This document shows positions 1 through 64,000 of a stretch of DNA of 64,000 bases, piece by piece. The stretch comes from Plantactinospora sp. BC1 (GTDB lineage: Bacteria; Actinomycetota; Actinomycetes; Mycobacteriales; Micromonosporaceae): positions 2,914,001-2,978,000 of the forward strand of contig NZ_CP028158.1 of NCBI RefSeq assembly GCF_003030345.1, in the 5' to 3' direction. Numbering within the stretch: position 1 is the first letter of the stretch; every line of letters begins with the position of its first letter. Position numbers and translations under genes: made by a program. A model generated the notes under the pieces. That model did not search any database and was not told where the DNA came from. It saw only the letters and a list, made by a program, of their open reading frames with translations.

Positions 1-286
1 CCTGGTCATCGACCGGATCGGCTAGCCGTCCGCCGGGGCGCCGCCACCGACGACCAGCTCCACCGACCGGGCCGGGTCCGGGCGCGACCCGGGCTCGTCC
101 CGGTCAGCTTCCACCCGTGTGGCTGCCACGCCGGGCGCCCATGGTGTACGGCCTGCCGACCGGCTATCCTCCGTCGCCGGGGGGTAGCACCGGGTGCGCG
201 GTCGGCTCGACGACGGGCCACACCGCACGCGGTGCCGTGGGTGCCGTGCGCGCCCGAGGCGACTCCGACGTGACGGGAAACAGGCT

Positions 287-967
287 GTGACCGTATCCGC
301 TCCCGACCCCCAGGCGGTCCGGGCCGCCAACGTGACCGAGTTGCGGCGGTTGGGGCTGCCCGTGCCACCGGAGCAGTTTCCGTTGGTCTGGGAGCCGGGC
401 GACGCGGTCGAGCTGCGACCCACCGCCGAGATCGAGGCCCGGACGGCGGTACTGCACCTGGTGCTGGCGCGCTGCTTCGGCATGCCGCCGGAGGCGGGGA
501 TGAGCTGGCTGCTCGGCTCGCACCTGGTGGAGGCGGTGACGCCGCCGGAGTGGCAGTTCGTGATGGGCAGCCGGGGCGACCACCGCTCCTTCGTACTGCA
601 CCACGACGCGGTCTTCGCGCTGGCCTGGGTACTCGGACTGAGCCGGCACCTGGACCCGACGGAGCCGAGCGACGAGCGGTTGATGGAGCGGCTGCCCAAC
701 CTGGCGGCGGGGGAGACCTTCGGCCAGTGGCGCTCCCGCACCCTGGCGGCGCCCCGGGACGCGGCCGAGGTCGCCGTCGTACTCGACTTCTACTACTGCC
801 TGGACTGGGGTTACCTGGAGGCCGAGCAGGCGGGGCTGCAACTGCCCGGGATGATCGACAGCAACGCGATCGGCCAGCGGCGGTGGGCGCTGGAGTGGGC
901 GGTGGTCTTCCACGGCCCGTTCCACGACCCGCCCGCCGGCTGGGAGGAGGTCGACCTCTCCACCTGA
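287..967 (+). CDS. DUF4272 domain-containing protein
   Basis: Product of 226 residues; molecular function unknown. The sequence resembles the DUF4272 family: a central helical stretch with WLLGSHLVEAVTPPEW and RSFVLHHDAVFALAWVLGL, then a Trp-rich end (RRWALEWAVVFHGPFHDP). The GTG at 287 was chosen because the frame extends upstream only through low-quality Arg/Gly-rich sequence, and a purine-rich stretch (gacgggaaacagg) precedes this GTG. It stands alone, transcribed towards the rlmA-like gene on the other strand. No signal peptide or membrane segment is visible, so it is probably cytoplasmic. The family call is from memory of the motif pattern. Confidence 0.75.
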   Translation: MTVSAPDPQAVRAANVTELRRLGLPVPPEQFPLVWEPGDAVELRPTAEIEARTAVLHLVLARCFGMPPEAGMSWLLGSHLVEAVTPPEWQFVMGSRGDHRSFVLHHDAVFALAWVLGLSRHLDPTEPSDERLMERLPNLAAGETFGQWRSRTLAAPRDAAEVAVVLDFYYCLDWGYLEAEQAGLQLPGMIDSNAIGQRRWALEWAVVFHGPFHDPPAGWEEVDLST

Positions 968-1008
968 CCCGCCACCTGACCCGCCGGCTCCGCCCGCCGG
1001 GTCGGCGG

Positions 1009-1869
1009 TCAGCGGGGGTGGTGGGCGGCCACCTGGACCGCCACGGTCACCGCGCTCGGTTCGGGGAGTTCGTCGATCCGCCGGCCGAGCCGGTCGGGGT
1101 CGGCGTGCCAGGCGCTCGGGCCCATCCCGACCAGGGTGCGGATCCCGGTCCGGTCGAGCCGGAGGGTGGCCCGGTGCACGGCCGTCGCGCCGGGCGTGAA
1201 GTGCTCGGCCAGGCTGCCGGCGACCCGGGCCTCCTTGGCCGGGTCGACCCGGAGCAGGCCGAGCCGGTCGACCAGTTCGCCGAGGTGCTCGGCGGTCGGC
1301 GTGACCACCAGCAGCGCGCCGTCGCCCCGGAGCACCCGGCGGAACTCCGCCCCGTTGCGCGGGGCGAAGACGTTCAACAGCAGCCCCGCGGTGCCGTCGG
1401 CGAGCGGCAGCCCGCGCCAGGTGTCGCAGAGCGCCGCACCGGCCCGGGGGTGCGCCCGGGCGGCCCGGCGCAGCGCCGGCTTGGAGACGTCCAGGGCCAA
1501 CCCAACGGCGGCGGGGAGCGCGTCGAGCACCGCGCCGAGGTGCCGGCCGGTGCCGGCGCCGGCATCCACCACAAGTTCCGGGTACGTCTGCGGCGCCGGC
1601 CCGGCGACCGCCCTGGCGAGGTCGGCGAGTGCGGTCGAGATCAGGTCGTAGTGGCCGGCGGCGAGGAACTCCTCACGGGCGGCCACCATCGCCGGGCTGT
1701 CCCCGGAGTGCGTGGCCCGGCCGGCGCTCAGGTTGACGTACCCCTGCCGGGCCAGGTCGAAGCTGTGCCCCACCGGGCAGCGCAGCGCGACCGCCGCGGC
1801 GGGCGGTACGGCGGCCAGCGGCCGGGCGCAGACCGGGCAGCGGAGCCGCCGCAGGACCTCGGGTGGCAC
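1009..1869 (-). CDS. rlmA: RlmA-like 23S rRNA guanine-N1 methyltransferase
   Basis: SAM-dependent methyltransferase of the RlmA/TlrB type, which methylates N1 of a guanine in helix 35 of 23S rRNA (family knowledge). An N-terminal zinc finger is visible (CPVCARPL, then CPVGHSFDLARQGYVNL, giving Cys-x2-Cys and Cys-x3-His ligands), followed by the SAM motif VVDAGAGTGRHLGAVL. The frame stays open to a TTG at 1962, but that would overlap the divergent add gene. The GTG at 1869, just before the zinc finger, gives 286 residues, close to the usual RlmA size. No strong ribosome binding site precedes it, so the start is uncertain. Some actinobacterial members confer macrolide or lincosamide resistance; whether this one does cannot be seen. 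Confidence 0.85.
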   Translation of the reverse strand: MPPEVLRRLRCPVCARPLAAVPPAAAVALRCPVGHSFDLARQGYVNLSAGRATHSGDSPAMVAAREEFLAAGHYDLISTALADLARAVAGPAPQTYPELVVDAGAGTGRHLGAVLDALPAAVGLALDVSKPALRRAARAHPRAGAALCDTWRGLPLADGTAGLLLNVFAPRNGAEFRRVLRGDGALLVVTPTAEHLGELVDRLGLLRVDPAKEARVAGSLAEHFTPGATAVHRATLRLDRTGIRTLVGMGPSAWHADPDRLGRRIDELPEPSAVTVAVQVAAHHPR

Positions 1870-1952
1870 CCCGTCACGATAGTGCGCGACCTGGCCGGGG
1901 CCGGCGGTGGTGCCGCCGCTGGTCGCGGTGGCCGGGCCACTAGGGTCGGGGC

Positions 1953-3032
1953 ATGGCGGCAATCGGCTACGAAGAGATCGTCCGGGTACCCAAGGCGCTG
2001 CTGCACGACCACCTGGACGGCGGGCTGCGCCCGGCGACGGTGGTCGAACTCGCCGAGGCGGTGGGGCATCCGCTGCCCACCACCGACCCGGAGGAACTCG
2101 GCCGGTGGTTCGTGGAGGCGGCCGACTCGGGCTCGCTGGAGCGCTACCTGCAAACCTTCGCGCACACCGTGGCGGTGATGCAGACGGCCGAGGGGCTGCG
2201 CCGGGTGGCCGCCGAGTGTGCCCTGGACCTGGCCGCCGACGGGGTGGTCTACGCGGAGGTACGGTTCGCGCCGGAGCAGCACCTGGAGCGGGGGCTCGAC
2301 CTCGATGGCGTGGTGGAGGCGGTGCTGGCCGGCTTCGCCGAGGGTGCCGCCGAGGCGGCGGCGCACGGACACCCGATCCGGATCGGCACGCTGCTGACCG
2401 CGATGCGGCACGCCGCCCGCTCGCAGGAGATCGCCGAGCTGGCCGTCCGGCACCGGGACACCGGTGTGGTCGGCTTCGACATCGCCGGTGCGGAGGCGGG
2501 CTTCCCGCCCACCCGGCACCTGGACGCCTTCGAATACCTGCAACGGGAGAACTTCCACTTCACCATCCACGCCGGTGAGGCGTTCGGGCTGCCCTCGATC
2601 TGGCAGGCGATCCAGTGGTGCGGCGCCGACCGGCTGGGGCACGGGGTACGGATCGTCGACGACATCACCCCCGGGGACCACCGGCCGGTGCTGGGCCGGC
2701 TCGCCGCGTACGTGCGGGACAAGCGGATCCCGCTGGAACTCTGCCCGTCGTCCAACGTGCAGACCGGTGCCGCCCCGTCGATCGCGGAGCACCCGATCGG
2801 GCTCCTGCGCGACCTGCGGTTCCGGGTCACCGTCAACACCGACAACCGGCTGATGAGCGGTACCTCGATGTCCCGGGAGATGGCGCTGCTGGTCGAGGCG
2901 TTCGACTACGGCTACCCGGAGTTGCAGTGGTTCACCATCAACGCGATGAAGAGCGCCTTCATCCCGTTCGACGAGCGGCTCGCCATCATCAACGAGGTGA
3001 TCAAGCCGGCGTACGCCAAGCTGTCGTCCTGA
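1953..3032 (+). CDS. add: adenosine deaminase
   Basis: Product of 359 residues that hydrolyses adenosine and deoxyadenosine to inosine and deoxyinosine in cytoplasmic purine salvage. The metal-binding N-terminal motif [12 protein letters not shown] replaces the common KxELHxHLxG form and is usual in actinobacteria. Also visible are [18 protein letters not shown] with the catalytic histidine, and the late motif VNTDNRLMS, which carries the metal-ligand Asp. Length is normal. It is divergent from rlmA, with about 80 bp between the two preferred starts holding both promoters. Other nucleoside and base salvage genes (deoC, upp, guaB1) lie elsewhere in the window but are not in one operon with it. 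Confidence 0.93.
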
Positions 3033-3613
3033 CGGGTGGGCCGATCCGGCCAGGTGCGGATCGGCCACCGAGTCGGGGCGTTGTCGCACGATTTCCGGTC
3101 TGCTATCTCTTTTGGTCGGGAAAACTGCCGGGGCGGTCAGCCGGGCTGCCCAGGCGGCCATTCGGTGGTCCGCACGGAGCGCGTAATCCGGCACTTCGAC
3201 CTTGCCGTGCCGGACCGGTCGGGCAATGGTTCTCTGCGCCTGCGAGCGCCGGCCTTCCGGTGACACCGGAGCCGAACGCAGCCACCGTACGCGAGGGCGT
3301 AGGGTTTCCCCGTGCCGGTAACGTTCGATACGTTGCGGTGCGGGTTCCGGGTCCGGGCCGAGCGGTGACCAGCCGGTTCTGGACGGTTGACGGCAGTAGA
3401 GCATGGACAGGATGCGTGACTACCCTGGGTGACACCAGAAAGACAGACTGCTGTCAAATCGCGGGGACATCCGGATGCGCTTCCAGTCGGTGACAACCTG
3501 GGCTTTCTTCTTGAGTTGCGGCGTGATGGAATCTCGGAGGTCCGACCCGCCCGGGTCGGTCGATCAGCGGTGCCCTGGGCCTTTGGCCGGGTACTGGATG
3601 GAAAGGCGGTGAC
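3033..3613. other. 581-bp intergenic region upstream of the conservon
   Basis: No convincing gene is seen here; the short open frames have poor codon structure. The stretch 3380-3430 is less GC-rich than its surroundings and contains TTGACG at 3387-3392, a possible -35 box, but no good -10 at normal spacing. The cvnA promoter probably lies here, and its 5' untranslated region may be long. Confidence 0.5.
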
Positions 3614-6600
3614 GTGAGCAAGCGGCCGAAGACAGCAAGCCCGATCCTGTCGCGTCTCCGCTGGCCGGTCGCCGGCCGGCTGCGCGACATGCCGATCTGG
3701 TCGAAGCTGGGTCTGATCATGATCGCGCCGACCATCGCGGTCGTCGTGGTCGGTACGACCAGCATCGTCGACCACATGGAGACGTTGGACGACGCGAACC
3801 GGGCGCACACCCTGGCCACGCTCGCCCAGACCTCCGGCGAACTGGTGCACGACCTGCAGGACGAGCGGGCCGGCGCCGTACTGCTGCTCGGCGCGCAGAA
3901 CGACACCACCCGGAAGACGGCCCGCGACGCCTACAACAAGGTGCATCCCGAGGTCGACAAGGCCAAGGGCCCCTACTCGGAGCGCCGGGCGCAGCTCGAC
4001 GAGCTGCCGGGCAACTTCGACGCGCTGCTGGCCCAGATCGACCAGGGCCTGGCCGACCTGCCGGGGATCCGCAGCCAGGTCATCAACTCCAAGCTCAAGC
4101 TCACCGACGCGGCACAGTCGTACGAGGGTCTGATCAACGACCTGCTCAACATCCGGGACCTGGCCTCGCAGCTCGCCGGCAACGCCTCGCTGAGCGACCG
4201 GATGCGGGCCGCCGCCGCCAACGCGCGCGGCAAGGAGTTCCTGTCGATGCGGCGGGTCGTGGTGCACCGCGCGCTGATCGACGGTGAGCTGACCGCCGCG
4301 TTGCAGACCGACTACATCGCCACCGAGACCGGTCAGCAGCAGGCGTTGCAGACCTTCAAGGCGATCGCGACCGGCTCCGAGTCCGCCTTCTACGACGAGA
4401 CGGTGACCGGCGCCGACGTGCGCGAGGTCGACAGCTACGGCGGCTGGATCCGGGGCCGGACGGACGCGAGCATGTCCGCCGCGCCGTTCGACGCCGACGA
4501 CTGGGACTCGGCGATGGTCGGCAACGCCCAGCTGATCCGTACGGTCGAGGGCCGGCTCGACTCCGACGTACTCGCCGAGGCCAGCGCGCTCCGCGACGAC
4601 GTGCAGCGCCAGGTCTTCCTGGAGACCGGCCTGCTGCTCAGCATGCTGCTGCTGGCCGTGCTCTTCGCCTACCTGGTCGCCCGCTCGATGGCCCGCTCGC
4701 TGCGCGAACTGCGGCACGGCGCGCTCTCCATCGCCCAGTACGGCCTGCCGCACGCGGTGTCCCGACTGCGCGACCCGCAGATGACCGCGCAGATGTCACC
4801 GGTACAGGTGGCCAACCAGATCGCCGAGCCACTACCGGTACGCAGCAAGGACGAGTTCGGCCAGGTGACCGAGGCGTTCAACGCCGTCCACCTGGAGGCC
4901 GTCCGGACCGCAGCCGAGCAGGCCGCACTGCGGGCCTCGGTCGCGACGATGTTCGTCAACCTCGCCCGCCGTTCGCAGATCCTGGTCGACCGGCTCATCG
5001 GTCACCTGGACCGGCTGGAGCGCGGCGAGGAGGACCCGGACCGGCTGGCCGAGCTCTTCCAGCTCGACCACCTGGCCACCCGGATGCGCCGCAACGACGA
5101 GAACCTGCTGGTGCTCGCGGGTGCCGACTCGACCCGGGTGCAGCGTGAGCCGGCGGCACTGATCGACGTGCTCCGGGCCGCGCAGTCCGAGGTCGAGCAC
5201 TACACCCGGATCGAGTTCGGCATGGTCGACCGGGACATCGAGGTCCAGGCCGCGGCCGTCAACGACCTGGTGCACCTGGTCGCCGAGCTCTTCGACAACG
5301 CCACGGCCTTCTCCCCGCCGGACTCGCAGGTGATGGTCGAGGCCCGCCGGGTCGGTGACCGGGCGACGCTCTTCGTCGAGGACCGGGGCATCGGCATCAC
5401 CGCCGAGCAGCTACAGGACCTCAACGAGCGGCTCGCCACGCCGCCCGCCGTCGACGTGACCGTCTCCCGGATGATGGGTCTGGTCGTGGTCGCCCGGCTG
5501 GCGTCCCGGCACGGCGTCAAGGTCGAGCTGCGACCCGGCCACGACCGGGGCACCGTCGCCGACGTCACGCTGCCCACCACGATGCTGATTCCCCGGGCGC
5601 TCTCCGGCCGGACGCAGCACCCGGGCGGCTTCCCGGGTACGCCGGAACCCTCCGCCCGCCCCGCGCTCGGCGCACCGCTCGCCCTGGAGAGCGGACCGGC
5701 CGCCCCGCCGGTGCCGGCCTTCGGTGGCGACCGTGGCCCGGGCTTCGGTGGCGACCGTGGCCCGGGCTTCGGTGGCGACCGTGGTCCCGGCTTCGGCGGC
5801 GACCGTGCTCCGGGCTTCGACCGCGACCGCGACGGCGCTCCGCACGGCCGCCCCTACGAGCCGGCGATGAACGGCGGCGGGCAGGGCAGCGCCCCGAGCC
5901 AGCCCCGGGAGATGCCGGCCTGGTCCGACCTGACCGGCGCCCGGGCGGGACGCAACGGAAACGACCCCTTCACGCCCCGGATCCCCAACGGACACGACAT
6001 CGAGCCGCTACCGCAGCGGCGGGCCACCGAGCAGGATCCGGCCGGCCTCGCGTCGGAGACGACGATGTCCGGGTTCATCCCCAGGCAGCGCCCGGCCACG
6101 CCGGATCCGCAGCCGAACGGGCTGACCGCGCCACCGCCGGTCTCCGCACCGCCGGTCCCGCCGGTTTCGGCTCCGCCGGCCGGACAACCGCCGGTCTCCG
6201 CGCCGCCGTTCGGTCTGAACCCGTCGCCGGCCGTGCCGCCGCCAGCGCCGATCCCGGTGCCGCCGCCGGCCGCGCAGCCGCCGGTTCCGGGCGGCAACGC
6301 ACCTCCGGCCTGGCCGCCGGTGAACACGCCGGACCGGGAGGCCAGCGCGCCGCCCGTCCCGGAGCGCCTGGCCGCGGCCCTGGACATGACCGCCGAGCTG
6401 CCCAGGATGGCTCGGCCCCCGGCGGCGGACGCCACGGCCAACGCGGAGGCGCGGCCGAAGTTCGCCGACGAGACCATGGAACTGCCGATCTTCCGCGAGT
6501 TGGAGTCGGCCTGGTTCCGCACCCGCCGGAAGCCGGAAGAGACCGGTGGGCAGCCGCAGGGAGCCGGTCCGGCCTCCCAGGCGACCGGCCAGGCCGTCGC

Positions 6601-7093
6601 GGTGGACACCGCTGTTCCCGACGCGGCCCAAGCCGGATCCGTACCGACGACAGGCAACGCGGCAACGGTGCACAGCCCGAGCTCCGGTGGCCAGCAGCCG
6701 GGGAGCGGGCCGGGCACCAACGGCACCGGTCGGCCAGGCGAGGGCGGCGGCTGGCGTACGGCTGCCGACGACGGTTGGCGGGCAGCCATGGCGGCTACGG
6801 CAGCTGCCACGACGTCGGGTGGCCAGACCACCCAGACCGGACTGCCCAAGCGGGTACCGATGGCACAGTTGGTGCCCGGAGCGGTGGAGAAGCCGACCAC
6901 CTCGGTGCAGCGTCGTACGCCGGAGGCGGTTCGCGGGCTCTTGTCCGCGTACCACCGTGGGGTGCAGCGTGGCCGCACGCACCCGACGGACGACCAGTCG
7001 ACCAACCCGGAGGCGACTCCGGCTGGGCAGCGATCCCCGCAGGCCGGGGTGGGCCCCGCGACCGCAAGCGGCCAGAAGGAGCATGAAGGATGA
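3614..7093 (+). CDS. cvnA: conservon sensor histidine kinase CvnA (nitrate/sulfate-sensing domain)
   Basis: Membrane sensor-kinase-like protein of 1159 residues, first gene of a four-gene conservon. Residues 31-53 form a first membrane helix. An extracytoplasmic NIT-type helical domain follows (about 55-330), then a second helix at 336-358, a HAMP region and a HATPase_c domain (N box [13 protein letters not shown] near 555, G box VEDRGIGI near 590). The DHp region has no obvious phospho-acceptor His, as is common in CvnA proteins. Residues 650-1159 are a Pro/Gly-rich tail that includes four 8-residue repeats and ends in a GLPKRVP-type motif. The stop overlaps the cvnB ATG by 4 nt (ATGA), suggesting coupled translation. 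CvnA proteins are thought to control the downstream GTPase switch. Confidence 0.92.
5717..5812 (+). repeat. 24-bp in-frame tandem repeat in cvnA (4 copies)
   Basis: Four consecutive 24-bp units encode FGGDRGPG-type octapeptides from about residue 703. The third and fourth copies carry synonymous or near-synonymous changes (ggt/ggc, gcccg/gctcc). The array lies in the disordered Pro/Gly tail, and slippage could change its copy number between strains. Confidence 0.85.
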
Positions 7094-7494
7094 CATCTAC
7101 GCAGGATCTCGGTTGGCTCTTGGCCAACTTCGCCGATCGTGTGCCCGGCGTCGCCCACGCGATCGCCGTCTCCGCGGACGGCCTGCTCCTGGCGTCGTCA
7201 CGGGACCTCCCGCGTGACCGGGCGGATCAGCTCGCCGCGATCGCATCCGGCCTGGTCAGCCTCACCCAGGGGGCGGCGCGCTGCTTCGAGGGTGGGGCGG
7301 TGCTGCAGACAGTGGTCGAGATGGACAATGGTTTCCTGTTCCTGATGTCCATCTCGGACGGCTCGTCGTTCGCGGTCCTCGCCGCCCGCAGCTGTGACGT
7401 CGGGCAGGTGGGATATGAGATGGCACTGCTCGTCGACCGGGTGGGTGACGCGTTGACGCCGCCGCCCCGGGCCGCTGCGGGGATGTTGAGCTAG
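7090..7494 (+). CDS. cvnB: Roadblock/LC7 domain protein CvnB
   Basis: Product of 134 residues with a single Roadblock/LC7 fold: N-terminal [19 protein letters not shown], core strand [18 protein letters not shown], and a later [17 protein letters not shown]. In conservons CvnB is thought to modulate the Ras-like GTPase CvnD, much as MglB acts on MglA in Myxococcus (family knowledge). The ATG overlaps the cvnA stop by 4 nt, so translation is probably coupled. It is followed at about 100 bp by cvnC. Confidence 0.93.
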
Positions 7495-7598
7495 GTGGTA
7501 CCCGGCCGGTGTGGTTCGCCGGCCGGTGCGACGACAATGGAACAATGACGAACTCCAGGCTTTGAGTCTCGGGTACGACGAGAAGGGGGTGAACGGCG

Positions 7599-7979
7599 AT
7601 GATGGCTGAACGCGACGAGCCGACGGGCGCGCTGGTGAGGCCATATGCCGTTACCCGTGGTCGTACTAGGCCGAGACTGGACATCGCCCTGGAGGCGCTC
7701 GTCGAGACGACGGTGCGCGGTCGGTCCGCCGGTAACGGCAATGGCGGCCAGGGCCGGGAGCATCAATACATCGCCGCGCTGTGTGATGGTCGGCTGCAGT
7801 CGCTCGCGGAGATCGCGGCGCGGATGCAGTTACCGCTCGGAGTGGCTCGGGTCCTGATCGCCGACATGGCCGCCGATGGCCTGGTGGCGGTGCACGAACC
7901 GACAATTCTGGACGACTCAAACGACGCGGTGGGCACTGAACTGCTGGAGAGGGTGCTGAGTGGACTTCGCAGGCTCTGA
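7599..7979 (+). CDS. cvnC: DUF742 protein CvnC
   Basis: Product of 126 residues of the DUF742 family, the third conservon component. It has the typical VRPYAVTRGRTRP segment near the N-terminus and a winged-helix-like C-terminal half (LQSLAEIAARMQLPLGVARV, MAADGLVAVHEP). Two adjacent ATGs (7599 and 7602) follow the purine-rich agaaggggg, so either may be used. The 3' end overlaps cvnD by 20 bp. Its molecular role is unknown; it may be an adaptor between the sensor and the GTPase. Confidence 0.92.
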   Translation: MMAERDEPTGALVRPYAVTRGRTRPRLDIALEALVETTVRGRSAGNGNGGQGREHQYIAALCDGRLQSLAEIAARMQLPLGVARVLIADMAADGLVAVHEPTILDDSNDAVGTELLERVLSGLRRL

Positions 7980-8568
7980 CATGTCGCACCGCCCAACGGC
8001 CGGGCGCGTGACATCGGCGAAGATCGTCATCGCCGGTGGCTTTGGCGTCGGCAAGACAACACTGGTCGGTTCGGTCTCGGAAATCACGCCGCTGACCACC
8101 GAGGCGATCATGACGTCGGCTGGGGTGGGTGTCGACGACACCCGCCAGGTGCCAGGCAAGACGACCACCACGGTCGCGATGGACTTCGGTCGGATCTCGA
8201 TCGACCGGGATCTCATCCTGTACCTGTTCGGCACGCCGGGCCAGACGCGGTTCTGGTTCATGTGGGACGAACTGGTGCGGGGCGCGATCGGTGCGGTCGT
8301 CCTGGTGGACACCCGCCGGCTGGCCGACTGCTTCGCGGCCATCGACTTCTTCGAGCACCGGCGGCTGCCGTACCTCGTGGCGATCAACTGCTTCGACGGG
8401 ATGCAGTACCACGACCCGCAGGACGTGCGGGACGCGCTGGCGATCTCGAACGAGGTTCCGGTCGTCGCGTGTGACGCCCGGAACCGGGAGTCGACCAAGC
8501 ACGTGCTGATCTCGCTGGTCGAGTACGTGCTCACCATGCGGCGCTCGCGCGCCGTCGCTCCGGCCTGA
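7960..8568 (+). CDS. cvnD: conservon Ras-like GTPase CvnD
   Basis: Small GTP-binding protein of 202 residues. The P-loop is GGFGVGKTT. G3 is GTPGQTRFWFMWDEL, with the usual DxxG aspartate replaced, as in other bacterial MglA-like conservon GTPases. The base-recognition region is INCFDG. GTG at 7960 was chosen because ggagaggg ends 6 nt upstream; an ATG at 7981 just after the cvnC stop is the alternative. It completes the cvnABCD set. No cytochrome P450 (cvnE or cvnF) follows, so this is a four-gene conservon. Confidence 0.93.
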   Translation: MDFAGSDMSHRPTAGRVTSAKIVIAGGFGVGKTTLVGSVSEITPLTTEAIMTSAGVGVDDTRQVPGKTTTTVAMDFGRISIDRDLILYLFGTPGQTRFWFMWDELVRGAIGAVVLVDTRRLADCFAAIDFFEHRRLPYLVAINCFDGMQYHDPQDVRDALAISNEVPVVACDARNRESTKHVLISLVEYVLTMRRSRAVAPA

Positions 8569-9151
8569 CCGGCGAGCACACGTCGCCCGTCGGGAGCGGC
8601 CCGGCCCTGGGCCGGTACGCCCGACGTGGTTGCCCGGCCCGTGCCGGGTAGGCGGCTGCCCGCGTCCGCCCGCGTCCGCCCGTTGGCGACGGCGTCGACC
8701 GCGACCCGGGTGGAGGGGTCTCTGCGCCGGTGTGGCGAGGCGGAGCGGAGGGGCCGGGCTTCGGCGCCGGTGGCCCCGCCCGGCGACCCCGGCGACCGGC
8801 ATCCGGATCGCCCGGTCGACCGGCATCCGGATCGGACGGTGCAGGCCGGACCGGTCGACCTCTGGAGGCGGCCCGGTCGGCTGTGAAGCGGTTCGCCGGA
8901 CCTGCTCCACACCTGGCGGCCGGCCCCGTCGACCATGGAGGCGGCACGGTCGCATCGGGAGCGTCACCGTCGCCTTCGGATGGTGATGGCGGAAGTGATC
9001 CCGCGCCGTGCCGGCAGCGCCCCCGTCAGAGCCAGAGCGGCGGCCGGGGGTCCCGCGTCGCCCTGGAAAGCCACTCTGGAGAGCCGTCTCGGCGACGGTA
9101 GGCCGCGAGGGCGGCGGAGCCGCGGGGGCGGCAGAGCGCCGCGACGGGACG
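8569..9151. other. 583-bp convergent intergenic region
   Basis: This region lies between the ends of cvnD and the solute-binding protein gene. Several long frames exist only because stop codons are rare at this GC content, and none shows family motifs. A short direct repeat (cggcatccggatcg, twice within about 8798-8835) is visible. No clear intrinsic terminator was found. Confidence 0.5.
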
Positions 9152-10366
9152 TCAGGAGACCCGGCTCCAGGAGCCGGAGACCACGGTGAAGACGCCGAGC
9201 GAGTCCGGCTCCATCCCGCCGTGCCGGATCGGGGCGAACGCGTACGCCCCGGCGATCCCCTCGGTGATCTGGTTACCCAGATAGGCGCGGAGCCGACCCC
9301 GGTCGACGCTCTTGCCGAGCCGGGCCGCGTTGACGATCAGTCGCAGCGCGTCCGCCCCGTACGGGGCGAAGCCGCTGAACGAGCCGTACAGGTGGATGTA
9401 GCGGTAGACGAAGTCCCGCCGGTCCAGCCCGGCGGTGGAGGTGTTCGTCAGCGACGAGCTGTTCAGCGAGGCGGGGTGCACGACGTACGCGCCCTCGACC
9501 GCCGGGGCGTTCGTCTCCGAGAGGGTGTCCTCGGCCACCGCACCGGCGTCGAAGAAGATCCGGCCCTCGTAGCCGGTCTGCCGCAGCGCCCGGGCCGCCG
9601 TACCGGAGAACGGCGCGGTGCCCCAGATGACCACCGCGTCGGGATCGGGGTCGGTCACCTTCCGGGCCGCCGGTCGGTAGTCGGCGTTCTCGGCCCGGGG
9701 CAGCCGGGTCACCTTGGCGAGGTCGACGTCGACCGCCTTGAGAGCCGCTGTGAGGGCCCGTACGCCCGAATCGCCGTGCGCGCCGGGTGCTGCCAGCAGA
9801 CCGACCCGTTCGAAGCCCTGCGAGCGAATCAGCGGGGCCAGCGCCCTCGCCACGTCGCGGGCGTCCGGGGTGAGTTTGAAGATGTACGTCCGCTGCGCCA
9901 GCGGCACGGTGAGGTTGTCGGCCGCGGCGAAGGAGATGAACGGCACCTGTTGCTGCTGAGCGATCGGGATGATCGCCAGGGAGGTCTCGGCGAGGCAGCC
10001 GCCGATCAGCGCGTGCACGTTCTCCCGGGTGGCCAGTTCGGTGGCGTGCTGGGCGGCGAGCCGTGGTTCGCTGGCGTTGTCCCGGACCACCAGCCGGACG
10101 GTGCGGCGCAGGTTGCCGACGGGTACGCCCTGCTCGTTGAGCTTGTCGACGGTGATCTTCAGCGCCCGTTCCTGGAGTACGCCCAGTGCCTGGCCGGGGC
10201 CGGTGAGTTCGAGGCTGGCGCCGATGACGAGTTCGCGGGCGTCCGGTCCGGGCGGCCCGACCGGATCCTGGTCGTCACGGCCGCAGGCGGCGAGCAGGGT
10301 GGTGGCGGCTGCCGCCAGAAGGCCCCGCCGGCTCAGCGTCCACGCCTCGACTGCCGGTCCGGCCAT
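9152..10366 (-). CDS. ABC transporter substrate-binding lipoprotein, branched-chain amino acid type
   Basis: Product of 404 residues with a type I periplasmic-binding fold of the Leu/Ile/Val-binding kind (Peripla_BP_6). The N-terminus combines a Tat-like twin arginine (LSRRGLL) with a lipobox (TLLAACGRDD), so it is probably exported folded and lipid-anchored. Core motifs include VIGASLELTGPGQALG, the ASEPRLAAQHATELATRENVHALIGG region rewritten with an internal serine, and VVIWGTAPFSGTAARALRQT. ATG at 10366 is preceded by ggaggg. No permease or ATPase gene is adjacent, so the protein may serve a distant transporter or act as a sensor. The ligand is not known. Confidence 0.85.
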   Translation of the reverse strand: MAGPAVEAWTLSRRGLLAAAATTLLAACGRDDQDPVGPPGPDARELVIGASLELTGPGQALGVLQERALKITVDKLNEQGVPVGNLRRTVRLVVRDNASEPRLAAQHATELATRENVHALIGGCLAETSLAIIPIAQQQQVPFISFAAADNLTVPLAQRTYIFKLTPDARDVARALAPLIRSQGFERVGLLAAPGAHGDSGVRALTAALKAVDVDLAKVTRLPRAENADYRPAARKVTDPDPDAVVIWGTAPFSGTAARALRQTGYEGRIFFDAGAVAEDTLSETNAPAVEGAYVVHPASLNSSSLTNTSTAGLDRRDFVYRYIHLYGSFSGFAPYGADALRLIVNAARLGKSVDRGRLRAYLGNQITEGIAGAYAFAPIRHGGMEPDSLGVFTVVSGSWSRVS

Positions 10367-10678
10367 CGTCGCCCTCCATCCGCTGGTCGCAGGTGTCGCC
10401 TACGGTCCCGGGGTATGGTCGCGGCACCTCCCACGGGTCGTCAACTCCGCACACTGTGGGAAGAAACACCAGGTCGACGTAGGTTGAACGCTGATTGACC
10501 AGTCAGCCGACGGGTCCTGACCGGACGGTCCGGGCGGCACTGTCGACCGGCCGGGCCCGGCAGAGCGGAGCGTGGCCGAGCGGGCACGCAGTGCCCTGCG
10601 CGGACGCGGAAAACCCACACCGGCCGAGTCGTCGACGTGCCGGTGTGGGTTTGCGGTGGAGCGGTTCGTCCGGTTCGG
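10367..10678. other. 312-bp intergenic region
   Basis: Apart from the hairpin at 10611-10652 it holds the presumed promoter of the solute-binding lipoprotein gene. No coding frame with recognisable motifs is seen. Confidence 0.5.
10611..10652 (-). terminator. intrinsic terminator after the IS110-like/CvnA-tail gene
   Basis: A perfect 14-bp inverted repeat (AAACCCACACCGGC at 10611-10624 and its complement at 10639-10652) surrounds a 14-nt loop. On the minus strand the 3' arm ends in a T-run. It lies about 27 bp beyond the stop of the gene ending at 10679, so it most likely terminates that transcript. Confidence 0.8.
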
Positions 10679-12988
10679 TCAGGAGCGGTAACCGGCGGAG
10701 CGGTATTCATAGTCAAGGTTGTCGGCCCGCTCGTCGGGGTCGCGGCTGAAGTCCCAGCCTCCGGCGGCCTCCCGGCCCGGCCGGCCACCCACGGCGTAGC
10801 CGCCGATCTCCTGGCCGCGCCGCCAGCCCCGGAAGTAGCCGGTGGTGTGCTCGGCGATCCGGGCAGCGTCACGGACGATCCGCAGCGGGCGCTCGTCCCG
10901 CAGCGGCGAACCGGGCACCAGGTTGGCCTGCGGCACCCGCTTGGGCAGGCCGGCATTGGTCGAGGCGCCGACCGAGGGCCGGGACGCCTGCTCGGCGGCC
11001 CGCCAACCGCTGTCGGCGGTCGACGACCACTCCACCTCGCTCTCCTCGGGGTGACCGGTGAACCAGGCGGACCTGGCCGCCGCGAAGATCAGCAGGTCGC
11101 CGTCACCCTCGTCGGAGACCGGGGGCGTGCTCGGCTCGGTATTGCGGCGGGGCAGGGCCGATCCGGCCCGGGCCGCCGGCTCCTCCCGGTCCACCAGGCG
11201 CAGCGGCGGGTTGTCGGCGGGCAGACCGTTGTGCAGGGGCCGGTCGGCCAGCGGCGACGGCTCGACGAGGCGCAGCGTCGGCGGCTCGGGGGGCAGGTCG
11301 TCCGCCTGCCACGGCGGGGTCACCCGCCCGTCGGCGGGCGCCGCGCTGACCGGGGCGTCCCGCTCGCCGGACTGCCCGCCCGGGTAGCCGGGGTATCCCG
11401 ACCCGGCCGCCCGGTCGTCCTGCTCGTCGCCCGAGTTGACCAGCGGCCAGTTGGCCCGGGAACCGGGCGGTGCCGTCGGCTCGGGCCGGGCCGCCGGCAC
11501 CGACACGGTCAGGCCGGCGGCGGAGATCGTGCCCGGACGCGTCGAGCTGTCCCCGTTGGTCTTCGGTCGGGGCGTGATCGGCGTCGGCCGCCGCTCGTTG
11601 CGGGCGCTGTTGATGGCGGCGGTGGTCAGGGTGGCCCGGAAGGGTTCGCCGGCCTCGGCGGGCGGGATCGACCCGCGCTGCGTCGGTGGGATCGGCGTCA
11701 TCCCGGGCGGCGGAGGCGGCGGCGCGGAGACCGGCCGGTTCGCCATCGTGTCGGCCTGGTAGGCCGGCGGCGCGGAGGAGGGCGCCGCCGAGCGCGGTTC
11801 CCGGGGCGGTCCGGAGACCGGCACGACCGGCATCGAGAGCGTGGCGGCCGGCGACAGCGGCGGCGCGGAGGAGGGGGTGACCGGTGGCGGGGCCATCGGT
11901 GGCGGTGCGACCGGTGCCGGAGCGACCGGCGGCGGCCCCATCGGCTGCGGGCTGGCCGGCCCGGTGCCGGCCGCCGCCGGCTGGTGCCGGTTGCGCCGAC
12001 CCGAGCTGGGCACCGGCTCCCGCACCGGCAGCCCGGTGCCGGCCGGCACCGGTGCGTCACCGACGCTGCGCCGCCCGGCCCGCCGGCTCGGAGCCGGCGT
12101 GCTGACGACCCGGGCGGTCAGGGTGGCGACCAGCGCGTCGCAGCCGGCGTCGCAGGCGCGTACGGCCGCCACGGCCTGTCGTACGGTCTCCGCCGCCGCA
12201 GAGGTGAGGGCCTTGTTGGCGGCGCCCCGTCGAGGGGTCTCCGCGATGGCGACCCGGAGCGCGGTGACCGCGTCGGTGATGACGTCGGCCTCGGCCACAC
12301 CGTCGGCGGCGAGATGGGCGGCGATGGCGTCGGTGGCGACCGAGGTGTCCCGGCCACGTGCGGCGGTGCCGCCGAGCATGCCCGGCTCGGGCAGCGCGTC
12401 GAGTACGGCCAGCGAGACCGGCTCGGCCGGGTCCGGGTACGCCCGCAGCGCGGCCGGGTAGAGCTCGCGCAGCACCTCGCGCAGGGCCACGGCGGCGGCG
12501 TGCCGGCCGTTGGCGAGCGCGGCGTGCGCGGCGAGTACCGGCTTGAAGCTGACGAGTTCGCGCGGCGGCGGCAGGGTGGCCGCGGAGAGCGCGCCGGCCT
12601 GCAACGCCCGGGCCAGCCCGACGGCGCGCCGCTCGGCCGGGGCGGATTCCCGCTCCTCGGCCGACTCGTCGTCGGCGAAGCGTTCGGCGAAGTCGTCGAC
12701 GGCGTCGTCGTCGGCGATGACCAGTGGACGCCCGGCCGCGCTCAGCAGCGAGGTGACCAGGTGGTCGTCGCTGTCCGCCGCGACGGCCACGCCACTCGGC
12801 CCGCTGCCCCGTTCGACGAGCACCGCGCCGAGCTGGGCGTAGCCAGCCGGGTCATCGGTGATCTCGCAGACGTGGAGCAGTCTGCCTGCGTCGTCGACCA
12901 CTGCGGAGGTCAGCGTCGCGCCGGCCGGAGCCGGCCGACCCGTCGCGTCCGCAGAGGCCAGACCGCAGTACACCCGCACGAGCGCCAC
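10679..12988 (-). CDS. IS110-transposase-like domain fused to a CvnA-like C-terminal tail
   Basis: Product of about 769 residues. The first ~240 resemble the N-terminal RuvC-like half of IS110-family transposases: a short VRVYCGLASAD start, VVDDAGRLLHVCEITDDP, then LREVLRELYPAALRAYPDP and SLAVLDALPEPGM, matching the IS110 pattern around the end of that domain. The IS110 C-terminal Transposase_20 half is absent; a Pro-rich linker replaces it. The last ~90 residues mirror CvnA: SAWF, ADSGWRAA, GLPKRVPQANLVPG and a final YFRGWRRGQ. Start GTG 12988 follows ggaggagga at 12996-13004 with 7-nt spacing; the frame stays open to 13102. This is probably a domesticated regulatory protein rather than an active transposase. 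Confidence 0.7.
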   Translation of the reverse strand: MALVRVYCGLASADATGRPAPAGATLTSAVVDDAGRLLHVCEITDDPAGYAQLGAVLVERGSGPSGVAVAADSDDHLVTSLLSAAGRPLVIADDDAVDDFAERFADDESAEERESAPAERRAVGLARALQAGALSAATLPPPRELVSFKPVLAAHAALANGRHAAAVALREVLRELYPAALRAYPDPAEPVSLAVLDALPEPGMLGGTAARGRDTSVATDAIAAHLAADGVAEADVITDAVTALRVAIAETPRRGAANKALTSAAAETVRQAVAAVRACDAGCDALVATLTARVVSTPAPSRRAGRRSVGDAPVPAGTGLPVREPVPSSGRRNRHQPAAAGTGPASPQPMGPPPVAPAPVAPPPMAPPPVTPSSAPPLSPAATLSMPVVPVSGPPREPRSAAPSSAPPAYQADTMANRPVSAPPPPPPGMTPIPPTQRGSIPPAEAGEPFRATLTTAAINSARNERRPTPITPRPKTNGDSSTRPGTISAAGLTVSVPAARPEPTAPPGSRANWPLVNSGDEQDDRAAGSGYPGYPGGQSGERDAPVSAAPADGRVTPPWQADDLPPEPPTLRLVEPSPLADRPLHNGLPADNPPLRLVDREEPAARAGSALPRRNTEPSTPPVSDEGDGDLLIFAAARSAWFTGHPEESEVEWSSTADSGWRAAEQASRPSVGASTNAGLPKRVPQANLVPGSPLRDERPLRIVRDAARIAEHTTGYFRGWRRGQEIGGYAVGGRPGREAAGGWDFSRDPDERADNLDYEYRSAGYRS

Positions 12989-13050
12989 GGCGTCGTCCTC
13001 CTCCCGAGACACAAGTGGTGTGCCAAAGACTGATGCTCCCTGGTGAGGGG

Positions 13051-14034
13051 TCAGTCGCGCCAGTCCACGGCGGCAGAGATCTTGCCGATAATCGTGCGCC
13101 ACCCGAGACTTGCGGTTTGTGCCCCGATTTTCTTGAGTCGCCGCCGACCCCGGAATCCGCCGAGGCCGCCGGCCACGGTGGCCCGGAGCGCCTCGTCGAG
13201 GTCGTCCAGGCTGGAGCCGGGTGACAGCATATCCAGTACGGCCGGCAGCCGGAGCGCGTAGGCCAGGTCGCGGGCCACCTCACCTGCCTCGATGAGCAGC
13301 GTCGAGTCCCAGACGTCGTGCCCGCCGCGGAGGTTCTCCACCACGAGGTCGAGCTCGTAGGAGTCCTCGTCCAGCGGGGCGACGTCGGCCGGCGTGATCC
13401 GCTCGACGAGCTGGTCCCAGGTGTCCAGGTCGGCCAGATCGTGCGGCGCGCCGGACCGGACGAATGTGACGAGAGCCTCAGGGCTCTTGAAGAGCAGCAG
13501 CTTCCCCCGGTACGTGAGGAAGGCCGGCACCTCCTCGCCCTCGTCCTCCTCCTCGGCCTCCGTCTCGGCCGCCTCGGCGTCGGGGTCGGCGGCCCCGGAC
13601 TTGCCGTCCCGCTCCGCCTCCTCCTTCTCCGCCTCGGCGAACTGGTCGGCGACCTCCTCGTCGAGGATCACGACGGTCTCGTCGTCGTCCTCGTCCTCGT
13701 CGACCTCGGCCCGCCGGGACCGGCTGGCGAAGAGGTCGTCGTGCTCCCGGTCCTCGATGTCGGTCAGAGTCAGTTCGCTGGCCGGGCGGTACGCCCGCAG
13801 GGTGAAGCCGGAGCCCGAGGGGAGGGCGATCTCGACCGGGTCGATCCGGACCTCTTCCCACAGCGAACGGTCCGCCGTGCCGGACGTCGCCGGGGCGTCG
13901 CCGGTGCCGGCGGTGTCGTCGCTGCTTTCCGAGGAGCCGGCGTCGATCTGCCCGGGGTCGACAGCCCCGTCGCTTCCGACGGGCTCGTTTCCGGGCTCGT
14001 CGGTTTCGGGCCGGTGGGACGACTGGCGGGCCAC
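13051..14034 (-). CDS. conserved acidic protein of unknown function
   Basis: Product of 327 residues. A disordered N-terminus is followed by a very acidic central block (many Asp/Glu runs, for example EDEDDDETVVILDEE). The ordered C-terminal half contains AFLTYRGKLLLFKSPEALV and DLADLDTWDQLVERI, then a basic RGRRRLKKIG end. I recognise the pattern as a conserved actinobacterial hypothetical but not its function. GTG at 14034 is chosen because GGAGGT ends 4 nt upstream; the frame continues to 14109. It is the first gene of a probable two-gene unit with the IS110-like/CvnA-tail gene 62 bp downstream. No membrane segment is seen. Confidence 0.65.
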   Translation of the reverse strand: MARQSSHRPETDEPGNEPVGSDGAVDPGQIDAGSSESSDDTAGTGDAPATSGTADRSLWEEVRIDPVEIALPSGSGFTLRAYRPASELTLTDIEDREHDDLFASRSRRAEVDEDEDDDETVVILDEEVADQFAEAEKEEAERDGKSGAADPDAEAAETEAEEEDEGEEVPAFLTYRGKLLLFKSPEALVTFVRSGAPHDLADLDTWDQLVERITPADVAPLDEDSYELDLVVENLRGGHDVWDSTLLIEAGEVARDLAYALRLPAVLDMLSPGSSLDDLDEALRATVAGGLGGFRGRRRLKKIGAQTASLGWRTIIGKISAAVDWRD

Positions 14035-14170
14035 GCTGACCTCCGTGTGCGCTCGATGTGGGCACCCGACCCGGCGAGGGTGCCGGCGGATCGGTGACTC
14101 TGCGCACACACCCTAGTAGGCCGGCGGCGGGCGTGGATGCCGGCACCCCGTTGGACTTCGCCGCATATAT

Positions 14171-14184
14171 TAGTAGGCTTACTA
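14171..14184. promoter_or_regulatory. candidate PadR operator overlapping the promoter
   Basis: Inverted repeat TAGTA-ggct-TACTA just upstream of the padR ATG at 14188 and next to an A/T-rich cgcatatatt that could be the -10 region. A transcript starting here would be almost leaderless. The position suggests autoregulation; the motif does not match the classical PadR ATGT-N8-ACAT consensus. Confidence 0.5.
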
Positions 14185-14187
14185 CCT

Positions 14188-14529
14188 ATGAACGCCCAGG
14201 CGCTGCACGGCCATCTCGATGCGCTGCTGCTCGCGGTGCTTGAGCGGGGGGCGCTGCACGGCTACGCGATCATCGAGGCGCTCCGGGCCCGCAGCGGCGG
14301 CGTGCTCGATCTGCCAACCGGGACCATCTATCCGGCGCTGCGCCGGTTGGAGCGGGCCGGCTACGTCAGCAGCGCCTGGAGCACGGTCAACGGCCGCGAG
14401 CGCCGGACCTACGAGTTGACCGGTGCCGGGCAGCGTGCCCTGGCGGGTGAGCGGACGAGCTGGCAGGAGTTCAGTTCGACGGTGGGGCAGTTCCTCGGCG
14501 GAGCACCCACCCCCGGCGCACCCGCCTGA
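14188..14529 (+). CDS. PadR family transcriptional regulator
   Basis: Product of 113 residues with a winged-helix PadR fold: ALLLAVLERGALHGYAIIEA, TGTIYPALRRLERAGYV (recognition helix and wing), and GRERRTYELTGAGQRALAGE. PadR proteins usually repress an efflux or detoxification gene and lose DNA binding on contact with a ligand. The ATG at 14188 lies beside an inverted repeat, and no strong Shine-Dalgarno is present, so translation may be leaderless. It is convergent with cydC, so its target is not obvious; a neighbouring exporter is possible but unproven. Confidence 0.9.
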   Translation: MNAQALHGHLDALLLAVLERGALHGYAIIEALRARSGGVLDLPTGTIYPALRRLERAGYVSSAWSTVNGRERRTYELTGAGQRALAGERTSWQEFSSTVGQFLGGAPTPGAPA

Positions 14530-14545
14530 GGCGTCCGCGCCGGGC

Positions 14546-16333
14546 TCAGCCGCCGAGCGCCAGATAGTCCCGTTCCGCGCCGGTCTGGCGTAGCCACTGG
14601 TCGCGGTACCAGCCCGGTCGGTCGACGAGTTCGGCGTGGCTGCCCCGGTCGACGATCCGCCCCTGGTCGAGGACGACGACCTCGTCGTACCTGTCCACAC
14701 CGGACAGTCGGTGCGTCACGAGTACCACGGTGCGGTCCGGGCCGGCGTACGCGGTCGCCGAGCCGAGCACCGCGTCGGCAGCCGTGGGGTCGAGACCCTC
14801 GGTCGGCTCGTCCAGCACCAGGATTCCGGCCGGGGCGGCGAGCAGGGCCCGGGCCAGCAGCAGCCGCTGACGTTGCCCGCCGGAGAGCTGACCGCCGTCC
14901 TCGCCCACCATCGTGTCCCAGCCGGCGGGCTGCTGGCGTACCCAGTCCAGCAGGCCCGCCGCCGAGGCCGCGCGGACCAGGTCCTCGTCGGTCCCGCCGG
15001 TCGGGTCGTCGCCGGTCCGGCCGAGCAGGAGGTTCTCCCGGACGGTGGCGTGGAAGACGTGTGCCTCGGCGAGGAGCCCGCCGACGATCCGGGGCAGCCG
15101 CTCGACGGGGAGGTCGGGCAGGTCGACGCCGTTCAGCAGAACCCGGCCGTGGTCCGGCCGGACCATCCCGGTCAGCACGGCGAGCAGGCTGCTCTTGCCG
15201 GCACCGCTCGGACCGACGACGGCGATCCGGCTCCCCGCCGGAAGGTCGAGGCTCACCCCGTCGAGCGCGGGCGGGCCCGGGCGACGGTACCGCAGGCTCA
15301 CCCCCTCGACCCGGCAGTGCCAGCGTCGGGCCACCCGCGCCGTCCCGGAGCCGTCACCGGACCCGACGCCCGGGGTCGCCGCCGACTCCGCCGGGGCGTC
15401 CACCAGCAGGTCGGCCACCCGGGTCAGGCCGGCGCGCAGCCGGGTCCAGTGCCGGGCCGCGCCGACCAGCGCCAGGGCCGCCTCGACGGCGGCGAGCGTG
15501 CCGACCGCGAGGACCCCGACGAGTACCCCGGAGACGCCCGCCCGCAACGCCACGGTCAGTACGGCGGCGCTGGTCGCACCGGCCACCAGTACTCCGAGAC
15601 CGTCGACGGCCCAGCCCAGCGCCGCCGTCCGGCGCTCCAGCCCGGCGAGTTCGCGGGCCCGGGCGTCCGCCCGGTCCAGCGCCGCTCCGGTCGCGCCGAA
15701 CGCGGCCAGGTCGGCGGCGCCGGCGGTCAGGTCCACCGCGTCCCCGGCGAGCGCGCCGCGCAACGGCGCCACCCGGTGGGCGGTACGCCGGGTGAGCACC
15801 GCCGCCAGCGCCGGGAGCACGACTCCGGCCAGCAGCAGCCCGCCGGCCAGCGCCAGCCCGGCGAGCGGGGCGACGGCGGAGGCGCCGAGCACGGCGAGCA
15901 GGCCCACGAGGCTGGCCGCCGCCCCCGGGACCAGCACCCGGAGCAGCAGGTCCTGCACCGCCTCGACGTCCGAGACGAGCCGGCTGAGCAGGTCCGCGGA
16001 GCGCTGCGGGGCGGCGGTGCGCCGGGCCGCCAGCGCGGCGAAGACCCGGGCCCGAACCTCGGTGACGACCCGCAGCGCGGCGTCGTGCCCGGCCAGCCGC
16101 TCGGTGTAGCGCAGCACGCCCCGGCCGATCGCCAGGGCCCGTACCGCGACGATCGCCACGGTGAGGGTGTCCAGCGGGGGTCGGCCGGCGGCGCTGACCA
16201 GGAGCCAGGTCGCGGTCGCCAGCAGGGCCAGCCCGGCGAGTTCGGTACCGGCGGCGAGCAGGCCGGCGCCGAGCAGCCGACCGAGGTACGGGCGGGCCAG
16301 CCGCCAGACGGTCCGTTCGGGACGCAGTCTCAC
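14546..16333 (-). CDS. cydC: thiol reductant ABC exporter subunit CydC
   Basis: Product of 595 residues: an N-terminal transmembrane domain (about 1-310) and a C-terminal ATPase. Walker A is GPSGAGKSSLLAVL, the signature LSGGQRQRLLLARALL and Walker B ILVLDEPTEGL. CydDC exports cysteine and glutathione or handles haem, and is needed to assemble cytochrome bd (family knowledge). GTG at 16333 overlaps the cydD stop as GTGA, so the two are translationally coupled. An open frame runs past this start to 17551 but that part is antisense-like noise overlapping cydD. No cydAB is present in the window. Confidence 0.92.
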   Translation of the reverse strand: MRLRPERTVWRLARPYLGRLLGAGLLAAGTELAGLALLATATWLLVSAAGRPPLDTLTVAIVAVRALAIGRGVLRYTERLAGHDAALRVVTEVRARVFAALAARRTAAPQRSADLLSRLVSDVEAVQDLLLRVLVPGAAASLVGLLAVLGASAVAPLAGLALAGGLLLAGVVLPALAAVLTRRTAHRVAPLRGALAGDAVDLTAGAADLAAFGATGAALDRADARARELAGLERRTAALGWAVDGLGVLVAGATSAAVLTVALRAGVSGVLVGVLAVGTLAAVEAALALVGAARHWTRLRAGLTRVADLLVDAPAESAATPGVGSGDGSGTARVARRWHCRVEGVSLRYRRPGPPALDGVSLDLPAGSRIAVVGPSGAGKSSLLAVLTGMVRPDHGRVLLNGVDLPDLPVERLPRIVGGLLAEAHVFHATVRENLLLGRTGDDPTGGTDEDLVRAASAAGLLDWVRQQPAGWDTMVGEDGGQLSGGQRQRLLLARALLAAPAGILVLDEPTEGLDPTAADAVLGSATAYAGPDRTVVLVTHRLSGVDRYDEVVVLDQGRIVDRGSHAELVDRPGWYRDQWLRQTGAERDYLALGG

Positions 16334-18375
16334 GCCACCACCTCCCGGGGCAGCGCCGCGACCGGCTCCTGCTCGGTCACCCGTCCGTCCTCGACCCGGA
16401 AGACCCGGTCCGCCTCGGCCAGCAGCGTCGGGCGGTGCGCCACCAGCAGGGCCGTACGGCCGGCGACCAGCCGTCGGGTGGCCGCGAGTACGGCCGCCTC
16501 GGAACCGGCGTCGAGCCGGGCGGTGGGCTCGTCGAGCAGCACGATCGGGGCGTCCCGGAGGAAGGCCCGGGCCAGCGCCACCCGCTGCCGCTGCCCGCTG
16601 GAGAGCCCGTGGCCGCGCTCGCCGAGCCGGGTGTCGAGACCGTCGGGGAGGTCGGCGACCACCTCGGTCAGGTCGGCGGCCCGGACCGCGTCCCGGACCG
16701 CCCCGATCGGCGCGTCCGGTGCGCCGAGCCGGATGTTGTCGGCCAGCGAGGTGCCGAACAGGTGGGCCCGCTGCGGTACCCAGGCCAGTTGCCGGCGCCA
16801 CCCGGCCAGGTCCAGCGTCGCCAGGTCGGTACCGCCGACTGTGATCCGCCCGCTGCTGGGGGTGACGAATCCGAGCAGCAGGTTCAGCAGGGTGCTCTTG
16901 CCGGCGCCGCTCGGTCCGACGACCGCGATCCGTTCGCCGGGCCGGATGGTGAGGGTGACGTCCCGCAGCGCGATGCCGCGCTGGTATTCCACGGTCACGG
17001 ACTCGAACCTGATCTCGCCGTGCCGGGCGTGCTCGCTCTGTCCGCCGTGCCCGCCGTGCCCGCCGGGCGTGGGTGGGTGTTCGCCGTCCCGGCCGCCCGG
17101 GTCGCCGGTGCGCACGGCGGCCGGCGCGGCCGGAGCCCGGGCGGCGGTGCTGCCGGCGGGCGGCTCGGGGCCGAGCAGGGTCAGCGCCTCGTCCAGCGCG
17201 GTCAGTCCCTCCTGGCTGGCGTGGAACTGGCTGCCGGCGGCGCGCAGCGGCAGGAACGCCTCGGGGGCGAGCAGCAGCACCAGCAGCGCGGTCTGCAGGG
17301 CGAGCCCGCCGCCGAGCAGCCGCAGGCCGACCGGCACCGCGACCAGGGCGACCGAGAGGGTGGCGACCAGTTCGAGTACCAGCGCGGAGAGGAAGGCGAT
17401 CCGCAGCGTCCGCATCGTCGCGCGGCGGTGCCGGTCGGCCATCCGGCGTACCACGGCCACCTGGGCGGGGGCCCGGCCGAACAGGTGCAGGGTGGGCAGC
17501 CCGCGCAGCATGTCCAGGAAGTGGCCGCCGAGCAGTGCCAGCCGGCGCCACTGGCGTTCGGTGGCGGCCTGGGCCTGCCAGCCGAGCAGCGCTCCGAAGA
17601 TCGGGACCAGCGGCAGGGTCGCCGCGATCACCAGGGCGGAACTCCAGTCGGCGAGGAACAGCCGGGCCAGTACGGCCAGCGGCACCGTGATGCTCAGCAC
17701 GAGCTGCGGCAGGTAGCCGGTGAAGTACGCGTCCAGCGCGTCCAAACCGCGCCCGGCCAGGGTGGCGAGCTGACCGCCGCGCTGCCCGGAGAGCCAGGCG
17801 GGTCCGCGCCGGTCGACGGCGGCGAGCAGGTCGGCCCGGAGGCTGGCCTTGACCGTGGCGGCGGTCCGGGCCGCCAGGGTGCCCTGCGCCCAGAGCAGGG
17901 CCGCCCGGCCGGCCACACTGGCCAGGAAGCCGGCCAGCGCGGCCCGGTCGAGGTGCCCGCCGGCCGCCTCGGCCAGCACGATGGCGAGGGTGGTGGCCTG
18001 GGCGATGACGAGTCCGGCGGCGACGACGCCGAGCACGCCGAGCAGTCCGAGCTGACGCCGTGCGCCGGGCACCCGGCGCAGCAGGCGGGGATCGAACGGG
18101 CGGCGACTCACCGCCGCACCGGAAGGCCGGCGATCGGCCGCAGCGGGAGGCTGGCGATCGGCGGGGCCGGGAGGCTGGCGATCGGCCGCAGCGGGAGGCC
18201 GGCGATCGGCCGGGCCGGGTGGACCTGCGCGCCGCCCGGCACCGGCGTCCGCGGCGCTGCCGGCGGCGGGGGCGATGCCGGGGTGGGTGCCGGGACCGGC
18301 GACGGTGGGAACCGGGGCGATGCCGGCGGCATCACCCCGTCCGTCCGGCGTGGCCGGCGACCGTCGAAGACCCAT
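16330..18375 (-). CDS. cydD: thiol reductant ABC exporter subunit CydD
   Basis: Product of 681 residues. The conserved ABC half-transporter begins around residue 89 (RPFDPRLLRRVPGARRQL). It has a six-helix membrane domain, then Walker A GPSGAGKSTLLNLL, signature LSSGQRQRVALARAFL and Walker B IVLLDEPTARL. Residues 1-88 are a Pro/Ala/Asp-rich extension built partly from a 24-bp DNA repeat. A GTG at 18111 directly before the conserved part is an alternative start but lacks a ribosome binding site. It forms a heterodimer with CydC. A BlaI-type operator overlaps the likely -10 box, so repression by the adjacent BlaI protein is expected. Confidence 0.9.
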   Translation of the reverse strand: MGLRRSPATPDGRGDAAGIAPVPTVAGPGTHPGIAPAAGSAADAGAGRRAGPPGPADRRPPAAADRQPPGPADRQPPAAADRRPSGAAVSRRPFDPRLLRRVPGARRQLGLLGVLGVVAAGLVIAQATTLAIVLAEAAGGHLDRAALAGFLASVAGRAALLWAQGTLAARTAATVKASLRADLLAAVDRRGPAWLSGQRGGQLATLAGRGLDALDAYFTGYLPQLVLSITVPLAVLARLFLADWSSALVIAATLPLVPIFGALLGWQAQAATERQWRRLALLGGHFLDMLRGLPTLHLFGRAPAQVAVVRRMADRHRRATMRTLRIAFLSALVLELVATLSVALVAVPVGLRLLGGGLALQTALLVLLLAPEAFLPLRAAGSQFHASQEGLTALDEALTLLGPEPPAGSTAARAPAAPAAVRTGDPGGRDGEHPPTPGGHGGHGGQSEHARHGEIRFESVTVEYQRGIALRDVTLTIRPGERIAVVGPSGAGKSTLLNLLLGFVTPSSGRITVGGTDLATLDLAGWRRQLAWVPQRAHLFGTSLADNIRLGAPDAPIGAVRDAVRAADLTEVVADLPDGLDTRLGERGHGLSSGQRQRVALARAFLRDAPIVLLDEPTARLDAGSEAAVLAATRRLVAGRTALLVAHRPTLLAEADRVFRVEDGRVTEQEPVAALPREVVA
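18123..18218. repeat. 24-bp tandem repeat (4 copies) in the cydD 5' region
   Basis: Four 24-bp units (core ggcgatcggc, alternating with cgcagcgg or ggggccgg) encode ADRQPP- and ADRRPP-type peptides in the N-terminal extension of CydD. The even length keeps the frame if copy number varies. Confidence 0.85.
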
Positions 18376-18418
18376 TTCCCACGCATCTTTTCGGGCAGCT
18401 TCCGTGACAGGGCCAGTT

Positions 18419-18435
18419 TACTACGAGATGTAGTA
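18419..18435. promoter_or_regulatory. BlaI-type operator at the cydDC promoter
   Basis: Perfect palindrome TACTAC-gagat-GTAGTA, the form expected for BlaI/MecI-family operators, placed 44 bp upstream of the cydD start. On the minus strand it runs into TAGTAAACT, a plausible -10 box, so bound repressor would block transcription. A near-identical palindrome lies upstream of blaI. Confidence 0.85.
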
Positions 18436-18448
18436 GATGCCCGACGAC

Positions 18449-19372
18449 TCAGTGCAGGAACAGCGACACCGGCAGGGTGACCAGGGCCGTCGCCAGCGCC
18501 AGCGCGGTCGCGCCGGGCAGCCGGCCCGGTCGGCGTACCTCCAGCAGGCGCTGCACCCGGGCGTCGAGTTCACCGTCGGCGACCCCGAGCGCACCGGCCG
18601 GGGTGACCCGGGCACCCGCGCTGGCGAACCGCAGCAGCGCGGCGGCGAGCGGGCCGTCGGCGTGCAGCCGCCGGGCCTTGTCGTCGGCCCGCATCTCCAC
18701 CAGCAGGGCGACGGCGTCGTGTGCCGCGCGTACCCAGCCGACGCCGGGTAGTGCCCGGCAGAGCGCGGTGAAGGGAAGCAGCACCAGGTCGTGCCGCTCG
18801 TCGGCGTGCGCCCGCTCGTGGCTGAGTACGGCCGCGAGCTGCGCCCGGTCGAGCAGGCTCAGGGTGCCGGCGCTGACCACCACCTGCGGGCGTACCCCGG
18901 GCAGGCAGTACGCGGCCGCGCTGGGGTGGTCGAGCACGAGTGCGCCGGGGGCGGCCGGGTCGTCCCGGGCCACCAGGGTCAGCAGGTCCCGGTGCCGGCG
19001 CTGGGCGCGCAGCGCGCCGAGCAGGCTCCGCGCCGTCGAGCCGAGCAGCACCGCCGCCACCCCCAGCCCGATGCCGACCAGGCCGAGATGGGTCACCCCC
19101 AGGCCGGGCGGCAGGTCGCCACCGCCGAAGAGGTCACCGGCGAGCGAGCGCAGTGCGGAACCGGTGCCCTGGCCGTACGGGGCGAGCCCGAGCGAGATCG
19201 GCAGCCCGATCGCGGAGAGCCCCAGCGCCAGCCCGACGAACTGCCAGCAGACGATCGCGACCCGGGGACTGTGCCACGCCCACCCCGCGCCGAGCCGGCC
19301 GGAACGGGCCAGCACCTGGGCGGCGAGATAGCAGGCCAGCACGGCGAGCGCGAAGTGCGCGGCGTAGAGCAT
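18449..19372 (-). CDS. M56 family (BlaR1-like) membrane metallopeptidase
   Basis: Product of 307 residues. Membrane helices lie at the N-terminus (LYAAHFALAVLACYLAAQVL), around 45-70 and 95-120, and at the C-terminus. The zinc protease motif is HERAH (VLSHERAHADERHD), with a downstream glutamate in VEMRADDKA. M56 proteins paired with BlaI cleave or otherwise inactivate the repressor on signal. The penicillin-binding sensor domain of true BlaR1 is absent, so the inducing signal is unlikely to be direct beta-lactam acylation. It starts 4 bp after the blaI stop, forming an operon, and is followed by the cydDC operator. Confidence 0.9.
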   Translation of the reverse strand: MLYAAHFALAVLACYLAAQVLARSGRLGAGWAWHSPRVAIVCWQFVGLALGLSAIGLPISLGLAPYGQGTGSALRSLAGDLFGGGDLPPGLGVTHLGLVGIGLGVAAVLLGSTARSLLGALRAQRRHRDLLTLVARDDPAAPGALVLDHPSAAAYCLPGVRPQVVVSAGTLSLLDRAQLAAVLSHERAHADERHDLVLLPFTALCRALPGVGWVRAAHDAVALLVEMRADDKARRLHADGPLAAALLRFASAGARVTPAGALGVADGELDARVQRLLEVRRPGRLPGATALALATALVTLPVSLFLH

Positions 19373-19376
19373 CGGC

Positions 19377-19784
19377 TCAGCCCTGCCGTTCCGCGGCCGG
19401 CGGCCGGTCGGACGCGGCCGGGAACTCGTCGGCCTCCTCGTCGAGCGCCGCGCGCAGCACCTCGGCCTCGGTCCCGGTCACCGAGCGGGCGAACCGGACC
19501 AGCGCGGCGTCCCGGCTGCCGGCCAGATCCAGCGCGTCGAGCATCAGCCGGGCGATGTGCGCCTCGCGGCTGGCGGCCGGCCGGTAGCGCCAGGCCCGCC
19601 CCTCCCGTTCCCGCTCGACCATGCCCTTGCCGGCGAGCCGGTCGAGCACCGTCATCACCGTGGTGTACGCCAGCTCACGGTCCCGCAACGCCTCGGCCAC
19701 CTCGCGGACGGTCGCCCCGGCACCGGTACCCCGGTCCCAGAGCACGTCCATCACCGCACGTTCGAGATCACCGAGTCGCGTCAC
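19377..19784 (-). CDS. blaI: BlaI/MecI/CopY family transcriptional repressor
   Basis: Product of 135 residues. A winged-helix N-terminal half (LGDLERAVMDVLWDRG, AYTTVMTVLDRLAGKGMVER, AWRYRPAASREAH) is followed by a C-terminal dimerisation region. Family members bind TACTA/TAGTA palindromes and are released by an M56 protease, which is encoded next in the same operon. Such a palindrome lies in its own promoter region (19795-19811) and another before cydD (18419-18435), which supports autoregulation and control of cydDC. No beta-lactamase gene is present nearby. Confidence 0.92.
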   Translation of the reverse strand: MTRLGDLERAVMDVLWDRGTGAGATVREVAEALRDRELAYTTVMTVLDRLAGKGMVEREREGRAWRYRPAASREAHIARLMLDALDLAGSRDAALVRFARSVTGTEAEVLRAALDEEADEFPAASDRPPAAERQG

Positions 19785-19794
19785 GCGGCAATTC

Positions 19795-19811
19795 TACTAC
19801 CCGTTGTCGTA
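19795..19811. promoter_or_regulatory. BlaI-type operator at the blaI promoter
   Basis: TACTAC-ccgtt-GTCGTA, one mismatch from the perfect TACTAC-N5-GTAGTA palindrome found before cydD. It overlaps a minus-strand -10-like TAGAAT (19791-19796), 11 bp upstream of the blaI start, consistent with autorepression. Confidence 0.8.
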
Positions 19812-19859
19812 TAGTCTCCGCCCCGGTGGCCGCCATGTGACGCGGCTCCGGCCCCCGGC

Positions 19860-20684
19860 TCAGACGCCCTTCGGGTGCCAGACGGTCTTCGTCTCCAGCA
19901 GCGCGGTCATCCGGCCGATGCCGGGATCGGCGGTCCAGTCGACCGGCCCGGCCGCCGGCCGGAGCACCCGCTTGAGGTTTCCGGCCGCCGCCCGCTCCAG
20001 CTCGGCGGCGAGCCCCGGATCGTCCACCCCGGTCAGGTCGAGCGCGTTCACGTCCATGTGCCCGGCCAGCCACGGCGCGGTCTCGGCCGGCCGGCCGGTG
20101 AGCAGGTTCACCACCCCGCCGGGCAGGTCGGAGGTGGCCAGCACCTCGGAGAGGGTGATCGCGGGCAGCGGGCTCGCCTCGGCGACCAGTACCACCACCG
20201 TGTTGCCGGTGACGATCGCCGGGGCCACCACGCTGACCAGCCCGAGCAGCGCCGGCTCGGCCGGGGCGAGCACCCCGACCACCCCGGTCGGCTCCGGCGC
20301 GGAGATGTTGAAGTACGGCCCGGCGACCGGGTTGGCGTTGCCGTACACCTGGGTCAGCTTGTCGGCCCAGCCGGCGTACCAGACCCAGCGGTCGATCGCC
20401 TCGTCGACCTCGTCGGCCGGCACACCGAGACCGACGAACTGGTCCCGCCGGCCCTCCAACATCTCGGCGACCCGGTAGAGGATCTGCCCCCGGTTGTACG
20501 CGGTCGCACCCGACCAGCCCTTGACCGCCGCCCGCGCCGCGAGCACGGCGTCCCGGACGTCCTTGCGGGAGGCGAGTGCCACGTTGGAGTTCTGCACCGG
20601 ATACGACCGCCCCGACTCGCTGCGCGGGAACTTCCCGCCGATGAAGAGCTTGTACGTCTTGCGTACCGCCACCCGTTCAGACAT
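19860..20684 (-). CDS. half-length aldehyde dehydrogenase family protein
   Basis: Product of 274 residues, whereas the family normally has about 480. It keeps the N-terminal NAD-binding region (KLFIGGKFPRSESGRSYPV, EPTGVVGVLAPAEPALLG, NLLTGRPAETAPWLAGH). It ends before the catalytic Cys/Glu domain, so it cannot be an active dehydrogenase by itself. ATG 20684 follows GGAGG, and the 5' end overlaps the full-length dehydrogenase gene by 8 bp, so it is third in a deoC operon. The intact frame and good initiation signals argue against a recent pseudogene; a structural partner of the upstream enzyme is possible. Confidence 0.8.
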   Translation of the reverse strand: MSERVAVRKTYKLFIGGKFPRSESGRSYPVQNSNVALASRKDVRDAVLAARAAVKGWSGATAYNRGQILYRVAEMLEGRRDQFVGLGVPADEVDEAIDRWVWYAGWADKLTQVYGNANPVAGPYFNISAPEPTGVVGVLAPAEPALLGLVSVVAPAIVTGNTVVVLVAEASPLPAITLSEVLATSDLPGGVVNLLTGRPAETAPWLAGHMDVNALDLTGVDDPGLAAELERAAAGNLKRVLRPAAGPVDWTADPGIGRMTALLETKTVWHPKGV

Positions 20685-22107
20685 CGAGGTACGCCTCCAG
20701 CCCCTGCCGGCCGCCCTCTCGGCCGTAGCCCGACTCCTTGTAGCCGCCGAACGGCGAGGTGGGGTCGAACTTGTTGAACGTGTTCGCCCAGACGACTCCG
20801 GCGCGCAGCCGGTCGGCCATCCAGAGGATCCGGGAACCCTTGTCGGTCCAGATCCCGGCCGAGAGCCCGTACGGCGTGTTGTTCGCCTTCTCCACCGCCT
20901 CGGCCGGGGTCCGGAAGGTCAGCACCGAGAGCACCGGCCCGAAGATCTCCTCCCGGGCGATCCGGTGTGCCTGGCTGACCCCGGTGAAGATGGTCGGGGC
21001 GAACCAGAAGCCCCGGTCCGGCAGCTCGCACGGCGGGGACCAGCGCTCGGCCCCCTCACTCGACCCGATCTCGCTGAGCGTCCGGATCCGGTCGAGCTGG
21101 GCCGCCGAGTTGATCGCGCCGATGTCGGTGTTCTTGTCCAGCGGGTCGCCGACCCGCAGCCGGGCCATCCGGCGCTTGAGCGAGGCGAGCACCTCGTCGT
21201 ACACCGATTCCTGGACCAGCAGCCGGGAGCCGGCGCAGCAGACGTGGCCCTGGTTGAAGAAGATGCCGTTGACGATGCCCTCGACGGCCTGGTCGACCGG
21301 GGCGTCGTCGAAGACGATGTTCGCCGCCTTGCCGCCCAGCTCCAGGGTGAGCTTCTTGCGGGTGCCGGCGACCGAGCGGGCGATCTGCCGGCCGACCTCG
21401 GTGGAGCCGGTGAAGGCGACCTTGTCGATCCCGTCGTGCTCGACCAGCGCCCGGCCGGTCTCGCCGGCCCCGGTGACGATGTTGACCACCCCGGGCGGCA
21501 GGTCGGCCTGCTGGCAGATCTCGGCGAAGAGCAGGGCGCTCAGCGGGGTGGTCTCGGCCGGCTTGAGCACCACCGTGTTGCCGGCGGCCAGCGCCGGGGC
21601 GATCTTCCAGGCGAGCATCAGCAGCGGGAAGTTCCACGGGATGACCTGACCGGCGACGCCGAGTGGGCGCGGGTCCGGGCCGAAGCCGGCGTGGCCGAGC
21701 TTGTCGGCCCAGCCGGCGTAGTAGAAGAAGTGCGCGGCGACCAGCGGGACGTCGACGTCCCGGGACTCGCGGATCGGCTTGCCGTTGTCCAGCGACTCCA
21801 GCACGGCCAGCTCGCGGCCCCGCTCCTGGATGATCCGGGCGATCCGGAACAGGTACTTGGCCCGGTCCCGGCCCGGCATCGGCCCCCAGACCTCGTCGTA
21901 CGCCCGGCGGGCCGCCCGGACCGCCCGGTCCACGTCGCCGGGGCCGGCCTCGGCGACCTCGGCGAGCACCTCTTCGGAGGCCGGGTTGATCGACTTGATC
22001 GTGCCGCCGTCACCCGGCTCGACGAACTCGCCGTCGACGAAGAGCCCGTACGACGGCTTCAGGTCCACGACGGCGCGCGACTCCGGCGCCGGGGCGTATT
22101 CGAACAT
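20677..22107 (-). CDS. aldehyde dehydrogenase (NAD-dependent)
   Basis: Product of 476 residues, full family length. It has PWNFPLLMLAWKIAPALAAG (N-terminal NAD site), FTGSTEVGRQIARSV, the catalytic glutamate in LELGGKAANIVFDD, and the catalytic cysteine in NQGHVCCAGSRLL. ATG at 22107 lies 2 bp after the deoC stop. In a deoC operon it may oxidise acetaldehyde released from deoxyribose 5-phosphate; this substrate is inferred from context. The frame continues far upstream through deoC on the same strand but only as a shadow. Confidence 0.9.
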   Translation of the reverse strand: MFEYAPAPESRAVVDLKPSYGLFVDGEFVEPGDGGTIKSINPASEEVLAEVAEAGPGDVDRAVRAARRAYDEVWGPMPGRDRAKYLFRIARIIQERGRELAVLESLDNGKPIRESRDVDVPLVAAHFFYYAGWADKLGHAGFGPDPRPLGVAGQVIPWNFPLLMLAWKIAPALAAGNTVVLKPAETTPLSALLFAEICQQADLPPGVVNIVTGAGETGRALVEHDGIDKVAFTGSTEVGRQIARSVAGTRKKLTLELGGKAANIVFDDAPVDQAVEGIVNGIFFNQGHVCCAGSRLLVQESVYDEVLASLKRRMARLRVGDPLDKNTDIGAINSAAQLDRIRTLSEIGSSEGAERWSPPCELPDRGFWFAPTIFTGVSQAHRIAREEIFGPVLSVLTFRTPAEAVEKANNTPYGLSAGIWTDKGSRILWMADRLRAGVVWANTFNKFDPTSPFGGYKESGYGREGGRQGLEAYLDV

Positions 22108-22109
22108 CG

Positions 22110-23096
22110 TCAGTCCAGGGTGAAGTAGTCGGGGCCGGAGTAGACGCCGGTGGTCAACTTGGTGCGCTGCATCAGCAGGTCGTTGAGGAGGCTGGAGGCG
22201 CCGAACCGGAACTGGTCGGGGTGCAGCCAGTCCGGGCCGGCGGTCTCGTTCACCAGCACCAGGTATTTGATCGCGTCCTTGGTGGTCCGGATCCCGCCCG
22301 CCGGCTTGACCCCGACCTGCCGGCCGGTGGCGTCCCGGAAGTCCCGGACCGCCTCCAGCATCACCATGGTGACCGGCAGGGTCGCGGCCACCGGCACCTT
22401 GCCGGTCGAGGTCTTGATGAAGTCGGCGCCGGCCAGCATGGCCAGCCAGGAGGCCCGCCGGACGCTGTCGTAGGTGACCAGCTCGCCGGTCTCCAGGATG
22501 ACCTTGAGGTGGGCGTCCCCGCAGGCCGCCTTCACCGCGACGATCTCGTCGTAGACCTCCTGGTAGCGGCCGGAGAGGAAGGCGCCCCGGTTGATCACCA
22601 TGTCGATTTCGTCCGCCCCGGCGGCCACCGCCGCGCGGGTGTCCGCGAGCCGGACCTCCAGCGGCGCCTGCCCGGACGGGAAGGCCGTGGCCACGCTCGC
22701 CAGGTGCACCCGGCCCGCGTCGCCGGCCGGTCGGGCCGTCGGGCCCCAGAGCGCCTCGGCGGCCACCGGAACCATCGTCGGATAGACGCAGAGCGCGGCG
22801 ACCGGCGGGCAGGACGGGTCGGCCGGGTCCGGGCGGAGCGCCTTGGCGGCGAGCGCGCGTACCTTGCCGGGGGTGTCGGCGCCCTCCAGCGTGGTCAGGT
22901 CGACCATCCGGATCGCCAGGTCGATCGCCCACGCCTTGGCGGTGGTCTTGATCGAGCGGGTGCCGAGCATCGCCGCCCGCTGTTCCGCGCCGACCTGGTC
23001 CACGCCGGGTAGGCCGTGCAGGAAGGCCCGTAGGGTCGCCTCGGAACGCCCCACCTCGGTCAGGTCGGAGCGCGCCGACGCCGCTGTCGCCGTCAT
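22110..23096 (-). CDS. deoC: deoxyribose-phosphate aldolase
   Basis: Product of 328 residues, a class I aldolase that splits deoxyribose 5-phosphate into glyceraldehyde 3-phosphate and acetaldehyde. Visible motifs are EIDMVINRGAFLSGRYQEV, HLKVILETGEL (general-base lysine), ADFIKTSTGKVP (Schiff-base lysine) and GVKPAGGIRTTKDAIKYL. It is longer than the E. coli enzyme owing to an N-terminal extension, which is common in actinobacteria. ATG at 23096 precedes MTATAASARSDLTEVG. It is first in an operon with two aldehyde dehydrogenase genes and is divergent from upp. Confidence 0.92.
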   Translation of the reverse strand: MTATAASARSDLTEVGRSEATLRAFLHGLPGVDQVGAEQRAAMLGTRSIKTTAKAWAIDLAIRMVDLTTLEGADTPGKVRALAAKALRPDPADPSCPPVAALCVYPTMVPVAAEALWGPTARPAGDAGRVHLASVATAFPSGQAPLEVRLADTRAAVAAGADEIDMVINRGAFLSGRYQEVYDEIVAVKAACGDAHLKVILETGELVTYDSVRRASWLAMLAGADFIKTSTGKVPVAATLPVTMVMLEAVRDFRDATGRQVGVKPAGGIRTTKDAIKYLVLVNETAGPDWLHPDQFRFGASSLLNDLLMQRTKLTTGVYSGPDYFTLD

Positions 23097-23229
23097 GGCG
23101 GCAAGTCTACGCACCGGCCCGAGCGTGTGATCTTGGCCATAGCCGCCGGTCGGGCGCCGGCGCCACCGGCCCGGGGAGCGGGCGACCGGGACGAGGTCCC
23201 GCCAGAGGTTAGCGGTAGGTTGAGCGACC

Positions 23230-23862
23230 GTGGACGTACTCGTGGTTGACCACCCCGTAGCCCAGACGCGGCTGACCGTGATGCGCGACGCCCGGACCGA
23301 CTCGGCGTCGTTCCGCGCCGCGCTGCACGAACTCACCACCATGCTGGTGTACGAGGCCGCGCGCTCGCTGCCGGTCGAACAGTTCCCGATCGACACGCCG
23401 GTGGCACCCACCCAGGGCACCCGGCTGGCCAACCCGCCCCTGCTGGTACCCGTGCTCCGCGCCGGGCTCGGCATGGCCGACTCGGCGCTCGGCCTGCTGC
23501 CCGAGTCGTCGATGGGTTTCGTCGGGCTGGCCCGGGACGAGCACACCTACGAGCCGCGTGCCTACATGGAGTCGCTGCCGACCGACCTGACCGGCCGGCC
23601 GGTGCTGGTACTCGACCCGATGGTCGCCACCGGCGGTTCGCTGGAGCACTGCTGCCGGCTGCTGGCCGACCGGGGCTGCACCGACATCACCGTGCTCTGC
23701 GTGCTAGCCGCGCCGGCCGGCATCGAGCGGCTGGACCGCTCCGGGCTGCCGCTGCGACTGGTCACCGCCGCGATCGACGAGCGGCTCAACGACCAGATGT
23801 TCATCGTCCCGGGGCTCGGTGACGCCGGTGACCGGCAGTTCGGCGGCATGCCCCGGTTCTGA
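23230..23862 (+). CDS. upp: uracil phosphoribosyltransferase
   Basis: Product of 210 residues that converts uracil and PRPP to UMP. The PRPP loop is [16 protein letters not shown], and the C-terminal uracil-binding region is [14 protein letters not shown]. The GTG at 23230 ([20 protein letters not shown]) matches the usual N-terminus. It is divergent from the deoC operon, so pyrimidine base and deoxyribose salvage share an intergenic region of 133 bp. Confidence 0.95.
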
Positions 23863-23957
23863 TTCCAGCCCGACCGGTTCCGGATTCCGGGCCGAGCGTC
23901 CACCGGTCCGGCCGGGACACATGCGCGGCTGGCGCGGAACGGCTACCGTTCCGGGCC

Positions 23958-24635
23958 ATGACAGGTGTTGGGCTGGCCGAGGAGTTGCTGCTGCTCGGCT
24001 ACGACGATAAGTCCGGCAAGGCGACCGGCTCCCGGATCGGGCTCGACCTCGGCATGGCCGCCGCCGTGCTGGTCGATCTCGCGCTCGCCGGCCGGGTCGC
24101 CTTCTCCGACGGTTCGATCGTGGCCACCGACCCCACGCCGACCGGCGACCCGATCGCCGACGACGTGCTCGCCCGGATCGCGGCGGACACCCCGCACACA
24201 CCGGCCTCCTGGGTGCAGCGGCTCCGGCACGGGCTGCGCGACCGGATCCTGAGCGACCTCTGCACCCGGGGCGTGATCAGCGACGTCGACGAGACCGAAC
24301 TCGGCTACATCCACGTGCACCGCTACCCGGTGCTCGACCCGTCGGTCGAGGCCGAGATCCGGGGCCGGCTGACGGCCGCGCTGACCGGCGAGGCCGTACC
24401 CGACGAGCGGACCGCCGCGCTCGCCGCCGTGATGGCGGCGATCCGGGTGCAGCCGAGCCTCGGACTGACCGGACCGGCCGCCGAGGACGCCCGGAAGCGG
24501 CTGACCGAGATCGCCCGGAGTGCGGGCTTCACCGACGGGGGGAGCCTGGAGGAGTCCACCATCCGCCCCTCGGTGGCGCTGGTGATCGCCGCGCTCTCCC
24601 GGGCCATCGACGCCGCGCTGGGCAGCCGGAGCTGA
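23958..24635 (+). CDS. GPP34 family phosphoprotein
   Basis: Product of 225 residues resembling the GPP34 (Golgi phosphoprotein 3) fold, a phosphoinositide-binding family in eukaryotes that is common in actinobacteria, where its function is unknown. Typical segments are LAEELLLLGYDDKSGKA, LDLGMAAAVLVDLALAGRV and LTEIARSAGFTDGGSL. All-helical, cytoplasmic or peripheral-membrane. It lies 95 bp after upp on the same strand; no functional link is evident. Confidence 0.88.
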   Translation: MTGVGLAEELLLLGYDDKSGKATGSRIGLDLGMAAAVLVDLALAGRVAFSDGSIVATDPTPTGDPIADDVLARIAADTPHTPASWVQRLRHGLRDRILSDLCTRGVISDVDETELGYIHVHRYPVLDPSVEAEIRGRLTAALTGEAVPDERTAALAAVMAAIRVQPSLGLTGPAAEDARKRLTEIARSAGFTDGGSLEESTIRPSVALVIAALSRAIDAALGSRS

Positions 24636-24678
24636 CCGCCGGCCGCCCCCGCCCGACACCCGGCCGGCGGGCGGCCGG

Positions 24679-26385
24679 CTACCAGATGCCGAGGGCCGCG
24701 GCGGTCTCGGTGCGCAGCGCGCGGACCGAGGCGGCGGCCCGCTCCCGGGCCGCCGGCACGTCGCCGTCGACCACCGGCTCCACCACCTCCAGGTACGCCT
24801 TCAGCTTCGGCTCGGTCCCGGACGGCCGGACCACCACCCGGGCCGAGTCGGTACGCAGGATCAGTACGTCCGCCGCCGGAGTCAGGTCCTCGACCGAGGT
24901 CACCGGCTCGTCGAGCAGGGTCTTCGGGGTCTTCCCCCGGATGTAGGCCATCGTCTTGCCGATCTCGCCCAGGTCGTCGACCCGGACCGAGAGCTGGTCG
25001 GTCAGGTGCACCCCGAACTCGCCGGCCAACTCGTCGAGCCGGTCGGTCACGGTCCGCCCCTGCGCCTTGAGCGTCGCCGCCAGTTCGGCGAAGGTGAGCG
25101 CGGCGCTGATCCCGTCCTTGTCCCGCACCTGGTCGGGGGCGACGCAGTAGCCGAGGGCCTCCTCGTAGCCGTAGGCCAGCTCGGCGTCGCCGGCCTCGGC
25201 CCGGACGATCCACTTGAACCCGGTCAGCGTCTCCCCGTACGGCACGCCACGCGCCGCGCACAAGGTCCGGAGCAGGGAGGACGAGACGATCGTGCTGGCG
25301 TACAGGCCGGTGCGGCCCTGCCGGACCAGATGGTCGGCCAGCAGGATCCCCACCTCGTCGCCGTGCAGCATCCGCCAGCCGCGTACCGGGTCGGGGACCG
25401 CCACCGCGCACCGGTCGGCGTCCGGGTCGTTCGCCAGCGCGATGTCCGCGCCGATCTGCCGGGCGAGCGCGACCAGCTTGTCGGTCGCGCCCGGTTCCTC
25501 CGGGTTGGGGAATGAGACGGTGGGGAAGTTCGGATCCGGCTCGGCCTGCTCGGCGACGATCCCCGGCACGCCGAACCCGGCCCGGGCGAAGACCGAGGTC
25601 AGTACGGCGGCACCCACCCCGTGCAGCGGGGTGTACGCCACGGTCAGCCCGCGCGGCCCGTCCGGGTCGATCAGCCCGGCGGTGGCCCGGACGTACCCGG
25701 CGACCGTGTCGTCACCGAGCACCGTCCCGGCCCCGCCCAGCGGTACCGCCGCCAGCGGCCCGACCGCCCGGATCGCCGCCTCGATCTCGGCGTCCACCGG
25801 GGGCACGATCTGCGCCCCCGCGCCCCGGAGGCCGCCGGTCGAGGCGCCCAGATAGACCTTGTAGCCGTTGTCCTGCGGCGGGTTGTGGCTGGCGGTGACC
25901 ATCACCCCGGCGACCGCACCGAGGGCCCGGACCGCGTACGCCAGCACCGGGGTGGGCAGCGGCCGGGGCAGCAGCAGGGCCGGCCGCCCCGCACCGGTGG
26001 CCACCCGGGCGGTCCGCTCGGCGAACTCCTTCGAGCCGTGCCGGGCGTCGTACCCGATCACCAGCGGACCGGACGCGTCCCGGCCGGCGAGCCAGCCGAC
26101 CAGCCCGGCCGCGGCCGCGGTGACCACGGCCAGGTTCATCCCGTTCGGGCCGGCGCGCAGCGGACCCCGCAGCCCGGCGGTGCCGAAGGTGAGTGGCCCG
26201 GCGAACCGGTCGGCCAGCTCGGCGGCGGTCGCCGGCAGCCGGTCGATTACCCCGCGCAGCTCGTCCCGGGTCGCCGGATCGGGGTCGTCGTCGAGCCACG
26301 CCTGCGCCCGGGCCCGCAGCCCGGTCAGCTCGTCGGGGGACCCGTCCGGGGAGATGCCGTCGGGCTGCTTCGGTTTCGCCACCAT
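24679..26385 (-). CDS. phospho-sugar mutase (phosphomannomutase/phosphoglucomutase family)
   Basis: Product of 568 residues of the alpha-D-phosphohexomutase superfamily. The phosphoserine loop is VMVTASHNPPQDNGYKVYLG, the metal-binding loop NDPDADRCAVAVPD, the sugar-binding loop GYEEALGYCVAPDQVRDKDG, and the phosphate-binding loop RPSGTEPKLKAYLEV. The length fits actinobacterial members annotated PmmB or phosphopentomutase-like. The proximity of deoC suggests a possible ribose- or deoxyribose-1-phosphate substrate, but sequence alone does not settle hexose versus pentose. Confidence 0.88.
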   Translation of the reverse strand: MVAKPKQPDGISPDGSPDELTGLRARAQAWLDDDPDPATRDELRGVIDRLPATAAELADRFAGPLTFGTAGLRGPLRAGPNGMNLAVVTAAAAGLVGWLAGRDASGPLVIGYDARHGSKEFAERTARVATGAGRPALLLPRPLPTPVLAYAVRALGAVAGVMVTASHNPPQDNGYKVYLGASTGGLRGAGAQIVPPVDAEIEAAIRAVGPLAAVPLGGAGTVLGDDTVAGYVRATAGLIDPDGPRGLTVAYTPLHGVGAAVLTSVFARAGFGVPGIVAEQAEPDPNFPTVSFPNPEEPGATDKLVALARQIGADIALANDPDADRCAVAVPDPVRGWRMLHGDEVGILLADHLVRQGRTGLYASTIVSSSLLRTLCAARGVPYGETLTGFKWIVRAEAGDAELAYGYEEALGYCVAPDQVRDKDGISAALTFAELAATLKAQGRTVTDRLDELAGEFGVHLTDQLSVRVDDLGEIGKTMAYIRGKTPKTLLDEPVTSVEDLTPAADVLILRTDSARVVVRPSGTEPKLKAYLEVVEPVVDGDVPAARERAAASVRALRTETAAALGIW

Positions 26386-26476
26386 CGGACTGTGATAGCA
26401 CGCCGGCCACCCCCGGACGCAGTCCGGCCCCGCCCCGGCGTGGTGTACGCCGGAGGCGGGGCCGGGTGGGAAGGCG

Positions 26477-28405
<1,929 letters not shown>

Positions 28406-28441
28406 AGAAAAGCCACCGAAGAGAATCGAGGGGGCACAGGA

Positions 28442-28464
28442 CAGAACCCCCCTATATTGCGGGT
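28442..28464. promoter_or_regulatory. inverted repeat upstream of the kinase gene
   Basis: GAACCC-N11-GGGTTC encloses an A/T-rich centre (tatatt) in an otherwise GC-rich region, 37 bp before the kinase GTG. It could be an operator over a -10 element. The evidence is purely the symmetry and position. Confidence 0.35.
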
Positions 28465-28687
28465 TCCGACCGCAGAAGGGAAAGACAACCGCCGGAGTTC
28501 CCGAGAACTCGACCGTACGTGGTTGCCACCTCACCATGCGTTCGTGTTTGTCGACGGGGCGTACCGGCCCGCTCACCGGGGCGCCGACGTCGGGTCGAGT
28601 CCGCCCGGACGCCTCCGGTGCCCCCTGCGGCGCTGCCGATTCGGCCCAGCGGAGCCAGGTCAGCGGGTCGGGCCTACCATGCCGGTC

Positions 28688-30271
<1,584 letters not shown>

Positions 30272-30603
30272 CCGTCCGCGACCGCGGCGGAGATCTCCGG
30301 GCGGCTCGTCCGCGCGCTGGGCAGGTGCCCCTTTCGGGTGGATCGGCGGCCTCTGGAGTGCCGGCGCGGTTTTTCGGGTATCGGGAGGTGGTCGGGCCCG
30401 GCCGGTAGACGACGGACAGCCAGTGCGCGGCCCGTTTGACACCGACTGTCACCCTGGAGGACCCCCGCCACCCCACCCGGTGGTGTTCCACCCTCGTCTG
30501 CCCGAGGACCGTCGGACAACTCGACAAATCGGGCAGGTGGCGTTGCTGCCGAGCTAGATCGTGACCGGTGAAACCGTCACGCGTTGTAGGAGGTGTGGCA
30601 CAG
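30272..30603. other. 332-bp intergenic region before the M20 hydrolase gene
   Basis: No gene is seen here. A short palindrome TGACA-ccgac-TGTCA lies at 30437-30451 and overlaps a TTGACA hexamer (30436-30441), possibly an operator on a -35 box, though no clear -10 follows. A strong Shine-Dalgarno (GGAGGT, 30589-30594) marks the end of the region. Confidence 0.45.
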
Positions 30604-32031
30604 ATGGCGGGGTCTGATGGCGGGATAGGTAGCCCTCCGTACGTTGCCGAGCGCTTCTACCAGGGCTTTCGTGACGCTGTGCTGTCTGATCACTACCAGA
30701 ACGAGGTTGCGCAGCGTCACCGTCGGCGGTCTAGGCTGTCCGAGTCCCATCCCATCCACAGTGATCGAGAATTCGACGTGACGAGTGCGTTGCAACTGCC
30801 GACCGGCAGCCAGCCGGCGTCGTCGGAATCCGAGACGCCGCCCGGGGCCGAGCCCCTGCCCTTCGGGCTCGACCGGACGCTCGACGTCCGGCTGCCCGAC
30901 CTGATCGCGACCCGCCGGTTCCTGCACGCCCACCCGGAACTCTCCGGTCGGGAGTTCGACACCGCCGCGCTGATCGCCCGGGAACTGGCACTCGCCGGCC
31001 TGGAGCCGCGCCTGCTGCCGAAGGGCAACGGGGTGATCTGCGACATCGACGGGCGGGCGTCCGGACCCGTGGTCGCACTCCGGGCCGATCTTGACGCACT
31101 GCCACTGACCGACGTGAAGGACGTACCCTACCGGTCCACGGTGGAGGGTGCCTGCCACGCCTGCGGACACGACGTGCACACCACGGTCGTGCTCGGGGTG
31201 GGTCTGCTGCTGGCCCAGCTCGCCCGGCGGGGTGAGCTGGACGGGCGGGTCCGGCTGATCTTCCAACCGGCCGAGGAGATCCTGCCCTGCGGCTCGCTGG
31301 AGGTCATCGAGGCCGGCGGGCTGACCGACGTGACCCAGATCTTCGCCCTGCACTGCGACCCCAACCTGCCGGTCGGGCAGGTCGGCCTCCGGGTCGGCCC
31401 GATCACGGCGGCGGCGGACAACATCACCGTCCGGCTGGCCGGGCCGGGCGGGCACACCGCCCGGCCGCACCTGACCGTGGACCTGGTCGACGCGCTGGGC
31501 CGGCTGGTCACCGAGGTGCCGGCGCTGGTCAACCGCCGGGTACCGGCGAACAGCGGACTGCTGCTGGTCTTCGGCCAGGCCTCGGCGGGTACCCAGTACA
31601 ACGTCATCCCGAACGAGGCGATGGCGGCCGGCACGCTCCGGGTGCTCGACCGGGACACCTGGGACCAGGCGCCGAAGATCGTCGCCCAGGTGGTCCGGGA
31701 CGTCATCGCCCCGACCGGCGCCACCGTGGACATCGAGTACCTGCGCGGGCGTCCGCCGGTGGTCAACGACGCCGGGGCGATCCGGGTGCTCACCGCCGCC
31801 ACGGCGGCCACGGCCGGCCCGGCCGGGATCGCCGAGACCCCGCAGAGCATGGGCGGCGAAGACTTCTCCTGGTATCTGGAGCACGTACCGGGCGCGCTGG
31901 CCCGACTCGGCGTCGGGCGGGCGGCGGCCAACGTCGACCTGCATCGGGCGACGTTCGACGTGGACGAGCGGGCCATCGGGGTCGGCGTACGGCTGCTGGT
32001 GCAGACCGCGCTCAAGGCCCTGGCCGGCTAG
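30604..32031 (+). CDS. M20 family amidohydrolase (metallopeptidase)
   Basis: Product of 475 residues of the M20D amidohydrolase/hippurate hydrolase type, which removes acyl groups from N-acyl amino acids or similar amides. The core begins near residue 100: RFLHAHPELSGREFDT, ADLDALPL (metal Asp), ACGHDVHTTVVLGVG, FQPAEEILPCGS (catalytic Glu), and MGGEDFSWYLEHVPG. ATG 30604 is selected because GGAGGT ends 9 nt upstream. This gives an unusual N-terminal extension of about 95 residues, rich in Arg/Ser. A GTG at 30778 would remove about 58 of these. No signal peptide is seen. Confidence 0.88.
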   Translation: MAGSDGGIGSPPYVAERFYQGFRDAVLSDHYQNEVAQRHRRRSRLSESHPIHSDREFDVTSALQLPTGSQPASSESETPPGAEPLPFGLDRTLDVRLPDLIATRRFLHAHPELSGREFDTAALIARELALAGLEPRLLPKGNGVICDIDGRASGPVVALRADLDALPLTDVKDVPYRSTVEGACHACGHDVHTTVVLGVGLLLAQLARRGELDGRVRLIFQPAEEILPCGSLEVIEAGGLTDVTQIFALHCDPNLPVGQVGLRVGPITAAADNITVRLAGPGGHTARPHLTVDLVDALGRLVTEVPALVNRRVPANSGLLLVFGQASAGTQYNVIPNEAMAAGTLRVLDRDTWDQAPKIVAQVVRDVIAPTGATVDIEYLRGRPPVVNDAGAIRVLTAATAATAGPAGIAETPQSMGGEDFSWYLEHVPGALARLGVGRAAANVDLHRATFDVDERAIGVGVRLLVQTALKALAG

Positions 32032-32086
32032 TCCGGGGTACGCCGGGCACCGCGGCGGCGGCTCCCGGCGTACCCGGAGAAACGGC

Positions 32087-33133
32087 TCAGTCCGGCGGGG
32101 CCGACGCCTGGGCCGGGACCGTGGGCGCGGTCCGGGGTGGGGCCGACGGCGCCGGCCGGGAGCGCCGCCTGCGGAGCCGGCGGAGCAGCCAGACCACCCC
32201 GAGCACCGGCAGGCCCAGCCCGACGGCCCACGGCAGCAGCGCGCCGAGCACGGTGAGCAGGACCCGCAACGACACCACGAACGCCTTCCAGCCGCCCTCC
32301 AGCCCGGCGAGGAACCCGGTCGCCGGCTCGTCGTCCTCCGGCACCTGTGCGTTCGGCCCGAGCAGGATGGCGGTGACCGTGGAGAGCGCGGTCAGGTCGG
32401 CCAGCCGGCGCTTCTTCGCCTCCAGCGAGGCGAGATCCGCCTCCCGCTTGGCCAGCTCGCTCTCCAGCATCACCAGCTCGGAGAGGGACTTCGCCTGGGC
32501 CAGCAGCCGCCGGCCGCTCTCCACCCTCGCCTTCTGGGTGGCGATCCGGGCGTCCAGGTCGAGCGTCTCCTCGGTGACGTCGTCGCTCTTCACCTCCCGG
32601 CGCAACTGCTCGCCGAGCCGGGCGATCTCGTCCACCACCGCGCTGAACCGGTCGGCCGGGACCCGCAGTTGCAGGGTCGCCTCGGAACGCGACGCGTCAC
32701 TGCTCCGGTCGTCGCCGCCGACGAAGCCACCGGCACCGCTCACGATGCCCACCGCCCGGGCAGCAGCCGCCGCCACGTCGTCCACCCGCACGGTGACCGA
32801 GCCGGTGTAGACGATCGCCCGCTGGCCCACCCCCAGATCGGTGGCGGGTTCCTTCGCCGGCTGGCCGGCCTGCGGCTCTCCGCCCCCGGCCAACGGCACC
32901 TCGGCCGCACCGGGCTGTGCCCCCTGCTCGGCACCGCCGGCCGGGGCGTCCGCCGCCGAGGTACCGGCGGCGTCGCCCCCGTCGGCGCCGCAACCGGTCA
33001 GCGCCAGGGCGGCGGCCAGCGCCACCGCGCCCAGCAGCCCGGCCAGCCGGCGCCGCCCCGACCCGGCCACGGCCCCGCCGCGTCCGGCCAGGATCCCGCC
33101 GCGTCCGGCCACCGTCCCACTTCGTCTGGTCAT
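32087..33133 (-). CDS. DUF4349 lipoprotein
   Basis: Product of 348 residues. A lipoprotein signal with lipobox ALALTGCGADG is followed by a DUF4349 domain with paired strands (YTGSVTVRVDDVAAAAARAV, EATLQLRVPADRFSAVVDEI), a long coiled-coil helix (LVMLESELAKREADLASLEA), and a C-terminal membrane helix ending in RRLRRRRSRP. ATG 33133 follows GGAGGGGAC. The protein is anchored at both ends to the cell membrane. DUF4349 proteins have no settled function; a role in envelope stress is often guessed. Confidence 0.88.
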   Translation of the reverse strand: MTRRSGTVAGRGGILAGRGGAVAGSGRRRLAGLLGAVALAAALALTGCGADGGDAAGTSAADAPAGGAEQGAQPGAAEVPLAGGGEPQAGQPAKEPATDLGVGQRAIVYTGSVTVRVDDVAAAAARAVGIVSGAGGFVGGDDRSSDASRSEATLQLRVPADRFSAVVDEIARLGEQLRREVKSDDVTEETLDLDARIATQKARVESGRRLLAQAKSLSELVMLESELAKREADLASLEAKKRRLADLTALSTVTAILLGPNAQVPEDDEPATGFLAGLEGGWKAFVVSLRVLLTVLGALLPWAVGLGLPVLGVVWLLRRLRRRRSRPAPSAPPRTAPTVPAQASAPPD

Positions 33134-33354
33134 GTCCCCTCCGTTCGTCCGTCCCCCGTAGAGGCGTTCCGTCAGACGCGCCGCGAAGTCCACCCGGTTC
33201 CGGCAGACTGCGCTGGGGACACCACGATTCGGTGACCGAGGAGTCTCGATGCGACTGACCAGGTACGCGTCCACACTGGACGAGGAGGCCGGCGACACTC
33301 CCGCCGGCCCGGTGCCCGCAGCCCTCGGCGGCTGAATCCCGGAGAATCAGGACC

Positions 33355-34401
33355 ATGCCCGGCCTCCCTCGTGACCTCGTGGAACGGCTCTACGCCGCCC
33401 CGCCGGACGGCTTCGTCGCGGCCCGCACCGAGGCGGTCGCCACGGCCCGGGCCGCCGGTGACCCGGCCACGGCCCGGGAGATCGCCAAGCTGCGCAAGCC
33501 GACCGTGGCGGCCTGGCTGGTGAACCTGCTGGCCCTGCGCCGCCCGGAGCTGATGGCCGAACTGGTCGAACTCTCCGCCGCGCTGCGCGGCGCCCAGCGC
33601 GAACTGCGCGGCGACCGGCTGCGGGAACTCTCCGCGCAGCGGCGGGGCGTGGTGGGCGCGCTGGTCGGCCAGGCCCGGACCCTCGCCGAGGAGACGGATC
33701 CCCGGCTGGCCGCCGGAAAGCTCCCACTGGCCGAGGTGGAGGCGACCCTGAACGCGGCGCTGGCCGACGTCGAGGTCGCCGAGCAGGCCCGGTCCGGCCG
33801 GCTGGTCCGGGCGACCAGCTACGCCGGCTTCGGCGAGGTACCCCGACCGCAGTTGCGACTGATCGTCGGCGGTCCGGACGCCGACGAGCCGACCGGCGGC
33901 GCCGTCGACGAGTCGGTCGGGGAGGCCGCCGGGGAGGCCGTTGAGGAGTCCACCGAGCCGGGCCGTCGCGCCCGGACCGGTACCGCGCGGGGCCGGCGTG
34001 CCGGAGGCGGGACGGCGCGACCGGAGGACGCCGGTGGGCGGGGCAGCTCGACCGCCGAGCGGGCGGCCGCCCGGGCCGCCCGGGCCGAGGAGTCCGCCCG
34101 GGCCGCCCGTCGCCGTACCCTGGACCGGGCGCTGGCCGAGGCGCGTACCCGGCAGGAGCGGGCCGAGGCGGAGTTGGCCGAGGCGGTGGCGGCCGAGCGG
34201 GACGCCGTGGCGGCGCTGGCCGCGATCGATTCCGAACTGGCCGAACTGGAACGACGCCGCACCGCCGCCGAACAGGAGTCCGGCCGGCGCAAACTGGCGC
34301 GGCGGGCCGCCGAGCGGGGCGCGGTCGCCGCCCGGCGCCGGGCCGGCGAGGTGCAGGCGGCCGTCGAGGCGGCCGCGGAGGACGGCGACGACACGCCCTG
34401 A
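33355..34401 (+). CDS. conserved coiled-coil protein of unknown function
   Basis: Product of 348 residues. The N-terminal ~170 residues are conserved and helical (LPRDLVERLYAAPPDGFVAA, EIAKLRKPTVAAWLVNLLAL, GFGEVPRPQLRLIVGG). A charged linker leads to a long coiled coil rich in Ala, Glu and Arg that ends in a basic segment. I recognise it as a widespread actinobacterial hypothetical. No signal peptide or membrane segment. It lies about 220 bp from the DUF4349 gene on the opposite strand. Confidence 0.75.
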   Translation: MPGLPRDLVERLYAAPPDGFVAARTEAVATARAAGDPATAREIAKLRKPTVAAWLVNLLALRRPELMAELVELSAALRGAQRELRGDRLRELSAQRRGVVGALVGQARTLAEETDPRLAAGKLPLAEVEATLNAALADVEVAEQARSGRLVRATSYAGFGEVPRPQLRLIVGGPDADEPTGGAVDESVGEAAGEAVEESTEPGRRARTGTARGRRAGGGTARPEDAGGRGSSTAERAAARAARAEESARAARRRTLDRALAEARTRQERAEAELAEAVAAERDAVAALAAIDSELAELERRRTAAEQESGRRKLARRAAERGAVAARRRAGEVQAAVEAAAEDGDDTP

Positions 34402-34607
34402 CCCGACACACCGTCACTACCACCACCGCCGCCGCTTCCGCCTCGGACCGTCCGGAGTGCCCCCGCCGGGGGCGCGGACCCGTCCGGCCGGAGCCGCCCG
34501 GCGAGTCGCTTCGGCGCGGCTGGCGGCCGGGGCTGCCCAAATGCCGATCCGCGAGGCAGACTCAACCGGGTGACGCGGGCGGAACCCGGAACTCAGACCG
34601 GAAGGCA

Positions 34608-35372
34608 GTGTCGTTGACCCCCGAGCAGGCCGCCGGTGCGGCCAGGCCGACCGTGCTGAAGCTGGGCAGCGCCTTCATCGAGTGCCCCCGCACGTTGCGC
34701 CGGGCCCGCCAGATGGGCATCTCCGGCTGGGCGTTCCTGGTGACCGGCCGAGGCGCGGTCCTCGGCGACGTACGCACCGAGACCGTCGCCGCCGCGATCG
34801 GCATCCTCTCGCCCGACGCGGTCGCCGACGGCTGGGAGACCGCCGTCCGGGTGGCCACCCCGAGCGCCGTGGCGGAGGTCAGCCGGGCCGAGTGCTGCCG
34901 CTGGGGGATCGACTACCTGGCCGGCTTCCCGCCGATCGCCCGGCTGATCGAGCTGGTCGAACCGGTCGTGGTGGCCGCCGACGCCACCGGGATGCCGCTC
35001 TTCGCGGCCTGGCGCGGCATGCCCGTACCGGCGGACGCCGCCCCGGCCGCGCGGGCGGCGGTACTGCTGCACCTGCTCTTCGAGTACTACTCCGGGGCCA
35101 GCCTGATGGCGGTACGCGCGGCCGGGATGACGGCGATGGAGATCATCCTCGCCGGCCCGGAGGGCGAGTCCGGCGCGGTGGCGTACGGCTGGTCGCCGCC
35201 GTACCCGCCGGTCGGGCCGCTGGTCCGGCGGCGGCTCTGGGCCGAGTCGGTGGCCGACCGGATCGTGGCGCAGGCGTACGGGGTGCTCGACCCGGCGGAA
35301 CGGGTGGAACTGGTCAGCCTGCTCGGCGCGGCGCTGACCGGGGTCCGGATGTCACCGCCCAACCTGGACTGA
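34608..35372 (+). CDS. SCO6745 family protein
   Basis: Product of 254 residues matching the pattern of the actinobacterial SCO6745 family: an ARPTVLKLGSAFIECPRTLR start, GRGAVLGDVRTETVAAAIG, FEYYSGASLMAVRAAGMTAM, and a C-terminal VLDPAERVELVSLLGAAL. The family is all-helical and its function is unknown. The GTG at 34608 is used; purines precede it (gaaggca). It is isolated from its neighbours by 200 bp upstream and about 100 bp downstream, where it converges with the ABC permease gene. Confidence 0.8.
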   Translation: MSLTPEQAAGAARPTVLKLGSAFIECPRTLRRARQMGISGWAFLVTGRGAVLGDVRTETVAAAIGILSPDAVADGWETAVRVATPSAVAEVSRAECCRWGIDYLAGFPPIARLIELVEPVVVAADATGMPLFAAWRGMPVPADAAPAARAAVLLHLLFEYYSGASLMAVRAAGMTAMEIILAGPEGESGAVAYGWSPPYPPVGPLVRRRLWAESVADRIVAQAYGVLDPAERVELVSLLGAALTGVRMSPPNLD

Positions 35373-35477
35373 CCACACGCCGGGACTGACCACACCCCGG
35401 GCGCGCGACCGCCGTGGCCCCGCCGGACTGCGGCGGAACCACGGCGTCCCCGAGCGCCCGGCGACCGGGCCGGGCGG

Positions 35478-36293
35478 TCACGACCAGCGGAACAGCTTTG
35501 CGGCCAGGCCACCGAAGAGTGCGATGGAACCGACCAGCACCGCCAGGTGCAGCGGCTGCGGCCAGTCGCCGGCCCAGGTGTCCTGGAGTGCCTGGGAGGC
35601 GGCGCCGAGCGGGGTGAAGTCGGCGATCCGGCGTACCGCCTCGGGCATCAGCGGGCCCGGGGTCCAGACACCGGCCGCGAAGAGCATCGGGTAGTAGGCG
35701 ACGCTGCCGATGCCCATCGCGGCCCGGCTGGTCGGGGTGAAGGCGGCCACCAGCAGGGCCAGCGCCACCATCGAGGCCGAACCGAGCACGAAGGCGGCGA
35801 GCATTCCGGGTACGTTCGGCCGGGCCTCGATCCCGAAGACCAGCCGAGCGGCGAGCAGCGCCAGCGCCGAGCCGACCAGCAGCGCGGCCACGTTGACCGT
35901 CAACTGCGCCACCAGCAGCCGGACCGGCGAAACCGGGGTGGTGGAGAGCCGGCGCAGGATGCCCTTCTCCCGGTTGCTGGCGAGCGTGCCCAGCAGGTTG
36001 ACCAGGGCGACGGTGCCGATCGCCAGGGCCAGGGTGATCGGCAGGTACACCTCGATCGGCTTTCGGCCGCCGACGTCCGCGCTCGGTTCGTTGAAGCCCG
36101 GCATGGCACTGCCCAGGATCAGCAGCAGGGCGGCGGGGAAGATCACCGCGAAGAAGGAGCCCAGCGGGTCCCGGACGAAGAGCTTCGCCTCGGTGGCGAT
36201 CAGCTTGCCGGTGCTCCGGCCGGCGGTACGGCGTCGGTCTGCCCGGCCGGTGGCGCCGGACGGAACGGACTCGGGCAGGGCGGTGGCGTTCAT
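35478..36293 (-). CDS. ABC-2 type transporter permease
   Basis: Product of 271 residues with about six membrane helices: FFAVIFPAALLLILGSAMPG, PITLALAIGTVALVNLLGTL, VNVAALLVGSALALLAARLV, and a C-terminal VLVGSIALFGGLAAKLFRWS. The signature region NREKGILRRLSTTPVSP is typical of DrrB-like drug exporters. It begins 38 bp after the ATPase gene stop, in the same operon. It may export a lipophilic compound; the substrate is unknown. The divergent histidine kinase is the likely sensor for its expression. Confidence 0.9.
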   Translation of the reverse strand: MNATALPESVPSGATGRADRRRTAGRSTGKLIATEAKLFVRDPLGSFFAVIFPAALLLILGSAMPGFNEPSADVGGRKPIEVYLPITLALAIGTVALVNLLGTLASNREKGILRRLSTTPVSPVRLLVAQLTVNVAALLVGSALALLAARLVFGIEARPNVPGMLAAFVLGSASMVALALLVAAFTPTSRAAMGIGSVAYYPMLFAAGVWTPGPLMPEAVRRIADFTPLGAASQALQDTWAGDWPQPLHLAVLVGSIALFGGLAAKLFRWS

Positions 36294-36331
36294 CAGAATT
36301 CCTCGATCCTTCGGGTTCGCTCGGGTGGGGG

Positions 36332-37072
36332 TCAGTTCGGGCTGCTGGCGGTCGTACCGGTCAGGGCGAGGACGGCGTCCTCCAGGGTGGGCCGCGCGAC
36401 GCCGGGCACCTCGGCCCGGGCCACCAGCTCGGCCGGGGAGTCGATCGCGACCACCTCGCCGGACCGGATCACGGCCAGCCGGTCGCAGAGCCGCTCGGCC
36501 TCGTCCATGAAGTGGGTGACCAGGACCACCGTCACGCCCCGGTCCCGGACCTGGCGGACGAGCTGCCAGGTGTCCCGGCGCGCCTGCGGGTCGAGCCCGG
36601 TGGTCAACTCGTCGAGTACCGCGATCCGGGGGTTGCCGACCAGGGCGAGCGCGACCGAGAGCCGCTGCTTCTGCCCGCCGGAGAGCTTGCCGAAGACCGT
36701 GTTCCGCTTGGCGGTCAGCCCCAGCTCCTCCATCAGCGCCCGCCAGTCCGCCGGCTCCGGATAGAACGAGCTGTACAGGTCGAGCGCCTCCCAGACCTTC
36801 AGCCGGTCCGGCAGGTGGCTCTCCTGGAGCTGGATGCCGACCTGGCGGCGCAGTTCGGTGCGGTCCCGGGTCGGGTCGAGCCCGAAGACCCGGATCGTCC
36901 CGGCGTCGGCCCGGCGCAGCCCGGTCAGGCACTCCACCGTGGTGGTCTTGCCGGAGCCGTTGGGGCCGACGATCCCGAAGATCTCTCCGGCCCGTACCTC
37001 GAAGGAGACGTCGCGGACCGCGACCTGGTCGCCGTACCGCTTCTGTAGGTTGCTGACCTCGATGACTGTCAT
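36332..37072 (-). CDS. ABC transporter ATP-binding protein
   Basis: Product of 246 residues: Walker A GPNGSGKTTTVECLTG, Q-loop IQLQESHLPD, signature LSGGQKQRLSVALALV, Walker B IAVLDELTTGLDPQARRDTW (the catalytic Glu sits in DEL), and H-loop VTHFMDEAERL. It energises the permease encoded immediately downstream. ATG 37072 is preferred to the upstream in-frame TTG or GTG codons. The 130-bp gap to the divergent kinase gene holds both promoters. Confidence 0.93.
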   Translation of the reverse strand: MTVIEVSNLQKRYGDQVAVRDVSFEVRAGEIFGIVGPNGSGKTTTVECLTGLRRADAGTIRVFGLDPTRDRTELRRQVGIQLQESHLPDRLKVWEALDLYSSFYPEPADWRALMEELGLTAKRNTVFGKLSGGQKQRLSVALALVGNPRIAVLDELTTGLDPQARRDTWQLVRQVRDRGVTVVLVTHFMDEAERLCDRLAVIRSGEVVAIDSPAELVARAEVPGVARPTLEDAVLALTGTTASSPN

Positions 37073-37203
37073 GCCAGAAACGCTAGGAACTCGCGGCGCC
37101 GGCCGTAATGCGTCCACCTGCCCGGCCGGGGTGCAGCTAACTACACCCCGGCCGGGCGTCTGGCAGCAGTCCGCCCGAGGCGCCCGGCGGCCAGACTGGA
37201 GGC

Positions 37204-39162
37204 ATGTCGCGCCGGTACGCTCTCGCGTTCGTCCGCAACCTCGCCCAGACCGGGCTGGGGCTGCTCGGCCTGCTGATGTCCGTACTGCTGGTGGCGGCGG
37301 CCACCCTGGTCGTGCCGTACCTGCCGGCGGCCCGGGCCGCCAAGCGGCTGACGGACCTGGGTCGACGGCTGGCCGGACGCTGGGGAGGCGTCCCCGTGCC
37401 GGTCGAGCACCGCCCGGGACCCCCGGTGCCGCAGCGCCGGGCCGACGGCTGGTACGTGCACGAGAACGAGCTGTACCGCTCGCCCCGGCTCCCGGCGTAC
37501 CTGATGGAACTCACCTGGCGTGGCGAGGACCCGGCGCTGCTCCGCGAGTGGACCTGGCTGCACCTGACGCCGTTCGCCGGCGGCCTGGCGACGCTGGCAC
37601 CGCCGGTGCTGGCCGGTGCCGGGGTCGGGCTCGGCGTGCTCGGGCTGACCGGCGGCGCGGCCCCGGTCGTCGGCTCGCCGCCGCCGGCGCTGGCGCTGGC
37701 GGCCGGGCTGGCGCTGGTCGTGCTCGGCTTCGCGGTCGCGCCGCTGACGCTGCGGCTGCACGCCGGGTGGAGCCGGCTGCTGCTCCAGCCGTCGTCGCAG
37801 CGGTCCTGGTGGCACCGGTCCGGGCTGGCCCGGGTGCTGAGTCGGTCCTCGGCCGCCACCTGGCACGGCGCCGGTCTGGCCGGGCTCGGCTTCGCGGCGT
37901 TCGGCGGCTTCCTGCTGAACCTGCTGACCCTCCTGCTCACCTGGGGCGGGCTCTCGCCGCAGGTGTCGAGGCTGACCCGACCGCTGGTGAGCCGCTACCG
38001 CCGCTACGCCCGCGCCTGGGCCGGTGTGACGATCCCGGAGCCGTACCGGCCGTATCCGGCGCCGCCGAGCCGGGAGGGGGACGGCCGCTACCGGGTCGGC
38101 CGGACCCTCTACGACGACCGGGAGACGGCGATCCGGGCCCAGGCGTACGGGTGGACGCTCGGCGATCCGGCATTCTGGCGCGACCAGCTCTGGATGGTCA
38201 CCAACCCGCTGCTCGGGATGCTCGGCCTGGTCCCGGCCGCCCTGGTCTCGGTGGGGCTCTACGGGCTGGTCGGGCAGCCACTGTGGTGGTGGCCGTGGGC
38301 GGTGCCGGTGGGGCTGTTCAGCGGCGAGTGGGTGACCCCCTGGTACATCTGGTACGGCGTCACCCACGTCGCGCCGGACCTCGCCGGGATTCCCGGCTGG
38401 ACCAGCGCCCTGTTCGGCCTGGTGCTGGCCGCCCTCGGTGCGCTGCTCGCCCCGGCCCTGCTCCGGCTGCGCCTGCGGTACGACCGGCTGCTGCTCGCAC
38501 CGACCCGGTCGGCCGAACTCGCGCTGCGGGTGCGGCAACTGACCGAGACCCGGGCCGACGCCGTCGACACCCAGGCGGCCGAGCTGCGCCGGATCGAACG
38601 GGACCTGCACGACGGGGCGCAGGCCCGGCTGATCGCGGTCGGGCTCAACCTGGCCGGGGTGGAACGGCTGATCGAGGAGGACCCGTCGGCCGCGCAGGCG
38701 TTGGTGGCCCAGGCCCGGCAGGCCTCGGCGACCGCGTTGACCGAGCTGCGCGACCTGGTCCGGGGCATCCATCCGCCGGTACTCGCCGAGCGGGGTCTGC
38801 CGGACGCGCTCCGGGCGGTGGCGCTGGACAGCCCGGTGCCGGTACGGGTCAGCGGGGAACTGCCCGGCCGGCTCGACGCGCCGGTGGAGTCGGCGGCGTA
38901 CTTCTGCGCGCTGGAGGCGCTGGCCAACGCCAGCCGGCACGGCGGGGCGAGCACCGTGGAGATCGACATCACGCACACCGGTACGACACTGCGGGTCACC
39001 GTCGCCGACGACGGGCGGGGCGGCGCCGACCCGGCCCGGGGCACCGGGCTGCGCGGCGTGCGGCGCCGACTGGGCGCGTTCGACGGGGTACTCACGGTGC
39101 GCAGCCCGGTCGGCGGCCCGACGCTGGTGACCGTGGAGATCCCCTGCCCGCTCCCGGGATAG
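37204..39162 (+). CDS. sensor histidine kinase (HisKA_3 type) with membrane sensor domain
   Basis: Product of 652 residues. Several membrane helices lie in the first 430 residues (for example [55 protein letters not shown]), in a duplicated four-helix arrangement. The phospho-acceptor motif is ERDLHDGAQARLIAVGLNL, and a HATPase_c domain carries NASRHGGAS and VADDGRGGADPARGTGLRG. It is of the NarX/LiaS class. No response regulator gene follows; the next gene is on the other strand, so the partner is elsewhere. Divergence from an ABC exporter suggests it senses the exported or membrane-active compound. Confidence 0.9.
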   Translation: MSRRYALAFVRNLAQTGLGLLGLLMSVLLVAAATLVVPYLPAARAAKRLTDLGRRLAGRWGGVPVPVEHRPGPPVPQRRADGWYVHENELYRSPRLPAYLMELTWRGEDPALLREWTWLHLTPFAGGLATLAPPVLAGAGVGLGVLGLTGGAAPVVGSPPPALALAAGLALVVLGFAVAPLTLRLHAGWSRLLLQPSSQRSWWHRSGLARVLSRSSAATWHGAGLAGLGFAAFGGFLLNLLTLLLTWGGLSPQVSRLTRPLVSRYRRYARAWAGVTIPEPYRPYPAPPSREGDGRYRVGRTLYDDRETAIRAQAYGWTLGDPAFWRDQLWMVTNPLLGMLGLVPAALVSVGLYGLVGQPLWWWPWAVPVGLFSGEWVTPWYIWYGVTHVAPDLAGIPGWTSALFGLVLAALGALLAPALLRLRLRYDRLLLAPTRSAELALRVRQLTETRADAVDTQAAELRRIERDLHDGAQARLIAVGLNLAGVERLIEEDPSAAQALVAQARQASATALTELRDLVRGIHPPVLAERGLPDALRAVALDSPVPVRVSGELPGRLDAPVESAAYFCALEALANASRHGGASTVEIDITHTGTTLRVTVADDGRGGADPARGTGLRGVRRRLGAFDGVLTVRSPVGGPTLVTVEIPCPLPG

Positions 39163-39189
39163 TGCGGGAGCCGGGCGCGGGCGGTCGGG

Positions 39190-39645
39190 TCAGGCCGAGG
39201 CGGTGCCGGTGGGCCGGGAGCGCAGTTCGGCCACGTAGTCGTCGGGCGCGCCGGCCTTCTCCGCCGCGTTGGCGATCTCCGACAGATACCACGCGGTGGG
39301 GAGCCCGCCCTCGTAGCCGGCGAAGACGTAGACCCAGGCGGTGATCTCGCCGTCCAGGGTGACGACCCGGACGTGCAGCTTCCGGTACGTGCCGGAGGCC
39401 ACCCCCTCGACCTCGTCGAGTTGGGCGGCGTCCCAGGAGTGCACGTCGTAGAGTGCGACGAAGACCCGATCGCCGGGCGACTCGACGATGGTGGTGACGG
39501 CGCCCTCCCAGCCGATCACCCCCTCACCGGCGAAGGTGAGCCGCCAGCCTTCCAGCCAGCCGGTGCCCACCATGGGTGAGTGCGGGCAGTAGGCCCGCAT
39601 CCGGGCGGGATCGAGGTTTGAGCCGTACGCGGCGTAATGACGCAC
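39190..39645 (-). CDS. gamma-glutamylcyclotransferase-like protein
   Basis: Product of 151 residues with the GGCT/AIG2-like fold. The N-terminal YGSNLDPARM (YGSxL substrate-binding loop) and the catalytic Glu region LDEVEGVASGTYRKL are visible. Such enzymes release 5-oxoproline from gamma-glutamyl compounds. Length is typical for single-domain bacterial members. It starts about 100 bp from the divergent quinone dehydrogenase gene. Confidence 0.88.
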   Translation of the reverse strand: MRHYAAYGSNLDPARMRAYCPHSPMVGTGWLEGWRLTFAGEGVIGWEGAVTTIVESPGDRVFVALYDVHSWDAAQLDEVEGVASGTYRKLHVRVVTLDGEITAWVYVFAGYEGGLPTAWYLSEIANAAEKAGAPDDYVAELRSRPTGTASA

Positions 39646-39751
39646 GGCGATGACGATAGCCCGGTGGAGGGGTGGGGGAGAATACGACCGTGCGTGTCGG
39701 ACGGGTTCTGAGCAAGATTGTCACTGGAAGCAGCGACGGAGGGCGAGCACT

Positions 39752-41155
39752 GTGAGCCGGATTGTGATCATCGGCGGAGGCCCGGCCGGCTACGAGGCGG
39801 CGCTGGTCGCCGCCCAGTTGGACGCCGACGTGACGGTGGTCGAGAGCGACGGCGCGGGCGGGGCGTGCGTGCTGCACGACTGCGTGCCGTCGAAGACCTT
39901 CATCGCCAGTTCCGAGGTGGTGACCGGATATCGGGACACAGAGGAGTTCGGGGTCCACTCGGACGGGCTGGACGCGATCACCGTCGACGCCCCGACCGTG
40001 CACGGCCGGGTCAAGCGGCTCGCGCTCGCCCAGTCCGCCGACATCCAGGCAAAGCTGATCAAGGCAGGTGTGACCTTCGTCTCCGGTCGGGCCCGGCTCG
40101 GCGAAGACACGCTCGGTCACACCCACCGGGTGCTGGTCACCCCGTCGGACGGTGACTCCACGTACTCGATGGACGCCTCGACCGTGCTGATCGCCACCGG
40201 CGCCAACCCGAGGGTGCTGCCCAGCGCGGTACCCGACGGCGAGCGGATCCTGACCTGGCGCCAGGTGTACGACCTGCCCGAGCTGCCGGAACGGCTGATC
40301 GTGATCGGTTCCGGCGTCACCGGCGCCGAGTTCGCCAGCGCCTACCTGGCGATGGGGGTGCAGGTGACGCTGGTCTCCAGCCGTGACCGGGTGATGCCGC
40401 ACGAGGACCCCGACGCCGCGATGGCGATCGAGCAGGTCTTCCGGTCCCGGGGCATGGAGATCCTGAACAACAGCCGGGCGAACGCGGTCCGCCGCTCCGC
40501 CGACGGGGTCGAGGTGGAACTCGCCGACGGCCGGCTGGTGCACGGCTCGCACGCGCTGATGGCGGTCGGCTCGGTCCCGAACACCGCCGACCTCGGCCTG
40601 ACCGAGTACGGCGTGACGGTGGCGCCGGGCGGCTACGTCAGCACCGACCGGGTCTCCCGGACCAACGTCCCCGGCATCTACGCCGCCGGTGACTGCACCG
40701 GCGTGCTGCCGCTGGCCAGCGTCGCCGCCATGCAGGGCCGGATCGCCATGTGGCACGCGCTCGGCGAGGCGGTCTCGCCGCTGCGGCTGCGTACCGTCGC
40801 CGCCAACGTCTTCACCGACCCCGAGCTGGCCACCGTCGGGGTGTCGCAGAACGAGGTGGACTCGGGGCGGGTCCCGGCCCGCCAGGTGATGCTGCCGCTG
40901 GCCGGTAACGCCCGGGCCAAGATGGCCGACGTGCGGGACGGCTTCGTCAAGCTCTTCTGCCGGCCGGCCAGCGGGCAGGTGGTCGGCGGGGTGGTGGTGG
41001 CGCCGAACGCCAGCGAGCTGATCCTGCCGATCACGATGGCGGTGGAGAACAACCTCACCGTCGACCAGTTGGCGATGACCTTCACCATCTATCCGTCGCT
41101 CTCCGGCTCGATCACCGAGGCGGCCCGGCAGTTGATGCTGCACGGCCTGGAGTAG
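39752..41155 (+). CDS. lpdA: NAD(P)H-quinone dehydrogenase (LpdA-type flavoprotein disulfide reductase)
   Basis: Product of 467 residues. The FAD-binding motif is VIIGGGPAGYEAALVAAQL, the redox disulfide CVLHDCVPSKT, the NAD motif LIVIGSGVTGAEFASAY, FAD motif 2 GIYAAGDCTGVLPLASVAAM, and the C-terminal interface TFTIYPSLSGSITEAARQL. This arrangement (Cys-x4-Cys but no catalytic His-Glu pair at the end) matches mycobacterial Rv3303c-type quinone reductases rather than true dihydrolipoamide dehydrogenase. GTG 39752 begins the FAD domain directly; the upstream open frame has no motif. Confidence 0.88.
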   Translation: MSRIVIIGGGPAGYEAALVAAQLDADVTVVESDGAGGACVLHDCVPSKTFIASSEVVTGYRDTEEFGVHSDGLDAITVDAPTVHGRVKRLALAQSADIQAKLIKAGVTFVSGRARLGEDTLGHTHRVLVTPSDGDSTYSMDASTVLIATGANPRVLPSAVPDGERILTWRQVYDLPELPERLIVIGSGVTGAEFASAYLAMGVQVTLVSSRDRVMPHEDPDAAMAIEQVFRSRGMEILNNSRANAVRRSADGVEVELADGRLVHGSHALMAVGSVPNTADLGLTEYGVTVAPGGYVSTDRVSRTNVPGIYAAGDCTGVLPLASVAAMQGRIAMWHALGEAVSPLRLRTVAANVFTDPELATVGVSQNEVDSGRVPARQVMLPLAGNARAKMADVRDGFVKLFCRPASGQVVGGVVVAPNASELILPITMAVENNLTVDQLAMTFTIYPSLSGSITEAARQLMLHGLE

Positions 41156-41434
41156 CGGTCCGGGGAGTCTGCGGTGCCGGCCTCGGGCGGTGGTACGGAT
41201 AGCTTTCGGGGCGGTGCCGACGCGGCTGTCGGCGTACCGTTGTCGGCGCGCGAGCCGTGTCCCGTCGGGTCCCCCGTTCCCGGTGGTCGAAGCGGTTCGC
41301 CACCGGGCCGCCGGCGGGTCCCGCGCCGGCGGCCCTCCCAACGGGCCCATCGCCTCCCCGGGGCAACCGCGCCGGCCGGCGACCCACAGCGGCGGCGGAA
41401 AATGCGCTGCGGCGGTGCGACCGGCGGGAGTACC

Positions 41435-41500
41435 GTGGCCGCCATGCGCAGCGTGATGAGCGAGACGACGACGCCGGGACACCCCGGCGTGCCGCGCTGA
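41435..41500 (+). CDS. putative threonine leader peptide of the thrS-like gene
   Basis: Short frame of 21 codons, starting at GTG 41435 with GGGAG 4 nt upstream, or at ATG 41444 or 41456. It reads VAAMRSVMSETTTPGHPGVP plus Arg and ends in TGA. Three consecutive Thr codons (ACG ACG ACG, 41465-41473) lie directly before a hairpin, 120 bp upstream of a threonyl-tRNA synthetase gene. This is the layout expected for ribosome-mediated attenuation. Chance cannot be excluded in so short a frame. Confidence 0.45.
   Translation: MAAMRSVMSETTTPGHPGVPR
41471..41490 (+). promoter_or_regulatory. leader hairpin 1 (pause/attenuator structure)
   Basis: Perfect 8-bp stem ACGCCGGG/CCCGGCGT with loop ACAC, starting on the last Thr codon of the putative leader peptide. 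A ribosome stalled on the Thr codons would cover its 5' arm. Confidence 0.45.
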
Positions 41501-41521
41501 CGCAGACCACACTCGTCGACT

Positions 41522-41548
41522 GGCCCCGGGGCGATCCGCTCCGGGGCC
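41522..41548 (+). promoter_or_regulatory. leader hairpin 2 (possible terminator-like stem)
   Basis: Perfect 8-bp stem GGCCCCGG/CCGGGGCC with an 11-nt loop, followed by the moderately T-rich cctcgtcgtgcttcc. Its 5' arm region could alternatively pair with the CCCCGG of hairpin 1, allowing mutually exclusive folds. High GC makes such stems common, so the case rests on the ordered layout with the Thr codons. Confidence 0.4.
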
Positions 41549-41621
41549 TCGTCGTGCTTCCCAGATCGGCGCCGGTCCCGGCGGAGTCGCCGCCGGGTCC
41601 GTACCGATCCGGGAGACAGAG

Positions 41622-42833
41622 ATGCACGACCACCGCAGGCTCGGCCGCGAGCTGGAGCTTTTCCACGCCGATCCGCTTTCCGGGGCCGGGCTGCCGGTCT
41701 GGCTGCCGGCCGGTGCCGCCGCCCGGCACAGCGTCGAGGAGTACGTCCGGGAGCTGGAGCGCCGCGCCGGCTACCAGCACGTCTACTCACCCCCGCTGGG
41801 CAAGCGCGAACTCTTCGCACTCTCCGGGCACCTCGGCTACTTCGCCGACGACATGTTCCCGGTGCTGCGGCTCTCCGCCGACGACGAGTTCGTCCTCCGG
41901 CCGGCGCTCTGCCCGCACCACGCCCTGATCTACCGGGCCCGGGGCCGCTCCTACCGGGAACTGCCGCTGCGCATCGCCGAGCTGGGCGGGATGTACCGGC
42001 CGGAGCGGTCCGGGGTGCTCGGCGGGCTCAGCCGGGTACGGGCGATCTCGCTCAACGACGCGCACAACTTCTGCCCGCCGGAGCAGGTCGGCGCCGAGGT
42101 CGCCGAGGTGCTGGAGCTGATCCGGGTGGCGCACGCCGCGCTCGGGGTACGCCCGGCGGGGTTCCGGCTGTCGCTGCGCGGGCCGGCCGAGAAGTACGTC
42201 GGCGACGACGAGCAGTGGCGGCGCGCCGAGGAGCTGCTCCGGGCGGCGCTGGGCGGCCTGCCGTACGTCGAGGCACCGGGGGAGGCGGCGTTCTACGGAC
42301 CGAAGATCGACATCCAGGTCCGGGACGCGGCGGGTCGGGAGTCGACCCTCGCCACCATCCAGCTCGACTTCGACAAGCCGGCCCGGTTCGACCTCTCCTA
42401 CACCGACCGTCGGGGGCGGCGGGCCCGGCCGGTGATGGTGCACCGGAGCCTGGTCGGCAGCATGGAGCGGCTCTTCGCGTACCTGATCGAGGTGCACGCC
42501 GGAGCCTTCCCGGCCTGGTACGCCCCGGTCCAGGTGCACGTCCTCCCGGTCGGGCCGGAGCAGGTGGCGGCGGCGGAGGCGTTCCGCCGGGACTGCGTAC
42601 TCGCCGGGCTGCGGGCCGAGCTGGCCGTCGACGGATCACTCGGTGCCCGGATCCGGGAGGCGGCCCGGCGCCGGGTGCCGTACGCGGCGGTGCTCGGCGC
42701 CCGGGAGGTGGCGGCCGGGCAGGTGGCGCTGCGGCTGCGGGACGGGCGGTCGGTGGAGCCGATGTCGGCGCCGGACGCGCTGCGGTTGGTCGGCGGGATC
42801 GTGGCCGACCGCTCGGCGGACCTGCTGCCCTGA
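41622..42833 (+). CDS. threonyl-tRNA synthetase-like protein lacking the editing domain
   Basis: Product of 403 residues. It corresponds to the catalytic and anticodon-binding domains of ThrRS only; the N-terminal TGS and editing (SAD) domains are absent. All three zinc ligands are recognisable: Cys97 in RPALCPHHALIY, His148 in LNDAHNFC, and His274 in VMVHRSLVGSMERL. Class II motif 2 (RIAELGGMYRPE) and motif 3 are present, so it may charge tRNA. Such short second copies occur in actinobacteria, and some ThrRS paralogues give self-resistance to ThrRS inhibitors such as borrelidin or obafluorin. No biosynthetic cluster is seen beside it. Confidence 0.85.
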   Translation: MHDHRRLGRELELFHADPLSGAGLPVWLPAGAAARHSVEEYVRELERRAGYQHVYSPPLGKRELFALSGHLGYFADDMFPVLRLSADDEFVLRPALCPHHALIYRARGRSYRELPLRIAELGGMYRPERSGVLGGLSRVRAISLNDAHNFCPPEQVGAEVAEVLELIRVAHAALGVRPAGFRLSLRGPAEKYVGDDEQWRRAEELLRAALGGLPYVEAPGEAAFYGPKIDIQVRDAAGRESTLATIQLDFDKPARFDLSYTDRRGRRARPVMVHRSLVGSMERLFAYLIEVHAGAFPAWYAPVQVHVLPVGPEQVAAAEAFRRDCVLAGLRAELAVDGSLGARIREAARRRVPYAAVLGAREVAAGQVALRLRDGRSVEPMSAPDALRLVGGIVADRSADLLP

Positions 42834-42890
42834 ACCACGCCCCTGTCGGCTCGGCCCCGGTCGGATCGCGGCTTCCGGTCGGGGCCGGGA

Positions 42891-43352
42891 TCAGCCGGGG
42901 AGCAGGAGCACCAGCAGGGCGGCGCCGACGAAGAGCACCTGTTCCGCGGTACGGATGCCGAGCGGGGTGGCCGGTCGACCGGCCAGGGTCAGCCCGTGCC
43001 GGGCGGCGTGGACGTTGGCCGGGAACATCGCGACCATCAGCAGCGCCAACCCGGCAGCGGTCCAGCGGGCGCTGGCCGGGACGAGCAGTCCGACCGCTCC
43101 GGCCAGCTCCAGTACGCCGGTCGCGGTGACCAGCAGGGCGGCTCGGGGCAGTGCCGGCGGCACCATCGCGATCAGATCGCGGCGGTGGCTCGGCGCGAAG
43201 TGCGCGTAGCCGGTGAGCAGGAACATCAGGGCGAGCCCGATCCGGAGGGCGGGCTGCCAGCCGTCGAGCGCGTCGACGCCGAGGAGCCCGGCGAGTCGGG
43301 CGCCGAGCGAGCCGGCGAGAAGGGCGATCAGCGGCGCCATGACGGTGTCCAT
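42891..43352 (-). CDS. DoxX family membrane protein
   Basis: Product of 153 residues with four predicted membrane helices (ALRIGLALMFLLTGYAHFAP, LLVTATGVLELAGAVGLLVP, AAGLALLMVAMFPANVHAAR, EQVLFVGAALLVLLL) in the DoxX/DUF4267-like arrangement. Function is uncertain; DoxX proteins are tied to redox and thiol stress in mycobacteria. It is divergent from a TetR gene, and two copies of an inverted repeat in the shared promoter cover its -35 (TTGACA) and -10 (CAATCT) boxes. Confidence 0.88.
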   Translation of the reverse strand: MDTVMAPLIALLAGSLGARLAGLLGVDALDGWQPALRIGLALMFLLTGYAHFAPSHRRDLIAMVPPALPRAALLVTATGVLELAGAVGLLVPASARWTAAGLALLMVAMFPANVHAARHGLTLAGRPATPLGIRTAEQVLFVGAALLVLLLPG

Positions 43353-43365
43353 TCCGGTCGAGGGG

Positions 43366-43384
43366 AACTTGTCAGCATCAAGAT
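43366..43384. promoter_or_regulatory. TetR operator, copy 1
   Basis: AACTTG-tcagcat-CAAGAT, a 19-bp imperfect inverted repeat. It overlaps the likely -10 box of doxX on the minus strand (CAATCT, 43381-43386) and lies 35 bp from a second copy. Confidence 0.75.
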
Positions 43385-43400
43385 TGGCTCGTGCGGAGGC

Positions 43401-43419
43401 ATCTTGTCAACAGCAAGAT
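43401..43419. promoter_or_regulatory. TetR operator, copy 2
   Basis: ATCTTG-tcaacag-CAAGAT, a perfect inverted repeat sharing the half-sites and 7-bp spacer of copy 1. It overlaps the doxX -35 box (TTGACA on the minus strand, 43405-43410) and lies 12 bp before the tetR ATG, so one repressor could control both genes. Confidence 0.8.
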
Positions 43420-43431
43420 ATGCTGCCGGGT

Positions 43432-44028
43432 ATGACCGAGGAGGATGCCGCCGGGCGGCCGTACCATCACGGGAACCTGCGGCGGGCGTTGCTCGCCGCC
43501 GCCGCGACCGCGATCGAGGAGTCCGGGCCGGCCGCGCTCAGCCTGCGCGACCTGGCCCGCCGGGCCGGCGTCTCGCACGCCGCCCCGGCGCACCACTTCG
43601 GCGACAAGGCCGGGCTGCTCACCGCCTTCGCCACCGAGGGCTACCAGATGCTCGCCGACACGCTGGCCCGGGTCCGCCGGGAGACCGACGGCAGCCTGCT
43701 CGAACTCGGCGTCGGCTACGTCATGTTCGCGGTGCGCCACCGGGCACACTTCGAGGTGATGTTTCGGCCGGAACTCTTCCACCGCGACGACGCCGGACTC
43801 GCCGCCGCCCAACAACGGGCCCGGGCGGCACTCCGGGCCGGGGTGGCCGGGCTACCGGCGGCGCCGGCCGGCGAGGAGGCGGCACAGACCGAACTGGCCG
43901 CCTGGTCGATCGTGCACGGCTTCGCCACCCTCTGGCTGGGCGGGGTGCTCCGGCCCGACCAGGTCGGCGACGACCCGGAGACCGCCGCCAGGCTGGTGAT
44001 CAGCCGACTCTTCGCCAAGTCCGGCTGA
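43432..44028 (+). CDS. TetR family transcriptional regulator
   Basis: Product of 198 residues. The N-terminal helix-turn-helix is YHHGNLRRALLAAAATAIEE, then LSLRDLARRAGVSHAAPAHH and FGDKAGLLTAFATEGYQ. The C-terminal domain resembles the TetR_C WHG type (FEVMFRPELF, IVHGFATLWLGGVL). It probably represses the divergent doxX gene and itself through two matching inverted repeats in the 79-bp intergenic region. The ligand is unknown. Confidence 0.92.
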   Translation: MTEEDAAGRPYHHGNLRRALLAAAATAIEESGPAALSLRDLARRAGVSHAAPAHHFGDKAGLLTAFATEGYQMLADTLARVRRETDGSLLELGVGYVMFAVRHRAHFEVMFRPELFHRDDAGLAAAQQRARAALRAGVAGLPAAPAGEEAAQTELAAWSIVHGFATLWLGGVLRPDQVGDDPETAARLVISRLFAKSG

Positions 44029-44045
44029 GCCGCCGCACCGCCACC

Positions 44046-45712
<1,667 letters not shown>

Positions 45713-45729
<17 letters not shown>

Positions 45730-47497
45730 TGGCGGCGCCCGCGGTGACGACAGCGCCGACCTCGGCGGCCAGTTCGCTCACCACGCCGGCCTTGTGCGCG
45801 TGCAGCGGCTGCTCCATCTTCATCGCCTCCATGACGACGATCAGGTCCCCCTCGGCGACAGTGTCACCGTCGGCAACCGCGATCTTGACGATGGTGCCCT
45901 GCATCGGGGAGGTCAGCGCGTCTCCACCGGCGGTGACCCCGCCCGCCGTACCGGAGCGACCGGCGCGCCGGGCCGGCCGCCGGGCACCGGCACCGGAGGT
46001 ACCGGACGCGGCCGGGGCGGCGTCCGTGGCCGTACCCGTGGCATAGCCGGCGGGGAGGCTGACCTCCAGCCGCTTGCCGGCCACCTCGACCACGACGGTC
46101 TCCCGGGCGCCGGCCGGCTCGACTGCCGGCGCGGCCCCGGTGAACGCCGGCACCGTGTTGTCGAACTCGGTCTCGATCCACCTGGTGTGCACGGCGAACG
46201 GCGCGGAGGTGAACGCCGGGTCCCGGACGACGAGCCGGTGGAACGGCAGCGCGGTGGCCATCCCGTCCACCACCATCTCGTCGAGGGCCCGGCGGGCCCG
46301 CTCCAGCGCCTCGGTACGGGTCTCCCCGGTGACGATCACCTTGGCGAGCAGCGAGTCGAAGTTTCCGCCGATCACGTCACCGGCGGTGATGCCGGTGTCC
46401 ACCCGTACGCCGGGTCCGGTGGGCAGCCGCAGCGCGGTCACCGTGCCGGGTGCCGGCAGGAAGTTCCGGCCCGGGTCCTCGCCGTTGATCCGGAACTCGA
46501 TCGAGTGGCCGCGCGGCACCGGATCGGCGTCGAGCCGCAGCTTCTCGCCGGACGCGATCCGGAACTGCTCGCGGACCAGGTCGATGCCGGCGGTCTCCTC
46601 GGTCACCGGATGCTCGACCTGGAGCCGCGTGTTCACCTCCAGGAAGGAGATGGTGCCGTCCGCGCCGACCAGGTATTCCACGGTGCCGGCGCCGTGGTAG
46701 TCGGCCTCCCGGCAGATCGCCTTCGCGCTGGCGTGGATCTGCGCCCGCTGCTCGTCGGTGAGGAACGGCGCGGGCGCCTCCTCGACGAGCTTCTGGTGCC
46801 GGCGTTGCAGCGAGCAGTCCCGGGTACCGACCACCACGACGTTGCCGTGCTGGTCGGCGAGGACCTGCGCCTCGACGTGCCGGGGACGGTCCAGGTAACG
46901 CTCGACGAAGCACTCGCCCCGGCCGAACGCGGCCAGCGCCTCCCGGGTCGCCGACTCGAAGAGCGCCGGAATCTCCTCCGTCGTCCGGGCCACCTTGAGA
47001 CCCCGGCCGCCGCCGCCGAACGCAGCCTTGATCGCCACCGGCAGGCCGTGCTCGGCCGCGAAGGCCAGCACCTCCTCCGGCCCGCTCACCGGCTCGGCCG
47101 TACCGGGCACCAGCGGAGCGCCGGCCCGCTGCGCGATGTGCCGGGCGGTGACCTTGTCACCGAGGTCGCGGATCGCCTGCGGCGTCGGCCCGATCCAGGT
47201 CAGGCCGGCGTCGATCACCGCCGCCGCGAAGTCGGCATTCTCGGAGAGAAACCCGTAACCCGGGTGTACGGCGTCAGCGCCGGACCGGGCGGCGACGTCG
47301 AGCAGTTTGTCGATCCGCAGGTACGTCTCGGTCGCGGTCTCGCCACCCAGCGCGTACGCCTCGTCGGCGAGGGTGACGTGCAGCGCGTCCCGGTCGGAGT
47401 CGGCGTAGACGGCGACGCTGGCCAGTCCGGCGTCCCGGCAGGCGCGGACGACCCGGACCGCGATCTCGCCCCGGTTGGCGATCAGTACCTTGCGCAC
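45713..47497 (-). CDS. accA3: acetyl/propionyl-CoA carboxylase alpha subunit (biotin carboxylase and BCCP)
   Basis: Product of 594 residues. The biotin carboxylase N-terminal domain is [20 protein letters not shown], the ATP-grasp loop [35 protein letters not shown] follows, and the C-terminal biotinyl domain carries [12 protein letters not shown] with the biotinylated lysine. It supplies carboxyl-biotin to an AccD-type carboxyltransferase encoded elsewhere for malonyl- or methylmalonyl-CoA synthesis. GTG at 47497 follows AGGAGGAG with 8-nt spacing. The open frame reaching 47860 is repeat-derived. The symbol is by analogy with actinobacterial AccA3/AccA2. Confidence 0.9.
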
Positions 47498-47702
47498 GCG
47501 GCTGCTCCTCCTCGAATCGCTCCCACCGTCACCGGCTCGCCGGGGGTGGCTGCCAGGGACGTTGCCAGGAACATTGTCACGATCCCGGTCCCCCCACCGC
47601 CCGGTGGGGCGGTGCGGCTCCGCCGGCCCGACCCGTCCCTGTGCCGCTCCGGTGCCGCCCTGGCCCGTCCCTGTGCCGTCCCTGACCCGTCCCTGGCCCG
47701 TT

Positions 47703-47762
47703 CCTGTGCCGCCCTGTGCCGCCCTGTGCCGCCCTGTGCCGCGCTGTGCCGCGCTGTGCCGC
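47703..47762. repeat. 10-bp tandem repeat (6 copies)
   Basis: Six units of cctgtgccgc (the last two begin gc) in the intergenic region upstream of the carboxylase gene, with looser related repeats back to about 47640. The 10-bp period is close to one DNA turn. It may be slippage-prone; no function is evident. Confidence 0.8.
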
Positions 47763-47882
47763 CGTGGCCCGCCCCGGTCGCGCCCTCCGGGCTCGCGGCG
47801 GTCGGCGGTGGCTCGGTCAGCGACCCTGGCGGTACCCGCTCGGGCGGCAGCGGCCGGCACGCCAGCCGACGGCGTTGGTAGC

Positions 47883-47898
47883 TAGTCAATTTTGGCTA
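47883..47898. promoter_or_regulatory. PadR operator at the padR promoter
   Basis: TAGTCAA-tt-TTGGCTA, a 16-bp palindrome with one mismatch. It lies between a -35-like TTGGTA (47875-47880) and a -10-like TATTAC (47897-47902). The same palindrome precedes the drrAB operon, which makes it the likely binding site of this PadR protein. Confidence 0.8.
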
Positions 47899-47911
47899 TT
47901 ACGCTTCTGGT

Positions 47912-48676
47912 GTGTCAGCTACCCGAATGATGATTCTCGGCCTGGTCCGGTGGATGCAACCGGTGCACGGCTATGACGTACGTCGCGAACTGCTGCGGTG
48001 GAGTGCGGACAAGTGGGCGAACGTCCAGCCCGGCTCGATCTACCACGCGCTGCGCAAGCTGACCGAGGAGGGACTGTTACGGGAGGTGGCCACCGAGCAG
48101 GTCGGCGCCCGTCCGGCCCGGGTCACCTACGGCATCACGCCGAAGGGCGAGGACGAGTTCCAGGGCCTGCTCAGGGGCAACTGGTGGAACCTCGGCGAGG
48201 TCGTCGACCCGTTCTTCGCGGCCTTCTCCTTCCTGCCCGCGCTGCCCCGGGAAGAGGCGTCCGCGGCGCTGCGTAACCGCGCCCGGCTGCTGCGCGCGGT
48301 CAACGACAGCCTGCGCGCGGCGATGGAGTCCGGCTGGATGAAGGAGGACAAGCCGGTCCACGTCGCCTGGATGTGGCAGTTGTCCATCGCCCGTGCGGAG
48401 GGGGAGATCAGTTGGTGTGAGCGGATCGCCGACCTGATCGACGCCGGGGTGCCGTACCTGCCGGAGGACTACGCGGAGAACATCGACTGGGCGCAGTACG
48501 CCCCGATGGCCAGCGAGGCGTCCTGGACCGGCGAGCGTAGGCCGTCGTCGGAGCCCCCATCGGAGCCGTTGTCGGAGGCATCGTCCGAGCCACCGTCCGG
48601 GCCGTCGTCGGCGGGGTCGTCGGCCGCGCCGGTCCGGCCGTCCGGGGACGGCGAGGGCCGGACCTCTGACACGTAA
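47912..48676 (+). CDS. PadR family transcriptional regulator of the DrrAB-type pump
   Basis: Product of 254 residues. The PadR winged helix (ILGLVRWMQPVHGYDVRREL, QPGSIYHALRKLTEEGLLRE, ARVTYGITPKGEDEFQGLL) is followed by a helical C-terminal dimerisation domain and a low-complexity Ser/Glu/Pro tail with SEPPSEP-type repeats. The GTG at 47912 has no Shine-Dalgarno and sits about 10 bp from the -10 box, so the mRNA is probably leaderless. It is followed by the ABC pump genes, whose promoter carries the same palindrome as its own, indicating a local repressor of drug efflux. Confidence 0.92.
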   Translation: MSATRMMILGLVRWMQPVHGYDVRRELLRWSADKWANVQPGSIYHALRKLTEEGLLREVATEQVGARPARVTYGITPKGEDEFQGLLRGNWWNLGEVVDPFFAAFSFLPALPREEASAALRNRARLLRAVNDSLRAAMESGWMKEDKPVHVAWMWQLSIARAEGEISWCERIADLIDAGVPYLPEDYAENIDWAQYAPMASEASWTGERRPSSEPPSEPLSEASSEPPSGPSSAGSSAAPVRPSGDGEGRTSDT

Positions 48677-48692
48677 TAATCAACGTTGACTA
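48677..48692. promoter_or_regulatory. PadR operator at the drrAB promoter
   Basis: TAATCAA-cg-TTGACTA, a 16-bp palindrome matching the site before padR. Its right half contains the -35 TTGACT (48686-48691), followed at 18 bp by TAGCCT (48710-48715) as -10, so bound PadR would block RNA polymerase. Confidence 0.85.
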
Positions 48693-48801
48693 GATGCGCT
48701 ATATCGCGTTAGCCTCCCGGAAGCGTTGCGGTGGGCGCCTTCTGGCGTGCCCCGGGGGATGGGGCCGGTGGGGATGCCGGTCCGGCTGACCAGGAGCAGG
48801 C

Positions 48802-49758
48802 ATGATCGAGACGAAGGGGTTGCGGAAGTCGTTCCGCTCCCGACAGGGCAGAGAGAAGAAGTCGGTCGACGCGGTCCGCGGTGTCGACCTCGTGGTGGCC
48901 GAGGGGGAGATCTTCGGCTTTCTCGGCCCGAACGGCGCGGGCAAGACCACCACGCTGCGAATGCTCGCCACGCTGATCGAGCCGGACGGTGGTGAGGCCA
49001 ACATCGCCGGTGTCGACCTGCGGACCAACCCCGGTGAGGTGCGGCGACGGATCGGCTACGTGGCCCAGGGCGGCAGCACCTGGGACGAGTCGACCGCCCG
49101 CGAGGAGCTGGTACTGCACGCCCGGATGTACGGGCTGAGCAAGGCCGAGGCGCAGCGACGCGCGGTACGCGCCCTGGAGGCGTTCCAGCTCACCGAGTAC
49201 GCCGACCGCAAGTGCAAGACGTACTCCGGAGGCCAGCGTCGCCGGGTCGACATCGCGCTCGGCATCATCCACGAGCCGAAGATCGTCTTCCTGGACGAGC
49301 CGACGACCGGCCTCGATCCGCAGAGCCGGGCCCACATGTGGGACGAGATCCGTCGGCTGCGCGCCGAGGGCATGACCGTCTTCATCACCACGCACTACCT
49401 GGACGAGGCGGACGCGCTCTGCGACCGGATCGCCATCATGGATCATGGCGAGGTGGTCGCCGAGGGGACACCGGCGGAGCTGAAGCGGGAGATCTCCGGC
49501 GACGTGGTGCTGGTCGCCATCGAAGGCTCGGCCCAGGACGCCGGCAAGGTGCTGGAGACCGAGTCGTACGTCACCAGCCTGGAGACCTCCGACGACGGCA
49601 CGCTCCGGCTCTACGTCAACGACGGGGCCCGGGACATGCCCCAGATCCTCCGCACGCTCGACGCCGCCGGGATCGCGCTCAGCTCGATCGAGCTGCACCG
49701 GCCCAGCCTCGACGACGTGTTCCTCACCAAGACCGGCCGCTCGCTGCGCGAGTCCTGA
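48802..49758 (+). CDS. drrA: daunorubicin-resistance-type ABC transporter ATP-binding protein
   Basis: Product of 318 residues of the DrrA group. Walker A is GPNGAGKTTTLRMLATL, signature YSGGQRRRVDIALGII, Walker B IVFLDEPTTGLDPQSRAHMW, and the H-loop lies in FITTHYLDEADALCDRI. The C-terminal extension carries the LDDVFLTKTGRSLRES motif typical of DrrA. The transported drug is not identifiable. It forms a two-gene operon with the permease under PadR control. Confidence 0.93.
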   Translation: MIETKGLRKSFRSRQGREKKSVDAVRGVDLVVAEGEIFGFLGPNGAGKTTTLRMLATLIEPDGGEANIAGVDLRTNPGEVRRRIGYVAQGGSTWDESTAREELVLHARMYGLSKAEAQRRAVRALEAFQLTEYADRKCKTYSGGQRRRVDIALGIIHEPKIVFLDEPTTGLDPQSRAHMWDEIRRLRAEGMTVFITTHYLDEADALCDRIAIMDHGEVVAEGTPAELKREISGDVVLVAIEGSAQDAGKVLETESYVTSLETSDDGTLRLYVNDGARDMPQILRTLDAAGIALSSIELHRPSLDDVFLTKTGRSLRES

Positions 49759-49814
49759 CCGCTCGCCGCGCGAGTCCCGCGCCTACGCCGCGCACCGCCG
49801 AACAGGAGACATTG

Positions 49815-50570
49815 ATGAAATTCGCCCGCGACACGTGGTTGATCTTCCAGCGGCAGTTCCTGCTGCTGGTCCGCCAGCCCGTCTGGCTCTTCGTCGGCAT
49901 CTTCCAGCCGGTGATGTACCTGCTGCTCTTCGCCCCGTTACTCAAGCCCGCGTTGCAGGCGTCGAGCAACGCGGAGGCGTACCGGATCTTCGTGCCCGGC
50001 CTGCTGGTGCTGCTCGCCATCTTCGGCGGGCTGTTCCAGGGCTTCGGTCTGATCGCCGAACTTCGGGCCGGGGTGATCGAACGGTCCCGGGTCACCCCGG
50101 TCAGCCGGCTCGCCCTGCTGCTCGGCCGGTCACTGCGGGACGTGGTGTCGCTGATCGCCCAGGCGATCATCATCACCCTGCTGGCGCTGGCGTTCGGACT
50201 CTCGGTCTTCATCGGGGACCTGCTGCTCGCGTACCTGCTGCTGGCCCTGATCGCGCTGATGACGTCGGCGCTGTCGTACGGGATCGCGCTGGTGGTGAAG
50301 AGCGAGGACGCGTTGGCGCCGCTGATGAACACGATTGCCCAGCCGGTCCTGCTGCTCTCCGGGATCCTGCTGCCGTTGACCTTCGCGCCCGGCTGGTTGC
50401 AGGGGATCGCCGACTGGAACCCGTTCTCCTGGGCGGTCGACGGCGCCCGGGCGCTCTTCGCCGGTGATCTCGGCAACGACGCCGTCTGGCAGGGACTGTC
50501 GGTGATGGCGGTGATCACGACGCTCGCCGTGGTCTGGGCCGCCCGCGAGTTCGCCCGCAGCGTCCGCTAG
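49815..50570 (+). CDS. drrB: daunorubicin-resistance-type ABC transporter permease
   Basis: Product of 251 residues with six membrane helices (QPVWLFVGIFQPVMYLLLFA, LLVLLAIFGGLFQGFGLIAE, the RVTPVSRLALLLGRSLRD loop, ILLPLTFAPGWLQGIADWNP). ATG at 49815 follows aggagac. It is 56 bp behind drrA. Its stop codon overlaps the end of an IS481 transposase remnant on the other strand, so an insertion occurred at its very 3' end; the coding sequence appears complete. Confidence 0.92.
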   Translation: MKFARDTWLIFQRQFLLLVRQPVWLFVGIFQPVMYLLLFAPLLKPALQASSNAEAYRIFVPGLLVLLAIFGGLFQGFGLIAELRAGVIERSRVTPVSRLALLLGRSLRDVVSLIAQAIIITLLALAFGLSVFIGDLLLAYLLLALIALMTSALSYGIALVVKSEDALAPLMNTIAQPVLLLSGILLPLTFAPGWLQGIADWNPFSWAVDGARALFAGDLGNDAVWQGLSVMAVITTLAVVWAAREFARSVR

Positions 50571-50800
50571 GTGTAGGGACCAGCAGCGTTGTTGACGCGG
50601 CTGATGGGTGGTTGGCCTCCGAGTGCGGTGTGTCCGCGATGGTGGTTGTAGGTGTGGATCCAGGTGGGTAGGGCGTCTGCGCGGTGTTGGTTGCTGGTGT
50701 AGGGCTGTTGGTAGGCCCATTCGTCGAGGAGGGTGCGGTTGAAGCGTTCGGCTTTGCCGTTGGTTTGTGGTCGGTAGCGGCGGGTGAAGCGGGGTTGTGC
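50567..50800 (-). pseudogene. IS481 family transposase, C-terminal fragment
   Basis: Reading the minus strand gives about 78 residues ending in a stop at 50567-50569, beginning with RFTRRYRPQTNGKAERFNRT and including LLDEWAYQQPYTSNQHRADA and TYNHHRGHTALGGQPPISRV. This is the conserved C-terminal end of IS481-type DDE integrases, including the ERFNRT helix after the third acidic residue. The rest of the transposase (HTH and first two catalytic residues) and the upstream end of the IS are missing. Homology stops abruptly near 50800, where another gene's tail begins. There is no start codon, so it is non-functional. Confidence 0.88.
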
Positions 50801-50908
50801 GCCGACCGGCTGATGGCCGCCCGCCTCGCTGGCGAGGACATCGAGCCGCAGGGCCCGATCGAGACCGAAGCGGCTCGACGCCTCGACAACGAACTCAACC
50901 AGAAGTAG
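50801..50908 (+). pseudogene. truncated 3' end of an unknown gene at the IS junction
   Basis: About 35 codons in one frame (ADRLMAARLAGEDIEPQGPI, then ETEAARRLDNELNQK and stop). They have good actinobacterial codon use, in contrast to the low-quality frame continuing into the IS remnant. It looks like the tail of a gene whose 5' part was lost when the insertion sequence arrived or was deleted. Parent family not recognised. Confidence 0.5.
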
Positions 50909-51011
50909 TCATCCAGTTACCCAACACTCTCTGAGACGTCGGCGCAACCGACGCCGAGCTGGCGGCGGGCGTCGTCGTCGAGCTTGCGGTGGTCGTCTCG
51001 TGTGTCGCGGC

Positions 51012-51920
51012 CTAGAGCGGATCACTTGATGTTGTCGGCGGGTCGGCAACCACAGGCGGCGACTCGGAGTCAGCCGAGGCTTCCACGGCCGGCCGCTTGC
51101 CATGCGGAGACGCCGGCTCGCGGGAGGCGGGCAGCGCCGGAGCAACTGGCGGTCGCACCGCCACCGTCGCCGGTGGGAAGGCCATCAACTGGACAACCAC
51201 CACCACGCCAGGCAGCATGACCGACAGGAGAGCGGCGGCGATGAACACGCCTGGCGGGACCCCGTCCGCCCAGTAGCTCCGATCGACAGTGGTCAACAGA
51301 CCGAAGATGACCGCACAGCTGAAAACGTAGGCAATCCCGAGGTAGGCCGCATGGGTCACCGCGCGATGCGCCCCGTAACGAAGTCGGGGAGCAACCGCGT
51401 GCCCGACAACGACCAGCGCGACCAGCACCGACCACGCCCGGACCAGCCAGTCGAGCCACGGGTACATGCCCTCGGGCCGAACATCCCTCAGATAGTCGTG
51501 CGCGGTCACCGTCAACTGCCCGACGGTCACCAGGGACAGACCGTACGCAGTCACCCGGATGAACCGGAGCGGGGACTCGAACTCGCTGCGCCCGGCGATC
51601 AGCCACGCTAATCCGGTGAACAGGGTGAGCGAACCAACCCCGAGCATTCCAGCCGCCACCGTCGTCTGCGTCCAGACCCGGGGACAGGTCCGTTCACCGG
51701 CGATGACGCCAAAGAAAAAGCTGTCCAGAGCGAAGGTGACCAGACCGGCGATGAACATCGTCAGGGCCTCGCCAGACGCGCGTCTCGACGTCCCTCTATC
51801 GATCAGCATGACTATGCCGGCGAAGACGAGACCGGCGACCAAGCCGGCTAGTTGGGAGTGTGCCCCGGCCGAGCCGAGCGGATTCCAATCTACCGACTCA
51901 CACACTTCACCCACCGGCAC
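51012..51920 (-). CDS. polytopic membrane protein of unknown function
   Basis: Product of 302 residues with about seven to eight membrane helices between residues 20 and 240 (LAGLVAGLVFAGIVMLIDRG, EALTMFIAGLVTFALDSFFF, GMLGVGSLTLFTGLAWLIAG, AWSVLVALVVVGHAVAP, FIAAALLSVMLPGVVVVVQL). A cytoplasmic Pro/Ser tail follows. No family is recognised. The GTG at 51920 is only weakly supported by an upstream purine tract. Codon use is less GC-extreme than in the left 50 kb, consistent with an accessory gene. It sits between the IS remnant and the tRNA-associated island. Confidence 0.7.
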   Translation of the reverse strand: MPVGEVCESVDWNPLGSAGAHSQLAGLVAGLVFAGIVMLIDRGTSRRASGEALTMFIAGLVTFALDSFFFGVIAGERTCPRVWTQTTVAAGMLGVGSLTLFTGLAWLIAGRSEFESPLRFIRVTAYGLSLVTVGQLTVTAHDYLRDVRPEGMYPWLDWLVRAWSVLVALVVVGHAVAPRLRYGAHRAVTHAAYLGIAYVFSCAVIFGLLTTVDRSYWADGVPPGVFIAAALLSVMLPGVVVVVQLMAFPPATVAVRPPVAPALPASREPASPHGKRPAVEASADSESPPVVADPPTTSSDPL

Positions 51921-52150
51921 CTCGCTCAGGTCCTTGACAGTCGGACCACGCCGTCGACGCTATCGGTACAAGTTCCACTGTAGAGGGCAAGGCCAAGGAT
52001 CTCTGGCACACCGCCGCAGTCGACCACGAGCTCCTGGAACTGCGAGCTCCTGGAACACTGCGCGCACCTTGACGCCTGACGGCGTTGGTCACCACAACCC
52101 TCAGGTGAACTCAGGCAGAGGCCAGGTCGCCTTCGATGGCTAGCGCCCCG

Positions 52151-52178
52151 TTGATTTAGATGTGAAACTATCTATGTA
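52151..52178 (+). promoter_or_regulatory. candidate promoter of the gene at 52210
   Basis: TTGATT (52151-52156), a 16-bp spacer and TATGTA (52173-52178) in an A/T-rich patch, with purine-rich gaggag and aggaag tracts between it and the ATG at 52210. Confidence 0.5.
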
Positions 52179-52209
52179 ACGAGGAGTGCACAGGAAGCCA
52201 CATTGAGCG

Positions 52210-53100
52210 ATGTTGGTGGTTCTGTTGGGACAACTTCCGTTGTGGGGACCCGGCGCGGACGAGGATCCGCCGTCGAAACCAGTGCTGACCCGCCCAGTGA
52301 CACTCCGCCTCCTGATCACCGTGAAGGCGGCTCCCAATCCGTCCGCCCGCTACGGGGAGACAGTCTGCGTCGGCGCGCTCGGCCTGGAAACGCCCTGGAC
52401 AGGCTGGATTCGGCTCTACCCGATCCACTTCCGCGATCTGGCCGACGACAGCAGATTCCGTAAGTACGACATCGTCCGCCTCGACGCGCTGCCGGCCAGG
52501 CAGGACCAGCGCCGCGAGAGCTGGAAGCCGATCGTGGACACCATCACCACCGAGCAGCACCTGACCAACCAGCAGTCACGTCGAAATCTCCTCGATCCAC
52601 TCGTCGAAGACTCCATGTGCCGGCTCAACGAGCAGGCCCGCGACGACCCGAGCGCACGATCGATCGCATTGATTCGCGCCGCCGACATCTCGGCCCTACA
52701 GGTCAAGCGCCATCCTGGCTGGTCGGTGGAGGACCGCAAGAAGATCGCTCGCTACCTCAACCAGCTCGACCTACTGGAGCCATCCAAGCCCAGCCCGCTT
52801 CAGGCACCACGATTCACCGGTGCCTACCGCTACCGATGTGCGGACCGCCGTTGCCGTGGTCATCAGCAGACCCTCTGGGACTGGGAATTCGTCGCCCTCC
52901 AACGTCGTCTGACCCAGCTCACCGACGCGGAGGCTGCGGATCAACTCAGACACAAGTTCCTCGACCAACTCTGCGCCGCCGACCGCGACGTCGCCTTCTA
53001 CGTGGGCAACCAAGCGGCAAGACCGCAGTCCTTCAGCATCGGCGGCGTCTACGCACCCAGACGACCCACCGCTCGATATCGACTACGCGTCAACCGATGA
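52210..53100 (+). CDS. unknown protein adjacent to DUF4326 gene
   Basis: Product of 296 residues. The conserved part begins near residue 30 (VTLRLLITVKAAPNPSARYG), followed by VCVGALGLETPWTGWIRLYP and a cysteine/histidine cluster (CADRRCRGH) that may bind metal. The end is a basic RRPTARYRLRV. I recall similar unnamed proteins near DUF488-type genes, but cannot assign a function. GTG codons at 52282 and 52297 are alternative starts nearer the conserved region. The 3' end overlaps the convergent DUF4326 gene by 11 bp; small, nucleotide-binding-like neighbours of this kind are frequent in mobile islands. Confidence 0.65.
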   Translation: MLVVLLGQLPLWGPGADEDPPSKPVLTRPVTLRLLITVKAAPNPSARYGETVCVGALGLETPWTGWIRLYPIHFRDLADDSRFRKYDIVRLDALPARQDQRRESWKPIVDTITTEQHLTNQQSRRNLLDPLVEDSMCRLNEQARDDPSARSIALIRAADISALQVKRHPGWSVEDRKKIARYLNQLDLLEPSKPSPLQAPRFTGAYRYRCADRRCRGHQQTLWDWEFVALQRRLTQLTDAEAADQLRHKFLDQLCAADRDVAFYVGNQAARPQSFSIGGVYAPRRPTARYRLRVNR

Positions 53101-53386
53101 TCTCGGCCAGCACATCAGCGTGGCAGGCATCCTCGACGTGACACCAACACGCCAACTGCTTTCCCGCGAGTTCCTGCCTCGCCCGCTCGACAAGCGCCGG
53201 CTGTCCCACAAGCCACTGCCGATACAGGCGCAACGCCTCAGCCCGATCATGGCTGCGGAGGCTGAACGGATTGGCCCAGGGAGAACGCCGCAACCCGAAC
53301 CCCTGCCGCCCGACATAGACGGCACCGGACGGTACGACCGGGTGGTAGAGGTCCCCCTGAACTCGAACCCGTGACTGCGCCCCCAC
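53090..53386 (-). CDS. DUF4326 domain-containing protein
   Basis: Product of 98 residues matching the DUF4326 pattern: GAVYVGRQGFGLRRSPWANP, FSLRSHDRAEALRLYRQWL, and the C-terminal LACWCHVEDACHADVLAEII with its conserved CWC and CHAD residues. The family has no settled function; it is common in phages and genomic islands, and the Cys/His set suggests a catalytic or metal-binding role. GTG 53386 is the likely start. The open frame continues upstream through the tRNA fragment but that part is not coding. It converges with, and overlaps, the unknown gene ending at 53100. Confidence 0.85.
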   Translation of the reverse strand: MGAQSRVRVQGDLYHPVVPSGAVYVGRQGFGLRRSPWANPFSLRSHDRAEALRLYRQWLVGQPALVERARQELAGKQLACWCHVEDACHADVLAEIIG

Positions 53387-53515
53387 GCGGCCAGGGTAAC
53401 TGTCCACCACGGGCTCGGCGGGGTGCTCGCGAGTGCATGGTGTGTCCCGACCATACCGCCCGGTCCAACGGCTCCCGAGCACTTGTCGAGCACCCCGGAC
53501 ACCCCGGCAGCAATG

Positions 53516-53556
53516 AAAAAGGCCCGGATCCAGGTGGGAACCCAGATCAAGGCCTT
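53516..53556 (-). terminator. intrinsic terminator of the tRNA-Lys locus
   Basis: Inverted repeat AAGGCC...GGCCTT with inner GATC/GATC and TGGGAACCCA pairings. On the minus strand the 3' arm is followed by TTTTT. It lies 7 bp beyond the 3' end of the tRNA-Lys fragment, where the native tRNA terminator would be. Confidence 0.8.
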
Positions 53557-53562
53557 GATCGT

Positions 53563-53607
53563 TGGTGCGCCGCCAGGGACTCGAACCCCGAACCCGCGGA
53601 TTAAGAG
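53563..53607 (-). tRNA. tRNA-Lys(CTT) 3' half (partial; attachment-site remnant)
   Basis: On the minus strand the sequence runs from the anticodon loop (CTCTTAATC) through the GCGGGTTCGG variable region, the T-arm GGGGTTCGAGTCCCTGGC and the acceptor end GGCGCACCA. It has the CCA end but no D-arm or 5' acceptor strand. It corresponds to the 3' 45 nt of actinobacterial tRNA-Lys(CTT). Integrative elements commonly use the 3' end of tRNAs as attB, so this is read as an attachment-site copy. The intact 5' half is probably at the other end of the island, outside the window. Confidence 0.85.
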
Positions 53608-53750
53608 GTTGGTCTTTATCGAGTCGTTGCGTCCCACCGACGCCCTGAGAGTCCATTTATTCGCGACTATTGCCTGATTTCGTCGAAACGCCGTCCCGCT
53701 GGGTCCAGCCAACCTCGTGCCCGTCCAAGGCGGTCGAGCACCCGGCGAGC
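53595..53750. repeat. attachment-site-like direct repeat, left copy
   Basis: About 156 bp starting inside the tRNA-Lys anticodon region and extending into the island. It is similar along its length, roughly three quarters identical by eye, to 61806-61960. Shared landmarks are gattaagagg at the start, ttcgcga.tattgcc, atttcgtcg and cgagcaccc near the end. Confidence 0.8.
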
Positions 53751-54116
53751 ACCTGGTGCTACGCCATCTACACCGGCGAGGGAATCACGTCGCAGGGCGG
53801 ACCTACTCGAAGACTCATCGCCCTCGCCCTTGTGGCCACCACCGGATAGCCTCGCCCACGTAAGTAGCCCACCGGCTCTAGATGCATCTAGGGGCACGAG
53901 AACAGAACCTTCCCACCGAGCCTGCATGCCGGAACCGAGTTCGACGTGGGACCGCACCGCCCCGTCCTGTGTTGACGACGCTTGGAGCGGCGGGCAACAT
54001 CGTCCCTCAGCCAAGCAGGTTCCTGAAGTGCCGCTGTCGGGATGGCAGGCGCACGCAGCGTGCCGAGCGCTGCTGCTACCCATCACGATCGACGCCCGAA
54101 TCTAATCGAGCAGCGG

Positions 54117-56615
54117 TCAGCACTTACCGAACTTGGTCCAGGCTTCCATAGGGTTGGTGACGAGCGCGGTTTCGGTGGGGGTAGGCAGAGGGCGGCTGCC
54201 CGCATAGCCGGCGATGCCGGTCAGGAGGTTGCGCCATAGCGCGGCTTGCCATCCGGCACGAGTTGGCGAGGCCAACACCAGCCGCCGGCGGCCGTCCCAC
54301 CAGCCGTGCACATCGATGGCAGCACGCGCGACGATGTGGGTGTCTGGGAAGTCACACAGCCGGTCGAGCACGTTGATCACTGTGCGCCGCGGATCCTTCT
54401 GCGTCCGGACGATGACGGTGCCGTCGGCGATTCGTTCCACCGCGTCGACCACGTCGTCCAACCTGTCGAGCGCGTCATCGATCTCGTTGCGCTGAAGGAT
54501 CCATACCAGGTCGGCGCGGATGTGCGGCGTGATGAACCGCGGTCCGAGCGTGTAGCCGGTCATCCCCTCGGCGTACTTCTCGATCGCCTCGTGGGTGGCA
54601 TCCAGGACCCAGTCCTTGTGCTTACGCAGGTCGGCGAGGAGCAAGTCGATGCTGTTGGCACGATCGGGATCCGGTTTATGGGAGAGCGTCCCGTGGCGAA
54701 GTGCGATCAGTCCGACCGCGGTCAAGGCGGCATGTTCCGCGGCCAGCGTTTGCTCCTCCTCGGCGCACCAGAGGTTCACGAGGCCGTCTTGAACTATCCA
54801 CGTCCAATCTTGTGGGTGCGGCCAAAGGCCACCGCCGACAGCGATCAGCACAATGCGGTACGCGGCCAGCTGCGCGGCCAGGGGCCACTGCGCTGACTGT
54901 TCGACGAGCCTCTGAAACTGCTCGCGGGCGTGCCGGCGCCGCCGCTCGTCAAGGGCCTGAATCGCCGCCGCCGTGCTGAGCGGGGGACCCTTCCGTTCGG
55001 CGGCGAGCTGTTCGCTGTCGCTGGACTCGGGAGCGTCGTCCCCTTTGAGTTCACCACCGCCGTTGCCTGGTGGCGTAGGCTTGCGGTCGCGGCCCAGTGC
55101 CAGATCCAGCAGTGCGGATCCGACGGCCCGGCGGATGTCCTCCTCCATTCGCGCGCGGCGGCGCCTCTTCGCGGTCGCCGAATCGTCCTCGTCCGGGCGC
55201 GGCGGCCGGACCTCTGCGAGCTTCCTCAGAGCGTCGAGCAGCGCCTGCATTTGCCTTTCGTCACCCAACAGGTCGGGCAGTGACCTGTCCTCGAGCGGGG
55301 ACGGGTGCCTGGTTCGGGACAGGGCGCTGCGTACGTCGATGACCAGGCCGACTCCGATCGGACTGCCGTCGGCGCCGCGCACGGTGATGGTGCGTGCCGG
55401 ATCGCCTGGGTCACCCTCGATTCGGTAAGTGTGGATCTGCTCATGCGTCTCGACGTGCGCGGCCGTGCGTGACTGGCCGGCGAGGTCGATTACTAGGTGG
55501 TCGGGCACCGGACCGGCGGTCACCAGGATCGTCACCTCGACCCGTTCGGGGTCGGTGAGGGCATGGACCGCCAATACGCGTCGACCAGGCACTGGCGGTT
55601 CCGAGCCAGCCTCCGGGGTACGCAACGGCAGTTCGTCGAGATCCGCGTCTTCCGCGTCGACGGCGTCGAGCATCGATTCGGTGATGTGCTGGAGGAGGGC
55701 GAGTTCGCAGTTACCTTTCTCGTCGGCCATCGACCGCAGCAGCGCGGCTCGGGTGCAGTTGGCGCTGCCGGTGACCAGGGTGCCGGTCAGACCGGACCAC
55801 CATTCGAGGACCTTGCCGTGGTGGTAGCGGGAGGTGGTTGGCTTGGTGATGCGGACGGTACCGACCCGGTCCAGCACCCGCCGCAGTTGACCTGGGTCGA
55901 GCTGGGCGTCGCGGGTGAGCAGCACGTCGAGCTGCTCGGGTCGGAGCTTGTGGAGCAGCCGGGATAAGGCGTCGGCGGGTGGGTCAAAGAAGGGCGAAGC
56001 GACTCGCAGCCGATCTACAGGGTTCATCGGCAGCGGCAGCTGGTCCGCGAGCGGCTGCCGATCGTTGGTGAGCAGCAGAGGCTCGTCCGGTTCGGGCTGT
56101 GTCGGTCGCGTGGTGAGCAGGTCGGCGACACAGTGCAGCCGTTCCCGGCCAAGGGTGGTGATCCAGAGCTGGTCGGGCAGCCGGCGCAGCCAGGCGGCCA
56201 GGTCGTCGACGAGGGTGGGCACGGTGGGACCGTCGATGCGCAGGTGGGTCCACACCTCGGCGCTGTGATGCCAGCCCTGCGAGGTGGCGTTTCCCGAGCC
56301 GATCGAGATCAGTGCGTCGGTGGCCGATGCGATCACCACCAGTTTGGGATGGAACGCGCCGCCGGAGCGACACACCACCGGTACCGGTACGTAGTCCGCG
56401 AGCGGCCCGCGGCCGGAGGCGAAGCCGGGCTCGACGTGATCGGCGTCGTACACAATCGTCACCCGCGCGCCGCGGGCGCGCGCCCGCTCGACGCACACGT
56501 CCTCGATGAACGGCAGATCGCTGGTGTACGTCAGGACCAGGATCTCCTGCGGTTCCGCGATCGGCAGCTTGTGGAGGACGCGCGGTGGAGGCGCCCCGAC
56601 CAGGTCATCACTCAT
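54117..56615 (-). CDS. phospholipase D-like (double HxK) protein, candidate defense nuclease
   Basis: Product of 832 residues with two PLD-type motifs in the first 300: His89-x-Lys91 (GAFHPKLVVI) followed by GSGNATSQGW, and His266-x-Lys268 (YHHGKVLEWW) followed by GSANCTRAAL. Both HxK-N-[GS] elements are present, so one pseudo-dimeric PLD active site is likely, as in PLD-family nucleases. Residues 450-560 are charged and possibly coiled. The C-terminal 270 residues are helical and unrecognised. The ATG overlaps the upstream gene's stop by 4 nt (ATGA), so the two are translationally coupled. No helicase motif is seen. A nuclease acting on DNA is inferred, not proven. Confidence 0.75.
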   Translation of the reverse strand: MSDDLVGAPPPRVLHKLPIAEPQEILVLTYTSDLPFIEDVCVERARARGARVTIVYDADHVEPGFASGRGPLADYVPVPVVCRSGGAFHPKLVVIASATDALISIGSGNATSQGWHHSAEVWTHLRIDGPTVPTLVDDLAAWLRRLPDQLWITTLGRERLHCVADLLTTRPTQPEPDEPLLLTNDRQPLADQLPLPMNPVDRLRVASPFFDPPADALSRLLHKLRPEQLDVLLTRDAQLDPGQLRRVLDRVGTVRITKPTTSRYHHGKVLEWWSGLTGTLVTGSANCTRAALLRSMADEKGNCELALLQHITESMLDAVDAEDADLDELPLRTPEAGSEPPVPGRRVLAVHALTDPERVEVTILVTAGPVPDHLVIDLAGQSRTAAHVETHEQIHTYRIEGDPGDPARTITVRGADGSPIGVGLVIDVRSALSRTRHPSPLEDRSLPDLLGDERQMQALLDALRKLAEVRPPRPDEDDSATAKRRRRARMEEDIRRAVGSALLDLALGRDRKPTPPGNGGGELKGDDAPESSDSEQLAAERKGPPLSTAAAIQALDERRRRHAREQFQRLVEQSAQWPLAAQLAAYRIVLIAVGGGLWPHPQDWTWIVQDGLVNLWCAEEEQTLAAEHAALTAVGLIALRHGTLSHKPDPDRANSIDLLLADLRKHKDWVLDATHEAIEKYAEGMTGYTLGPRFITPHIRADLVWILQRNEIDDALDRLDDVVDAVERIADGTVIVRTQKDPRRTVINVLDRLCDFPDTHIVARAAIDVHGWWDGRRRLVLASPTRAGWQAALWRNLLTGIAGYAGSRPLPTPTETALVTNPMEAWTKFGKC

Positions 56616-58138
56616 GCGCCCACCTCGGCGCTGTAGGGACCTGGCCCCCAGAGGCTGCCGTCCCCGGAGCGCTCTAGAACACCCAACTGGTGCAGAACGC
56701 TGGCGAAGGTTTCCAGCCGTAATGAGGCGGCTGCGTCGCCTTCCCGTCCTTCCAGCCGCAGTCGGTCACCGACCACCCGCAGGCGAGTCGGCATCCGCAG
56801 CCCGGTGCGGGTCCACTGCATCTTGTCCCGGCTCACCTTTTCCGCCCGATTGAACAGGCCGAGGGTGAGTGATCGTGCCGCGTCCGGCAACGGCTGGTCG
56901 GTGTGTTCGTCAATCCAGCCACGGACCCAACCCGGTCCCATGCTCGACTCGTCGTAGCGGAGGAACGCATTCCGGCTCAGTCCGTCGAGCTCACCGGCTC
57001 GCCGCGCCCCGACGGCGAGCAGCTGCAGTAGTTGCAGCGCGGACCACTCGCCGCCATTCCGCCCGACCTGGTCGTTGAGAATGTGCTCGGCTGGCTTCAG
57101 CACGCCGCCGGCGTCCATTGTCGGAGGCAACTCGTCGCGCAGCGCCTGCCGCACCGCGATGTTGGGCAGGCCGGCGACGAACATGTCGGCCGCATCCTTG
57201 CGGGTGCCCGGCTTCTTCAGCGGCGCGACCAGCTTCGCCCAGATCATCCGCCATGCCCACACCGACCAGTTGCGCAGTAGCGCCCCGCGCCAGCGCAGCG
57301 CGTGCGCTTCATGGTCAGTGCTGGCGAGTACCCCGGCCAGGTCAGCGGTGTAGCAGCACAATCGGTCCATCAGCAGGTCGACGTTGTCGTCAACCTGCTG
57401 CCCCGCGAGGGCTGCGACCAGGACGGCGGCGCTGGCCCGGTGCACGGCGGCCAGTTCCGGATCTGGTCCGCGGGGATCGAAGTACGCGCGCCGCAGAGCG
57501 GTGCCGTCGGCCGCCCCGCTCACCGCGCACAGACAAAGGTCGGCGGTCCCGGCCAGGTCAGCCTCGGCCAGGGCGGCGGGTCCGTCCGCGAGGTCAACGA
57601 TCCGGTCAAGGGCGCTTAGCGCCTCGGCGTCGGCGGCCTGCCCGGGCTCGGGGATCGTTCCTGGGTTGATCAGGCTCAGCGTGGCCTCGATGCCGCCGTA
57701 GGTGCCGTAGAAGCCTTCCGCAACGGTGCTGTAGTCCTGCGCCAACTGGTCGAGGTGTACGCCGCCGTGCTTGTCCAGCGCCTTGGCGATCGTGTTCACA
57801 CCATGTGGGTTGCGCCAGCCCGCCCGGCGTTGATGCTGCTCCTGGTCCCTGTTCAAGTGGTGGAGGGAGGCGGCCGCCAACACGACCTCGCAGCGGCGCA
57901 GCAGCCGCCGAAAGTCCGGCCGATGGCTGCTGGACCATCCCCGTCGCTCCGCCTCGATGGCGACCCGCGCGTGCAGGGAGAGATACCGGGCGTGAGGCGT
58001 CGTGGTGATGACACCGGGTACGAGTTCGGACGCGTGGGCGGCGGTTACCGCTTCCACCGCGAGCGGCTGCCGTCCCGTGTCCTCTGGACTGTCGGCCTTG
58101 GCGGACCATGCCGCACCAGCCACCAACATGCCGGCCAT
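56612..58138 (-). CDS. unknown protein coupled to the PLD-like gene
   Basis: Product of 508 residues; no family recognised with confidence. The N-terminal ELVPGVITTTPHARYLSLHA, with an Arg-Tyr after a Thr run, recalls unnamed proteins such as DUF6361 that often accompany nuclease genes. The middle is helical (LLRNWSVWAWRMIWAKLVAP) and the C-terminal RLRVVGDRLRLEGREGDAAA may form a winged-helix end. ATG 58138 is preferred because GAGAGG lies 6 nt upstream; a TTG at 58165 is also in frame. The stop overlaps the PLD-like gene start, so the pair forms an operon and may act as a complex. Confidence 0.7.
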   Translation of the reverse strand: MAGMLVAGAAWSAKADSPEDTGRQPLAVEAVTAAHASELVPGVITTTPHARYLSLHARVAIEAERRGWSSSHRPDFRRLLRRCEVVLAAASLHHLNRDQEQHQRRAGWRNPHGVNTIAKALDKHGGVHLDQLAQDYSTVAEGFYGTYGGIEATLSLINPGTIPEPGQAADAEALSALDRIVDLADGPAALAEADLAGTADLCLCAVSGAADGTALRRAYFDPRGPDPELAAVHRASAAVLVAALAGQQVDDNVDLLMDRLCCYTADLAGVLASTDHEAHALRWRGALLRNWSVWAWRMIWAKLVAPLKKPGTRKDAADMFVAGLPNIAVRQALRDELPPTMDAGGVLKPAEHILNDQVGRNGGEWSALQLLQLLAVGARRAGELDGLSRNAFLRYDESSMGPGWVRGWIDEHTDQPLPDAARSLTLGLFNRAEKVSRDKMQWTRTGLRMPTRLRVVGDRLRLEGREGDAAASLRLETFASVLHQLGVLERSGDGSLWGPGPYSAEVGA

Positions 58139-58517
58139 TATTGACCTCTCACCGTTCACCTCCAATGACCACTCCGGCAGGCCTCCTTCCGCTCAGGCAA
58201 GCCGAGGTTCGGAGATCGAGTGGCGGAGCAGGTCCGAATGACCCACTCAGTCCGACGGCACCGTCACACGATGATGCCGGGTCGGCAGGGCAGCACGTGG
58301 CACTCATATCGCCCTGGCCGCTGGCCAAACAGGCACTTCCCACCGCAGCGGGTCGGCATCTGGTCGCGATGGCGGCAACGGCCCGAATCATCACCTGGTG
58401 TCGTGGTGTGTCGGCGGAGTAGACCGGGCACAGTTGCGCGACGGTTGGTGGTTGTGGACCCGGTGCCGACCGCACCATGGCCGCTTGGTCGTCGGCTGTA
58501 ATGCCAGGATCGGTCCC
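58139..58517. other. 379-bp intergenic region
   Basis: Between the end of the exonuclease gene and the start of the two-gene PLD operon, all on the minus strand. It presumably carries the operon promoter. No gene or repeat could be recognised. Confidence 0.5.
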
Positions 58518-59750
58518 TCACCGCGCCGGGGCAGGCGTGTTGAGGCCGGCGAGCATGTCTCGATAGGCTGCCGGGTGGACAATGGGGATGCCATACTGTC
58601 GGGCCTTCTTCGCTTTTCCTGACGCTGAGTCCGGGTCCGCCGCAACGAGCAGCCGGGTCTGCTTCGTGACGTTGTCTCCGACTCGCAGACCAGCGGCGAC
58701 GGCCTCGGCCTGCCAGTGCTCTCTGGGTGGATGCATCAAGCCGGTGAAGACTAGGAGATCGCCGGGCTGCAGCCGCCATTCAGTCCGTCGCCGGGGCGCG
58801 TCCTGGTTCCCGCTCTCAGCTGCGGCCAGTGCTCTATCGACGTCGTTGTTCTGCAGACCGAGCAGCGACGCGACCTGATCGAGGTCGTCTCGTTCCGCGG
58901 CGGTTAGGACGCCGTCTTCGATTGCGGCGGTCGCCAACGCAAGGAGATACTCGTGGTGCAGGTGATCAACGTCGACGCGGGCAAGTCCGAAGGAGTCGGC
59001 CGTGGCCACGAGCGCGTCGGCCTCGCTGGCGGATATGTGGCGGTCGAGGAGAGCCTTGTCGAGCACGTCGAGGTATTCGTCGCCCTGCGGCTGATGGAGT
59101 CGTGGCAGCCGGTCGACAAGCCGAGTCAGGAAGTGCTCCTCACCGACCTTTGGCGATCGGCGCTGAACTGGCACGACCGGCTCGGCCGCCACAACGGGCC
59201 ACTCCAGGGCGGCGGCCGCCGTGGCCATGGCCGTCCAAGGCGGAGGATGCCCGGTCGCCACCAGATAACGCCCAAGTAGCCGCGCCGCGGCGCGCGCGTC
59301 TTCCAAGGCCGAGTGCGGGCGATGCTTGGGCAGACCAGCGGCTCTGCAGCAGTCGCTCAGGCTACGACCAGCAGCGGGCAAAAGATGCGATGCCAGACGC
59401 ATGGTGCAGAGCCCGGCGTCGGCGTCGATCGGCACATGAATGCCCATGCGACGGTACTCGGCGAGTAGGAACATGGCCTCGAAGCGGAGGTTGTGCGCAA
59501 CCAGCACCCGCTTGCGCAGCAACCCGGCCAGATGGCCTGCGAGCTTGTCGAACTTGGGAGCCCGGCGAGCCTCCGCGGCGGAGATGCCGTGAATGAGCTG
59601 CGGACCCATGTCTCGATCGGGATTGACCAAGCTGCACCACTCGCTCGTGATCTGCCCCCACTCGTCGAGCTGGATGACAGCCGCCTCGACTACCCGGTCG
59701 TGCCAGCTCGTACGCAGACCCGTTGTCTCAAGGTCGATCACCGCGTACAC
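58518..59750 (-). CDS. DnaQ-like exonuclease with TerB-like middle and BRCT C-terminus
   Basis: Product of 410 residues. Residues 1-165 form a DEDDh exonuclease domain: Asp6 and Glu8 in VIDLETTGL, and His146/Asp151 in HSALEDARAAARLLG. The second catalytic Asp of the HNxxFD motif is replaced by Glu91 (HNLRFEAMFL). Residues about 220-310 are acidic and helical, resembling TerB/tellurite-resistance domains (IEDGVLTAAERDDLDQVASL). Residues 325-400 form a BRCT-like domain (GDLLVFTGLMHPPREHWQAE, TRLLVAADPDSASGKAKKAR). GTG 59750 follows GGAGGT. It probably trims or proofreads DNA 3' ends; the BRCT part suggests recruitment to nicks or replication structures. Confidence 0.85.
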   Translation of the reverse strand: MYAVIDLETTGLRTSWHDRVVEAAVIQLDEWGQITSEWCSLVNPDRDMGPQLIHGISAAEARRAPKFDKLAGHLAGLLRKRVLVAHNLRFEAMFLLAEYRRMGIHVPIDADAGLCTMRLASHLLPAAGRSLSDCCRAAGLPKHRPHSALEDARAAARLLGRYLVATGHPPPWTAMATAAAALEWPVVAAEPVVPVQRRSPKVGEEHFLTRLVDRLPRLHQPQGDEYLDVLDKALLDRHISASEADALVATADSFGLARVDVDHLHHEYLLALATAAIEDGVLTAAERDDLDQVASLLGLQNNDVDRALAAAESGNQDAPRRRTEWRLQPGDLLVFTGLMHPPREHWQAEAVAAGLRVGDNVTKQTRLLVAADPDSASGKAKKARQYGIPIVHPAAYRDMLAGLNTPAPAR

Positions 59751-60167
59751 ATCAACCTCCGTTGCCTCGTGACAAGCTCAACACTGCTCGGTACACAAAG
59801 GCGGGGTCCTATCGTGACAGCGGATAACGATAGCTACGGATGACCGCTGCCGCGCCCGCCCGGTGCGTCTGATCGTGCACGCCGAGAGCCCTATCCACCC
59901 TGTGCGATATCGGCTTGGTCATCCTCAGTGACGCCGATGGGATCGCCTAATGGTTGTCGGCCAGGCGACATCAGTCGTGGCTTTTCAGTCAGGATTTGCT
60001 GGGCGGATCACGGTGGGAATACACCTTCGGTGTTCGGAACTGTCCATCATGGCCCTGTGCTGCGCCACAAGGTCGACTGAAGACTCGACCTCTCGGTCTG
60101 AACACTTTCGGACTGCGGTTCGAGACGCTATCCCAAGCCCCGGGCAGCGCGGGCCCTGAGCTACCGC
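59751..60167. other. 417-bp intergenic region
   Basis: It holds the promoter of the exonuclease gene. An inverted repeat CTATCG-N13-CGATAG (59809-59833) lies about 60 bp upstream of that start and could be an operator. The rest is A/T-richer than the backbone and shows no gene. Confidence 0.45.
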
Positions 60168-61337
60168 TCAGCGCACGAGCGCCCGGATCGTCTCACCGTC
60201 GAGCAAAGGCTTTCCGTCCGGCCCCTTGATGTAGGGACCACGGTAGATAACCTTGTGCCGTTGTTCGCTGGGGTACCACTGGCGGACCTTGTGCATCTTG
60301 ACGATCCATCGGTGCTGCCAGTTCCTACCCTTGGCTCCGCCGTGTGGCTGCTCGGCGCGTTGGCGCAGCCGGATCACCCGGACCTCAGGCGACATGCCTG
60401 TGCGCTCGGCGATCACCCGGGCGGCGTGGTTGGTCTCGATGTGCTGGACCTCGGCGATCCGCTGTTCGCACAGTCGCCAGAAGGCGTACAGGAAACGCAG
60501 TGTGAAGGTGTCGTCCGCGTCCTCGATTTGGCTGCCGGAGGCGTACTCGCCGATCACGCGGCTCTCATCCTGGCCCATGGCTTCGGCTGCGTCACGAACG
60601 GCGCCGTCGACAGCCTGGGCTGCACGCGCGAGCCGGGCCGGAGCCTGCGGGTCGGCCTCTGCGGCACGAAACGGCAGGCATCGGACTGCGTCAAGAATCA
60701 GCGGCGGCAGCGGCGTACCCGCCTGGCGGGCTTCGGCGGCGAGGTCCAGGAACGAGTCGGGACGTACCGGTCCGTGCGTATCGTGGTAGACCGACACCCG
60801 CACGGAGGGCTTCATCAGCATGGCGTCCCGGTTCGTAGGATCCGGGAGAGTGAAGTTGGCCGGAGTGTGCCAGCTGAATGCCCGATCGTCGCCGAGGTTG
60901 CCGCCGACGGTTCTGACCAGCACCGGGTACGGCAGCACCAAGAGGCCGGTCGGGCTGGGTAGGTCCTCCTCGTCGATCAGTTGCAGGTCCTCGACCCCGA
61001 GGCTTTGCGCTGCGGCAATGACTATGTCACACATTTGCGGCGTCACGACGTACAGTTCCGCCTCGGTGAGGTGGCGCGCCTCGTCACCAATCACCAGGTC
61101 TGCGGCCTCGTCCCAACCGGCCGGATACGGCGGCTGGTAGCCCAAACCGCCGAAAAGCATCAGCGTGGCTGCGTCACGGCTGCCAAAGTTGGCCCGGTGG
61201 ATCTCGTACGCCCGCATCATCTTGACCTTGTGCCACCGGCGGGCGATCTCCGCAGTCCGCATGTGCGTGGCGGTACCTGTCCGCGCCTCCCGGGCGAACC
61301 GGGCGGCGCCGGCGAGTGACCACGTCTTGACTGTCAC
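60168..61337 (-). CDS. unknown protein of a family common in actinobacterial islands
   Basis: Product of 389 residues. The N-terminal VTVKTWSLAGAARFAREART is followed by MRTAEIARRWHKVKMMRAYE. A central region, LIDEEDLPSPTGLLVLPYPV, and a strongly conserved C-terminal end follow: GRNWQHRWIVKMHKVRQWYP, then GPYIKGPDGKPLLDGETI. I recognise this aromatic/basic ending from unnamed proteins of actinobacterial mobile DNA but know no function. GTG 61337 follows GGAGGT with 4-nt spacing; the upstream open frame is poor. No membrane segment or signal peptide. Position inside the repeat-bounded island suggests cargo or replication-associated function. Confidence 0.7.
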   Translation of the reverse strand: MTVKTWSLAGAARFAREARTGTATHMRTAEIARRWHKVKMMRAYEIHRANFGSRDAATLMLFGGLGYQPPYPAGWDEAADLVIGDEARHLTEAELYVVTPQMCDIVIAAAQSLGVEDLQLIDEEDLPSPTGLLVLPYPVLVRTVGGNLGDDRAFSWHTPANFTLPDPTNRDAMLMKPSVRVSVYHDTHGPVRPDSFLDLAAEARQAGTPLPPLILDAVRCLPFRAAEADPQAPARLARAAQAVDGAVRDAAEAMGQDESRVIGEYASGSQIEDADDTFTLRFLYAFWRLCEQRIAEVQHIETNHAARVIAERTGMSPEVRVIRLRQRAEQPHGGAKGRNWQHRWIVKMHKVRQWYPSEQRHKVIYRGPYIKGPDGKPLLDGETIRALVR

Positions 61338-62058
61338 GGCTACCTCCCCAGGCCACCTACCACGGTGACGCTGGCAGCACGCTGCGTCAAGTCTGGAAGC
61401 GGGCAGCGGCCATGACCAGCGAGTCTGAGGCGACCGAGCGATGTCCACTCCGGGTGAACCTTGCGCCGCCCTGACGCCGCGAAGATCCTCGGCGAGACGA
61501 ACGTCAGGAGGCAGCCTGCCCGAGAAGTGCCCGGAATCGACGGATAACACGACCACCTTCCCAAAAAAGGCAGTCGCGGTCGCTACCGTAGCCCCCAGCA
61601 GGGTGGAATCGACGTTACCCTCGGCTGGCAGTCGAGGTTACGCCCAGCGATCCCGCCATGCACCCCTCCATAGCCAGAGCCAGCGGATTTCACGCCTACA
61701 ACCCCGCGAAGCCCATCCCCTCGCCAACAGCTCGACGCACACGATCCGCAGAGGGTGCCCAGGTCAGCCCCACTCCCAACACGTCCCGCTCAGTCCAGAC
61801 AGTCCCGCAGATTAAGAGGCTGATCTTGATTGAGTCATTCAGGCCCAGCGGCACCCCTGAAGTCCACCTGTTCGCGATTATTGCCCTATTTCGTCGCGAC
61901 AGCGTCCCCATGAGTCTAGCCAATCTCGGCCCGTCCACGGCAACCGAGCACCCGATGAGCGCCCATGCCCCTGGTTGCGCCGACGGGATGGCAATGAGGT
62001 TGCGAGTCACCCGTGCGGCTGCCGATGATTCGGCTTCGACCTCCGACGTGGGAGCAAA
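61338..62058. other. 721-bp region containing the right boundary repeat
   Basis: It contains the right copy of the attachment-site-like repeat (61806-61960). The left part (61338-61805) shows no gene; a poly-A tract (61562-61567) and irregular sequence suggest remnant DNA. The right end is the leader of the nuclease-like gene at 62059. Confidence 0.55.
61806..61960. repeat. attachment-site-like direct repeat, right copy
   Basis: Diverged copy of 53595-53750 in the same orientation. It preserves part of the tRNA-Lys anticodon arm (gattaagagg preceded by cccgc), but the T-arm and acceptor are lost to its left. Divergence indicates an old insertion or a related but distinct element, not a recent duplication. 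Confidence 0.8.
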
Positions 62059-63402
62059 ATGCGTAACTCGTTGATGGACCGTGCATCGGGCAATCAGATC
62101 GACGTAATCCTTACCCATCCGCGTCATCAGCAGGGCCTGCGGACCATGATCGAATTGATTGCTGACCTGCGTCGTTGTCGATTGGCTGCCGACCTGTACG
62201 AGTTCCAGGAGCGACTGTTCGGGTTAGTGCTGGAGATCGAGCAGCGCCGCAGCGAGATCAGCCGCGTCATGAAACGACTCAGGAAGCCAGGCGGCACCCT
62301 CCCTAGAGGCGCGCCCGACCTCGGCACCGACTTGGACCCGTCGGGCCTCGACTCGTGGATGCTGGAGGACGAGGTCTACGAACGGATCTGGCGGCAGCTG
62401 AAGTCGATCGGCGATGCCCTCGCGTGGCGATCGTTCGGGTACGACCGGCAGGTCATCATGGCCCTGTCCCGCAACGCCTCTCCAGGGATCATGCACGGCA
62501 AGGACGGTCTGACCAAAGAACGTGAGGTCATCGCGTCGGCCTGGCGCGACAACGGCGAGTTCGTGCTACACCACGACCTCACCGCCGCATTGCGGGTAGG
62601 CGACCTCAGCGTGTTCCGCGCCGACGGCAGCGTCCTACTGCACGAGGTCAAGATCAACAGCAAGCGCCGAATTAGGAAACAGGATCAGCTTCTGATCGAC
62701 ACCTCGACGGTTCTGGCCGATGAGGGGACACTGCCCAGCGGCATCACCCCCGTCCGCACCGAGATCCCACTTCTCACCAACCTGCGCGGGCTACGCGAGG
62801 TGCTTGGGCTGGCACACGAACGCAGCGGCATCCAGGCGGGTGTCGTGTCCCCCGGCCGGGCCGTCGTCGCCGCGAGCCAGTACACCGCCGCCCAGCACTA
62901 CCGCGAGGACACCTTCGGTGCCCGTTTCTCAATCGACCTTGCTCGCTACCAACGCAGAATCGGCATACGGTCACCCGAACACACCCTCAAGATAACCAGT
63001 CTCGATTCGGCTGCGCGCTGGCCCGCTCGACCCCCGTGGGCGATCTACCCGCTTGCGCCAGACGTCGCCGCCAGCCTCATCGCCGACGCAATGTTCTTCT
63101 TCGTCTGCATGTCCCCAGACGCGATCATCCGTCAGCTCGCCGACGTCGGCGTACTCGCGGAGTGGATGCAGCCGCTCAACGGCACTGAGGATTGGACCAA
63201 GCCGCTGCTACGCGTCGCGGCCACCGCCAGGAACCGCCTGTGGTTCACATCGTTGAACCCAGAGGCCATCGCAAGCCTGATGCTGGAGTTCATCGACCTG
63301 CGCAGCTGGTCCCGCCAAGTAGCCCTGATGCTCAGCGGCGACGTACCGGCCGGTACCCGACCGTGGCCCTGCTTCTCCGACGAGTACAAGACATGGGTAT
63401 GA
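62059..63402 (+). CDS. PD-(D/E)XK nuclease-like protein
   Basis: Product of 447 residues. A restriction-type catalytic core is suggested by Asp182 (AALRVGDLSVF) followed by Glu196-x-Lys198 (LLHEVKINSKRR), preceded by helix GKDGLTKEREVIASAWRDNG. The flanking N-terminal 120 residues are helical (LYEFQERLFGLVLEIEQRRS) and the C-terminal 200 residues are mixed and unrecognised. ATG 62059 has GGAG 4 nt upstream. It lies just outside the right repeat copy, so it belongs to the next island segment. A DNA nuclease is inferred from the D-x13-ExK pattern only; other functions of this fold remain possible. Confidence 0.65.
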   Translation: MRNSLMDRASGNQIDVILTHPRHQQGLRTMIELIADLRRCRLAADLYEFQERLFGLVLEIEQRRSEISRVMKRLRKPGGTLPRGAPDLGTDLDPSGLDSWMLEDEVYERIWRQLKSIGDALAWRSFGYDRQVIMALSRNASPGIMHGKDGLTKEREVIASAWRDNGEFVLHHDLTAALRVGDLSVFRADGSVLLHEVKINSKRRIRKQDQLLIDTSTVLADEGTLPSGITPVRTEIPLLTNLRGLREVLGLAHERSGIQAGVVSPGRAVVAASQYTAAQHYREDTFGARFSIDLARYQRRIGIRSPEHTLKITSLDSAARWPARPPWAIYPLAPDVAASLIADAMFFFVCMSPDAIIRQLADVGVLAEWMQPLNGTEDWTKPLLRVAATARNRLWFTSLNPEAIASLMLEFIDLRSWSRQVALMLSGDVPAGTRPWPCFSDEYKTWV

Positions 63403-63647
63403 CCGGCCTTGGGCCACTGGCGCGGCCATTCGAGTCGAAGCTACAAGAGGACCTCACGACACAGCATCTGCGTGCTGCGGAAACTCACAATGTGGACGGA
63501 GCCACGCCCTGCCCTGGCTCAAAGCGGCGACTGACCTCATCGCTGGCTTCCTCGCCCAGACCGGCATGACTCTCAAGCCAAACCGCCATGATGATGCAGA
63601 CGTCAGCCCTTCAACCTCTGTAGCTAGCTTGCGGCAGAATCGAGGCC

Positions 63648-64000
63648 ATGCCAGGCAGCGTGTCCGGAGGGGCCAGCAGCGCAGTGGCGGCGTCCGCGCA
63701 CGCCTCGTGCGCCCGATTCCGCGGGACAGACCCGCTGGTCACGGGCGTCACCCGCCGGAAGCTCGCTCAGGACATCGGCCACTCGAAGGGCCAGGAGAGC
63801 GCCATCCCGCTGCTGCGCTGGATGCGTGCGATGACGTTCGAAGGGCTTATTCAGGACAAACGATTCGCCTCCGAAGTTGTCACGATCGCCGTTGGCGGCC
63901 TCGGCCTAGCTCGCCCGACCGGCGTCGTCATCAGGGACGCCGGTGTCAACGTCATCAAGACCGCCGCCGTGCTCGACGCCGCTCACAAGGACGCTATCGT
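63648..64000 (+). CDS. unknown protein, 3' end beyond window
   Basis: Open frame from ATG 63648, preceded by purine-rich cgagg, and running off the window after about 117 codons. It reads TDPLVTGVTRRKLAQDIGHS and LLRWMRAMTFEGLIQDKRFA, then a hydrophobic VVTIAVGGLGLARPTGVVI. The first part resembles a small helix-turn-helix-like domain. No family recognised. Confidence 0.55.
   Translation, partial: MPGSVSGGASSAVAASAHASCARFRGTDPLVTGVTRRKLAQDIGHSKGQESAIPLLRWMRAMTFEGLIQDKRFASEVVTIAVGGLGLARPTGVVIRDAGVNVIKTAAVLDAAHKDAI

Follow-up and report, generated by a model that had tools for sequence, protein, structure and literature searches.

An integrase-less block of partly defence-type genes at tRNA-Lys(CTT) in Plantactinospora sp. 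BC1: a CIME-like cassette possibly docked by the integrase of its neighbour

How does a block of genes that carries no integrase come to lie between two copies of a sequence that begins in a tRNA gene? We considered this question in Plantactinospora sp. BC1 (G000, the genome of the window), whose genome is a single contig of 8.33 Mb; the window, the whole stretch of DNA analysed, is 64,000 nucleotides long and covers genome positions 2914001-2978000. To our knowledge, the stacking of defence genes in islands has mostly been described by location and seldom by mechanism, and similar blocks in relatives of this strain hint at a route by which islands of anti-phage genes may be assembled.

Alignment of the two repeats gave a gapped match of 162 bp with 77% identity (E = 5e-28) between window positions 53593-53753 and 61804-61963, in the same orientation. 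It consists of two ungapped blocks (53593-53717 with 61804-61928, 75%; 53719-53753 with 61929-61963, 80%), and the copies are spaced 8210-8211 bp apart. The outer copy begins within a tRNA-Lys(CTT) 3' half identical at 45 of 45 positions to the intact gene, which is present beyond the window, 38 kb rightwards (genome 3005460-3005535); ARAGORN found no whole tRNA in the window, as would be expected where only half a gene is present. The original prediction, which described diverged repeats about 8.2 kb apart in the same orientation, recognised the 3' half of tRNA-Lys(CTT) and proposed seeking the intact gene or its 5' half on the right, proved accurate on the repeats and the tRNA half, its repeat coordinates being correct to within a few bases. 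The stretch 53500-53592, which takes in the hairpin that follows the half, folds better than shuffled sequences (z = -3.4). The inner copy retains 15 bp of the tRNA, CTCTTAATCTGCGGG, of which 14 match; in G000 the inner core agrees with the outer one throughout the 7-bp anticodon loop and departs from it at one base further along. The names P, P' and core follow the convention for phage lambda.

Table 1. Features of the tRNA-Lys island, in window coordinates
Feature	Position	Strand	Basis
Part of a further element: PDC-M19B ORF and P' arm	52039..53562	.	90% identity to G004 island; PADLOC
P' (right-hand) arm motif GTGCTCG-N4-GTGCTCG	53476..53493	-	Exact pattern match
Terminator-like hairpin and T run, after the tRNA half	53500..53562	-	Fold of 53500-53592; T run in sequence
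tRNA-Lys(CTT) 3' half, anticodon loop to CCA; outer attachment core	53563..53607	-	45/45 identity to intact gene
P arm 2, outer end of 8.2-kb module	53610..53750	-	Model R1, E 7e-22
832-aa PLD-domain protein, partly ZacB-like	54117..56615	-	PF13091 1.2e-6; PADLOC ZacB 1.2e-15
517-aa protein, no family match	56612..58165	-	Pfam, NCBIfam, PADLOC
DEDDh exonuclease and BRCT protein, PADLOC candidate PDC-S48	58518..59750	-	PF00929 2e-21; PF00533 3.5e-5; PDC-S48 1e-168
ORF without family match	60168..61556	-	Pfam, NCBIfam, PADLOC
Q arm, right arm of inner attachment site	61672..61803	-	Similarity to G212, G007; model R2 match 61672-61818
15-bp core, from the anticodon loop and the 3' strand of its stem, with one change	61804..61818	-	tRNA comparison
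P arm 1, end of integrase-bearing resident element	61820..61960	-	Model R1, E 2e-19
First cargo ORF of resident, no assigned function	62059..63402	+	Type III restriction-modification-like cluster follows beyond window

The repeats are the left (P) arm, about 142 bp long, of the attachment site of a family of tyrosine-integrase elements that occupy tRNA-Lys in this bacterial family. We built a sequence model of this arm (R1) from 22 sites, all from other genomes and none from G000: from 26 half sites fetched, four without a P arm (G194a, G194c, G220a and G248d) and a duplicate (G264, like G276a) were left out, and the outer site of G004 was added. In the G000 chromosome R1 matched two places at E <= 1e-3, namely the two repeats of the window, and no other; both copies were thus recovered by a model from other genomes, which bears out the idea that they mark attachment sites. 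A plain DNA search missed the 77% second copy in its own genome, and a sequence-model search was used.

Among 150 family genomes, 16 had R1 matches at E <= 1e-4, 26 matches in all. Directly after 16 of these comes a tRNA-Lys-type 3' half, which is nearly identical to that of G000 in 13 cases and variant in three (in G026 and G121); four precede a short core, and six precede neither (two partial matches, one P' arm and three without a core). Searches over 40 genomes were run with strict filters. The half sites at 26 loci share one plan, in which the P arm is followed by core, tRNA half, terminator and often a P' arm. The P arm has its start near GGTGCTC-N4-GGGTGCTCG and contains many TGGACT/GGGAC motifs, and the P' arm resembles GTGCTCG-N4-GTGCTCGGGAGCC; motifs like the P' motif of the window also follow the intact tRNA-Lys in G000-G004 and G006, and none does in G005. 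What lies on the right of a tRNA-Lys half site falls into several types. Other genomes carry arrays of more than one half site at this tRNA, in support of the predicted layout. We also considered the repeats as a remnant of a protein-coding gene, with ORF-like stretches common to both copies by eye; yet the differences between the copies fall 15/19/16 over the codon phases, and the P arms of other genomes split into several subtypes. The repeats therefore do not look like part of a conserved gene unrelated to integration.

In a search of 300 family genomes, the integrase of this family was matched at E <= 1e-60 in 121, and an integrase at least 85% identical occurs in 21 genomes including G000, among the matches listed. 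For 18 of the 19 holders tested (the set at 85% or above minus G000 and G004), it lies no more than 36 kb from tRNA-Lys or its 3' half; the nineteenth is on a 5.5-kb contig. The P arm does not stand directly behind the integrase gene in any of 22 loci examined (one cut by a contig end). The sequence after the gene varies among loci, some being alike (L058/L065 and L056/L066), and the terminator/P' side is close behind it in G194 (L053) only.

Genome searches of five same-genus relatives without an integrase of at least 85% identity (G001, G002, G003, G005 and G006) found no P-arm match at tRNA-Lys, so that no island-free relative among them shows both repeats. One weak match lies away from tRNA-Lys in G006, and weak partial matches to the P' side lie beside tRNA-Lys in G003 and G006. 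In G005 tRNA-Lys is intact and lacks a P-arm match, and the sequence 3' of the gene looks similar, by eye, to the outer flank at the occupied G030 site, as expected for an empty site. These comparisons support the prediction that the tRNA-Lys(CTT) locus of G000 is an occupied attachment site. The island does not end at 53563, where the prediction had put its edge: positions 52039-53596 match, at 90% identity, a stretch that lies within the occupied tRNA-Lys island of same-genus G004, and the ORF at 52210-53100 matches PADLOC PDC-M19B (2e-37). A conserved host block ends at about 50568 and is followed by IS-like fragments. The same block is not near tRNA-Lys in G004 and G006, and a rearrangement therefore seems to have taken place at the G000 locus as well.

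Read leftwards from the intact tRNA, the island starts with a DUF4238 ORF, sugar/carbamoyl-type cargo, a HAD ORF and Replic_Relax (PF13814, 6e-54). It continues with a DUF2637 ORF, a helix-turn-helix ORF that looks like an excisionase, a tyrosine integrase (genome 2986905-2988380; PF00589, 5e-17) and a helicase and MTase_III cluster that looks like type III restriction-modification, and then come P arm 1, the core, the Q arm, the four cargo ORFs, P arm 2 and the tRNA half. The sole PF00589 match in the island at E <= 1e-6 (genome 2986992-2987543) lies outside the 8.2 kb, in the part we call the resident. FtsK/SpoIIIE-type Tra (PF01580) was not found in the island coordinates of G000, G004, G212, G276, G248, G041 and G007, nor on contig C37 of G121. 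The resident thus has the tyrosine integrase and the attachment site at a tRNA 3' end of an AICE, and no match to its FtsK/SpoIIIE-type Tra. Because these islands of eight genomes gave no FtsK-type ATPase match, "ICE" and "cis-mobilizable" are unproven for the whole island, and the same holds for mobilization of the block in cis by an ICE.

The 8.2-kb block itself holds four long co-oriented ORFs. As predicted, none has a match to integrase, excisionase or relaxase families in Pfam and NCBIfam scans, through which alone relaxases were sought, and neither PF00589 (E <= 1e-6) nor PF01580 (E <= 1e-3) was found between 53608 and 61803. The fourth ORF probably starts near 61340, which is a guess. 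System names used here are those of PADLOC, several of them for candidates only.

What distinguishes the block is its inner site, which has the order P arm, 15-bp core and then a different right arm (Q). Together with the core, Q is 79% identical to a sequence in G212 over 142 bp and 80% to one in G007 over 92 bp; G121 and G092 are less close. A model of core and Q (R2), built from these four genomes and G000, was searched against 354 family genomes with strict filters and gave six matches at E < 1e-14, in G000 and five others. Five of the six were sources of the model, and the match in G334 is independent (4.5e-15). G304 has a partial match (2e-5), and matches near 5e-4 in G019 and G131 look like chance. 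This recurrence, which includes the independent G334, places the inner copy, as judged from sequence, in a recurrent class of P-core-Q sites. The original prediction that the inner copy contains part of the anticodon arm was therefore right, but the copy is not merely a tRNA half worn at its end, since a distinct, recurrent right arm follows the core.

Only G000, G212, G121, G007 and G092 show the full junction P1-core-Q2. In G334 and G304 Q has no P arm in front of it, a P arm at the far end was not found in G007, and the contig of G092 is short (5.6 kb). Within the 7-bp loop, the inner core of G334 and that of G121 each depart from the outer core at a single base, and the inner core of G007 lacks one base adjoining the loop. 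The Q arm gave no signal of RNA structure (z = 1.4 and -0.1). Motifs shared between Q and P exceeded a null with mismatch score -2 at z = 3.3 in G000 and 4.2 in G121 (0.7-1.4 in the other four) and at z = 1.4-5.0 under a second scoring; for the two 143-bp stretches that follow, which served as a control, z was -0.4 to 1.3. Only G000 and G121 stand out under the stricter scoring, and the sharing that would tie Q to the resident's integrase is modest.

Five Q-to-P modules have both ends visible, and none contains PF00589 at 1e-6. Among the ORFs scanned, three modules have PADLOC-matched defence-type genes or homologues, one has a weak match and one has none. The modules measure 8.2 kb in G000; 12.9 kb in G212, with ZacA, ZacB and ZacC and with DUF429 and DUF6884 ORFs; about 7 kb in G304, where Q is partial and the cargo is a block homologous by DNA to that of G212; 4.5 kb in G121, with a 602-aa ORF that was scanned and has no match, and with smaller ORFs; and 3.1 kb in G334, where Q, one called ORF (UvrD-like), P and the tRNA half follow one another. 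The ZacABC-DUF429 block common to G212 and G304 is 82.7% identical over 6.8 kb. Similarly, over 2680 bp the region of the G334 ORF shares 94.9% identity with that of the ORF behind Q in G007; the G007 homologue, through which the G334 gene was matched, has weak GajB-type PADLOC matches. A JetA-type (Wadjet) gene lies behind Q in G092, and brxL lies before the P arm in the G212 resident. No module cargo is shared between G000 and G212 by blastn, though the P-core-Q site is, and two of the four ORFs of the G000 block are without a match. Within a genome, the two P arms are 74% identical in G000, 65% in G212 and 97% in G121, so their ages or source elements differ. The G000 arms are 77% and 74% identical to the G041 arm, about as close as they are to each other.

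Composite elements of a related kind are known. CIMEs are decayed elements that keep att sites and are moved by accretion-mobilization; as the passages devoted to them describe, they measure 1.2-13 kb in S. salivarius, are common at tRNA-Lys(CTT) in S. agalactiae, and in Streptococcus have targets that include rpsI, fda and tRNA-Lys(CTT) (PMC7563491, PMC5704250). Like the Streptococcus CIMEs so described, the block has no integration or transfer genes, carries cargo, is within about 1-13 kb, is bounded by att sites (P-core-tRNA half at 53563 and P-core-Q at 61804) and stands in tandem behind an integrase-bearing element. Unlike them, it has an inner site consisting of 15 bp of the target gene and a distinct recurrent right arm, its cargo is partly defence-type with some recurring as units, and no transfer ATPase was found in the resident. 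The block works like a CIME and departs from the class in one feature, the form of its inner att site. The prediction of a cis-mobilizable element left by tandem accretion is partly supported: it holds for the attachment arms, the absence of an integrase, the occupied tRNA-Lys and the arrays elsewhere, while mobility driven by an ICE is not shown.

In the parts of PMC3218068 that treat Frankia sp. EAN1pec, the tandem AICEs Fean5518 and Fean5534 in tRNA-Lys excise singly and jointly. They resemble the present case in being tandem, site-specific, actinobacterial and equipped with related tyrosine integrases, whereas both are described there with int and tra, and neither is integrase-less. Toxicogenic region TR1 of Streptomyces scabiei is called a CIME of TR2 in the relevant passage of PMC8369830; it too is an actinobacterial cargo block with an inner att site separating it from an integrative element, but its target is aviX1, with an 8-bp palindromic site and other cargo. 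Searches of the open-access literature on Micromonospora elements, integrase-less satellites and defence islands found nothing of this layout among the papers listed.

We give about an even chance to the following account, which is read from the arrangement of sites. The 8.2-kb block would be a CIME-like, non-autonomous cassette of defence-type genes, docked at the resident's end by the resident's integrase. It would be bounded by the halves of its own attachment site, the Q arm (61803-61672) and P arm 2 (53750-53610), around a core made up of the anticodon loop of tRNA-Lys(CTT) and the 3' strand of its stem. The integrase would recombine the P1-core end of the resident with the attP of the cassette (P2-core-Q2), and two joints would result: P1-core-Q2 at 61804 and, as the new outer end, P2-core-tRNA half at 53563. 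The predicted order of the products (P1-core-Q2, cassette, P2-core-tRNA half) is the arrangement seen in G000, G212 and G121. Run in reverse, the reaction would free the cassette as an 8.2-kb circle. If the outer end instead recombined with the intact tRNA, resident and cassette would move as one. The right arm of the cassette does not restore the tRNA, and for this reason the cassette would be expected behind an element that does, not alone. We infer from the P arms, which belong to the family of this integrase, that it is the enzyme at work, and likewise that the recombination occurs and is current. Against the account count the modest sharing of motifs between Q and P, the faint likeness of Q to the tRNA side, the lack of a P arm before Q in G334 and G304, the core differences in G334, G121 and G007, and the weak or missing matches of part of the cargo; neither a circle nor an emptied cassette site was seen.

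Three other histories would leave a similar layout. Deletion may have stripped an ordinary integrase-bearing tRNA-Lys element of its integrase and mobility genes, after which the end on the tRNA side wore away to 15 bp and a newer related element inserted in front. This route is a published one, CIME-ICE-target being among the commoner composites in the passages on them (PMC5704250, PMC7563491). We at first took the inner copy for a tRNA half that had merely decayed, and revised this once its right side proved recurrent; the idea is kept within this alternative, the likeness of Q to the tRNA side being weak but not nil: z was 0.2-3.0 and -0.1-2.2, Q was slightly above shuffles for G212 and G334, and Q and the tRNA-side terminator both carry CTGACCTGG at a similar offset. 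Q could therefore be a worn relic of that side. However, Q is alignable in G000, G212, G007 and G334 despite differing cargo in G000, G212 and G334, so that a single old decayed lineage would be needed in place of separate decays, and the five modules hold no integrase remnant at E 1e-6. We consider this history rather unlikely.

Q may instead be the right arm of an unsampled integrase-bearing family, with the modules as its deletion derivatives moved by another integrase. The variety of right-hand sides at tRNA-Lys half sites would fit such a family, as would another tyrosine integrase beside tRNA-Lys in G334 (4605814-4606353). Yet for the six strong matches to Q among 354 family genomes, the interval between Q and P arm has no PF00589 wherever it could be bounded, and an exact-pattern scan of genome contigs returned the G334 record only; this origin is distinctly improbable. 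Homologous recombination or duplication between neighbouring P arms, without site-specific movement of a cassette, could account for the 97% identity of the G121 arms, as a duplication would leave. The divergence of the arms in G000 and G212, the finding that each G000 arm is about as close to the G041 arm as to the other, and the change of sequence at the core argue against it, and we regard it as very unlikely.

A broader claim can be made only tentatively, and we think it somewhat doubtful: that there is a dedicated class of integrase-less cassettes, down to one gene (3.1 kb, G334), which have their own P-core-Q site, dock behind tRNA-Lys elements and borrow the resident integrase. Such cassettes would be a tRNA-site counterpart of integron cassettes, building defence islands stepwise, and the cargo between integrase and P arm (type III R-M-like in G000, brxL in G212) would represent earlier captures. 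At this locus the joints themselves are legible: the left arm is conserved, the core measures 15 bp and the right arm recurs, and no integrase was found in the varied cargo between them. If the resident integrase moves the cassettes, defence islands at tRNA-Lys would grow by site-specific docking, and the joints would serve as a search tool for possible defence cargo of undefined function. The cargo of some cassettes is shown to recur in other genomes; for the G000 cassette, relatives of its PLD protein were found in 18 other genomes of the 354.

At its left edge, the island lies beside an ABC-transporter block that is conserved across the genus and is located about 40 kb from tRNA-Lys in the window's genome. 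Because this block is far from tRNA-Lys in the same-genus genomes G004 and G006, a rearrangement breakpoint seems to adjoin the island here. By DNA match, the cargo block close to the intact tRNA is partly retained in G004; ORFs compared by eye indicated its partial retention in G276 too.

Features by location (L, fetched locus; C1, contig)
Feature	Location	Content or source
Cargo block close to tRNA	L005:17124 to L006:8326	HAD, sugar epimerase, thymidylate-synthase-like, carbamoyltransferase, methyltransferase, APH-like
tRNA-Lys(CTT) genes, G212 island	L194:5323-5398; L194:7212-7287; L200:2433-2508	ARAGORN
Coreless P-arm match, G041	C1:408750-408871
ABC-transporter block	window 47900-50568
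IS-like fragments	window 50564-50939

At one island in G212, three tRNA-Lys(CTT) genes were detected, and one of them could thus be dispensable. Beyond the intact gene, G248 (L135-L137) carries three more full tRNA-Lys half sites. Two of these extra sites enclose an 18.5-kb segment that contained no match to PF00589 (E<=1e-6) and whose right-hand flank is of a different type. Strong matches to the P arm (left arm of the attachment site) without the tRNA core were found in G041, far from tRNA-Lys, and at L148 of G137; they may be solitary arms or relics.

The IS-like fragments consist of a 243-bp and a 133-bp piece that adjoin each other at the place where the conserved host block stops (window ~50568). 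Each piece is 98-100% identical to several further sites in its own genome, one of which is the very first bases of the contig.
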